From: Mesostigma viride
Taxonomy: Eukaryota; Streptophyta; Mesostigmatophyceae; Mesostigmatales; Mesostigmataceae
Assembly: GCA_009746045.1 (NCBI GenBank)
Contig: RPFO01000130.1
Span: forward strand, 1,519,625 to 1,583,624
DNA: 64,000 nt
Reading direction: 5' to 3'
Shown: one piece after another, positions 1 to 64,000 of the stretch
Position numbering within the stretch: position 1 is the first letter of the stretch
Layout: the number at the start of each line of letters is the position of its first letter
Notes under the pieces: model-generated
The model's input: only the letters and a program-made list of their open reading frames with translations
Database searches by the model: none
Told to the model about the DNA's origin: nothing
Program-made: the position numbers and the translations under genes

Positions 1-239
1 CTGGGAGGAACACAAGAATGGATGTACAGTTCTGAGGCGAGAAAGCTCTCGAGCATTGCACGGGCGACGTACAGACAGCCGGTTGGTGTCAATTTGGCCG
101 GATTGAATAATTTCGGATGGGGAGAAGTGCATTTTAAGTTCAAAGGTGAAATGTTCAGGTTTTTTGAGTGGGACTAAATCGTACAAGGGCGATTTGTGAG
201 GCGATGTCCGGCTGGGGAACAGTACCCCTGTTCGACTGC

Positions 240-1395
240 GTGAGGGGAATGGATTCTGCGACTGAAGGCATTTTGGGTGTGATTTCTTGCGCCAACGGCC
301 GTTGGAATTGCAAATTAGCGTTTGATTTTCTTGCACCCGGAAGTAGGGTGTGGTTTGCACGTGGCACCAGGAGTAATTAATAAATGCATAATAAAACATT
401 TTTTCGTGCGCCAAGCGGCCGTTGGAGACTGAAAACTAGTGTGTGCTTTGTGCGCGTAATAATCTTAAATCTTGTTGTTTTTTCAAGCCAACGGCCGTTG
501 ACGGTAGAAATGTATCAAACGGTGTCGGTGGGTTGCAGATGACGTTCTACAGGACGGAGGGGGGCGAGTGGATCAACTTGGAAGACAGGCTTCTGGGAGT
601 GGTTAAGACCGCTCAGGCTTCTGCCGGACATTAAGCTGGATTTAAGCCAAGGGTGAAGGTCTCTTTTGAGACGGATGTCGCGAAGGCCGCGGCTCTTGTT
701 TTCAATATCGAGGGTCGGGGATCCCAAAGCCGACCGTAGAGCCATTTGAGGAGGTGCTTGTGAGGTGTGGTGCTATAAGGCCCTATGATCATCAATACAG
801 CCCAATTTGTTTTCAGTCGATCGATGCTGATGGTAATGAAAGTTGGATACCGATGAGCGGCCATATGATAGGGAGAAGGGTTTAAGGGTTTAGGGGAGGT
901 GGGACGGTTCGAATGGGTCATCTTGAAGGACGGCAAGTACTTCAAGCATCACACTGACCTGATCATCGACCGGCTGTTCGTGTTCTGCTGGAGATTGCAT
1001 GTTCTGGTTGAGGGGAATACGTGATGGGGACCGACGGTGTTGACGAGTTTGAGAAAGCGGTTGGTGAGGTGATGTCGCGTTGGGGCAGGAGTACAAGTTC
1101 GACGCGTGACTGACGCGAATCGATTATGCGACTGAAGTGTTGGGTGTGATTTCTTTTGCGCCAACGGCCGTTGGCAGTGGAAAGTTGGGTGTGATTCGCC
1201 ACGTGGCACTATGGATGTAATCAATAAATGCATAATGCCAATTTTTTTCGTGCATTTTTCGTGCGCCAACGGCCGTTGGAGGCTGGAAAATGGTGTGATT
1301 TTTCGTGGGCGTAGTAAATCATTCTTGTTGTTTTCAAGCCAAGGCCGTTGACGGTGAGAAATGTGTATCAAACGGTGTTGGTGGTCGCAGATGGC
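240..1395 (+). repeat. Two diverged copies of one spacer module
   Basis: About 240-545 and about 1105-1395 are the same module. Each has, in order: 'gcgactgaag', a palindrome CCAACGGCCGTTGG, a 'cacgtggcac' block, a likely polyadenylation region with 'aataaatgcataat', a second palindrome, 'cttgttgtttt.caagcc', and the start of an ORF ('aaacggtgt.ggtgg..gcagatg'). This looks like a 3' end, spacer and 5' start of tandemly duplicated genes. The ORFs between (about 540-940 and 1380-1620) are short and broken and I do not recognise them. Confidence 0.6.
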
Positions 1396-1620
1396 GGTCA
1401 AATGCACGGTTGCGTGGTGCAGGAAGCGAGGCAGGAGGGGATGACTTGTGCGTGCGTCATGTCAGCGTGCGAACGGAATGGCAGGGAGGGTGAAGGATTT
1501 GTTTGCAAAAAAGGGGGGATGTATGCCCGGGATTGCCAGTCCATTCGGGACGGATTGCATGCCTTTTTGTGATGGACACGCCAAGTTGTCAGGGGAGATG
1601 CAAGAGGTGATCAAAGGAGC

Positions 1621-2212
1621 TTGTTGTTTGTGAATGGCGAGTCCAGTGCTGGTGAAGGACCTCTTGTCCTGAGTTTTGAGGTGGACGGTGCTGGAAGTCT
1701 GGAAAGAATGGCGGTCCGGTCGCGGGAATGGATGTTAAATCACCCTGACTTTGACTCGTATGCCTACTGCAAGGTTTCGGGGACGCCGTTTTTACATGGA
1801 TGCTGTGCTCGGAGGATGACGTGCATGCGATTGTTTCGCATGACGACTTGGATATCGCAGGCGCCATGGGCGCAGACCTGTTGTTGTATTTCATGATTGG
1901 ATGGGGTTGCGGATTTTTGGAAGGTGATTGGTGGGTCCCGCACCTCGCAAGGCTTACTTTTGCGGTCGGCGAATTGCCTGTACCTGTTGAAGTGTCACAA
2001 AAACTCGTGTGGAGATGGCTGCCGTTCTGGCATCGGGGGTTAAGCGCCAAGCCCGATTTGCCATGACCGTTGTTGCTGATGCTGAGGGGGAGGAAATTGA
2101 AAAGGTCGTGAAAGGGTCGTCCTGGCCTCTGCTTTGGTGGAGAGAGCAAGGAATGCATGCGACTAGGTGTTTTTGGTCGCCAACGGCCGTTGGACTTGCA
2201 AATGTCCTGTGA
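1621..2212 (+). pseudogene. Unrecognised ORF chain with frame breaks
   Basis: Three overlapping open frames follow each other: 1621-1896, about 1797-2066, then about 2039-2212. Read end to end they give a continuous protein-like sequence with no low-complexity bias (for example LNHPDFDSYAYCKVSGTPFL, then DDLDIAGAMGADLLLYFMIG, then VVADAEGEEIEKVVKG). The last frame runs into a CCAACGGCCGTTGG unit at about 2174. I recognise no family. It may be a decayed gene or a gene with sequencing indels; the frame changes are not obviously splice sites. Confidence 0.4.
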
Positions 2213-2683
2213 GCTGAGTCCGTTTCTTAACTTGCATGGACGTCGGTTGTGCAGGGGCAGGGTGTAGGATGGAGTGCGGAAAAGAAGGAAAGGAAGGGGG
2301 GAGACTACAAAGAAACCTGATAGAGATTGTGGAGGCCGAACTGGAAGACCTGCCCGATCTGGTTCTCGAAGAGGACGGGCATTGCACGCTGAACGTCTTG
2401 ATGGCGTGGGCATGATGATGTCGGAGGTTGATGGGTATGGTGGAATTGCTAAAGGTGTATTGCGTAAATTGAGGCGTGAGGAGGATGTGGGGACTCCGGC
2501 TCATGTTTTGGTCAGTTTTATGAACGACAATTGGGGTCGAATGCAAACCACTAAAGATGGGGAGGATGTTGACTAGAATGTGATTTTAGGATGAATGTAA
2601 ATTTATTTAATAAAGAAGAATCATTTGGAAAAATCGCCTGATGGTGTCAGTTTTGTGCGTTAAGGCCAACGGCCGTTGGGTGT

Positions 2684-3195
2684 GTGGAATTTAACAGGGC
2701 GCAACGGCCGTTGACCCTGCTGAATGCGTGCGTTTGCGGGTGGTGTAAAAAAATATCGATGTGCACAGATGACTCATTCGATGACCCCATTCGATGCGAA
2801 CATCCGGATTGTCAATGGAAGGAGTGCGACGGAAGCGAGTGGTTCTGTCCCAAGCATTCTGACGTATGGGGGGCGTTGTTTGCCGAAATCGAGAGCGGGC
2901 TGATGACGATTGCCGTCACATCGTGACGAAAAAGTGGAAGCCTTGGCCCAACAACATGGTTTTGGTCTTGTACTATGTTGACAAGAAGCCTCGATTCATG
3001 CTGCGTGATGCAGAGTGGGTGATAGAGGAGGTGGGACAGATGCGACCTGGAGAGGGGATAGGCGGTAAGGACAAGCCGCCAAGGCATGTGTGGGCTTACA
3101 TGGGAGACCATCCCGACTGTCCAACGGCCAAAGTGTGGCATGATATGGGAAGGGACCTGGCCACGGGTCCGCGTATGAGTGCGCGCGACTCGTGA
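2684..3195 (+). pseudogene. Cys/His-rich unrecognised ORF pair, frame-broken
   Basis: 2684-2926 encodes a Cys/His-rich segment (CVCGWCKK, RCEHPDCQWKEC, WFCPKH) that looks like a zinc-binding fold of unknown type. At about 2920 the frame changes and 2866-3195 continues with a well-formed segment (VLVLYYVDKKPRFMLRDAEW). Two palindromes stand directly upstream (about 2663 and 2701), and a truncated one (ccaacggcca) lies inside the second frame at about 3120. Probably one gene with an indel. Function unknown. Confidence 0.4.
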
Positions 3196-3518
3196 CAGCG
3201 CTCTGAAGGGGGAGGTGAAAGACCTGATGCGCAAGGGGGGGTTGGTAGAGCAGATTAGACAGCAGATTAGACGTGTGTGTGATTTTGATGAGGAGATTGA
3301 TGAGAAGCCGGCAAAGAGGGGCAGGATGGACAGAATTGCTCAGTAAGAAAGAGAGGGAGAAAATATGATTTGATTAATCTGATGCGTGTAATTGAAACTA
3401 ATTTATTTTGTCTCATAAAACTTCTTTGAACGGACCTTTGAACCAACAATTATTGCACAACAAGACTAGATTGAGAATTGTGTGAGAAAGACGCCAGAGG
3501 GGGTTCTGACGGTGCTCA

Positions 3519-4468
3519 TTGCCCCTGTTATACAATGGCTGCTGTATGGGACTCATGGCAATTGCGCAGATGGCAACGAAATGCAAAATCTGTACGGAGC
3601 CCGTAAGGGTCGAGGGACTGTGCGCGGAACATTATAAGTTCCTACAAGAGCACGACCTCGAGTACCAACATCCAAGGATCCATACGGGGGGTGTGGATTT
3701 CTTAGATGTGATAGACCACTGGAGGGATTGGATGTGTATTGCAAGACACATCTACCTTTTGCCGAGAAGTTGGAGGACGTGTGCGCTCGTGGGATCGCAT
3801 ACGTAGCAAGTTTGCAGATGTTGATGGGGAAGACCGGAATGACACGCTCGGTCCTCCACTTCACGGCAACGCACACTGGGGAACGGAAAGTTGAGCTGGT
3901 GCGCCTCGACAGGCAGGGACTCGAGATTTTGGCAGAGGGGGACAGCGCGTACGGGTTTGCTCATGGGCATAACGTTACCATGGGGGATTCCTTGCAGGGT
4001 GTGGCGCGGGAATGCGCGTACACCTTGATGACGCAGCTGGATTTGTGGAAGCACAAAGACTGCACAAGGATATTTTGGAGCTTCTTCTTGCCGCAGAGCC
4101 GGTGGGACTGCCGAAGAGGCCTGAGAGCGGGACGTTTGATCAGGATGGTGGTGAAGGCGGATATAGATGCAGATGTGGAGGCCGCAAAGGCGAAGGCAGA
4201 GGAAGCGCGTCGTGCAAAGGAGGAATCGGATCAAGAACTGTTTGGAGAAGATGCAGAGCTTCCAACAAAATTTTGCATCGTTTGGGGATGGCGGACGTCG
4301 CTTATGATACGAGTCCGGGAAGGGGAAGAAACAAACGAGGAAAAGATAATAATGGGAATGGTCGCCCACTGTTCTTGTCACAGAAATGCTTTTGTTAATG
4401 CTGGCGAACTTGGGACGCGTCGTCCGTATTTCAACATTTCCTTGCCTTTAAAATTGATTGATGGGTAA
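3519..4468 (+). pseudogene. Zinc-ribbon-like ORF plus 246-aa continuation, frame-broken
   Basis: 3519-3720 carries CKICTEPVRVEGLCAEHYKF, a CxxC...CxxH pattern typical of small zinc ribbons. At about 3720 the frame shifts and 3728-4468 continues with a further CxxH (YCKTHL), then an acidic and basic helical stretch rich in A, K and E (about residues 140-165) and a C-terminal domain I do not recognise. The two frames read naturally as one protein of about 310 residues. Function unknown; a nucleic-acid role is only a guess from the zinc motifs. Confidence 0.45.
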
Positions 4469-4469
4469 A

Positions 4470-6010
<1,541 letters not shown>

Positions 6011-6013
6011 TGT

Positions 6014-15871
<9,858 letters not shown>

Positions 15872-16433
15872 ATAGCTTGATCTGAACTCGTGTACATTTG
15901 TAAAGATCGATCTGTACATCTGTCTCCAGAGCATTCACTTGAATATTCAAAGTTCAAGTGGGAATTACTGGTTGGGTTGTGCACAGGCTTGTGCACAATT
16001 TTGGCAATAATTATAATTCGTTCTATAAATAGAACTAGCGGGGTCGTGGAGAGGGTTGTGCAATTGTAAATAATCTACAACTTGTCTCACTTGCTTACCC
16101 TCCGAGTGCATGACACTATGACAAAAACAGCCAATTTTACCCCGACTTGAATAAATTTTAATAAATGTTAATAAATTTTAATAAATTTAAGCAATCTAGT
16201 AATGAAAAGTGCACGCGGAAAGCGCACCAGTGACCAAATTGCATGAAATGGTAATGATTTCATGTGGAAACGCATTCACAATGAGCATCAATTGTCATGT
16301 ATTTGTTGAAATGGCGTCTCCTCAAGTAATAAAATTTGGCATGGGTATTGTAGATTGATTGTGGGCCCCCCCAGCATCACGTGGCCCTAGGGGAGCTGTC
16401 TGGCGTGCCTCCCGGGGATGGAATTAATTAAAC
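15872..16433. other. Intergenic, AT-rich
   Basis: No gene seen. Repeated 'aataaatttt/aataaatgtt' around 16150-16190 could serve as polyadenylation signals of the upstream gene. The stretch ends in AATTAATTAA at about 16425-16432, directly at the terminus of the next retroelement. Confidence 0.5.
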
Positions 16434-17055
16434 GGAAACATAACTCCGTTGGGAGTACATGTAGCACATGGGGATGGAATGGTGTAAGCTATCTAGGTCC
16501 CAAGCGGAAGGGGCGCTTTGCTGAGTAGAATAAATAGGGTTTTCTAGATTAGATTAGCTTAGAGTTAGATTAGAACTTTCGGTTTCGCGGCTTTGCCCCC
16601 CCTCCATCCATTCACGGGAATATGTGCTACATGATCTCCCAACGGAGTCATGTTATAATTTAATTTATTTTTTTAAATCTAGGTCCTAGTTACAGGGGTG
16701 TGGGCACCGCGGCCCGAATCGCTATGAATGCCATACTTGGTCACACGCGGAGCCCCCACAGGCTTGGGGGTGGTCTCCTTCATCACTACTTGCCATCTAT
16801 CCTTGCGCACCATCTGTCTCCATATTACAGACAAACCAGGAGGCTGCCCGGGTGTGAGCCCGTCACGTCTAGTGTAGCACATGTCCATGCCGAGTCTATC
16901 ACGAAAAGTCCACGGGTGGCGGCCCTGCCGCGCGCGGCCGGGGGCACGCCAGGTGAGGACATATCGCCCAGGCTGGGCGGGCTTAATTGGTGCCAGCTAG
17001 TCTATCTGATGTATCTACCTGATCTGTGCGGGCCAGGTGCCCGGCTAGGCCCAGG
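16434..17055 (-). mobile_element. 5'-truncated non-LTR element, ORF2 C-terminus and 3' end
   Basis: On the minus strand this encodes the C-terminal end of a LINE ORF2 (LAGHLARTDQVDTSDR ... PGLSVIWRQMVRKDRWQVV). It matches the better-preserved copy at 59940-60945 (LVGHLARTNHVDTSR ... LGLSVIWKKMMDKAKWAQV). The 3' terminus (minus strand, at 16434) carries the family signature tactcccaacggagttatg and adjoins AATTAATT. A second element is inserted at 16501-16677. Confidence 0.75.
16501..16677 (+). mobile_element. 177-bp retroelement tail with target-site duplication
   Basis: Flanked by identical 10-bp copies ATCTAGGTCC at 16491-16500 and 16678-16687. Its right end has the same terminal signature (tgctacatgatctcccaacg) followed by an A/T-rich tail. 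The uninterrupted target exists at 53975-53984 in a paralogous element copy, so the insertion borders are certain. Confidence 0.85.
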
Positions 17056-17057
17056 CG

Positions 17058-17228
17058 CTCATAAGTGTACAGATAGAGGTCTGCAAGGAGCCCGGCACAG
17101 GTAGTGCCCATAGGGATGCCGATAGCTTGTTGGTATACATTGCCCGCAAAACAAATGAAGGTGTTATCAACAAGATAAGAGATCCAATGAACAAGGTCAG
17201 CCTTCGTGATAATATCAAGGAGACAACC
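17058..17228 (-). mobile_element. Penelope-like reverse transcriptase fragment
   Basis: The minus-strand translation gives DLVHWISYLVDNTFICFAG followed by YQQAIGIPMGTTCAGLLADL and YLYTYE. The GIPMGTxCAxLLADL block is the characteristic RT motif of Penelope-like elements. Only this core is left. It is fused downstream to the LINE tail and is interrupted upstream by the CRE-like LINE at about 17232. Confidence 0.8.
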
Positions 17229-17231
17229 AGC

Positions 17232-20200
17232 GCATATATATATATTAATAAGATAATTACTTACAGCAGAGTGAAATCACTCAAACCAAAGCAAACGCCA
17301 AGCTATAAACCTCTATACAGAGCCATGTCAAATCTCTATACTACGATAAGACCAATGGAAACTCCTAACGGGAGGAACCTAATAGCCCTGCTGCACCGCA
17401 AAATCAGCCCGCGTACGGCGGAGCATGATGTCAGCCATGGCCCGAGTCAGCGCCACCGACAAGCGCTGACGCCAATATGACGTCCAGGTCCGCGCCGACC
17501 ATGAGGCCCGCTGGCCCTCCAGGTCCAGCCGGTCCTCCCGGAGCCGGCAACACTCCTTGAAGAAGGCGGAGGTCAGGGGCCCCATGGCCCCAAACTCCTC
17601 CAGGACAAAGGGCACCACACGATGGTGCCCGACGTCGCCGTAGGCCAGGAGCTTGGCCCGCTCCGCCCGGTCCGCCGTGTAACCTGCCGTGAGGGAGGCC
17701 CCAGCCACGTGGCTAAGAGCCAAGGGCCGCGCCAGCGAAACGTCGATAAGCAGATGCCGGCCACCCCCCTCAAAGTCCAGCACCACGATGTCAGGCCGGT
17801 GGTTGGGGGAATAGAAGGCAGCGCCATCCGCATCCTCGGACCGGATGTTCGCGTGGGGGAAAACCGACCGAATCATGGCGAGCACCACCGTCAGGAGGAC
17901 AGTGTGCAAATACAAATACCAATTCTGATTCTGTTGGCCCCCCATGCAGGAAAGGTAGTGAGTCCCCGTGGGATCCAGCGGCTGCCCACAGCTACCACAA
18001 GGCCGCCCGGCCGGAACAAGAGGCTGCGGGGCAAATAGCTGGTGCCGGAGCGCCACCGAGTAGTGGCTGGGAGCCAAGGCGAATGGGGGGCCATGGGAAG
18101 AGCACGAAGGTACGCCGAGCCCACACTCCGCAAGGAAAGCGAGAACAGCCACGCACGTCCCTGGGCGTTGAGGTCCGCGAAAAGAGCAATCCAATCAGCC
18201 GTGTGCAGAATACCCGCGTAGTTTTTCTGGTGTTTATCGATGACGCGAGCAGGGAATGCGGCGGGAGATTGAACGGAGGCGACCGAGGGAGTGCCGCGAG
18301 GGAGGTGGCGCTGTACCGCCTGAGCGGCACGGACGGGAGAACAGGCCTGCTGGATCTCAGCATAGGCCTCCTGGATGGCAGTGACGAAGGGCAAGGGTTG
18401 CTGGGGTCCAGGCAGGAGGTCAGGCGCTGCCGTTGCCAAAAGGGGCAGGAGCCGGCAGCTTTCCGCCCACGACTGAGCGACGGAGCCCAAAAATGCTGCT
18501 GGGGCCAGCCGGGCGGCACGAGTCAGACCACAGCCACCCATCCGTGCAGGCAGGGAGGCAATGCGAATAGCATGTGGCGGGAGGTCGGGGCCCGGGACCA
18601 GCTGCGCCAAGGCCGACTGGATGCGTTCGTCGTGGCCCTCGGCGGCCAGCCGGACCTGAGCCGGAAGAGCGCCCCGGAGCCAGTGAACGACGCGAGGGTG
18701 AGCGCAAAACCACAGAAGCAGACCCTTGGTCTGCGAATCATGAAGGCGCGCAATCAAGGGCAGTACCTCAGTGCGTGCCTCGAGGGCGGCCCGCAGAGCA
18801 TCGATGACAAACGCGGGGTCGCCAACCGGAACGCCGAGGACATCCAACCCATGGAGGCGCTCGTCCCGGCCCAAGAGCTGGGGCGGAAAGCCGGAGCAAT
18901 CACCTTGGGGCGAGTACACCGCGCACTTGGCCAGGGTCAACTGGAGGTTGATGTCGGCCACCGCGGTCTGCAGTGCCAGCAGAGCCGCGGTGGTGTCCGG
19001 CACAGGGCCCAGAAGGTATAGATATCATCCAAGTAGGCCTGAATAGCGACCGCCGGGTGGGCAGCATGGACCGCTTGGAGGCAACCCTGGAGGGGGCGGC
19101 AAAGTACAGGGGTCCTGCAGGGGGTCCCCTTGCTGGGTGCCCGACCGCGACAGCAGGCCGCCGCGAGTGCCGTCCTCCATGATGTGAACCAGTTGGCCGG
19201 GCTGGCCGTAGCACACGGCTGTCCAAGCGTACAAGTCCTCGAAGGACTCCATGACGGCCGCAAACATGCTGGCGCGGGACAGACTGTTGAACGCGTTGTG
19301 GCAGTCGACCTTGACGACAGCGTGGGTGGGGTGGGCCTCGAGGTAGGCCTGCACCGAATGGATGAGGATATCCGCCCCGCCTGGAGTCGTCACCCGGCCA
19401 GCTGGGCCGCCACCGAGGTCTCACCCGCTGCGAGGGGCGGGCAGAAAAAGGCACGGAGCTCGGGCGCCTTTTGGCGGCAGATCACTTTGCCCACGAGCTT
19501 GCGGAGCACCTCACCGCAGGCGATCGGGCGCACCTTGCCCTCGGGGGGGGCAAGACACCCTTGAGCAGAGCGAGGAGGCGAGCGCCCGCTAACCACTCGC
19601 GCGCAGCGGGAGGAACGCGACCAGCCGCCAGGTCAATGAGGGTGTCAAAGAGAATGTCCTCGCCCCCATGCCCCACCAGGACCTCCAAGTGCTCGTAGCG
19701 CCAGCCCGACGGCCCGGTAGAGGAAGCCCGCGGGACCGCACGCATCACCTCCAGGAAGCAGTCGCGGTCCAGCCGGAGGGGGGCCGGCAGGAGGGGGTCC
19801 GGCACGGGCAGCTGGAAGCCGGGCTCCGCAGGGTGAAGAGCCTCCAAGGCCGCCAGGGTAGCCGCATTGGCGGGGGCCAGCTTGGCCATTTCCAAGCGGG
19901 TCATGGCCCGGCTGAGCTGCCCCTCGCGGACGAGGCGGATGACGTCGGCGGCCACCCGCTCGAAGTTGACCTCCCCCGACAGCCGGGCCGTGCGCGGGGG
20001 CGGCACGTCAAACAGCCCCTGCATGCCAGTCCCCCTGCAGAAAGCGTCGGCAACGGGCAATAACCGCACCCTGGAGGCCGCGCACACCACGCCCGAGAGG
20101 GGTGAGGAGCAGGCGGGGGGTCACCATGTGCAGTTTAAAGCCAAGCGGGTCGTCCGGAGCGGCGTGCATGCGCCGGAGAGAAACGATTGCACATTGCGCG

Positions 20201-20349
20201 AAAAGGCTACGCGCGCGGTGGGGGAGGTCGGTCAGGGTAGACGTCGGGTTGATGGCGCATGCATCCCAGGGAACCGTGTCAAGCCAACGCCAACTGGCCG
20301 AGTAGTCGGGCGGCGGGGGCTGGGAGCCGGTGGGAGCCGAGGCGGGAGG
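17232..20349 (-). mobile_element. CRE-like LINE with restriction-like endonuclease, copy 1
   Basis: A minus-strand non-LTR retrotransposon; its coding region runs from about 20090 to 17379 through several frame breaks. In order: ASSTGPSGWRYEHL and GKVRPIACGEVLRKLVGK (N-terminal RT motifs as in CRE-clade elements), KVDCHNAFNSLSR (motif A), GTQQGDPL (motif B), AYLDDIYTF (catalytic DD), a CCHC knuckle CGSCGQPLDPTGTHYLSC, then RPDIVVLDFEGGGRHLLIDV, a PD-(D/E)xK restriction-like endonuclease after the RT as in R2/CRE elements. Breaks occur near 19558 (G8 run), 19395, 19160, 18970 and 18085 (G6 where copy 2 has G7). The 3' UTR is about 130 bp and ends in an AT microsatellite. It copies itself by target-primed reverse transcription. 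Confidence 0.88.
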
Positions 20350-21340
20350 GCATATATATATTATAAAAATATAATTACTTACAGCAGAGTGAAATCACTC
20401 AAACCAAAGCAAACGCCCAGCTATAAACCTATATACAGAGCCATGTCAAAGCTCTATACTACGATAAGACCAATGGAAACGCCTAACGGGAGGAACCTAA
20501 TAGCCCTGCTGCACCGCAAAATCAGCCCGCGTACGGCGGAGCATGATGTCAGCCATGGCCCGAGTCAGCGCCACCGACAAGCGCTGACGCCAATATGACG
20601 TCCAGGTCCGCGCCGACCATGGGGCCCGCTGGCCCTCCAGGTCCAGCCGGTCCTCCCGGAGCCGGCAACACTCCTTGAAGAAGGCGGAGGTCAGGGGCCC
20701 CATGGCCCCAAACTCCTCCAGGACAAAGGGCACCACACGATGGTGCCCGACGTCGCCGTAGGCCAGGAGCTTGGCCCGCTCCGCCCGGTCCGCCGTGTAA
20801 CCTGCCGTGAGGGAGGCCCCAGCCACGTGGCTAAGAGCCAAGGGCCGCGCCACCGAAACGTCAATAAGCAGATGCCGGCCACCCCCCTCAAAGTCCAGCA
20901 CCACGATGTCAGGCCGGTGGTTGGGGGAATAGAAGGCAGCGCCATCCGCATCCTCGGACCGGATGTTCGCGTGGGGGAAAACCGACCGAATCATGGCGAG
21001 CACCACCGTCAGGAGGACAGTGTGCAAATACAAATACCAATTCTGATTCTGTTGGCCCCCCATGCAGGCAAGGTAGTGAGTCCCCGTGGGATCCAGCGGC
21101 TGCCCACAGCTACCACAAGGCCGCCCGGCCGGAACAAGAGGCTGCGGGGCAAATAGCTGGTGCCGGAGCGCCACCGAGTAGTGGCTGGGAGCCAAGGCGA
21201 ATGGGGGGGCCATGGGAAGAGCACGAAGGTACGCCGAGCCCACACTCCGCAAGGAAAGCGAGAACAGCCACGCACGTCCCTGGGCGTTGAGGTCCGCGAA
21301 AAGAGCAATCCAATCAGCCGTGTGCAGAATACCCGCGGCA
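20350..21340 (-). mobile_element. CRE-like LINE, 5'-truncated copy 2
   Basis: Nearly identical to the last ~960 bp of copy 1 and abuts its 5' end. Its open frame (about 21341-20497) covers the CCHC knuckle and the restriction-like endonuclease without a break. The 3' end lies in catatatatatt (about 20350), and the truncated 5' end meets catatatatatata (about 21338), so the element sits in an AT microsatellite. Few substitutions separate the copies, implying recent activity. Confidence 0.88.
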
Positions 21341-21553
21341 TATATATATATAATTATAAGCATCCCGCACGATAGCACCTGCTGCAATCCCTGAGAGCCA
21401 CGTTGCCGTGGGCTTGGTCTGAGAAACACGCACGTGCAGGTGTTGCGCCCGTGAGGCCTACGTGCATACAGACGAGTAATTAAGGAGGCTATCTAAACGA
21501 GCTTTCAAATCGTGCAAATCTAGTGTGGTATATAGAGTGGTCGGAAATCATAG

Positions 21554-22433
21554 GTGGCTACTATGGGCATAGGTATACGCTTCTCTGCTGCTGTCTTAGA
21601 ACGCCTGGCCGCAGATGTGGCGGCCATGGGCGGCACGTTGGCTGCCGAGCTTCCCATCCTCTCCTCCACCACCACCGCCACCTCCAAGCTCCTCGCCTCC
21701 ACCTCCACCACAACCGACGCCCTCACGGCCCAGCTTCTCGCCATCGACAAGCGCCTGCAGGACAATGCCATAGCCATCGAATGCTTGCAGAACACCGCCG
21801 GCATCACTGCTCAGGCGGTGAAGGACATCGCCGCTCGGCCAGCCCCTGCTGGCCCTGCCGGCGATGCTCCTCCCATCCCGACCTGGGCGGACATGCTTAA
21901 GCAACACGCCACCTCCACCACCTCCGCCGTCGCCGCCCAGCTTAAGCAGCAGACGCTGGACCTCCGCGAGGAGGCCGAGCTCGCCAAGCGCAGCCTTAAC
22001 GTCATAGTCAAGCACTTTTGACCCGCTGCAGGACGAGACCTCCGAGACCCTTGCCATGGCGTTTGAGAACAAAATCCTTGTCCCCATGGCTATCACTGGT
22101 AAGGGCAAGCCGCGGGGGGTGACCCGCCTTCCCCGCTCGCGGGGTAAGGCCGGCCCCTCCCCCTTGCTCCTCACCTTTGACACCATGGCGGATAAGATGG
22201 AGTTCCTCAAGTGTCGCAAGCGGCTTGGGGGGACCGCCTACACGTTGGACGACGACTTGACCTTGACGCAGCAACAACGGCGACGGGAGTTATGGCCGAC
22301 CTACCTCCAGCTTCGGCAGACGGCGGGGCAGAAGCCGGTCTACTGGAAGGGGGCGGACATCTACGTCGCCCACAAGCCCTGGCAGGCGACCCCTGCAACC
22401 CCAGCTACCCCAGCCACCCCAGCCTAGGGAATA
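21554..22433 (+). mobile_element. Non-LTR retrotransposon ORF1, one frameshift
   Basis: A 155-aa open frame (21554-22021) rich in S/T/A with a coiled-coil-like region (LKQQTLDLREEAELAKRSL). It continues after a one-base shift at about 22018 (extra T versus the homologous copy at 53.8 kb) with 22056-22427. The C-terminal part (MEFLKCRKRL, TLDDDLTLTQQQRRRELWP, GQKPVYWKGADIYV) has the RRM-like end typical of L1-type ORF1 proteins, which bind element RNA. Two further copies lie at 52.68-52.95 kb and 53.40-53.96 kb. Confidence 0.75.
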
Positions 22434-22862
22434 TAGCAGTAGTGTAGACTAGAAAGCTTAGTGACGTGGCCATGTATGCCTACGTGATGGGCCCACACCC
22501 GCCCTTGCACTAGCCGTAGCAATGTCGAGTCATGCTTTGCCCATGCAGGGAGTTACTCCCTGCTGAGAGGCCATGTGTACCCTAGCTATAGCCTAGCCAC
22601 ATACCTTCCACCCCATATGTCATGTAGGCCTTCTAGGCCCTCTCCTCAAGCCCCCCCTGGGTGCCTGTGCTTGTTTAGGAGGCATGAACCATCATGGAGG
22701 TGCAGGTGCACCTAGTGCACCCAGAGCAGGTGATAGTTGTACATCCTACACCTGCAGGTTGTCGCCCTGATTGTATTTCAAACCCATAGATGCCCCTTTC
22801 TCAGGGCTATGTGTTACATATGCTCCCCACGGAGCTATGATTTTAATTAATTAATTTAATTA
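22434..22862 (+). mobile_element. 3' end of the ORF1-bearing LINE family
   Basis: Homologous to 52951-53400 and 40320-40680 and, inverted, to 51750-52100. Shared blocks are 'catgcagggagt', a 'ggtgcacctag' box, and the terminal 'gctacatatactccc' signature. It ends in TTAATTAATTAATTTAATT at about 22843-22861. Confidence 0.75.
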
Positions 22863-22902
22863 GAACGGCTAAGGGCGGCAAGGCGTAGGCGTACTTGGGC
22901 TG

Positions 22903-24784
22903 TCAGAGTCTATGACGATCCACTGAACTACCAGCGCATTCATACCCGGCATTCGACAGCACCTCCACCCATAATGCATTGGCTTCGGGGAGAAGAGCAT
23001 TCAAAGCATGGCAGATGAGTTTCGAGAGAGGCATCAGTGGGGCGGAATGCGACGCAGCAATGGTGCGCAAAGCAACAAGAGTTTTGTGCAGCTGAGATAC
23101 AGATATGCATGGGAACGTAGTGGTGGTGCCGGCGCGTCGCTGCCGCTTAAGGAGTGCCTGAGCAACAATGGTTTGGCTGTGCAGAAAAGCCCGATGAGCA
23201 GCAGTGATACTGGCGGTGGACTGAGCACGCTGAACATAGGTAGGGCTGCACGCCAACTCGTGTTGCAAAGTAGCAAGGTAGTGCTTCTTGCAGATAAAAG
23301 CAAAGTTGTTGGCACTCTTGTCAACACACGTGATGATAAAGTCCTGCTTGAAGTGGTCAAGAAGTGCTTTATTTATCTGTGGTGTTGAGCCAGGTGGTGC
23401 GGCCGGTGGACCTGCCGGAGACGGTACCTCAACAAGCCTGGTGAGACGTGCATTGCATTCGTGAATGACGGCGCGAAACCACGGTTCCATGGCAAGGGGA
23501 GCAAGCTGTAGGTCCGTGCAAATGGCATTGCAGAATTTGCGCAGTGATGTTGAGAGCAGTGCATTCACCTCTTTGGCACACGTGCGCTGGACCCACGGCC
23601 GAAACTTGGTGCCTTTGGCAAAGAGGTCTACAAGCGTGTGGTTTGGGAGGATGCTGAGGTCAGCGGTCATGACGTGCTGTGAGGTGGGATCAAGATACTT
23701 GAAATACCGTTGTTGTTGGCAGGGGCAGGGCCGGCCGGCCTGCCAAGCCAGATGGTGGCCAGCGGCGGTGGGCGTTGTATCACGGGTGACCTTCCCGTTG
23801 CTGAAAACCATGTGTCCCAAGGTGGGAGAGTAATGCCAGGCGGCAATGGGAGTGCCAAAAGTGTTGTGCACCACGAGCGGCATCGCAGCCTGCACTTGAG
23901 GCAAATGCAGAATGTGTGGCAAACACAGCTCATCCATCGCAGCATGAATGAAAGGTGAGATCAGTAAACGACGCGTACGCAGTGCATCTGCATTCCCATT
24001 GACACGGTGCCGAATGATACGTGAGAGAAGGCCTCATCGCAGACTAAGGGCATGGGAGCGCGGGGGACTGGCAGATCAGCTGGGGAGCACGACCCGACGG
24101 CAATGTGTAAGCTGGTAAGCTTCTTCAAGCTGCAGGCTTCGAGATAGGATGCATGAAATTTGCCGCGTTGCATAAGCCGAGACATGTGGCGTAGACAACG
24201 GAGACTGGTGGAGTAAATGGAAGGAGCGGGGGACACATGTGTGGAAGGTGGAGGGGCAAGGGTGACGCTGGGGGGATATGGGCGATATGGGTGGAGATTG
24301 TGCTTCAGACGCCAGGCACGGATGAACATAAAGGGCGGGGACGGGGGGGAGGCGGGCGGCGGCGAGACCGAGCTTTGAAGCTCTTGCCTTCAATGCAAAA
24401 ACCGTGGGGCAGAAATGCATGTAACATTCGTTTCCAAAAAGTTTCCCGATGCCCTGTGGCTTTGCGAAAAGCTGCGCCGGTAAAGGTGCCGGGGACATGT
24501 TCCAAGGGTACGACCCGCCATCCCACCACCCGTATTGGGCCATGGCGCCATGTAGGGCGGGGTGTCGTCGTTGGCGGCAGGCGGCCGCAATATGAAGGCG
24601 GCGTGCCACTCGGACATGTTCCTGAAAACGCGTCCAGGCATCCCGTTGCGTCTGGCCAACGTAGATACGTTGAGGGTACCTGCGGTTGTAAATGGCATAA
24701 ATGACGCGACGGGTAAATGGGAGAAATGGGCTGCCATCTGCGATAAGCACCTTCCCGAGGGGTATGCTCCTGTTTTCTCCCCAC
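22903..24784 (-). mobile_element. Penelope-like element, N-terminal GIY-YIG, RT lost
   Basis: Minus strand. 24750-24076 begins with VIYAIYNRRYPQRIYVGQTQ, a GIY-YIG nuclease core, then RFQEH; the rest of the nuclease (RETFWKRMLHAFLPHGF) reads in another frame, so the domain is frame-broken. Downstream, 23937-22903 is a 344-aa frame with FIITCVDKSANNFAFICKKH, the region that precedes the RT in Penelope-like elements. The nuclease lies before the RT part, as in Chlamys-type elements. The catalytic RT is missing; sequence stops near 22870 against another element's tail. The plus strand over 24562-24921 is also open but is probably a shadow. Confidence 0.75.
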
Positions 24785-24939
24785 GGGCCCCGCGGCCCGT
24801 TGCTAGCCAGGGTAGAAGTCCGCAGGTGGAGGTTATTGGTCCTGAGGATAGCCGCTACACTACCGCCTCGTCTGCCATTACAGTAGAGGACAGCTCGGAT
24901 GAGGATTACATCCCCATCTAGTGCTTAACGGTTGGAGGA

Positions 24940-25062
24940 TGATGCAGACGATATTTGTTTAAACTTTTGTGTAATTATTTTTCTAATGAGATTAGCATAT
25001 ATAGTACTCCGTGGCATGCCTTTGCACATGACACGCAAGTACTTACTTACGCGACGGGTGCT
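24940..25062 (+). repeat. Dispersed repeat B, left part
   Basis: Homologous to 59505-59625 (plus) and 51475-51645 (minus). Shared order: 'gatgcagacgat', 'ttttctaat.agattagca', 'actccgtggc', 'gacacgcaagtacttactt'. The copy at 51.3-51.65 kb shows that this block is the start of a short element ending in the 'gtgctccgtgattccccaac' signature. Confidence 0.65.
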
Positions 25063-28000
25063 TTCGGGGTGTGGGCGAGTGGAGTTGCCGGTAAGCGACA
25101 AATGCGTGCGCTGTAAGCGCCGGAGGCGACGTAGAGGATGGTCATCCTTGCAGTGATGGTTATGGCGCGTGTTGATGCGACAACGCTTCCGCCATTCCTT
25201 TGAGGAGATACGATAGGGGAACCGGCTGCCGAGAAATGAGCAGTGTACCTCCGGTAATCAATGCCACTTGATTGCCGTATTCTGTGCCAGGGTAAGAGCC
25301 AGCCAGAAAGTCATAAGGTGTTTCATGATGATTCAGATGCACTGAGAGCTAAGACATCAAACAGAACCAGAGCGCAGCATATTGAGGTAAGTCAATATTC
25401 ACTGCGTAACACCCGTTACGCGATAGCGGTGGTCCATGATGCATCTCCCCGGGGCAGGATGTGGCTAACAACACAGCTGAAAGGACTCGGAACATGTGTA
25501 TTCCCGGTGGGGGGGCCTTCCAATTGTCACACTTGACTACCTCTTTCATGTAACGAAAAAATTTCCCTTCTTCATGTTCTGGACAGATGAGTCACCGTGC
25601 TCCTGCCTTTGTGTTTTTCTTGCGTTTGTAAAGAGATATGGGAGGGTAAACAAAAGCAAAGGCTGATATTGCCGCGTGTGTGGGGGCCGATCCTTGGTTA
25701 GTCTCTCAAGTGCCCACAGAAAAACACGAGAGTAGCACACACAGCGCGCAGCCCAGCCTAGCTCCCTCAGTAAGAGTAAAAGAAAAATGACAAGAACAGC
25801 AAAACAAACAAGAACAAGAACAAGAACAAAACACAGACACGTAGTGCAATGTGAGCGGAATGATGGAGGAAGGTGAGAGGGGGACATCGTATTGAATGTG
25901 TAGGCATTAAGGCAGCCGAAGCGTCCCATCCCCGGGTACATTCGTGGCTTTCAAAAAAGCCACAACCTGCGTGGAAGAGGAAAATGCAGGAACGATGAGT
26001 AGGATCCTGAATCAAAACGAGGTTGAGGAAACGCGGAGAGTAAGTGCCGGCGGCTGAAACGATTCCGATGGAACTGTGGGTTTCGCCGACATGAGGCGGT
26101 GCAGCTGACTATCTCTATGGTGTCGTGTGTGACCGGGAGTGCCGGTTCACGTGCCCACTCGCCGGACTAGCCAGACGACATGTGTGCTTGGTTGCCCACG
26201 GCTGAAATCCTCTTGCCCGTCATGCAAAGGCCACGCCTCCTAGCCGAAAACGAACTATATTCAACCAATCTAATATCAAGGAGACAACCAGCCAACCAGT
26301 GAGACAACTATGCCTGGACGCATGCTCACATGGGTCTTATCGCACCCACAGAACTTGCCGGATCGTCTATCGTGTCCGATTGCAGCTGTGGCATGCCTCT
26401 AGCATGAAGGAGAAAGGGGGTCTCTGCCCTTTTTTCCTGTTATGCATTAAAAGCACTCCGGTGCTCCGTGATTCCCCAACGGTAGCACGAGTTTAATTAA
26501 TTAATTAATTAATTAAGCAGTCTGCAGGTAGTCCGCCAGCGTCACTAAAATGACACTTTTGTTAATTTGTTAACTGGGGACAACCTAGTCGGATCAAACT
26601 TGGCTCTCAAGGAGACAAAGGCCATGCTATGCGCTACCAGTTGTCAAGCGAGAAAACCACAATATATTGAATGTGCTGTGAAGCCTTGGGCTTGTGTGAC
26701 ACCCTACGTGGCCACAATGGCGCAAAACGGGGCCCTGGCCCCCAGACTATACGAAAGGCAGGATCGGGATGATTAGTATTGGTGTTCATTGTTTTCCCAG
26801 CTCCCTTGGTCAAGCCCGCTGCACCCTCCACATGGACATGCGCACGGTACGTGGACAGTCTTACAGGCAATTGGTTTACCATGGGGCATTTGAAAAGCTC
26901 TAGGTGTGCCTGCATTGGAACACGATGCGAGCTGCGAAGGAAAAGGGAGCGATACCCACATTCAGAATAGCAAGTTTTATTCATGGAAACTTGGCTTGTG
27001 TCACTCTGAACACAAGCACGCAACCTATCCCCCTTAATACTCACCTGCAAACGTACGGGGGCTTGCCATCGCTAGAGCTCCTGTTTCATTCACCCCCAGA
27101 TCAGGACAGCGGCAAGAACAGCAAGCCTTGATGTGGAATGGTTGTGATGCTAGCACGCAGAGTAACCTTGTGTCTCTAAACACGTTACCTATGTTATTCC
27201 CAGACATGTTGCTGGTTCTCAGGAAAACTTTCATGAGCTCCCCCTCACCACCAAAACCTACATGAGATAAGGCATCATAGTCAGCTGGATCACCACCCCG
27301 CCACGGGCTAGCTGGATGAATCCACCACAGCCAGTCATCCCTGCCACATGTAATTGGACCCCCTTATTTCACCCCCGCGGCCTTTGTCCTCCAGGAAAAC
27401 ATTTCTTCCCGGCTCCCCTCTTGAGGACGCTCCTAGGCTTTTCCGCATCGACCATCAATCTCCCCTCCAGAAAACAATGACTCTCCCGTCACTTCACAAT
27501 GACCCCTTTCCGTAGATGATTTTCCAGAGCGGTCTCAGATAGCAAGAGCTGCTTCACTGCTGGTGTCTTCACCGCAATATCCTGCTGCCTTGAAGAAAAC
27601 GTTCTGTTTAACCTGCTTTTTCAAGCTCCAAAAGAATTTTCTAAAGCCCGGGGCTCTCTTATTCACGGCTGTTCTATTTCTAGAAAGCTCTTTTCTGTAC
27701 CGCCCTCCCACTTTCAACAACTCCAGAGCACACAGTATGTCTTGCAAAGACCACTTCTTCTTCTTCCCAACAGCCTGTGTATTGCTGATCAACTAGTTAA
27801 GATGATGCTTTCCGTCCAGCATCACCTCATTCGCCTATTCAATGCACCTGCTTCTCGATTAGAGCTCTCATCTGATCCATCCATCGATTAAGAAACCGAT
27901 TTATGAACCAAACAGAGCTCGTCATGCAGCATCTCCTTTGCCTCCTTGAGAAGACAGTTATCGAATAGAGCTCTCACGTAGTTGATCCACCGATGAGTTA
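25063..28000. other. Gene-poor stretch with repeat B right end
   Basis: No gene I can support. 26300-26515 is the right part of repeat B: a 'gtgtccgattg' block, 'gtggcatgcc', then 'ctccgtgattccccaac' and (TTAA)n at 26493-26515. 'atcaaggagacaaccagc' near 26276 also occurs near 17215 and, as variants, near 32510 and 52630. 27850-28000 contains three short partial copies of the PDI 3' end. The rest is unique, with a Lys/Phe-rich biased segment at 27535-27796 whose coding status I cannot judge. Confidence 0.5.
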
Positions 28001-28029
28001 ATCACTTGACCACGTCATCGAACAACCAA

Positions 28030-31000
28030 TTAGAGCTCGTCATGCACCGTCTCCTCTGCCGCCTCCTTGGCCAGCTCCGTCTCCTCGCCCGTGGCCGCGG
28101 CCGCGCCGCCGTGGCGCGCGGTGAAGCCCTTGATGAACTTGATCAAATCCGCCTCCGAGCGGTCGCCCTCATACGTCTCAACCTCTCCCGTCTTGCCGGA
28201 GTGCATGTAGATGGTGGGGAAGCCCTTGACCTGACAGGGTTGACAAATCAAACCGAGTTGAGATACCATACACCGTGTTAGATAGGACCGTGTTAGATAG
28301 GACCAACTGCATGAATATGGTGGGATGGCCCTTGACCTAGTACAGCACGGCATGGTGGTCGGTAAACACAGCGAATATATAAAGAAGGCATTCGATAGGA
28401 CCAAGTGCATGCACATGGTGGGGTGGCCCTTGACCGACTGACGGTGGACAGGCCGCAACATGAACAGGCAGCACTTGCTGCCATTCTTCCCCACGCTAGT
28501 GCTCATGCTAGTGTAACAGCAACGGAGGTGGCACACTGGCCATGCTTCAGACCAGGTGAGAAATCCCTCCCCTCCCCCGGCCTCGCCGACCCCCAAAACC
28601 CCTCCAACCCCGGCAGTTCTCCCCTACAAGCCAGTGAATGGCAAGAAGAGCGGCGAAGGTGAGCAGGGTATCATAGCAAGGCTAGGAGCAACGATAAACA
28701 CGTGTGCTTTCTTATCCGACTGAAAAGTTGAGAAAGTCTTGATGGGCATGGCATCAATAACGTACTAATATTTTCTTACCAACTGCGTGCAGATTCTTTC
28801 TGGGTGCAACATCATTCGGGTATGCACTACACACACTACACACACTATATATTACTATTTACTACCCCACTATACACGCTATACGCTACACGCTATACAC
28901 ACTATATACTACTATACACTATTACATGGTATACTGCGAGGGTACACCATCATAGTTTAAACAAGCTCCTCCCTATTGAGAGCACCTGGATGGGAATTCA
29001 TAAAACCAGCAGCTCCTAAACCGATTTTTGAGTAGATTTGACTAATCTTTCTTACCGAGAACTTCTTGCTGGGGACGTCATTGGCGGTGGCATCCTGCAA
29101 CCAACAACGGATGCCAACAACAATCGGATACCGATGGACATCGAAGCCAAACCAGATGCCATCAGCGCTGTACACGTGCCATGGCTGATGGCATGGACTG
29201 GACAACCCTTCAACTTAAGGATATGCTCATAGCCGGCCGGTTTGAGAACAAGCACATCACCAACATTGGCTAGGAGCAGAGCTGGCCAAATCGGAACCTC
29301 ACAAACCCAAGCACAGCACACAAGAAACGCTTTGTCTCGATGCATCTTGACACCAAAAAATGAAATAAATTGCACAGAAACGAGACCAGACTTGCCTCAA
29401 CCCCCTTCATGGGGCAACTATCGTGTGTCGTAGGCAAACAGCAAATGGGTAAACTTAACCTGACCACTACACATGACTAAAGATGTGGTTGAAAGGATAG
29501 GGAGGCAACTTCTTCCAGGCCAAAGGCAGATTTCTCTAACCAAGCGAGCAGACAAACGGCCACATAATTAAGTACCCAGCAGCGATCCCAAATGCCTGAG
29601 CTCACATAAATACAAGTTGGTCATGAACTGGACCCCACCCCCTCACATGCTGCATCCACTGGTGGCCACACAATTGCTAGTGTGCTAGTTCACTATAGCC
29701 GCATACAGTACACTACAACCATAGCAAGCGTCCTCGTCCGATGCTGCATCCCTGGTGGCCACACGACACAACAACATTTTGCTGGTGTGCTAGTTCACTA
29801 TAGCCACATATCACCATAGCAAGCAGCCCCTACCATCTTGGGGAAGATGACGTTCAGGTCATCACCTGCAACAGCATACACTACATAAAGTACAGCTTTC
29901 CCGCCCCTAACACCACCGCCATCCTACCATCTTGGCGATGATGACGTTCGGGTCATTCTGGAACTGGGCGGCCACCTTCTCGTAGGTGGGCGCCAGCTTC
30001 TTGCAGTGGCCGCACCAGGGCGCGTAGAACTCGATCATGACTGCAGTCACGTAGGCAGGCAAGCAGGCAGGGGCGTGCATGTTACTTGGTTGGAATCTAT
30101 CAAGCAGGCTGACAATCGATCCCGACTGAATCGGCAAGGAAGGCAGGAATACGTGTGTCATCAGAGTTTCTCTCGCAGGCATCCATCCATGTTACCAAAT
30201 GCTGCCACCCGCCACGCACCATCCTAGCCTAACAGACGTCTCCACATTCACAGACTTTCTCAATAAATCTCAACAAGTTCCCCTGGTGCTCTGCCACCCC
30301 TAGATTCTTGCCCACCCGCACCGTCCCGGGCCCATAATTACTTCTACCAGCCAGGAGCATGATCAAGGACTACAGCCCTGGTAGTGAAAGAGTTTGGTGC
30401 CATACGACCCTGGCAGTATACAAACAAATCTAGATCAACACATCTAGATCAACAAATCTAGAAAAAAGTAGAGATTTAATGGCCCACAGGTCTGCTACCA
30501 CCATCACTTCCGCCGACCATCAATCTCCATAAAGAGATCTAAAGATACGCCGCTCCCTACGCACCGTCCTTGTTACCACCCCACACACCATCCTTTTAGC
30601 ACTGCCGCCCCACCCCCACGCACCGTCCTTGCCCGAGTTGAGGACAACGTCCGCAAAGTTCTTGGCAACCAGCACCGTCACGGGCTCGTCGTTGTCCTCT
30701 GGGATCTCCTCCGACTTGAGGTACGGCTCCAGCTTGCCGTGCTGCATGGGGGAAGAGATGGCAAATAGATTTAGGAAGCAAATGTTAGAAGCAGGCACCA
30801 AAGGGCTCCAGCTTGCCGTGCTGCATGAGGGCAGAGATGACAAACGGACTTAGGGAAGATGACAGACAGACCACTTACGAGCATGCCATCCAGCCACGTC
30901 TCTCTCAAGTCACCTTGTTCAGATACAACCCCTGCAGACCATCATTGTTGCAACTCCACGCTCAAGTCATCTAGCCACTTAGCATCAACTATCTTGGCCC

Positions 31001-34000
31001 ATCCACGTCTTACCCTTGCCTTACCACCCCTTGCCCCCCCCCCCCCCCTACCAGACATAGCACAACGCAAACACCCCCACCACTTGAAATCATCCACCCG
31101 AAAAAGACAGTGATACCCCTCCCGTCGGAGTCGTCCAGTCACTGGGGGATGCTATCCCGCTTGATCTTGGCCGCAATATACTCTACACCTAGCTCCCAAG
31201 TACCGCATACAGTGCATATGACATACAAAATAGGGATATCCACCACGAAGGAACGAGACCCCACACACCCCACCACTCACGTTGAAGTCGTCCAGCCACT
31301 TGGCGATGCTTTCCGGCTTGATCTTGGCCTCGATGTACTTGCTGTCGGTGCTTGTGTCGTGGATCACGATGCCCGGCAGGTCGTCGGTCGTGAGCCCAAA
31401 GTACTTGATCGCCCCGTCGTTCTCCGCGCTGTCCCCGATCACGAAACGCAGGCTGCCCTTGTACTTGGCGGCGGCCGTCTGGAAGGCGGACTTGAACGCG
31501 GTCGCGGTCGGCTCGTCCTCGTACGCGACAAATCCAAGCACCTGGAAAGAGATTGGAAGCATTAAATAGAATGGAAGGGCACGAATCAATTAGACATGGC
31601 CAAATCAAAGGAGTATTTTGTCCTCGTCACGACAAAGCCCCGCACCTGGAGCAACCAAGTAGTAAATAGAACGGAAGGGCATGAATCGATTAGAAATGGC
31701 CCAATTCAAAGAGTATTTTTTCCTCATACCCCAACCACCTGGGGCAAGTGAGCTGTGAATAGGATGGAAGGGGACGAATAAATTTTCATGATTTTGGAAT
31801 GTCCCTATCAAAAAGTGTGTTCTGCCCTCATACACACAACGCCCAGCACCTGAGCCACATGAGCCAACGATGACATTATTATTAATTGATGCTTTGTACT
31901 AAACCTTAAAAAATGTTTTACAAAAACAGGTGGCCTTCCGCTCGTACGCGACAAGCACAAGCACCTGGTAGTGCGGGAAACGTGTATTTGCGCCAATAAG
32001 ACAAAAAAAGAAAAGATGAGGAATGCATTACTAAGACAGGACTGAGCCTCTTAAAAAAGATTAGGAATGCATTACTAAGACAGGACTGAGACTCTTAAAA
32101 AACATTAGGAATGCATTACTAAGACAGGACTGAGACTCTTAAAAAAGATTAGGAATGCATTACTAAGACAGGACTGAGACTCTTAAAAAACATTAGGAAT
32201 GCATTACTAAGACAGGACTGAGACTCTTAAAAAAGATTAGGAATGCATTACTAAGACAGGACTGATACTCTTAAGGTTGCCTAGTCTCAAAGCAAAGAAC
32301 CCAACCGCCTGGCAGGGGCTGGGGGGGGGGAAGGGGAAATACATGCACAACTAAATGCGTGAGTCTATAAGTAAGCATCTGCTCCCTAGTACTGCGAGTT
32401 TCATTAAAGACGTTTCATAAATATTCATTAAGTGACTGTGTTTAATATATATTTTACGAGCAGGAACCCCGTAGAACTTGCCGGAGCCCACCTTGGGGTC
32501 AGCACTATATCCAGGAAACAACCAGCGCAGGCCAGAAATCGGGAGAATCCGGACCATGGTAGCTATAAATATCATTAATTAATTAATTAACTAATTAGTC
32601 TCGTGTCCCCGTTGGGGGACCACGGAGCACTGAGCTCCCCTATTAAGATATAGTGGACGTCTCCCCAGGGCTTCAATATGTACATACATGTCCACAGCTG
32701 GTCTAAAATATGGGCCTCAAGTAGGGCCTCGAGCTATATATATCATACTCTATCCTACTACACACTAGAGTGACCGGTCTTGCGGGCCCACCTTGGGGTC
32801 GGTGTTCTCAAACAGCTTGCGCAGGATGTTGCGGCTCTCTGGGCGCTTGTCCAGGGTGGCCACCAGGGGGGTGGTCGTGTCCTCCAGGAAGTCCTTCACG
32901 TTTGTGCCAGCGAACTCACCCTGCAGACACATATCGTCCCAAAAACATCAAAGGTAAGCATCATCCAAACATGTGGGCACATCAAAGGTAAGCTCAACAT
33001 TGAACCCCGTATGGAGAGAGACGATAATCCTACACAATATGAGCAACCCACCCTGCTGACATGCATCAAGGGCCAAACATCAGACACACACACACACCAT
33101 GCCCCACCCTCATCGTAAACGTCAAGTCGTTGCCCAGCTCATCGAACAACTTTGTCAGCACAACCGTCACAACGGGGAACGGCAGTCACACTTCATTCTA
33201 TTCACACCTAATAACGCTACGACATAATACTCTATCACACTTCTAAAAGTGGTACAACTTCCTCACAACAGTGCTCATCCCCACCGTGAAGTCGTTGCGT
33301 AGCTCGTCGAACTTCTTGAGCACCACGACCGCAGGGGTCGCGGCCGGCGCAGGATCCAGGCCCAGCACGCTGGCGTCCGTCACGTGCGCAAACACCAGGT
33401 CGTCACGCAGGCTGTCTGCCGCCTCCAGATAGTTCTTGAACGCAGCAGAGTCGGTGGACGGGAAGACACCCACCTGCGGGGGGGCAAGGAAGGAGAAGGA
33501 AAAAACGAAGTAGCCGTTAATCAATGAAGTTTGGCTCAATAACAAAGTATTCCTTGGCTAGAGACAGGGGAGAGGAGGAGACCCACGTGACGAACCTGAA
33601 GAACCTGAACTTCAGGTGTTAACTTCAGGTGGATGAGGCTGGGTTAGGAATAGTCAATGGCAGATGACGTCTGCATAAGGCAAATAAGAAAAATTTGGAT
33701 ATGGCAAATAAGAGACAATTGGAAACGACAGAGCCGGCGGAACGCAAGGCATTTGCCTGCCGTGGGACGAGTGAAAAATGGCATTCGTGGATTCGGGAAA
33801 TCTCAGTGGACGGACTTGAACATAGCCTGGACACTCCACCCCATTGCCAAACCCTTTTCTGCTGCTGGGGAACATGGCGACCCGCAGGAGGGTAAGTGCA
33901 AACGATGAGTAGATGTTGTGTTGTTTTCACGAGAAGGCAAAGGAGAAACCAGAAGGGGTAGGAGTTAGGAAAAAATAAGAACCAGAAGACTGAAGAATAC

Positions 34001-36582
34001 AAATGATGAAGAATACCAACACAGGGGATGCAAAAAGAACCATGACAAAGATACAGGTAATAAAGTAACGCTGGTAATGAAGGTGCCATGAAGAAGGCGG
34101 CAAAGGAGGAAAACAGGACAACCTGCACCTTTGGCAACCAGACATCAGTACAAAAAAACAAACTCTAAATAAGGCTTGTTCATGACCCCAATCAGCAATC
34201 ACCACAACACGCGCAGCTCTACCCCAGGCTTGTTCATGACCCCAACACAGCAATCACCACAACACACGCAGCTCTACCCCAGGCTTGTTCATGACCCCAA
34301 TACAGCAATCACCACAACACACGCAGCTCTACCCCAGGCTTGGTTGCGACCCCAATACAGCAATCACCACAACACACGCAGCTCTACCCCAGGCTTGTTC
34401 ATGACCCCAACACAGCAATCACCACAACACACGCAGCTCTACCCCAGGCTTGTTCATGACCCCAACACAGCAATCACCACAACACACGCAGCTCTACCCC
34501 AGGCTTGTTCATGACCCCAACACAGCAATCACCACAACACACGCAGCTCTACCCCAGGCTTGTTCATGACCCCAACACAGCAATCACCACAACACACGCA
34601 GCTCTATCCCAGGCTTGGTTGCGACCCCGACGAAAACATGACAGCAGCGCACCACGACCATTTTTGTTAACGGCGGTGCACCCAGCGCCTCATTTCTGCC
34701 GCACAAACGGGAGCACGGGCCAGCCTTACTACACAAGACAGCGTCACTTCTATTTCTAGCTAAGCACCACCTCGACCTCGTCGGCGGAGCGCAGTGCGTA
34801 GAGGGCCTCCCTTGATCCGCGCCAAGTGTCGGCACCTGATGGCCTCCCTATCCGCCACCGTGGCAGCTCTCAACCACGACCACCACTCACCACGACCACC
34901 TCGTTGGCGGAGCGCAGCGTGTCGAGCGCCTCGCCGCTAGCCAGCAGCGAGGAGGCCGGTCCGATCGCCTTCTGCATGTAGGAAACGATGCCGGCCGCCT
35001 CGCGCGGGCCGTTGTAGTCGGAGGGCTGCTTGGCCCCCTTCTTGAAGATCTTGATGGTGGGGAACCCACGCACGCCGTAGCGCGCGCCCAGCGCCCGGTT
35101 CTTGTCGTCGGCCGCGTCCACCTGGTGGTGTGGTGGTCAGGTGGTGGTGGGGTGGTGGGGTGAGTTGCCAAAGCAGAATGAAGAAAAAGTGGATGCCATG
35201 TTAGCTGCCATATTCTTCTTATCAGCCACATCCCCCTTGCTGCATATGTATGGGGGGGGGGGGGGGGGGGAGGGGAGAGAATCCAAGGGAACAAATAAGG
35301 GGGGAAGTAGCTAGTTCAGGGTCGACCACAATTTGGAAAAGGGCACCAAAGCAACCATGGGCGGCAAATCACGTCAGTTTTGCCTGACACGCGGTGTGTC
35401 TCATCCCCGGGTCACCGTAACCTTACAAGAGCACCTTGATGTACGTTGTACATCGACAAGTGGATCAAACATAGCAAGTCTCATCCCCTGACTGCCGTGA
35501 CCTGTTCCTGACACAAAACATGCGCAGGCTCTTGCCCCACCCATTATGAGTACTGCCCGCTCGCCACCCAGCTGCTATTGCGAGTATCCACAAGCTTAAG
35601 TTACTGATAGTAGATACAGCCACCCCGGGTACTGCCCGCTCGCCACCCAGCTGCTATTGCGAGTATCCACAAGCTTAAGTTACTGATAGTAGATACAGCC
35701 ACCCCGGGTACTGCCCGCTCGTCACAGCTTTTCACATCGCCGCTGCCGTGTTGCATGCCGTCCAGTTCTTAAAATAGTTCAATTAGTATCTCAATTTTCT
35801 AAATTATTTGTCACCCTCCATACTGACACGTCACACTCACACAGCAAAACAAAATAGCACGCCACCAGCCGCAGTCACTACGTATTACCACCTCAGACAG
35901 TCACAACTATTTAACCTTCGTGAGGTCCTCGTGTTATGCATCATGCGCTTCGCATACTCGAAATGTAGCCTGCTTGCTTGTCTGCCCAGGAAAGCAAAGC
36001 TAACTCCCTTGATGGGAAGAAAGAAGACCATGGGGTCCAAGTGGGCCGCACTAGCATCAAGTTACTATGCGCTTGGCGGCGATACAATACCGAGCTCGGA
36101 TTGCCGATGGCCCAGGAACTGCCCCCCACTATGCATCATAGCATCACAAGCTCCTACGCGTGGCAAAGCAAGTCACCTTGACAAGGTAAACTGGGGGATC
36201 ATTCTTCTTCAGCTCGCCAGCTGCCTTCTCATACTGTGGGACGAAGAAGGAGGATGACAATCGGCAGCAGACACGACGCGGGCAACGTCGGCAGCGCTTG
36301 CAATGGGCGTCAGCACCACGAGTGTGTGGACAAGAAAAAAGAACGGGAAAAAACGCATAAATCTAACATGGCCGTCCAGAACATTTCCTTGCGCACCTCT
36401 GGCTCCAACTTCTTGCAGTGGCCGCACCACGGGGCATAGAATTCCGCCACCACGATGTCATGGCTGGCGATAAAATCGTCGAAAGTGTCAATATCGAGTG
36501 CCGTGACCTCCTCGGCATACACAGAAAATGGCACGATGGCAAGAACTGCAACAACTGCGAGGAACACACGAGAGGAAACCAT
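28030..36582 (-). CDS. PDI: Protein disulfide isomerase, ER lumen, ten exons
   Basis: Exons in coding order: 36582-36397, 36233-36177, 35121-34891, 33473-33285, 32920-32792, 31541-31281, 30741-30624, 30040-29928, 29094-29056, 28230-28030. All introns are GT-AG and the phases close, giving 507 residues. Residues 1 to about 23 are a signal peptide ([17 protein letters not shown]). Two thioredoxin domains carry CGHC active sites at 53-56 and 400-403 (both [12 protein letters not shown]), each with a later cis-Pro segment ([17 protein letters not shown]). Between them are two redox-inactive thioredoxin-like domains. The C-terminal acidic tail ends HDEL, the ER retention signal. The enzyme forms and rearranges disulfides in secretory proteins. 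Length and a-b-b'-a' order are standard for the family. Nothing is missing or broken. Introns are packed with minisatellites and partial copies of exon edges. Confidence 0.97.
31511..31965 (-). repeat. About 105-bp tandem repeat starting in PDI exon 6
   Basis: The 5' end of exon 6 with its acceptor and ~80 bp of intron recurs in four to five decayed copies (starting about 31511, 31616, 31718, 31826 and 31935). Each copy preserves 'gcacctgg' (exon start plus acceptor AG on the minus strand) and 'gaatggaagggcacgaat'-like sequence. Confidence 0.8.
32019..32275. repeat. 44-bp tandem repeat in PDI intron
   Basis: About six copies of 'aggaatgcattactaagaca' plus 24 further bases, almost identical, in the intron between exons 5 and 6. 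Confidence 0.95.
34172..34632. repeat. 55-bp tandem repeat in PDI intron
   Basis: About eight copies of a unit containing 'caggcttgttcatgacccc' and 'caatcaccacaacacacgca', 54-55 bp period, in the intron between exons 3 and 4. The open frames across it are low-complexity artefacts. Confidence 0.95.
35550..35730. repeat. 79-bp tandem duplication in PDI intron
   Basis: Unit starts 'gtactgcccgctcg' at 35550 and 35629, with a partial third at 35708. The copies are essentially identical, so the duplication is recent. Confidence 0.95.
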
Positions 36583-36952
36583 GGCTGCCGTCCTTCGGTC
36601 GTCCGCACGCCCCGCAGGGAATGTGCAGCACACCTTTTTGCCGATGCACAGAAGTAATCCACGCCGCGACTGTTGTTGTTGTTGTGTCCCACGCCGCGAC
36701 TGTACGATCGCTGTCACCTTGATGGGAAAGTATCAAGGCAGGCGCTCGCCTCCAGCGCACACGGGTACTCGGGTCGTGATTCGCACGCATCTTTGATGGC
36801 CCTGGCCCTACGAAGTTGTGCGCGCGCCAACTCACCTTGCGGCGTTGATTGGTGGACTTGCGTCGGACGGGCGAACTCGGGTGCCGGTTCTCGTCCCCCA
36901 GGGCCTTATTACTGAGTGCGCCAACCGGTGCCATGACTGCCATCCATCGCGT

Positions 36953-36981
36953 GTTGTCAGTCAGTCAGTCAGTCAGTCAGT
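36953..36981. repeat. (GTCA)n microsatellite
   Basis: Six to seven perfect tetranucleotide units upstream of the PDI start. Confidence 0.95.
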
Positions 36982-36989
36982 TGGATCCT

Positions 36990-37700
36990 GCGTTTCCAGT
37001 AGTACAGTACTGGTACTGTACAGTAGCTCCATCGTGTCGAGTTTACAGTACACTGTACTATATAGTTGCAAGCGGTCCTAAGTTTTCTGCATGTTCCCAT
37101 CAGCTGCTATCTACAGTGCCGTAAGCGGAACCGCCCACACTCCCTTATAGGAACCCACCTCGGCTGGATAGCAATGAAAACTTACTCGCCCACCTTCCCG
37201 GCAAGAAGCATTGCGCAAATAAAGTGGGAGTTTTTACTGGTCGTTCCGTCGGATCCGGAAGTCCCCAGTTCAAACCCGCGCAGGGGCTAGCGGTCCTAAG
37301 TTTTCTGCATGTTCCCATCAGCTGCTATCTACAGTGCCGTAAGCGGAACCGCCCACACTATATAGTTGCAAGAACCAGGGCCCTTCCAAATCCCGATCCG
37401 GCAGAATCTCAAGGACGCGTGTCAATCATCCCGGTAATGTCAGGGCATTTTCCCGCTGCATCGGAGACCGTCGGCGGAAGTCACAAAGGCGCGGGAGGGA
37501 CTTGCTTGATTTGCCTGCCCTCAATACTGTACAGTACTGTAATTATTCTCGCCCTGAGCCTGGAGGTGTCGCGGCGCGCCCGGCGTCCAGGGTAGTACTG
37601 TACAGTGTACAGCATAAGACACAGAATGCTAAGAGACTCACCGTAGAGATCGACACTCGACACTCGAGAGTCGAGACACACGCTCATCAATGTATGTACT
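36990..37700. promoter_or_regulatory. GTAC-rich intergenic region between divergent genes
   Basis: About twelve GTAC tetramers occur here against roughly three expected, mostly in 'agtactgtacagt'-like palindromic groups (36999-37061, 37528-37545, 37593-37612). The region lies between the PDI start (minus, 36582) and the plastid-protein gene start (plus, 38128). In Chlamydomonas, GTAC is the core of copper-response elements bound by CRR1. A regulatory role here is inference; simple repeat expansion is equally possible. Confidence 0.3.
37072..37359. repeat. Identical 70-bp direct repeats around 148 bp
   Basis: 37072-37141 and 37290-37359 are identical over 70 bp (gcggtcctaag...gcccacact). The 148-bp segment between contains 'ccccagttcaaaccc', close to a tRNA B box. 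The sequence tatatagttgcaa lies left of the first copy and right of the second. Confidence 0.9.
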
Positions 37701-38127
37701 GTGTAGAGTTACGGTGTAAGGTGTTATCAGGGTGTTATATCTAGAGGGGTCTCCACACCTATACGCTATTCTAGATAGGTGAGCTGCTTTGGGTGTATCG
37801 CCTGTATATAGCCATACATGAAGGCATGGGCTTCTGTTAATTCGCTCAGCGCGCCACCGCTGACCGCCTGTGGCGACTCGGAAGTCGTATCTCGTCAGTC
37901 GTCACGGTCGCCAGTTGCAACGAGACGCAGGTGCATCAACTCAATTATCGAGGCGCCTGATAGTGTCAATCCAGCGCGGGAGCGTAATATATAACAAGCA
38001 ATTATTGCCAGTTGCCTTGAGCGTTTGACATCAGGGCGGGCAGTCGCTACATTGTCGGCGTCATACGTTCCTCCCGCAGTGGACTGCTGCCTTCGCAGCC
38101 CCTTTTTATTCCTCTAGTCGGTTTTCA

Positions 38128-38760
38128 ATGGCGCAGCTGGCGTGCGCGACGGCGCAGCATTGTGTATCCGCCACTGTGGTTTCCCGGCTCTCCAGCTGTA
38201 GGCTGAAGGAGGAAGCGTTCGTTGGGAAAAGGGCATTGCGCGTCTCAACTAACCCTGGCCAAGTTGGAAATCGGAAACTCGCGCAATTGCCCCGTATCTC
38301 TGAGAGGAGCCACAAGATCTGTCTCGTGACCAATGCTCGCGCTGGTGATCGAGGGGGAAATGGTGGCAAGGATTCCGGCGGCGACGTCCGCCAGCCGATT
38401 ATGCGTGCATTGTCGAACGTGGTAACTGCGCTCAGCTCGAGCAATTTCATCACTGAGACAGACAACCTTGTTGTCACGGCCGTATTTGTCGGCGGCCTTA
38501 TTCTGGTGTTCTGGCTATCCTCCGCCGTCGTAACGGGCGTTGTCGGGCTATTGAAGTATGCGCTGCTCGCCCCAATCGGGCTCGGCTTGTCCTGGTTACT
38601 GCGTGTGGACTCACGCTCGGACCCTTACGTTCCTGGAAGCCTGCCTGGGGGGTCCAATGGCGGCATGTTCAATGAGGACGATGCTGGGATTAACCCCAAC
38701 GGTCCGAGGGTGCCGCCGCGAGACGGGAACCCAGACATGGGCGCCCCCCCTCCAATGTAA
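38128..38760 (+). CDS. Putative plastid-targeted two-span membrane protein
   Basis: A single-exon 210-residue frame. Residues 1 to about 70 are rich in Ala, Ser, Val, Arg and Lys with almost no acidic residues, as in a chloroplast transit peptide (a possible cleavage site is near LVTNARA). A short Gly/Asp linker follows. Residues 114-158 are strongly hydrophobic and long enough for two membrane helices (LVVTAVFVGGLILVFWL and the following VVTGVVGLLKYALLAPIGLG). The C-terminus is Pro/Gly/Asn-rich. I do not recognise the family. The start is the first ATG after an AT-rich leader and gives the whole targeting signal. It is transcribed away from PDI, sharing the 1.5-kb intergenic region. Confidence 0.65.
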   Translation: MAQLACATAQHCVSATVVSRLSSCRLKEEAFVGKRALRVSTNPGQVGNRKLAQLPRISERSHKICLVTNARAGDRGGNGGKDSGGDVRQPIMRALSNVVTALSSSNFITETDNLVVTAVFVGGLILVFWLSSAVVTGVVGLLKYALLAPIGLGLSWLLRVDSRSDPYVPGSLPGGSNGGMFNEDDAGINPNGPRVPPRDGNPDMGAPPPM

Positions 38761-40320
38761 ACCGCAGCGCATGGAAATCGTCCATTTCGGGGGAGATTAT
38801 CCACCCGCTGCATTCAAACAAAATTCCATGGGAAGTTGCTTGGAATCTACAGTAGCCTGAAAACAGTGGGGCTGCACCAGGGAAAGGCGGGCCCAGCCTA
38901 CTAAATTTAGCTTGCTTCTTATCTAGCCGTGTTGCGGCACCTGGCCGACACCTACCTGCTCCATGCCATTCTAGGCATCCACGACAGCAACTAAGCGCCA
39001 ACTTTCTAGTGCAAGCCTTGAAAAGTCAGCCGAGTCGATGATGCATTGCACTAGTTGAGGCTGTGAGGGTCATGTAGTTCTCCTGCATGCACACCTGGTG
39101 TGTGTCTGGACTTGCTCTTGTATACACTATAGTAACCAGCCAATGCGGATACCAGCCAGTAGTTGTTTGTAGAACGAGTTGTCATGCAGCACGTGCGAGC
39201 TGCAAGGCTCTAGTTTCCAACACTCCGTGAGAGTGACCCTGCATTTGGGGTCACTCTGCCAAAAAATAATCGCAGCACTGGAAACGCGTGCATTGGCACC
39301 TTACGGATGAGGACCGTGTGACCTAGTGTCCTCTACCAAAGTAGCACGGTGCGGTTTGTTGCTTTGTGATGGGGCGCTCCCAACACCGTGTCTGTGTGAT
39401 TGGGTGCTCTTATCTAATGGTATTGTGGGACAACGGTATGTATACAAGACCTTGTGGTGGAGTGCCGGCGGTGGCTTGTATGTCCCTTGGTGGCAACCCA
39501 CCTCAGTTAGCAGTGCCAATGGACCAGCTTGGCCACTTACCTTAGCCGTGCCAATGGACTAGCTTGGCCACGCCTAGGCTGCAGTTTTGCCTAGTCGCCC
39601 CATTCATCTTGATCAGGGCACCTTACGTACAATGAGGCGTACAGGAATAGTTGTCTCGATGAGGTGTGGGCATGTGGGCACACTCTGCGAGAGGTAAACA
39701 TTGAGCGGGACCGGATGTATGGAGTGCGACAACCATCTAGCCATGCATGCAGGGTGGCCGGCCCTCTTGAGAATGTCCTGCTGACCACCTGCAATGGATG
39801 GAGTGCGCACCGCCTGTTGTGCAGGGTGGCATCTCTTCCATGCACAAACTAATGTGACCATTGTCTTGGTAAAGCAAACGTATAACTTTACTTGTTTGCT
39901 CATTCTTTTGTCAATACACTGGTCACGTGCGAAAGCTTTGCATTATGTCCTCAAGAGACTACTTTCTAAATGGTAGTTGTCTCTATCTGATTGGCACTTT
40001 CTAAATGGTAGTGTTAATAAGACAAAGTATGTTGGACAATTGTTGCCCTTTGTAGCTCCTGTGCACCATGGGACGCGCATGGCTTCAGACGTGGGTCTAC
40101 CCAGGTCGCTAACACATGCGGTCCGGCCGACCGGCCCGTAGGTGCTGAAGCCTAATTAATTAATTAAATTAATTAAATTCCCAGCTATAAGAGAGTAGAT
40201 AGGGGCCAGCAGGGTGTCGATGGGTGTATTCGTCATATTCATCATCAACGGAATGATGGTTGTCACCTTGATATTCATCATCAACTAAATGATTATCGCC
40301 GACCGGCAGTCGGGGCCTTG
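38761..40320. other. Non-coding, no gene seen
   Basis: Largely unique sequence with a few small duplications (for example 'agcttggccac' near 39526 and 39560, 'tttctaaatggtagt' near 39962 and 39998, and a repeated 'gatggagtgcg' near 39716 and 39797). I see no supported coding exon. Confidence 0.5.
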
Positions 40321-40680
40321 TGCGTCTAGTTATCAATCCTTCTTGTTGAAGAATTCAGCCATGCCATGCCTAGGCAGAGAGACGCTCTCTGTTGAGAAGC
40401 CATGCCCTAGCTCTTCAGTCTTGTATAGCCATGATTATCTTCCCCCCCATGCCGGGCCCCCCTTAGCTGGGTTGACTAGCTCCGAGACAGCATGGTGGTG
40501 CATGTGCCCTTGGTGCACCTAGAGCAAGTGTTGTTTACATTCCACCCTTGCAGGAAGTAGCCCATAATGTAGAAGTAGCCCATAATGTAGAAGTAGCCAT
40601 ATGCCCCTTCTCTGGGATATGTGCTACATATACTCCCAACGGTGGACTAGTTATGTTACTAATTAATTAATTAATCAATC
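40320..40680 (+). mobile_element. Solo 3' end of the ORF1-bearing LINE family
   Basis: Matches 52951-53400: 'gagaagccatgccctagct', 'cttccccccatg', 'tgcacctagagcaag', 'cccttgcaggaagtag' and the terminal 'gctacatatactcccaacgg'. It ends in AATTAATTAATTAAT at about 40660-40675. No coding part is left, so it is a strongly 5'-truncated insertion. Confidence 0.75.
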
Positions 40681-41318
40681 CTTCAATATTCCGTCATTCA
40701 ATGCCCTTGAATGAGTTGAATCCATCATAGCCGATACCGACCGTGAAGTCATAGGAGCCGGCTCTGGTCACTTTGCACTCTTAAGTATGCCTACTAGTAG
40801 TCCTCAGGTAGACTGCGTGGTCCTTGACTCCTTGTTTGGGTAGTTAGTAGTTTCGGTCCGGCGGGTCGGCATTGCGAACCTCATCAGTGTTTTTTTAGGC
40901 CTCAAGAGTTCGTAGGTGCCAAGCACTGACTTAGGAAGCGAGTCTAGCTACACTACTACAGTACACACCTACAAGCTACGTAGGCTTCAGGCGACGCCGT
41001 GACGGGCAGACGTCAGAAAATTCGACGCATTTGCTAGCAAAAATCTCACGTGGAAGGACAAGCACGCCACTTGAACGTCGCCATTGCTAAACCTGCCGAG
41101 TTTCCACGTGAGAGAAACCGCTGACCGGGCGCACCAAACACGACCTCGAATGAAATTCTGGGCCAAATAAGTGAGTTCCTTTGCCCTGGTTGCCGGCCAC
41201 CTAGTTCACCTTTTTTCTGGCACTGTTTGCCGGCCTCTGCCCAGCGGTTTTGCGGAAGCATTCCTTGCGAAAAGGAAAATAGCATTGGACCACACTCGTC
41301 AGCTTCTTTTATGCCAGG

Positions 41319-44300
41319 ATGACAGCAAGGGAAGCAGGTGTTGGGCGCGCCCTATTCGGTGGCGCCATGCAGGGCGTCATACCCGCCCGCTTCTTGGTGA
41401 GTGGCTTATCGGCATCAATATGCCTATGTTGCCGGAGAGAACCGTCAGTTTCTGAGGGTTCACAGTCAAATGAGGCAAACACGATCTGGCAACGCGCTCC
41501 CTAGAGTTCTCAGATTTCCATCTGTCGCTAAGTGTGCCGTGAGAACGGCGCTGGCATTATCGGCGTCATGGTTATTTGAACGTACATCACCCGCAATGGA
41601 CATTCATTCTCGGTCTTGGCTACCAATGTTATAATAACTTACATATGTAATACCTTCGGGCTCTTGGCGAGTTTTGCCAGCAAGTCAACGGTCATTTTCC
41701 TACCCCGACAAAATTATTATGGGTAGGTCAGGCCCAGCCGTCGTTACTGTTGGTTCGAATACAAGCTGAAGCTTTAGCAGTAATCCCAAATGCGTGTAGT
41801 ATTGTGCAGGCCGGCATTGAATTGTGAAAGCTGCGGCAACGCTTTCTATAGACGCTTTCCCTCTTGGTACATCATTGGCGTCCTTCCCCCCACATGCCTG
41901 CCGCACGCCGTTCCCACAAGCTTGATTTCTATATCCCCTATAATAAGTCCAGATTTTAGAACTGCGGGGAATTTACTCAACCATATGTTGTATTTTCCAC
42001 CTCAATCAAGCCTTGTGGAGCTTCAGCTTCTTTTGACTGCAGTATTCTTTATATGTACTCTATAATTATTTGTGTCTGCAGTCAAATTTGTTTGAGTCGG
42101 CTGTGTTGCATTTCCTGATATACTCCCCCCCATTCGGTGCTTCTCCCATCAATGGGTTAACCCCTCATTTCAAAACCTGCTGGCTTCTCTTGTGCTTCGC
42201 CTACCAAATGGTTGACCCCTCATTACAACACCTGCGGGCTTCTCTTTCAGGACGTCAGCGACTTCCGGCCTGTCCCAGACAACCAGGTACGCCCTACCTC
42301 TCATTCTCCTCATTTTCTGTCCCATCTCAAGTAGCGCCTGTAGCGGTCCCTGTGCTTCTTCGTCCCAGACAACCAGGTATGCCCTGCCCACCCTCATTCT
42401 CGTCGTTCCTCAACATGTTATATTTCCTCCTATCCCAGATAGTGCATTTACTAATAAATAAATGAGTAATCAGGACTTGGCACATAACAAAGAACCCCAT
42501 GATGGTATCATGAGTGGCTTTCACGTATAGTAGTATGACAAGCGATAAATTAGTAACTCCTGACTAACTCCCTCGTGGTGGTATCACGCACTGCTTTCAC
42601 ATCTGTGACCTGAGACTATTCTGGCGAACCATCGTGGCATGGCATTTCGCTGGCCGCCCCCCCCCCACACACACTAACACCTATGCACCCTGGCAGGAGG
42701 TACTGGCGGACGGCGACCGTGACCAGAGCATCATCATCGAGCTGCTGGAACGCGCGCAGCATGTGCCGGTAGGCAGTAGGTGGTCACTATACCAATGCGT
42801 CACGGTCACTACAGGAGAATCCCATGGTCACTATCTATCCATCATCGAGCGACTGGAGCGCATGCAGCATGTCGGGGTGGGCATCGGGCTCCACAAAGGT
42901 CACCGTAGCAGCGCACCCCATCGTCACTGTAGGAGTGCCCCGTTTCATTCCCTCGCCCATCCCAGATATTGGACCCACTGTGTAAGGGCAGCTTCCTCTG
43001 AGGGAGTAATTAGAAGCAATTCCCATCATCGCACCCACTCTCTTGATTGCACCCATCGCAGCATGCTTCCACCACCTATGTCACTTGCTAGTCCATCCCA
43101 CCCACATTGACTCCTCCACCCACCATTCCCGCTTGCCCACCGGTCGGTACTGGTCGCGCACGTTGTTCCTGCTATCGGCCCGGCCTGCCAGGACGCGGAG
43201 TGCGCTTCGTGGTTCTTCCACGACCTGGCAGGGGAGATGAGCGCTGGCTCTGCGGTACGTGGCCCTTTCAGCATACTAATAACCTATACGATGTGTTGTA
43301 TGCTCTCTGGCCTACGTCCTATTTCCTGTGTGCACCCTTTCCTTTCCGGGCTGGGGAGATGAGCGCTGCTTTGTGCAGTAAGTGGGTTAGGCAGGGCTGT
43401 GTCCTCTTTCCTAAAGACAGGGCTGTGTCCTGAAGGCAGGGCTGTGTCATAAAGGTAGGGGGCTTGTGTCCTTTCTAGGGGGCTTGTGTCCTACCTATAC
43501 CCCAAGTGCCCCAAGTCCCATACTCCTGCCACGACAGTGCGGGAGAGATGAGCGCTGGCTTGGCCGTGGGTGGCGAACCAGGATGTACTTTTGAATTTGT
43601 CTATATCCTATGCCCGTTGCCTTGTATGGAAAGGTATTGGAGTGGAGGTCTTGTCCGACTACTGTACGGGCGAACCAGGGTGTCCTTTTGGATTATCTAG
43701 TAGAATATGCTAGGCCCTGAGGCTCAGGGAGAGGCTTTTATATTCCCCCAATCCGGTGCCTTTAAATGTGTTCCAAGCTTATCTGTGGTCTCTGGACCAT
43801 GGTCGGGGCGGCCTTACTGCATCCGCCATGCTTTTGCTATGCCGAAGCTTTATTGCGCCCACAGTTGCGCCCGCACCATGATGCGGAGAGAGCGCTCCGT
43901 GGCCTGCCCACTTGAGGCAGTGAGAGAAGCTAGGGCGCCCTCCCTCCTTGTTGTGTATAAGGGTTGAAGGTTGCTTTTTTGGTACCCACGTGACGCAGTC
44001 TATGTGATAATTAATCAATCAATCAATTAATCCTATGCCCTTTGCCTATCAGCTGTCTCCTGCATGGAAAGTGACAAAAGGGGGGCCCGAACTGAGTGGC
44101 AATACCAGGCCGCCTCGTCTGCTCTTCCTCCGTCATTCAGATGGCCCTGAGTGTGTTTGCCGTAGGTAATAAGATATGGATACTACACCGATAGCACGTT
44201 GTTCACATTAATTATGATAGGCCATGCTCAACTATGCATTAATTAGGTCATGTGTTTACTATGCTAGGCAATGTGCCTTTGGTGCCTTGGTGGATGTCTT

Positions 44301-47300
44301 GCTGGCTGTTTGATGTTAGGGGTCTTGGTGGGTGTTTGGTGTTTGGGGTCGGTGGGTATCTAGCTGGTTATTCGATGGGGGACACCTACCTTCTTGTGCG
44401 CTTTGTTTTAATGCATGGTTCTTTGTTTCCCGCTCACACGTCGCTTCATCTCATTGTTTCCTGCTCACACGTCGCTTCATCTCATTGTTTCCTGCTCACA
44501 CGTAGCTTCATCTCATTGATGTTGTCTCACATCCTGGCAGGCGCTCGAGGGCACGCGTTCGTTGGCGCCAGAGGAGGTCCCTGGGCTTGACCCCCGGATA
44601 CCAAAGTATGCGGCCGTCGGGTCACAGGTGTGCACGCATGTGTGCACTAACGAGTAGCTACCTTTCTGCATAAATTGTCATGTTTCTCAGCTCACAGGTA
44701 GGCGTGTATGTGTGTGCACGTATGTGTGCACTAACGACCATGTGCATATACTGTCATGTTTCTAAGCTGTCATGCGCATATACTGTCACGGTATATACTG
44801 ACATGGCATGTGTATATAATATCATGGTATGTGACTATGTGTATATACTGTCATGGCATGTGTATATCCTGTCATGGCATGTGTATATACGACCGTGTTT
44901 ATGTATTCTAATGGATATCAGCTTACGTGTGCGTGTGAGTGGGTGCGTGCAATCACTAGAATGAGCAGACTACTTGCACGCGCGCTGCTGCGTGTGTGGA
45001 TGCGTGCTACTTTGGGAAGCCTGGGGCGTGCGTACGAGGTTTATAATACTCTGTGCGTATGAGGTTTATAATACCCGGTTGTGGATGAAAGGTAAATGGG
45101 TTGGTGGGTGGGCAGGTGGGAAAGAGGTTGGGGGGGGAAGGAGGACATGGGCAAGCTTGTTGCCTGTCTACGTGGGTGGGTGCATGTGCTGGCATGGGTG
45201 GGCATGTGCGTGCGTGGCGGTCGTTGGGCAGGTGGGTGGGTGCACTACCAAGAGATGTAAGACCGTAAAGTAAACCAGCACTAGCCAATACACGGCCCTT
45301 GCCTCACACTTGTGGGTGCTACGGGAGGTTCGTGTTTACCAGGTGGCGATCGGGTCGGTTTGTCAACTTGTGGTGGCAGGTCAGTACGCCCCATCGCTAT
45401 TGGGCTGGTAGTAGGAGCAGGCAAGCCGCTCGGCCCGGTCACCCTGATGTCAGTCTTAACGGTATTTCATTTCCTGTGCGGCTGGCATTTCATTCGGTTT
45501 GTGATTGTGATCTAGGAGGTTTATTGGAAAAAGACGAATGGATCGGGCTAAACTCTGGAAAGTTCTGTGGGCTGTGGGCAGTGCCTGCATGACTCTTTTA
45601 ATAGGGAATGACAAGCTTCAAGTGTTGTTTAGATCAAATGGCAAGCTTGAAGTGTTGGCAGCCTTGCACCAGGCTTGGGTCCTTCGAAAATCAAAAGAAG
45701 TTGTGTTGTGCCCATTGGGTGTGACTGCACCCATCTCCAGAGAAGAGGATGATGCACAAGTGCCTGACTTAGCATTAGCTACCATAAGTGTTACTATTGA
45801 TGCGTTGACTGCTGCTTGTTCGGTGATTAGTATGGCGCGCAAGCTCCTGAACGGAATGTCAGTATTGCTTCCAACAGTTAGTGATTCAAATAGGCCTCAC
45901 TATATGTTGTCTTGTCTATACCAGTAGCAGGCATCCAGCCGGGCTTATACGGATGAAATAGTTCATTATGGACGGACACTACAGTTGGCGTCGTGGGATC
46001 TGTCAGGGTCATGTAAAAATGTGCACGGGCGCTAATCGGTTGCTTTTTTTGTTGTGGTGATCCTCGTTACCTGCTCGGCACTTTTTCCTTAAATGGCGCT
46101 TCTTCCTTACATGGCGCTTCTCCCTGCTTGGCATCCATCCTTGTCCAACGTGACAGCTGGTCGCAAAGTACCGAGAAGGGCCTGAAGCCAGCAATCTGGT
46201 GAAGGTGCGAAAAAAGGCGTTCGAGTATTGGCGGCTGTACATGTTCACAGTAACGTGGGGGCTGAAGCCAGCAACTTGGTGAAGGCGATTAGCAACTGTA
46301 ATATTGCTAATTAGAAACTATAGTATTGCTCATTAGCAACTATAATATTGCTAGCGGTGTTGCGAAAGAATACCCAGCGTCTCATGACTTTCCGCGAATA
46401 GCAACCATCCCTTGCTGGTTCCTATCCATGCTTAAAGTTAAGTTACGTTATCCTGTTAAGCATGTTCAGGCGCGCACCATCTACCGACACTACCCACGCA
46501 CGAATACGCAACCGCACACCGCACACACCCGTGGACACATGCACACACACGCACACACATGCACGCACAAACATAGGCTCATGCGCAGACGAACCATGAT
46601 GCTTCCGTGCACCCCTGAAATTGATCTTTTCAAGGCCACCACTCGTTTGTGGTTTGATTTTCATCTTACCCTTCGGTGGTTGCGTTCCTGATCATCACTG
46701 CATCCAATCCCGTTGCCGCATCCTCGTTGACGTGCACCTTACAGCTCGTGTCTTTGCATCGTGACCGTGCCGCTCCTGCCCGCACGGTCATCACGGTTGA
46801 CAATCTGTCGGACCTGAGTTCATGCGGCCAGTGTGGACACCACTTTACCCACCATAGTGACTATTGTGGACACCATAGTGACCATTGTGGACACCATAGT
46901 GGCTATTGCACCCGCCATAGTGACCAGCATGTACATGATAGTGACCATGGTGGACATCATCTCAACCGTTTCGAGGTTTCGGCGCGGGTATTAGTAAAGG
47001 TTCGCCTGCCTCATTCTTCACGCGTGGTGGTTCGCACTGTGTGGAATACCCAGTTACCAAACGAGTTAGGTCACGTCCTGGATATGACCACCTACAATCA
47101 CCTAATTACGTGTGCAATACCCAGTTACCAAACGAGTCAGGTCAAGTCCTGGATATGACCACCTACAATCACCTAATCACGTGTGTAATACCCAGTTACC
47201 AAACGAGTTAGGTAAAGTCCTGGATATGACCACCTACAATCACCTAATTACGTGTGGAATACCCAGTTACCAAACGAGTTAGGTCAAGTCCTGGATATGA

Positions 47301-50300
47301 CCACCTACAATCACCTAATTACGTGTGGAATACCCAGTTACCAAACGAGTTAGGTCAAGTCCTGGATATGACCACCTGCAATCACCTAATTACGTGTGGA
47401 ATACCCAGTTACCAAACGAGTTAGGTCAAGTCCTGGATATGACCACCTACAATCACCTAATTACGTGTGTAATACCCAGTTACCAAACGAGTTAGGTCAA
47501 GTCCTGGATATGACCACCTACAATCACCTAATTACGTGTCTAATGCCCAGTTACCAAACGAGTTATCAAGTCCTGGATATGACCACCTAATTACCGGGAA
47601 GCAAATTTGTGGACCTACTTTCTATCTACAGGCAGCTCATGTACTAAACGGTGTCAGAAGTAACCCTCTTTAGCCGGCTTTCCGGGGTACCTGGTATTCT
47701 TTCGGGGTGTATCTCCGTGGCCTTTGTTCCAGACAGCTTCAGTCACAATCTAGCATTTTGGGGCGAATATTGCCGGCCCTGACTACCAAGGAGCGAAATG
47801 TATGTCCTAAAGGGCTCTTGGTCCTAGCGGTTCGCAGAAAAGCGGAGAACAAATGGAGGTGTATTGGTTTCGGTGTCGCTACTGTGAACTTTACAATGAC
47901 CGGATATTAGAAAGCCTCAGTCCATGCATATACCAAGTCCATGCACATACCAAGTCCATGCAAATACCAAGTCCATGCACATACCAAGTCCATGCAAATA
48001 CCAAGTCCATGCATACACCAAGTCCATGCATACACCAAGTCCATGCATATACACCAGGAACATCAATTAGTAAGCTGCTAGGCTTTGCAAGGGTGGCCCA
48101 GGCCCCACTTTCAACAGCAGTCCGTGTGGCAGGTTTCATTTAGCCATGACCACCGCCTCTGTACAGCGCATGGTCAATGGTTGCCTGCATCTTGATCATG
48201 AGCTGTTGTAGTATTCATGACATCAAGACTGCGGTGTTTTGTTTTTTAAATCTTACTGCTGTCCTGCAGTAACTAGGCTCTTCTAGACACCCCAGAACAT
48301 GCACGTGCATAATTTCTCGGAGACGCGTACGTGCATGCCTCTTGCCTGCATGCACAAGGGGCATCTCTGTTGTGGACGACTAGTGGGTGGATCTACTATA
48401 GTGGATCTACTATACTGGACAAGTTGTAGCGTGGACAAGTGAAGTCTTATGAATAATGGCACCTACCTTCTTTCACAAATATGCTTTATGTTCAGAGGTC
48501 ATGTCCTCCAATAATGCAAGTGCCACGTTGGGCTCTCACTCCTTGTGTGTGCTCCATTTCCTTCGCCCGCCCACCCCGCTGCAGGTGCGGATGGCTGTAA
48601 TTCGGCTAGGCCAACCGCACGATACCGACATCCTCATCACTCTATACGAACCGCTGGCTATCAGGTAAGCACTTGGGTCCTCTCTCATGTCGTCGATGCT
48701 AGTAGAGAGCTAGCAATGAAGCATGGGATGCTAGCATATAGACAAGCATGCGATGCGAGCATATAGACAAGCATGGGATGCGAGCATATAGACAAGCATG
48801 CGATGCGAGCATATAGACAAGCATGGGATGCTAGCATACAGACAAGCATGGGATGCGAGCATATAGACAAGCATGGGATGCGAGCATATAGAGAAGCACT
48901 CTCCATCACACTGACATCCTCCCATCCCTTTGCACGTACTCCTCGCTGAAAGGTTGGTCATCCCGTTCGTATGCAAGCTAGGGAAAGGGGATGTTCCCCA
49001 TATCCATTGTTCCACATGTCTGCGAGCATTTTTTTTTTGGTCCGTTGACGTCAACGTACTACTATACTAATATACTAGTATGCGAGCAAGTCTACTTGTT
49101 CCGCGGATGCTAATGTATTCAGATAGGACATGGCGTGGTGCTTGGGCGTGGTGGTTAGTGGTATTCAGAATAGGACATGGCGTAGTACTTGGGCGTGGTG
49201 GTTAGTGGTATTCAGAATAGGACATGGCGTAGTACTTGGGCGTGGTGGTTAGTGGTATTCAGAATAGGACATGGCGTGGTGCTTGGGCGTGGTGGTTAGT
49301 GGTATTCAGATAGGACATGGCGTGGTGCTTGGGCGTGGTGGTTAGTGGTATTCAGAATAGGACATGGCTTGGTGCTTGGGCGTGGTGGTTAGTGGTATTC
49401 AGAATAGGACATGGCGTAGTACTTGGGCGTGGTGGTTAGTGGTATTCAGAATAGGACATGGCGTGGTGCTTGGGCGTGGTGGTTAGTGGTATTCAGATAG
49501 GACATGGCGTGGTGCTTAGGCGTGGTGGTTAGTGGTATTCAGAATAGGACATGGCGTAGTACTTAGGCGTGGTGGTTAGTGGTATTCAGAATGGGACATG
49601 GCGTAGTACTTTCTTCTACAACCTGAAGCAGATCCCGGTCATTCTGTATTGCTTTTCTCCATTAATATTCCTGATTCCTTCGTTGATACTCTTGCCTCTC
49701 GTTAGTACTCTTTCGCCCATTCTCCCTTTCCCAGTAGGTGTTATGGCTCATTTCACACCCGCTGGATTCCTTTTTCGTGTGTATTTTTCTCCTGAAGGGC
49801 TAGGGCAAGATGGAACACTCTAGCCTGTCCTGCTCGGTAGGGCAGGATGGGAAATTCGGGAGAAGTGCCGGGCCTCGTTGGCCTTTGTCTGTTCGCAGTG
49901 ATGTGTCGTTTTTGAGTTCTGAATTGTAACATCAACCAGCCAAATTCTAATGCACGGCGGTGCCAATCTATGCTGCTTCCACTAGTTAGTTAGTGTGCAC
50001 AGGCTTGAACTTCCTCAGGCTTGAACCTGCTGTTGCAACGCAAAGCACATCGGTGAATCCTTTCGTTCTTACACCGTTTTTTCCCCCCCACCGTATGGGG
50101 TGCTTATTGAGACCGCCGTGAATGGATTAAGCAAGTGCGTTTGTAAAGTTGGTGTTTAGGCAGCAAAAACACCTTTGTTTTTCCGTTGACAAACCGCACA
50201 CTTGGCTTGTTTTTTTGCGTGTGATCACCTTGGCATGGCTCCATCCGCACCGCCGCCCCCCCCCCCCCCCTCTCCCTCTCTCCCCCCCCCCCGCCCTCTC

Positions 50301-50370
50301 TCCCTCTCTCCCCCCCCCTCCCCCGCCTTCTCTCCCTCTCTCCCCCCCCCCCCCCCCCCCCTTCCCCCCC

Positions 50371-50445
<75 letters not shown>

Positions 50446-50447
50446 GG

Positions 50448-50489
<42 letters not shown>

Positions 50490-50840
50490 GCATGCATGCA
50501 GACTAACTTGAGCACCCTGACCCCCTGCCTGGCAACGCTCACAAACCCACCGCGCACAGATGGGCTCAATGATGCATACGATTCTTATAATCCGAGTCTT
50601 TCAAACACGCCACCCATGGACCAAAGGGGGATCTTATTTAGTGGCGCAAACCCAGTGCAAATGCATCCCTCATTGTTGCAAACCTTTTGTCTGTGCAGTG
50701 ACCAGAGCAGCAGTGCAGCTGTCCTGGCCGACACCCAACGGCAGCCTCCCGCAGAGTTGATGACGGCGGAACAAGTCTTTTCTCAATTGCTGGCGACAGT
50801 TGCTGTTAACGATTGGGGACTCTTTGGTGGTGTCTCATAG
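41319..50840 (+). CDS. MOG1: MOG1/RANGRF-type Ran-binding protein, eight exons
   Basis: Exons: 41319-41396, 42251-42286, 42697-42768, 43192-43254, 44541-44627, 46157-46204, 48585-48664, 50699-50840. All junctions are GT-AG and in phase; the product has 201 residues, normal for the family. Recognisable blocks: ALFGGAMQGVIPARF (N-terminal LFGGA motif), DVSDFRPVPDNQ, EVLADGDRDQSIIIELLE, FFHDLAGEM, VAKYREG, VRMAVIRLGQPHDTDILITL, and a C-terminus ending VNDWGLFGG. MOG1 binds the GTPase Ran, promotes nucleotide release and supports nuclear protein import. The exons total only 606 bp of 9.5 kb. Introns hold minisatellites, retroelement pieces and partial copies of exon ends. The start is the only Met in frame before LFGGA. 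No defect is seen. Confidence 0.95.
43830..44035 (+). repeat. Dispersed repeat C, in MOG1 intron 4
   Basis: Homologous to the minus strand of 60962-61140: 'gagagagcgctc.gtggcctg', 'gtgagagaagctagggcgcc', 'gggttgaaggtt', then 'cccacgtgacgcagt' and an AATTAATC-type tail. The same terminus, inverted, is at 51668-51735, and a degraded one is at 61440-61488. Confidence 0.7.
44424..44517. repeat. 31-bp tandem repeat in MOG1 intron 4
   Basis: Three copies of a unit starting 'tgtttcctgctcacacgtcg', ending just upstream of the exon 5 acceptor. Confidence 0.9.
47036..47590. repeat. 71-bp tandem array in MOG1 intron 6
   Basis: Nearly eight copies of a 71-bp unit ('aatacccagttaccaaacga' plus 'gtcctggatatgaccacct' and 'caatcacctaattacgtgt'), with only scattered substitutions. 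Confidence 0.95.
47925..48056. repeat. 17-bp tandem array in MOG1 intron 6
   Basis: About eight copies of 'ccatgcatataccaagt' with a/c and t/c variants. Confidence 0.95.
48718..48897. repeat. 25-bp tandem array in MOG1 intron 7
   Basis: Seven copies of a 25-bp unit containing 'gcatgggatgcgagcatata'. Starts about 50 bp after the exon 7 donor. Confidence 0.95.
49110..49612. repeat. 46/47-bp tandem array in MOG1 intron 7
   Basis: About eleven copies of a unit containing 'gcgtggtggttagtggtatt' and 'aggacatggcgt'. Two length variants (cagaatagg, cagatagg) alternate in a pattern suggesting multi-unit duplication. Confidence 0.95.
50254..50483. repeat. Compound poly-C, CT and CA microsatellite
   Basis: Order: interrupted poly-C with 'tctccctctc' steps (50260-50380), pure (CT)n (50381-50443), then (CA)n (50451-50482). 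It lies about 215 bp before the last MOG1 exon and gives open but meaningless frames on both strands. Confidence 0.95.
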
Positions 50841-51311
50841 GACCTGAAATCGTTGCTCGCATCATGCTGACTTGCTTATCTTTCCCTGCTAGTAGTAACC
50901 CTGCATTGGGGGGGTCAATGGGCCGTGCTTGTGATTACACTTATGATTACCATTGAAGAACTTTCTCAGCTTTGTTGAATGCAGTTATCCCTCATATGGG
51001 GGCAGATGATCCGCAAGTGCGCTGCCAGAAGGTTATGTTAGCTACCACCTCAAGTGGTAGCTAACATAGTAGGTAGTATGAAGTTAATGGGGACCCGCAT
51101 GTGACCTGCACAGTTTGGCAAACACACCAAATCGGGCCGTGGCACCCGCACTTGAACCATTTTAGACAGACCGTTCAATGCTCCCACTAATATCCATCCC
51201 ACTCTCAACTCATCGATCGAGGATTTATGCTCGTGAACGTGCATGACCGGCGCAGTCGCGAGAATTAATAAACAAATTATTTGCATTTGAACTTTTTATT
51301 GCTAATTAATG

Positions 51312-51648
51312 AATTAAACACGTGCTCCCGTTGGGGAGTCGATCACAGAGCACCAGAGTGCTCGATCGAGCACCAGAGTGCCTGATCGAATGTGCACAGC
51401 GGACAGGGGGCAGAGAAACCCCCTTCTATCCCTAATGCCACTGGCATGCCACAGGCGGGGTGCACAATCGGACACATAATTGAGTACGATTTGGCATCCC
51501 CTGTATGGGCGGAGTAAGTAAGTAAGTAAGTACTTGCGTGTCATGCGCAAAGGCATGCCACGGAGTACTATGCTAATCTCATTAGAAAAATAATTACACA
51601 AAAGTTTAAACACATATCGTCTGTATCATTAATTAATTAATTAATTAA
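51312..51648 (-). mobile_element. Short element of repeat family B, both ends present
   Basis: On the minus strand it starts 'gatacagacgatatgtg', runs through the 'gacacgcaagtacttactt' block and a 'gtgtccgattgtgc' block, and ends 'atcgactccccaacggga' next to AATTAATGAATTAA. About 330 bp, no ORF of its own. (TTAA)n of about 40 bp adjoins its start at 51628-51668. Confidence 0.6.
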
Positions 51649-51747
51649 TTAATTAATTAATTAATTAATAGACACGTGACTGCGTCACGTGAGCATAAGT
51701 CCTCAGTGGGAGGGGAACATGGGATGGAATGGATTAATTAATTAATT

Positions 51748-52100
51748 AATTAGGAACATCACTCCGTTGGGAGTCAATGTAGCACATATCCCTGAGAAGG
51801 GGCATATGGCTTTTAATACATTCTAGGCTACTTCCTGCAAGGGTGGGAATGTAAGCGACCCTTGCTCTAGGTGCACCAGGGCACCTGCACCCTCATAATC
51901 TTCACACTATGCCCAGCTAAGGGGGAGTATGTTATGTGGGGGAAGATCATCATGGCTATACAAGAGCTAGGACATGGCTTCTCGACAGAGAGCATCTCTC
52001 TGCATGGCATAGCATGGCTAAATTCTTAATGCGACATCCATGGGGGTACCATTATAGGCAGGGCGTGGCTGAATGCTAAAGGCATCATCCATGGGGGCCA
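51748..52100 (-). mobile_element. Solo 3' end of the LINE family, minus strand
   Basis: Begins directly after (ATTA)n with the inverted terminal signature 'ctccgttgggagtcaatg', then the same 'cttcctgcaagggtgg', 'ctaggtgcaccagggcacc' and 'ctagg.catggcttctc' blocks as 40320-40680. Confidence 0.75.
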
Positions 52101-52659
52101 TTATGGGCCGGCACATGCGCAGGGGCCACCTGCTAGGCTAAGCCTTACTAATCTACACTACTGGTATATATTCCTAGTCTGGTATATATTCCGCGGGCTT
52201 TTGGTTCCCGCCGCACATTTGAAAGTGCTGTCCTCCGGCTTTTTGCCTTTGCACCGTGTGCAGTTCTTGGACGTTTGGAATCATGGCATGGCTAACGTGA
52301 TGACTGACTAGCTACCTTTTCAGTGGTTTTCCATTTGCGGGTATTTCCTCGTAAATGGTGGGAGAGCGATCGCAGCAATGGTGCTCACCACTAGACACTC
52401 CCGGCCAGTTAGGCTCGAAACACACGCCCTGATCAAGCATGCTGTTTCCGGCCCCACCGTCTAGGTCATCTAGTCGCTCTACACGTAAGCCAGCCATAAT
52501 TTCAATGCACAAGGATACACATTTCCATCACCATTCATCTTCATCATGAATCCTGAACGACTCGAACACGCGGACAAGATAACGGCAGGCTCGAGCTACC
52601 ATGGTCCGGATTCTCCCGATTTCTGGCCTGCGCTGGTTGTCTCCTTGATATATTCCTAG

Positions 52660-53400
52660 TCTGGCTAGGCAGGGGCGCCCCCGCTCCTTCTCACCTTTAA
52701 GACCCCGGCGGACAAGATTTCCTTTCTCAGACGCCGCAAGCGGCTCGAGAAGACTCTCTTCACCCTTGACAATGACGACTTGACCCTGGCGCAGCAACAA
52801 CGGCGACGGGAGCTATGGCCGACCTACCTCCAGCTCCGGCAGACCAAGGCGGGGCAGCCGGTGTACTGGAAGGGGGCGGCCATCTACGTCGGCCACAAGC
52901 CCTGGCAGGCGACCCCCGCGGCCCCAGCGACTCCAGACGCCCCAGCTTAGGGGAATACAGCAGTAGTAGTGTAGAATGAATAGATAGACCGTGGCCATGT
53001 ACATGTACGCCTCCTAGAGGCACTATCCCAGCTAAGCCACGCGCTTTATTTAATCATGTACATGTGTGCCTATGACGAGCCACCCTCCAGATGATGCCTA
53101 GCTTTATTTAGTTATGCTGTGCCCATGCAGGGAGTAGCTCTCTGCTGAGACGCCATGCCCTAGCTTTTTGTATAGCTATGCTGATCTTCCCCCCCATGAC
53201 AGGCTCCCCCTTAGCTGGGCATAGCTTGAAGATCATGGGGATGCACGTGCCCTGGTGCACCTAGAGCAAGGGTGCTTTACATCCCCACCCTTGCAGGAAG
53301 TAGCTTAGGATGTATGATAGGCCATATGCCCCCTCTCAAGGGCTATTATGTGCTACATATACTCCCAACGGAGTTATGTTACAATTCAATTCAATTCAAT
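52660..53400 (+). mobile_element. LINE ORF1 C-terminus and 3' end
   Basis: 52680-52950 encodes the ORF1 C-terminal domain (PLLLTFKTPADKISFLRR, TLDNDDLTLAQQQRRRELWP, GQPVYWKGAAIYVG), homologous to 22160-22430. It is followed by about 450 bp of 3' UTR with the terminal signature at about 53350 and (AATTC)n. The 5' edge at about 52660 is a truncation. Confidence 0.75.
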
Positions 53401-53402
53401 TC

Positions 53403-53960
53403 CTAGTCTGAGGTGGCAGGAGGGGGCTGCCAGGGCTTGTGGTCAACGTGGATGACCGCCCCCCTCCAGTATACCGGCTTCCCCCGTGCGCTCTGCCGGA
53501 GCTGAAGGTAGGTCGGCCATAGCTCGCGTCGCCGCTGTTGCTGGGCTACTAGGGTCAAGTCGTCGTCCAGCGTGAAGCGAGTCTCCGAGAGCTTCTTGCG
53601 GCATTTAAGGAACGCCAGCTTGTCCGCCATGTACTTAAGGTGAGGAGCACTGGTGCCGGGCCAGCCTTCCCCCGCGCGCGGGGGAGGCGGACAGCCGACA
53701 TGTCCAGCTCACCAGTGAGTAACATGGGGGCAAGAATGGCGCGCTTAAATGCCTCAAGAAGGCTCGTGGAGGTCTCACCTGCCTGCTGGTCGAAGTGCTT
53801 GACGATGACGTTGTGGCTGCGCCGGGCAATGTCGGCTTCCTCGCGAAGGTCGAGGGCTTGTTGCTTGAGTTGTGCCGAGATGGTGGAGGTGGTGGAGGTG
53901 GTGTGCTGCTTAAGCAAGTCCGCCCAGGTGGAGGGAGCATCGCCGGCCGGGGCATGGAAT
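53403..53960 (-). mobile_element. LINE ORF1, minus-strand copy
   Basis: The minus strand reads LREEADIARRSHNVIVKHFD without the frameshift present at 22.0 kb. It continues in a second frame (MADKLAFLKCRKKLSETRF, DDLTLVAQQQRRRELWP, GKPVYWRGAVIHV). A frame change lies near 53640. It joins head to head with the plus-strand copy ending at 53400. Confidence 0.75.
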
Positions 53961-54561
53961 GGATGGTGTAAGCTATCTAGGTCCTAGTTACAGGGTTGTG
54001 GGCACCGCGGCCCGAATCGCTATGAATGCCATACTTGGTCACACGCGGAGCCCCCACAGGCTTGGGGGTGGTCTCCTTCATCACTACTTGCCACCTATCC
54101 TTGCGCACCATTAATTCATTAATTAATTAGGAACATAACTCCGTTGGGAGTATATGTAGCACATAGCCCAGAGAAGGGGCATATGGCCTATCATAGATTC
54201 TAAGCTACTTCCTGCAAGGGTGGGAATGGCCAAAGGGGATGTTAAGGGCCTTGCGCAGCATCTGGGTGACGGCGCCGTCGAGTCGTTGCTCCAGCTCCTG
54301 CGTCAGTGTCCACGTCTCGGCGCCGTAGGTCAGGATCGTCAGAATGACGACCTTGAAGTCGAGGTCACGCTTGACGATCCGGGGTAGGGCGGGGTTGCTC
54401 CACCAGCGGCGGTGGTCATGGAGGTGCGCCCACGCCATGCCGATCCGTGTCGTCATGTCGTCCTCGCAGTCGGGAAGCCAACTGCCGAGCAGCTTGAAGC
54501 GGCCTGAAGGAGGGTAGTTGACCTCGGCATCGTCTAAGAGGCGGAGTGTGGGTGGAATCAT
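53961..54561 (-). mobile_element. LINE ORF2 fragments, two abutting pieces
   Basis: 53961-54112 is the same ORF2 C-terminal segment as 16680-16820 and supplies the empty target site ATCTAGGTCC at 53975-53984. After (AATT)n at 54112-54128, a second minus-strand copy begins with the 3' signature and encodes RFKLLGSWLPDCEDD and VVILTILTYGAETWTLTQEL (54561-54205), the typical region just C-terminal of the LINE reverse transcriptase. Confidence 0.75.
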
Positions 54562-54699
54562 CCAGTATCATCCATGTGGGTGGAATCATCCTGTATCATC
54601 CATGTGGGTGGAATAAAGCTTCGACATAGATTAAAAGCATAGCGGGTGCAGAAGGGCTGCCCCATGGTCCAATTCTTGCTGATTTGCTTTCGTCATGTG

Positions 54700-55390
54700 A
54701 TTTGGTGGCTGCCAATATACTCGCTTCCCACATGGTCATGCTGATTTGGTCACGCACATCTCGCCAACCGGCGCTGTGCAACGCTGCCTTGACTATGTTG
54801 TAGTCCGCAAGCGCCTGCAGGTGCCAAGGATCTGTACTAGCTGCCCGCTCACACGAGACCCCTCTGGTGCGTTCAGATCACCGCCTTGTAACCGCCCGCA
54901 TCCGCCTGCGCGCTTCCTCTCGCACTCCCGTAGACGCCTGGCCCCACCTAGCTGATTTGCGCAAACTACAGTTGCTTGAGAAACCTGACGAAGCTCTGGA
55001 GGGCTTCCCCGACAAGCTCGCCCATAAGCGCGCCGCGGAGGCGTTCGTCGACGCGTTGGACCTCCCTGGCTGCCACGGCACCCAGCTGACCGCCGCCGGC
55101 CTGGCCGCCGCCCTCCGGCACCTCGCTGCATGGCCGCAAGCCGCTACCCGCAGCTGGCCGGGAGTCGGTCTACTGCCCCGGCCCCGGCGCCCGCCCCGCC
55201 GTGTCACCACTAGCTTGCATCGGCTCCCTGCCGTCATCCAGGTCAGGCAAGCCCCGCTGCGTACAACGGCCGCGACCCAGCCCGCTACGCCTCCCTCATG
55301 CATCAAGGCGGGCTACCACTCGGCCATCCGGCAGGCGACCGCACCCAAATACATGCACGGCGTGTATTTTATACCGCATACAGCATAAAA
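54700..55390 (+). mobile_element. LINE ORF2 N-terminus, end of APE endonuclease
   Basis: The plus strand reads GAVQRCLDYVVVRKRLQVPR and then, after a frame change, RSDHRLVTARIRLRASS. DYVVVRKRL and SDHRLV are the closing motifs of apurinic/apyrimidinic-type endonuclease domains in L1-like ORF2 proteins. A helical linker follows to about 55100. The RT itself is absent. Confidence 0.7.
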
Positions 55391-55465
55391 TACAGTATGT
55401 ATAGGGTCCCCAACTGAATATACCGTATTTCACCATCCCTAATACCACTGACCAGCTATATATTT

Positions 55466-56812
55466 CCAGGTAAATAGGTGTACGTTTATTCCAAATATAG
55501 CCAGTAGTTAATCCCTGCTAAGCCTAGGGTATCAAGATGTCAGTGGCTAAAACGGAGCCTTACTAGACCACGGAAGCCACTGGACTTCTAATGGGTTGTC
55601 ATTGGGCATGTGGGTAAAGATCCTGTTTTTGCCCATGAGGTCATGAAAGATCTCGAGTGGGCTGGGCTTATCCTGGTCCGCGCCAAGGTCCCAGATTTTG
55701 TTTTGTTCATTTGCAACCATCCAGTAGCGTCGCATGCCGGAGTTCCATAGGTAAATGAAGCGTGAGAGAACCCCAGCTTTGTCGAAAACTGTGCGCCTAT
55801 TGAACACCACATCGTTTCGCACCGTCCAGATTGTATATAACATGCATGTGCGGAGCCATATCCACGCTTGTTGTGAAAAGGTGAGCTCAAGGCCAGGGGT
55901 GCCAGTGATGCCAAAAATAATTGAGCGGGTAGACACCGGTATGATAGGCTCAGATGTCCAGGCTGCCCATAAACCAATCAACCAGGTCCAAACTCCCTGG
56001 AGGTTACACCATAAAAATCGGTGTTCCACAGTTTCAGTGGGGTTGGTACATAAACATGTAGCAGGGTGGTGAAATCGCCGGTGGAGGATCTCCCCGACCC
56101 CGATGGACCGGTGCATCAAGAGGTGTTGTACGTCGGTCGCGCGGCGATCAATCAGCGGGTGGTCAGCGGCGAGGGTGATGTTGCGGACCCAGGTGTGGCC
56201 AGGCCACTCAGTAGCGCCCCAGCGTGTCCGTCCGGGGTGGAATTGATGGTTTTTTATGCAGGAGCAATGTGTAGCCCTACTCTGCCGTGTACTCGTAAAG
56301 GCCTTTTACAATTCTGCTGTCACCCTGATTTAGCACCCAGCCAAATTCCACTGGATCCAATGACAACATGTCCAGGCGAGTTGATCCCACATGTAGCCAA
56401 ATAATAGCAGCGTCTGGAAGGTTGGGGTTGGGTTGGTATACACATGATTGTTCAAGGGACCAAGGTACAACCCGAATCCGGTGGCATAGCTGGGTGGGGA
56501 GGAACACCACTGCAGGTGTAAGTTGAGCCAGACAGCCATTGTGGCCGCTCAGCGGCGCCAGTAGTTGAACGTGCAGGGTTCCAAGGGGGAGTTCTGCGAT
56601 CACCTTCCCCGAGCATGTTGCGGTCGTGCTGTATGGACAAAAGCAGCACCATTCACCAGCTATATTCTGATCAGACACTCCGCAAAGGTGAAAACCTTTG
56701 CGTTCAGTGCCAGGCCGCGGAAAACGCGGAAAACGCGATCTGCAAATGAATCCGACCGGAATCGAACTGGGGACCTCTCGCACCAATTTTGCTGACTATA
56801 GGACGGACGTCT
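55466..56812 (-). mobile_element. Retroelement with zf-RVT domain and tRNA-like head
   Basis: Minus strand. 56119-55547 encodes LHRRFHHPATCLCTNPTETV followed by EHRFLWC and YTIWTVRNDVVFN, the zinc-binding domain found at the C-terminus of many plant-type LINE reverse transcriptases. Upstream frames (56786-56277) look related but are broken. The 5' edge on the minus strand carries a tRNA-like stretch (gtccccagttcgattccgg is B-box-like; TCCGTCC can pair with GGTCGGA). Both borders carry CCAGCTATATATTT (55452-55465 and 56813-56826), consistent with a target-site duplication. Confidence 0.65.
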
Positions 56813-56826
56813 CCAGCTATATATTT

Positions 56827-57052
56827 TAAAAATATAATTACTTACAGCAGAGTGAAATCACTCAAACCAAAGCAAACGCCCAGCTATAAACCTATATACA
56901 GAGCCATGTCAAAGCTCTATACTACGAAGTACGATAAGACCAATGGAAACGCCTAACGGGAGGAACCTAATAGCCCTGCTGCACCGCAAAATCAGCCCGC
57001 GTACGGCGGAGCATGATGTCCGCCATGGCCCGAGTCAGCGCCACCGCCCGAG
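56827..57052 (-). mobile_element. CRE-like LINE, 226-bp 3' fragment with 14-bp TSD
   Basis: Same 3' end as the copies at 17.2 and 20.4 kb (cttacagcagagtgaaatca, then aacgggaggaacctaatag). It is cut in the coding region after about 70 bp. Perfect 14-bp duplications CCAGCTATATATTT flank it at 56813-56826 and 57053-57066. Confidence 0.9.
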
Positions 57053-57554
57053 CCAGCTATATATTTGTACCTCTTTTGCCCAAAACCAGCCTTGCGATCT
57101 TATATTATTAACCCTGAAATTCCTCAATCCAGGGTCTGATCGAAGATCTTTACGGCTGTAACTCCTGGGAATCTTAAACGTGGGGGGGGGGAGTGTACCA
57201 AACCCCCGTCGTAGATAGTTAAATATCTTGAACATCCAAGATATTTTCTCCAAGATACCAAACCCCCGTCATAGATACGACAGAAGAATCGAGCAGTATC
57301 CAGTCAGTCGGTCAGTCATGTGGATCCCGCGCCGCATGCGAGCAGGATCCATCGAGCACCCTGTCGCCTGTCGGACCACCAGCGCGGGAATAAACGAATA
57401 TTCTCAACTCAACCAACCATCGAGCATCTATCGAAAGGTGGCAGATGGCCAGAAAGAAGAACAGAATCGAAACTGCCCGAGGGCAGATCGCCCGTCAACC
57501 CCGAATAAAAACTGCACCCCGAAGTCCAAAGTGATGGTAAAAGGTCTTGTGTAT

Positions 57555-57656
57555 CTCACGCCATGGGGGTCACCCACACGAGGTGCTGAGTCAGCCTGAA
57601 CCTGTCTCACCCCATGGGGGTCACCCACACGAGGTGCTGAGTCAGCCTGAACCTGT
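57555..57656. repeat. 51-bp tandem duplication
   Basis: Two copies of a unit with 'catgggggtcacccacacga' and 'ggtgctgagtcagcctgaac' between the retroelement cluster and the gene at 57821. Confidence 0.9.
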
Positions 57657-57820
57657 CAAATCATCACGTGGCAAGACATGTCCACGCGTCCATCCGATAA
57701 CAGTTTGTTGTGCCAACGCAAAGCCATCCGAAAATCCAACACCCGTTTGTTAACGTCGTTTTATTTTTTCTGCTCGACTGAACCCGAACGGGGAAAGTTT
57801 ATCTTACCATCCAGATCACC

Positions 57821-58873
57821 ATGGTCAGTGACATCAAGACGGCAACCTCACCTTCGCAATTTCTCCTCGCGAGCTCTACTGTCAGTGGCACACTGTCAGC
57901 CTGCATTTCTACGGAGCAGCCGCATGAACCACTTGGTTACGTACAAGACTGGTTCATGATTAATCCTCATTTATCGACCTGCCTGGAGCTTACTGGTCCT
58001 TTTGAAACTACTGTAGCAGGTAGTTCCTTCTTCCTGCGTCTCACCATGGGTTGCTCTGCTGACAAAATGCCCACTCCATTGAAAATAGCTGGTGACAGGA
58101 CTGACAGCGCGAAAACCTCTTGTTGGCCAGGTTTCCGAATTCGTCGCAAACGAAGTTCCTCCTCTCCAGTTTATGCATTTCATAAGGATTCATGGAATGC
58201 AAATCGTTTTCTGTCAAGCGACGAAGGCACTAACTCTTCTTCTAACAGTTGTCCGGAGAGCTTTCCGGGCCACCCTCCGTTTCCCGCAAGGGGGCGGCGT
58301 GACAGGGACCAGTCGGCTTGCTCAATCGGCACGGACGCGACTGACGTCGTGGACCGGACGACAGACGCAGCCGGCGCTGCATCGGAAGCGCAGCCTGTGC
58401 TAGAATCGCATCATCGGGCTGGGCCGCGGCAGTCGGAGAAACATCCTGGTCATTTACACGACGATACCACGAGAATGAGGACGTCAGTCACGTCAGAGGC
58501 GAGGAATTTCCACGACAAGGTCTCCGAGGCAGTTGTCTACCCGTCGGAAACAGACTGCAAGGACTTTTCGTATTCTGAGCTTACGGAAAGCTGGCGGTCA
58601 GGAGCTGGCTTGGTGGCGGAGCAAATCCGGCGGGACGAGATGCGGAAGAGGTTGCGGAAGCTGCACATGATCATCAGCCACACTTTCACGGGGAGAACTG
58701 CCCAGCCGGAACTGGGGGGCCGGCTGTGCTGCAGCAGCGCGATATGTGACCGCTGCTTGACGGAGAAAGAGGAGGCTTTGTCCATCGCACGCGAACCCAT
58801 GGTGGCGGATGCTGGCTTTGTGGCCCGACTGACCATAGGGGTGGCCGTGCCCCTGATGATGATGGCGGCCTGA
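57821..58873 (+). CDS. Intronless gene, 350 residues, function unknown
   Basis: A long open frame with a good start context (accATGg). Residues 1-120 are Ser/Thr-rich with several Cys. The middle (about 115-260) is polar and probably disordered. About 270-300 is a strongly basic helical segment (VAEQIRRDEMRKRLRKLHMI), followed by a Cys-bearing stretch (LCCSSAICDRC) and a hydrophobic C-terminus (VARLTIGVAVPLMMMAA) that could anchor in a membrane. I do not recognise a family. Its length and lack of repeats argue for a real gene. A spliced version or a different start cannot be excluded. Confidence 0.5.
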   Translation: MVSDIKTATSPSQFLLASSTVSGTLSACISTEQPHEPLGYVQDWFMINPHLSTCLELTGPFETTVAGSSFFLRLTMGCSADKMPTPLKIAGDRTDSAKTSCWPGFRIRRKRSSSSPVYAFHKDSWNANRFLSSDEGTNSSSNSCPESFPGHPPFPARGRRDRDQSACSIGTDATDVVDRTTDAAGAASEAQPVLESHHRAGPRQSEKHPGHLHDDTTRMRTSVTSEARNFHDKVSEAVVYPSETDCKDFSYSELTESWRSGAGLVAEQIRRDEMRKRLRKLHMIISHTFTGRTAQPELGGRLCCSSAICDRCLTEKEEALSIAREPMVADAGFVARLTIGVAVPLMMMAA

Positions 58874-59940
58874 CTCCTGCAAGCGGCTTCCAGCCAAGCA
58901 CTGTGGTACGACGTGACTTGAACAATGTAGTATAGTCCACTGTCTTGTGGCACCTTACATCCCCTGCCCAGTGGGCACGGCGGCATGCATGGGAGGCGCA
59001 ACACATGGTCGCATGCATGCCTTCCACGCGGGCGTTTGATGCCACTAGCTTGCATGCAGCCTGGTCGAGCGACAAGCACGTGTACATGCAGCCTGCACGT
59101 TGGCCACAGGGCAGGGTGGCTGTTCTCTCAACTGGCACACAATTGCAAGCTTCTTGCCTTATGGCCATGCAAAAAGAAGGTGTCTGATCGAGCCGTGGGA
59201 TGTACACACACCTCCCATGCGTACATGTGGTCGCCAGAGTCGGTCCCCTGATGCTAGTCACTGTGAGTGCTTGTCACTGTGAGTGCGGTAACTAACTAGT
59301 AATGTGGAGATGCTATCAGCCTGGTAGTCAGTACCGGCCATTGGTAATCCACCCCAACTCCCCATAATGAGACATACATATGAGACAACCATTCCTGGAC
59401 GCATGGGGTTCCAACGTCGTGGAACGACTAGGGTAGTCGTCTTAGTGGAAAGACGTGAAGACCGCAGGAGCGGCGTGGCTATCTGTAGGGAGACCTGCAT
59501 CTAGGGCGATGATGCAGACGATACGTGTAACTTTCGTGTAATATATTTTCTAATTAGATTAGCATAGTACTCCGTGGCGTGCCCATGCGCATGACACGCA
59601 AGTACTTACTTATGGAGGGCGACAGATAGTAAACAAAAAATAAAAGGTTTATAGAATAAGAAAAGAAAATACGAAGGGGTGGAAAGAAGTACAATTAAAA
59701 TAATTATTTAATAATAGTAAAAATAATAATATTATTAAATAACAAAAGAAATGAAAGAAAAAGAGAGGTCATTGCTGGGATATTAATTAATTAATGAATT
59801 AATTAGACTCGTGCTCCCGTTGGGGAGTCACGGAGCATTAACCCCGATGGATGGATGGATGGATGGGTGCAAACAGTCCTACCGGTCTAATCTATCTACA
59901 TCAGCTACCTACGACATCTAAACTAAATTAAATTAAATTA
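58874..59940. other. Repeat-bearing spacer, no gene
   Basis: 59384-59420 resembles 26302-26330 (gagacaac.at.cctggacg) and 59505-59625 is repeat family B. 59630-59790 is A-rich low-complexity sequence ending in TTAATTAATTAAT. Then a second inverted family-B terminus (gtgctcccgttggggagtca, 59813-59832), (GGAT)n at 59848-59866, and (AATTA)n at 59925-59945. Confidence 0.6.
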
Positions 59941-60946
59941 AATTATAACATGCCTCCGTTGGGAGATCATGTAGCACATATTCCTTGATGGTTGGGTGGG
60001 ATGGAAGGAGCCGCGTAATCGAACTAACCTAACTCTAATCTAGCTAGTCTAGAAAAATCCTAACTGCCCTACTCATCAAAACGCCTCCTCCGCTTGGGGG
60101 GAGGTGGTTTGCCCACAGGGTCGGGTGTGTGAGCCTTGACAATCCTCTTCCACCGCGTCTTGTTCTGCATGGCAGTCCAAAGAAGGAGAGAGAGTGGATG
60201 CGGTATTGCTGGGACCAGTAGGTCATCCAGCAACATCTATCTAACAGCATTCTACCTACAACATCTATCTAGACAGCCTAACGATGCCCTAGGTAGGGGA
60301 GCTGTCTGGCGTGCCTCCCGCGGGATTGCACACGCGGGCGCTTCCCCACTGGGGGGGGCTCGTTGTCCTCTATGACCTGGGCCCACTTGGCCTTGTCCAT
60401 CATCTTCTTCCAAATCACGGAGAGGCCTAGGCCCCCCATGTCCTCTACTAGCTGTTCTTTGAAGGTGCGGGCCTTGCGGCGTCTAACATCAGGGGGCCCG
60501 GCCCACGTCAGGAGGTGCCGGCCAGGCTGAGCTGGTCGCAGTCCTGCGGGGGGGCCACGTGAGGTGTCTACATGGTTGGTGCGAGCTAGGTGCCCTACTA
60601 GCTGCAGGCGCCGCTGCTTAATGGTGCTGGTGATATATGGCATGCCCTGGTACAGGTCCTCATTGCGGACATGAGCGGCATATCCTACTCTGAAAATGGA
60701 ACGCAGCATGTTGGTGACCGCGCCGTCCAGCTTGCGGGCCAGGTCGGCGGTGAGGGTCCACGTCTCGGCCCCATACGTGAGAACAGGAAGGACGAGGACC
60801 TTGAACAGGTCCTGTTTCTCGATCTTGCCCAGGGGCTTGCGCCACAGGGCCCGGTACTGGCGTAAAGCATGCCAGGCGAGGGAGATGCGATGGTCCACAT
60901 CGACCTCGCAGCTGGGGAGCAGGCTGCCCAGCAGCTTGATTGCTGG
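59941..60946 (-). mobile_element. 5'-truncated LINE ORF2 C-terminal region
   Basis: Minus strand. About 60944-60278 is one open frame: IKLLGSLLPSCEVDVDHRIS, VLVLPVLTYGAETWTLTADL, KLDGAVTNMLRSIF, LVGHLARTNHVDTSR, LGLSVIWKKMMDKAKWAQV. This is the region after the RT in L1/RTE-like ORF2 proteins. The 3' end at 59941 carries the tgctacatgatctcccaacg signature next to (AATTA)n; the 5' edge is cut exactly at (TTAA)n, 60947-60963. Confidence 0.8.
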
Positions 60947-60961
60947 GATTAATTAATTAAT

Positions 60962-61200
60962 TAATAAGCACGTGACTGCGTCACGTGGGTGCCAATACAG
61001 AGTAAAGGAACCTTCAACCCTATATACACAGTGAGAAGGAGGGAGGGCGCCCTAGCTTCTCTCACTGCCGCAGGTGGGCAGGCCACAGAGCGCTCTCTCC
61101 ACGGCATGGTGCCGGGGCGCAACACTGTGGGTGCAATACAACCAGTGCAATACCATAGGTAGGCTGACGCATAGCTTATGCTACAAATGTGAGGTGGGCT
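60962..61200 (-). repeat. Dispersed repeat C, minus-strand copy
   Basis: Homologous to 43830-44035. Its terminus 'cacgtgactgcgtcacgtg' is itself an imperfect palindrome and abuts ATTAATTAATTAAT at 60947-60963. Confidence 0.7.
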
Positions 61201-62150
61201 CAAGACGTCGGCTAATTAAGGCGCAAGCTGATGGCCACAAGGTGCCAGAGCTAATTGAAGGTACTATAACGCTGTGCGCTAATATCGTTTCAAGTGCTGT
61301 AATGCCTAAGCTATCCCATCATCGATTGCCCCCATCTAGACAACTAGCTGGAGTGCTCTATCCCGGGGAAGCCCGGGGGGGCTTCCACAGTTTCTTGTTG
61401 ACGTAGAGGGATTGCTGGGATATGGTGTGGCATAGGTGATGTTCCCCTCCCACTGAGGACTTTGCTCACATGACTGCCATTAATTAATAAAGGCCCGCTC
61501 TACACGGAAAGTTGGGAGGCCCCAAACCCAAAGAACAAAGCTTGGTCGGCGCGAGTCAGCGCATGGAATCCTGTAGAATCTGGCAGCCATGCAGGTACGG
61601 ATAACGCTGGGATTGGACTTTTCCCTTTGGACATCTCGATAACTGATTTTCGTGAGTGTTCGTGTAGTTGCCCCCGTGTCCAGGATGTCAGAAGTCCGAC
61701 GTGTCTGGACAACGCAAGTTAACTTTCCTTTGGGGGGTTGGGTGTTACGTCGCGTAACAATTCGTTGTAGTTAGGGACGTAAATTAGGTCCTTTGCCTCG
61801 GTTGTTCCTAGGCTTACGTGTAGTTCCAACTGGGACACTATTGTCCTCGTAACAGTACCGTGGTACATTGGGTGCTTTTGGGCGCCGCGCCGCGTACTTT
61901 ATTAGTGGTCCTTATCCTTTGGTAGAATGTAGTGGACCGGCGTGCATCTGTGTATCTGCCTGTGGTTCTGTAGGCGAGGGCCAGGTCGGCCCGAGCTTGT
62001 TGGACCGTTGGTGACCATTTATGCACGTTCCACTCCTTGTGTGGGCACTCGGCGTGTGTTAAATGAATTAACACATATTAGCTTGGGTCATGGCAGTGTA
62101 GTTGTGTTTCCTTCCTCTATTCCTGGAGTAAACGGGTTTGTGTAAATGGC
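61201..62150. other. Spacer, possible leader of the following element
   Basis: A family-C terminus lies at about 61440-61488 with a TTAATTAATAA tail. The remaining sequence is more AT-rich than upstream and merges into the element whose ORFs start at 62153. I see no supported coding exon, and no terminal repeat can be identified because the element leaves the window. Confidence 0.45.
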
Positions 62151-62152
62151 TT

Positions 62153-62452
62153 ATGGCGTATTACAGTAGTACTTACGTAAATGCACTGAGATCTGGATCG
62201 TCTCGTTCGTCTTTCGCTAGGGGTTTAACTAGAGGCGGCCTTACTAGTTTAGGTAGCATTAGGCCAGGTAGAGGTAGAGGTGGCGGTAGAGGTTTGAGAC
62301 GTAACAATGGACTCGGAGGAACTTTAGGTAGAGAGCGAGACGACGATCCCCTGCAACATACGTCATTGAATCAACCCTTCCGCGTCCGGGAATATGAAGA
62401 CGACACTTTCTTGACAGGTAATGGGCGGGTCGCCTGCAAGCTAGGGGGGTAG
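62153..62452 (+). CDS. Small RGG-rich protein of a retroelement-like unit
   Basis: 99 residues: a Ser/Arg-rich start, then Arg-Gly repeats (PGRGRGGGRGLRR) and an acidic C-terminal part. RGG boxes commonly bind nucleic acid. It is followed at about 300-bp spacing by other short frames in the same direction and similar codon use, suggesting a multi-ORF mobile element. A gtaatg immediately after ttcttgacag at 62416 could be a donor site. Confidence 0.45.
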   Translation: MAYYSSTYVNALRSGSSRSSFARGLTRGGLTSLGSIRPGRGRGGGRGLRRNNGLGGTLGRERDDDPLQHTSLNQPFRVREYEDDTFLTGNGRVACKLGG

Positions 62453-62819
62453 TGCTGCCCGATTCGGGACACGCCCTGCCTAGAACTTAGACCTGCTCAA
62501 AGCGGAAAATCCTTTATAGACAGCTCCTTTCCCTCGTTTTGTTTTCCTTAGAAGTGTTGCTTACTGTCGTAGATAGGTGATGGTTTCGGTTCAGCGTTAG
62601 TGAGACGTTTAGCGACTTGGTAGGCTCCACCTTTTCCTTCGTGCTGCTGTTCATTAGACGGCCGCACCCGCAGAAATTCACTGGGTCGCTGATTTTAGGA
62701 CTACGAGCGCTGGATCATTGCCGCCCTCGTACTTTCGGTGATCCAGATACCCCAGCTAAGTCGCCTCCTACTCCTTGTTCTCCTGTTGTGACTACTCAAG
62801 ACCCACCAGGTGCGTTACC

Positions 62820-63210
62820 ATGAGTCAGCGTCGTGTTTTTACTGCTCCTTCCCATTCGTCTAGTGACAATAGCTTAGCCAAATATTACGTAGTTATTACC
62901 CTCAATGGTCAGCCATTTTCCTTTCTTGGTCAGATGCTAGGAAGATAGTGCAAACCGTACTTATAACGTAGTTAGGTATAAGAAATTTGTTACCTTCGAC
63001 GAAGCTCAACAATTCCTGATAGACCATAGTGAATCAGATTTAGGCCTTCATGTACGTTCTACTCCTCATGGTTGTCCTCCCGTAGAAGCTCTAGTTTTTG
63101 CTACTCCTCCTTCTTCTCCCCCTAAACGGGCTGCATCTTCATCTACCTCAGATACTCCTCTCACCTTAGAGTTTGGCTCCCTATCCATTACTGTTGTTAA
63201 AAAGGATTGA
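62820..63210 (+). pseudogene. RNase H1 hybrid-binding (Cauli_VI-like) domain, frame-broken
   Basis: The first frame, 62820-62948, gives AKYYVVITLNGQPFSF. The motif then continues in a second frame (SWSDARKIV, about 62925-62951) and a third (YKKFVTFDEAQQFL, about 62973-63015), ending in a Pro/Ser-rich tail at 63210. YYVV...SWxDAxKxV...YKKFxTxxEAxxFL is the pattern of the small RNA-DNA hybrid-binding domain found at the N-terminus of eukaryotic RNase H1 and in many retroelement proteins. Two frame changes within 50 bp indicate decay, indel errors or an unrecognised tiny intron. Confidence 0.6.
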
Positions 63211-63305
63211 TTTTAATTGTGTCCTTAATTGCTTCAGACATTCAAGGTTTTTCCTTTTTCCCTTGTTGCTTTCATTTAGATTCCTATTCCTTTACTTAAT
63301 TAAAG

Positions 63306-64000
63306 ATGGATCCAGTGGGTGGAGATATGTCGCCTACTATACCTACCAATACTACTACTACTACTAATAATAATAATACTAATATAAACAATAACAATAC
63401 TCGTGGTAACCGACGGGACTCCTTGGAAACGGTGCACCATCTCACTCCTCAAGGTAATCTGCGTACCTCACCTCCTTCTCCTGTTACTGGTGGTCGCCGT
63501 CGTCCCTCAATTACCCCACCTACCTATGAACAACGTATGCAAGTCAGATTTAGTGATGACCCTTCCTTTACCTTGAACCAGGCCCCTGCTCCTCCTGCAA
63601 CCTTGGCTCAACCCTCCAGCAGGTCCTCACTAACTAACAATGCTTCTAGGCCTCCTTCCCACCCTGTGCCTTCCATGCCTGCTTTTAACACGGGTCGTAC
63701 CTCTGCCCCTGTCGGCCCTTCTGGGCGCCCTAGTGCAGTTCCCTTTTACCCACCTGCTTCCTGGTCCTACCCTGATACGGCCTATGAGGCTGCCCAGGTC
63801 CCTACCCGTGTGGCTGATTTAGAAGTTAATAGTGATTTCAGCACCATGCCTCTAGATGACAGAAATTATGATCATTTTGCCTACTCCTCTCTTCGTGAGC
63901 AATATACTGTTCCCTTCTCCTATGGGCACCAGCCTGAAACGGTGGCCCCTTCTAGACCCCTACCCAAAACCTTTCCTCTTCCTTCTTTCTATCCCGCTTA
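63306..64000 (+). CDS. Gag-like or structural ORF, runs off the window
   Basis: Open from 63306 to the window end (231 codons, no stop). It starts MDPVGGDMSPTIPTNTTTTT, continues with an Asn/Thr run, a Ser/Pro-rich region (PPSPVTGGRRRPSITPP), and a Pro/Tyr-rich region (VPFYPPASWSYPDTAYEAA). The disordered N-terminus and position after the RGG and hybrid-binding ORFs fit a retrotransposon Gag-like protein, but no zinc knuckle or capsid core is visible in the part present. Confidence 0.4.
   Translation, partial: MDPVGGDMSPTIPTNTTTTTNNNNTNINNNNTRGNRRDSLETVHHLTPQGNLRTSPPSPVTGGRRRPSITPPTYEQRMQVRFSDDPSFTLNQAPAPPATLAQPSSRSSLTNNASRPPSHPVPSMPAFNTGRTSAPVGPSGRPSAVPFYPPASWSYPDTAYEAAQVPTRVADLEVNSDFSTMPLDDRNYDHFAYSSLREQYTVPFSYGHQPETVAPSRPLPKTFPLPSFYPA

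Follow-up and report, generated by a model that had tools for sequence, protein, structure and literature searches.

The PDI gene of Mesostigma

Intron growth is usually attributed to mobile elements. The gene for protein disulfide isomerase (PDI) of the streptophyte green alga Mesostigma viride, whose introns contain diverged copies of the neighbouring exon edges, raises the question of how such copies arise and whether they record intron growth by local duplication. The gene lies in a window of 64,000 nt (assembly GCA_009746045.1, contig RPFO01000130.1, positions 1,519,625-1,583,624, forward strand); all coordinates given here are positions in this window. It was modelled on the minus strand with ten exons, GT-AG introns and a product of 507 amino acids, which matches the published Mesostigma protein P0001 at every residue outside the 13-residue exon 9; the published model lacks that exon. 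The search of 20 of the 80 open frames of the window against Pfam gave one sub-threshold match, and the other genes of the window were left unused.

Copies of PDI exon edges

A sequence-only reading of this gene had named eight exon edges, in at least seven of the ten exons, that recur in decayed form nearby. All eight are indeed copied in the adjoining intron, they belong to seven exons, and the coordinates were reproduced to within about ten bases (Table 1).

Table 1. Features of the PDI locus (window positions; identity and offset relative to the true exon edge)
Feature	Position	Strand	Source	Offset (bp)	Identity	Remarks
Whole PDI gene	28030-36582	-				gene model
Coding exons 1 to 5	36397-36582, 36177-36233, 34891-35121, 33285-33473, 32792-32920	-				gene model; P0001 match
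Coding exons 6 to 10	31281-31541, 30624-30741, 29928-30040, 29056-29094, 28030-28230	-				gene model; P0001 match except exon 9
Exon 10 start, copy a	28308-28338	-	28202-28232	106	84% over 31 bp	AG kept
Exon 10 start, copy b	28404-28435	-		204	88% over 32 bp	AG lost
Exon 8 end, copy	29829-29862	-	29923-29956	94	91% over 34 bp	GT kept
Exon 7 start, copy	30804-30854	-	30725-30775	79	88% over 51 bp	CAG kept
Exon 6 end, copy	31115-31182	-	31272-31339	157	82% over 68 bp, ungapped	GT lost
Exon 6 end, weaker copy	30957-30983	-			22/27	p 0.001
Exon 6 start, copies 1-4	31620-31968	-				unit about 105 bp; CAG kept in all four
Exon 6 start, copies singly	about 31620-31645, 31721-31740, 31826-31849, 31941-31968	-
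Exon 5 end, copy	32477-32500	-		300	22/24 across splice site	p 0.001; GT kept
Exon 4 end, copy	33109-33166	-	33274-33331	165	74% over 58 bp	GT lost
Exon 3 end, copy	34765-34809	-	34888-34932	123	82% over 45 bp	GT kept
Stop-codon region, copy in 3' flank	27906-27946	-	28024-28064	118	85% over 41 bp	p 0.001
Intron 5, young intron-only tandem array	32011-32274	.				44-bp unit, 6 copies
Intron 3, young intron-only tandem array	34172-34617	.				55-bp unit, 8 copies
Intron 2, young intron-only tandem duplication	35550-35725	.			98-99%	79-bp unit, 2.2 copies

In an exon-only test, 40 bp of each of the 18 PDI edges (the whole exon if shorter) were compared with the adjoining intron. Seven edges (the ends of exons 3, 4, 6 and 8 and the starts of exons 6, 7 and 10) scored 33-45 there; on the eight other introns they did not exceed 23, and 200 shuffles per edge gave no score above 24. 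The shuffle maximum over all 18 edges was 26. The eighth, the end of exon 5, failed this test (p 0.11) and reached p 0.001 once 20 intron bases were added, so that exon 5 is affected only in a comparison that crosses its splice site. Secondary copies had also been reported, with more mixed results. The weaker copy of the exon 6 end holds up, while some others are weak: among the exon 6 start copies tested singly, the first and fourth gave p 0.001, the third was marginal (p 0.019) and the second was not significant alone (p 0.16), although it is crossed by a 172-column alignment at 73%.

The copies are short. At the ends of exons 3, 4, 6 and 8 the match covers 29-59 bp of exon sequence and just 3-11 bp of intron; the exon 7 start copy consists of 17 exon bases and 34 intron bases, and the two exon 10 copies share a common flanking filler (28293-28337 and 28391-28435, 89%). 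Tandem exon duplication, in which a whole exon is copied with both its splice sites, was not found in PDI, where the splice-edge copies comprise 17-59 bp of one exon edge. The copy of the stop-codon region, absent from the earlier list, spans no splice site and has no need for splicing.

The copies had been said not to derive from a mobile element. When the 440-Mb genome was searched with 28030-29000, 29600-32000, 32745-34160 and 34640-36590, only the PDI locus and simple-sequence matches were returned, with one further 50-bp match inside exon 8, probably from a paralogue. No introner or other dispersed family was found for the copies in these four stretches, and a dispersed repeat was rejected as their source. 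The claim stands for these copies and does not extend to that of the exon 5 end, which lies outside the four stretches: the search covering it scored 40 of 1208 candidates and was swamped by one dispersed element, which sits in intron 5 between the copy and the true exon edge. Assemblies may get the size of arrays wrong, and intron 5 does hold this element, but the PDI copies show 74-91% identity with their sources, a divergence too great for assembly error, and the four stretches revealed no dispersed family; an assembly artefact or dispersed repeat is therefore a very improbable account of the copies.

Most copies were expected to keep their GT or AG. Indeed, 9 of the 12 PDI copies do, the dinucleotide being lost from copy b of the exon 10 start and from the exon 4 end and exon 6 end copies, and 13 of 18 copies scored have retained it. 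Use of a PDI decoy is predicted to lead to a stop in 9 of 10 cases tested, the tenth having no AG. In the published proteins of the two genes compared, PDI and chaperonin gamma, the outermost splice sites are used; in neither has copying produced a new intron, and the copies remain inside the existing one. Acceptor copies with an intact AG are found upstream of PDI exons 6, 7 and 10, which counts against a strict first-come choice of splice site.

Recurrence in other genes

Exon-edge copying is not peculiar to the PDI gene. Nine chaperonin-family genes and five kinesin genes were added, with 74 edges modelled from profile anchors and GT/AG; only the models of locus L044 were compared with a published protein. 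L051 was not counted, being another copy of L050, and five chaperonin loci with no modelled intron (L043, L045, L046, L052 and L054) were kept in the annotation-free counts. With the 40-bp exon-only edge against the adjoining intron and a threshold score of at least 26, copies were found at 7/18 edges in PDI, 6/44 in the chaperonins and 5/30 in the kinesins, that is, 11 of the 74 additional edges, where the chance expectation over all 92 edges (PDI included) is 0.04. Among control scores, obtained with edges on the introns of other genes, 2 of 3832 reached 26, one of them from a kinesin exon that matches the exon copied in a paralogous gene. Counts made without splice models gave 19/69 exon ends, 8/70 exon starts and 0/77 exon interiors; the last figure likewise speaks against copying of whole exons.

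Four loci (L044, L053, L057 and L058) carry arrays that begin within the exon and continue head to tail into the intron, and these show the process directly. One chaperonin exon end is followed downstream by nine further exact copies of its donor. One gene is present in two assembled copies, between which there are three indels of at least 15 bp, two of them tandem duplications.

An excess at donor sites

The sequence-only reading had spoken of exon boundaries in general, which proved too broad. Copies were found at 14/46 donor and 4/46 acceptor edges (Fisher p 0.016), and outside PDI at 10/37 donor and 1/37 acceptor edges. Local-duplication clusters were also surveyed, in 217 kb, with cut-offs chosen during the analysis (E 1e-3, offsets of 40-450, a complexity filter, and 93% for a cluster to be called young). 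They are found all over the sampled DNA and are not limited to exon edges, 71 of them lying elsewhere. Exon ends had 22 clusters where a positional null expects 4.7 (maximum 11 in 400 placements), and 16 against 4.2 when the window was left out. Exon starts showed no significant excess over the same null (7 against 4.7, p 0.18). Young clusters behave alike, with 6 at exon ends against 1.1 expected (maximum 4 in 400 placements) and no excess at exon starts (1 against 1.7), although the six are few and one of them depends on a 24-bp match. Donors thus carry four to five times more local duplication than random positions, and a clear positional excess is confined to exon ends.

Intron starts are G-skewed (+0.31). 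G-richness was rejected as the cause of the donor excess, the G content being alike in introns with and without donor copies (p 0.58); these introns do not differ in length either (803 and 656.5 bp, p 0.36). Detection bias as a full account is disfavoured by the young clusters, though these are few.

Tandem and spaced copies

The proposal that introns lengthen by duplication across exon edges is borne out in that the duplications are real and local, recur in other genes, make introns longer and leave decoy GT or AG dinucleotides; its assertion that they are tandem applies to a minority of the exon-end copies, which includes the head-to-tail arrays running from exon into intron. In 15 of the 22 exon-end clusters the copies are spaced, i.e. 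shorter than 0.9 of the offset. Tandem clusters make up 7/22 at exon ends, 1/7 at exon starts and 32/71 elsewhere; the young exon-end clusters comprise four tandem and two spaced. Offsets of the 29 edge clusters run from 57 to 354 with a median of 95, and 24 of the 29 fall within 57-128.

The intron stretch that a tandem unit requires shows no similarity in 8 of 10 PDI copies (z below 1). For 12 copies with an exon identity of 0.83-0.945, the intron flank has a mean z of about 0.2, whereas simulated decay of contiguous tandem copies gives 5.2 to 1.4. In older copies, the exon part therefore outlasts the intron part beyond what neutral tandem decay predicts, and plain tandem duplication was rejected as the sole origin of the copies. 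Younger copies extend far into the intron, about 37 bp in L060 and across their units in L053 and L058.

Origin of the copies

These data are probably best explained by recurrent short duplications during break repair, retained where the outermost splice site still works. Short local duplications recur in this genome, each copy being some 25-100 bp long and most offsets falling between 57 and 128 bp. They probably stem from breaks, either staggered or made by paired nicks, that are repaired with errors, and unrelated filler often separates the copies. Where a duplication takes in an exon edge and splicing still uses the outermost site, the protein would be unchanged and the intron longer, with a copy of the edge and its splice site left inside. 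Earlier copies could seed tandem arrays through slippage or unequal exchange. Intron-derived parts would soon be lost to recognition, while exon-derived parts would remain visible, partly owing to constraint on the exon they came from. The donor excess likely arises because the first-transcribed donor keeps being chosen, so that donor duplications are tolerated, whereas at a duplicated acceptor the copy would be the first to be exposed. Intron starts may in addition be duplication hotspots that contribute to the excess. Against this explanation we count the spacing of most exon-end clusters, the unmatched intron remainders and their low z, the intact upstream AGs, the lack of a difference in length or G content, and the small number of young clusters.

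It is possible, if rather doubtful, that duplication is uniform and that exon edges stand out only through an exon copy fixed by selection, which would let duplications there be recognised for longer, with neither a hotspot nor splice-related retention. The 71 other local-duplication clusters, found away from exon edges in the 217 kb examined, do point to a general process, older copies must owe some of their visibility to constraint on the source exon, and the young exon-end clusters are just six. Yet exon starts are equally constrained and have no clear excess, and the young clusters, for which decay hardly matters, exceed the null at ends and not at starts. That the copying is tied to splicing, with short pieces copied that end just past the donor, appears unlikely; such copying might, for example, accompany repair where splice sites suffer breaks or carry RNA-DNA hybrids. 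The 5' splice site would then set the intron-side end of the copy, as the short intronic reach at PDI exons 3, 4, 6 and 8 suggests, and the missing intron similarity of most older copies, the donor excess and the G-skew of intron starts agree with it; but younger copies reach far into the intron, the stop-codon copy is independent of splicing and copied donors resemble the others in G content. Slightly less likely still is that exon-like parts are preserved in an intron that otherwise turns over, either because selection maintains them as alternative splice sites or because gene conversion copies the exon onto them. The persistence of exon parts and of most GT or AG dinucleotides fits such preservation, which is at odds with the stops predicted from nearly all PDI decoys and with the splice dinucleotides lost in three PDI copies.

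One may tentatively go further and imagine donor sites as hotspots of local duplication, where transcription or splicing would make the intron start break-prone and first-come donor choice would hide the result; introns might then ratchet longer from their 5' ends, leaving rows of intact decoy donors that splicing must ignore.

Relation to known duplications

Mutations of this type have been described before; what is new is the donor bias. In a potato RdRp gene, a local duplication takes in the 3' portion of an intron together with the beginning of the following exon (PMC4974935). There as here, the duplicated segment spans an intron-exon boundary and leaves a little once-exonic sequence in an intron; but the potato case, as described, is one event that gave a new intron, whereas in Mesostigma existing introns lengthen, in many genes and mostly at donors. 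In rice, short tandem duplications are ascribed to patch or paired-nick repair (PMC7971508, citing Vaughn and Bennetzen 2014), and local duplications are the commonest class of insertion, over-represented at 50-200 bp and becoming rarer beyond 125 bp (PMC7971508). The Mesostigma edge offsets, with their median of 95 bp, are similar and fall mostly in the rice-type range of 50-125 bp. The rice duplications are described as perfect tandem copies, and that description draws no link to splice sites (PMC7971508), unlike the mostly spaced exon-end copies and donor excess seen here. Pol alpha-primase generates tandem duplications at breaks with 3' overhangs in mammalian cells, a defined route, shown in those cells, to small duplications of about overhang size (PMC8355091). 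Introns can also be gained when a coding AGGT segment is duplicated in tandem (Rogers 1989 and Hellsten 2011, cited in PMC4974935), with cases in Drosophila (PMC2891723). Here again a local exon duplication alters gene structure and leaves the protein unchanged, but the new intron arises inside an exon (PMC4974935, PMC2891723), whereas the Mesostigma copies lie within existing introns. For Mesostigma itself, a mean intron of 1,142 bp has been reported and intron length linked to repetitive elements, which occupy 30.1% of intron space (PMC6947507); exon-edge copies go unmentioned in the parts of that work that account for the long introns.

Significance

Because exons are preserved, short duplications can be recognised by comparison with them, and the rate and position of intron growth become measurable within one genome, without relatives, and the copies form a readable record of that growth. 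Rows of natural decoy donors, such as those behind the chaperonin exon, provide a ready test of splice-site choice. If the donor excess is genome-wide, it links DNA duplication to gene structure.

Exon-edge copies in the protein disulfide isomerase gene

The PDI gene, read from the minus strand, encodes an ordinary protein disulfide isomerase; it has ten exons, and its GT-AG introns sum to 7,029 bp. The protein closest to its translation is P0001, the published Mesostigma viride model (jgi Mesvir1), which is identical over its length and lacks 13 residues. Exon 9, which encodes 13 amino acids, is absent from P0001 and present in the related proteins P0002 and P0003; judging from these sequences, its omission is probably an annotation slip.

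Features of the window and of one chaperonin locus (window positions unless stated)
Feature	Position	Remark
TCCTTG hexamer array	6415-10141	3.7 kb, ~626 copies
45-46 bp minisatellites	10150-10859 and 12072-12555	adjoining the hexamer array
PDI gene	28030..36582	
PDI exon 10 copy b	28404..28435	second copy of the exon 10 start
PDI exon 9	29056-29094	13 aa
Intron 5 element	32558-32746	
Open frame	42568-43107	sub-threshold match to the Ran-interacting protein Mog1 (21.1 bits; cut-off 27.4)
Chaperonin gamma (L044) array	5504-5945 (L044)	

A sequence-only reading had proposed that introns of this gene hold copies of the adjoining exon edges, affecting at least seven exons. Each of the 18 splice edges was represented by 40 exon-only bases (the whole exon if shorter) and compared by alignment with all introns; seven of them scored 33-45 against their own adjoining intron. 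For these seven, none of the eight remaining introns gave more than 23 and 200 shuffles per edge gave no more than 24, and the shuffle maximum over all 18 edges was 26. The copy of the exon 5 end is detected only with intron bases added to the query; counting it, eight edges in seven exons carry copies, in agreement with the proposal. The copies are local: comparison of the gene with itself gives offsets of mostly 79-204 bp, the farthest exon 6 copy lying at 423 bp. It also revealed, in the 3' flank, a previously missed copy of the stop-codon region, lying 118 bp downstream of the original. Since this copy crosses no splice site, splicing is unnecessary for making such copies. By the sum of the offsets, stretches between true edges and their farthest copies make up about 1.5 kb of a total intron length of 7.0 kb; the dispersed element of intron 5 contributes about 158 bp to this.

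Ten PDI copies were examined for the effect of splicing at them: nine would introduce a stop, either directly or via a frameshift, and the remaining one, exon 10 copy b, would leave the frame open but has lost its AG. The GT or AG is retained in 13 of the 18 copies scored in all genes.

The genome searched comprises 440 Mb in 2,243 contigs (published size 441.8 Mb; PMC6947507). Four stretches of the PDI gene served as queries, because a whole-gene search, in which 40 of 1,208 candidates were scored, was dominated by the intron 5 element. They returned their own locus, simple-sequence matches and one 50-bp match in exon 8, probably another disulfide isomerase gene, and no dispersed family. The earlier view that no mobile element lies behind the copies thus holds for those within the four stretches, the exon 5 end copy falling outside them. 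The intron 5 element is itself dispersed, with about 155 bp recurring at 84-91% identity at nearly 40 other places among the matches listed; bordered by near-identical 15-bp direct repeats, it is possibly a SINE-like insertion. Seen from its exon, the exon 5 end copy lies beyond the element and therefore probably predates the insertion.

Recurrence and bias towards exon ends

Chaperonin (PF00118) and kinesin (PF00225) genes were picked without regard to the PDI finding, and their splice sites were modelled from profile anchors and GT/AG, which yielded 37 introns (nine chaperonin-family genes, five kinesin genes) and, with PDI, 92 edges. Scores of at least 26 on the adjoining intron were obtained for 7 of 18 edges in PDI, 6 of 44 in chaperonins and 5 of 30 in kinesins, against an expectation of 0.04 over all 92 from the same edges and other genes' introns. 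Only two of 3,832 control scores reached 26, the higher (40) matching a kinesin exon to the copied exon edge of a paralogue. Exon-edge copying is thus more general than could be known from one gene.

Copies are found at 14 of 46 donor edges versus 4 of 46 acceptor edges (Fisher p 0.016), and at 10 of 37 versus 1 of 37 when PDI is excluded (p 0.007). A test free of splice models, using only profile-defined exon stretches against the adjoining 900 bp, gave copies for 19 of 69 exon ends versus 8 of 70 starts (p 0.019), and for none of 77 exon interiors.

Grouping the local duplications with offsets of 40-450 bp over 217 kb gave 22 clusters located at ends of exons, 7 at starts and 71 in other places. 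With pseudo-exons of equal sizes placed at random 400 times, ends and starts each average 4.7; the 22 observed end clusters exceed every placement (maximum 11), and the starts show no significant excess (p 0.18). Among young clusters (at least 93% identity), 6 lie at ends (random mean 1.1, maximum 4) and 1 at a start (random mean 1.7); the young clusters are few, and one of the six at exon ends depends on a 24-bp match. With the window, where the question arose, excluded, the counts are still 16 at ends (random mean 4.2) and 4 at starts (4.3). Duplication pervades the sampled DNA, but exon ends hold four to five times their share; the excess is clear at ends, not at exon boundaries in general.

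Tandem and spaced copies

Young copies include true tandem arrays. In kinesin L058, the last 28 exon bases, the donor and the intron beyond are repeated head to tail in three further copies (best identity 95.1%), in the final one of which the exon part persists and the match to the unit ends after about 25 intron bases; in chaperonin L053, a unit with the last 20 exon bases likewise has three further copies (98.5%). In chaperonin gamma L044, nine more copies of an exon end and its donor follow the original every 48 bp, all with the exact donor GAGAGCCAAG/GTG within an open 16-codon frame. In the published protein, P0121, the junction is at the first donor and not at any of the nine copies; outermost sites are used in two published models. 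As the repeat is open and in frame, missplicing would extend the protein rather than stop it. Kinesin L057 has a perfect 70-bp duplication followed by a partial copy (30 exon and 8 intron bases) at 90%, and this array may have been seeded through exchange between the exon edge and its own earlier copy.

L050 and L051 are two assembled copies of one chaperonin gene, either haplotypes or a recent duplicate, with 96% and 93% identity in two blocks; a difference of about 3.1 kb lies within one intron. Of the three indels of at least 15 bp between them, two are tandem duplications (18 and 43 bp), which suggests that duplication is recent or still continuing.

Tandem duplication accounts for these arrays and fits many other copies poorly. 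Copies are shorter than their offset in 15 of the 22 exon-end clusters, 6 of the 7 start clusters and 39 of the 71 others; one in kinesin L060 (58 bp, 93%, offset 97), separated by unrelated sequence, is both young and spaced. The intron stretch expected from a tandem unit shows no similarity for eight of ten PDI copies (z < 1); it does so for the array at the exon 6 start and for the copy of the stop-codon region. Over 18 copies the intron flank has a mean z of 2.8 versus -0.06 for mismatched pairs (p 0.004), an excess carried by six copies; for the other 12, with exon identity of 0.83-0.945, z averages about 0.2. Simulated contiguous tandem copies, with exons fixed and introns neutral, give 5.2, 3.1, 2.2 and 1.4 as the indel rate rises, so the exon part outlasts the intron part beyond what this model of tandem decay predicts. 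Many copies may have been short from the outset, ending near the donor, or the introns may turn over by larger rearrangements, or the copies may be conserved or converted.

Possible origin and significance

The copies probably arose through fill-in repair of staggered ends, which is known to make duplications of this size. Among insertions in rice, local duplications are reported to be the commonest class; they are enriched between 50 and 200 bp and become rarer above 125 bp (PMC7971508), and a Pol alpha-primase route to duplications has been described in mammalian cells (PMC8355091). A duplicated donor might be tolerated since transcription reaches the upstream donor before the copy; with a duplicated acceptor, the copy would be exposed first. 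The acceptor copies with intact AG upstream of PDI exons 6, 7 and 10 count against this explanation. The 37 modelled and nine PDI introns are G-rich past the donor (GC skew +0.31) and C-rich ahead of the acceptor (-0.36). This skew could favour RNA-DNA hybrids at donors; donors that have copies and donors that lack them did not differ in G content (p 0.58).

The nearest published case comes from potato, where a single duplication spanning an intron-exon boundary gave one gene a new intron (PMC4974935); in Drosophila, introns gained through duplication of coding sequence are described (PMC2891723). No report of introns lengthening via recurrent donor-edge copying was found in a literature search with most subscription journals outside its scope, which is weak evidence of absence. 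The observation is correct, and its original explanation has to be amended on two points: many copies are spaced, not tandem, and donor edges, not edges generally, are favoured. The type of mutation was already known; what is new is the donor bias and the record that introns preserve.
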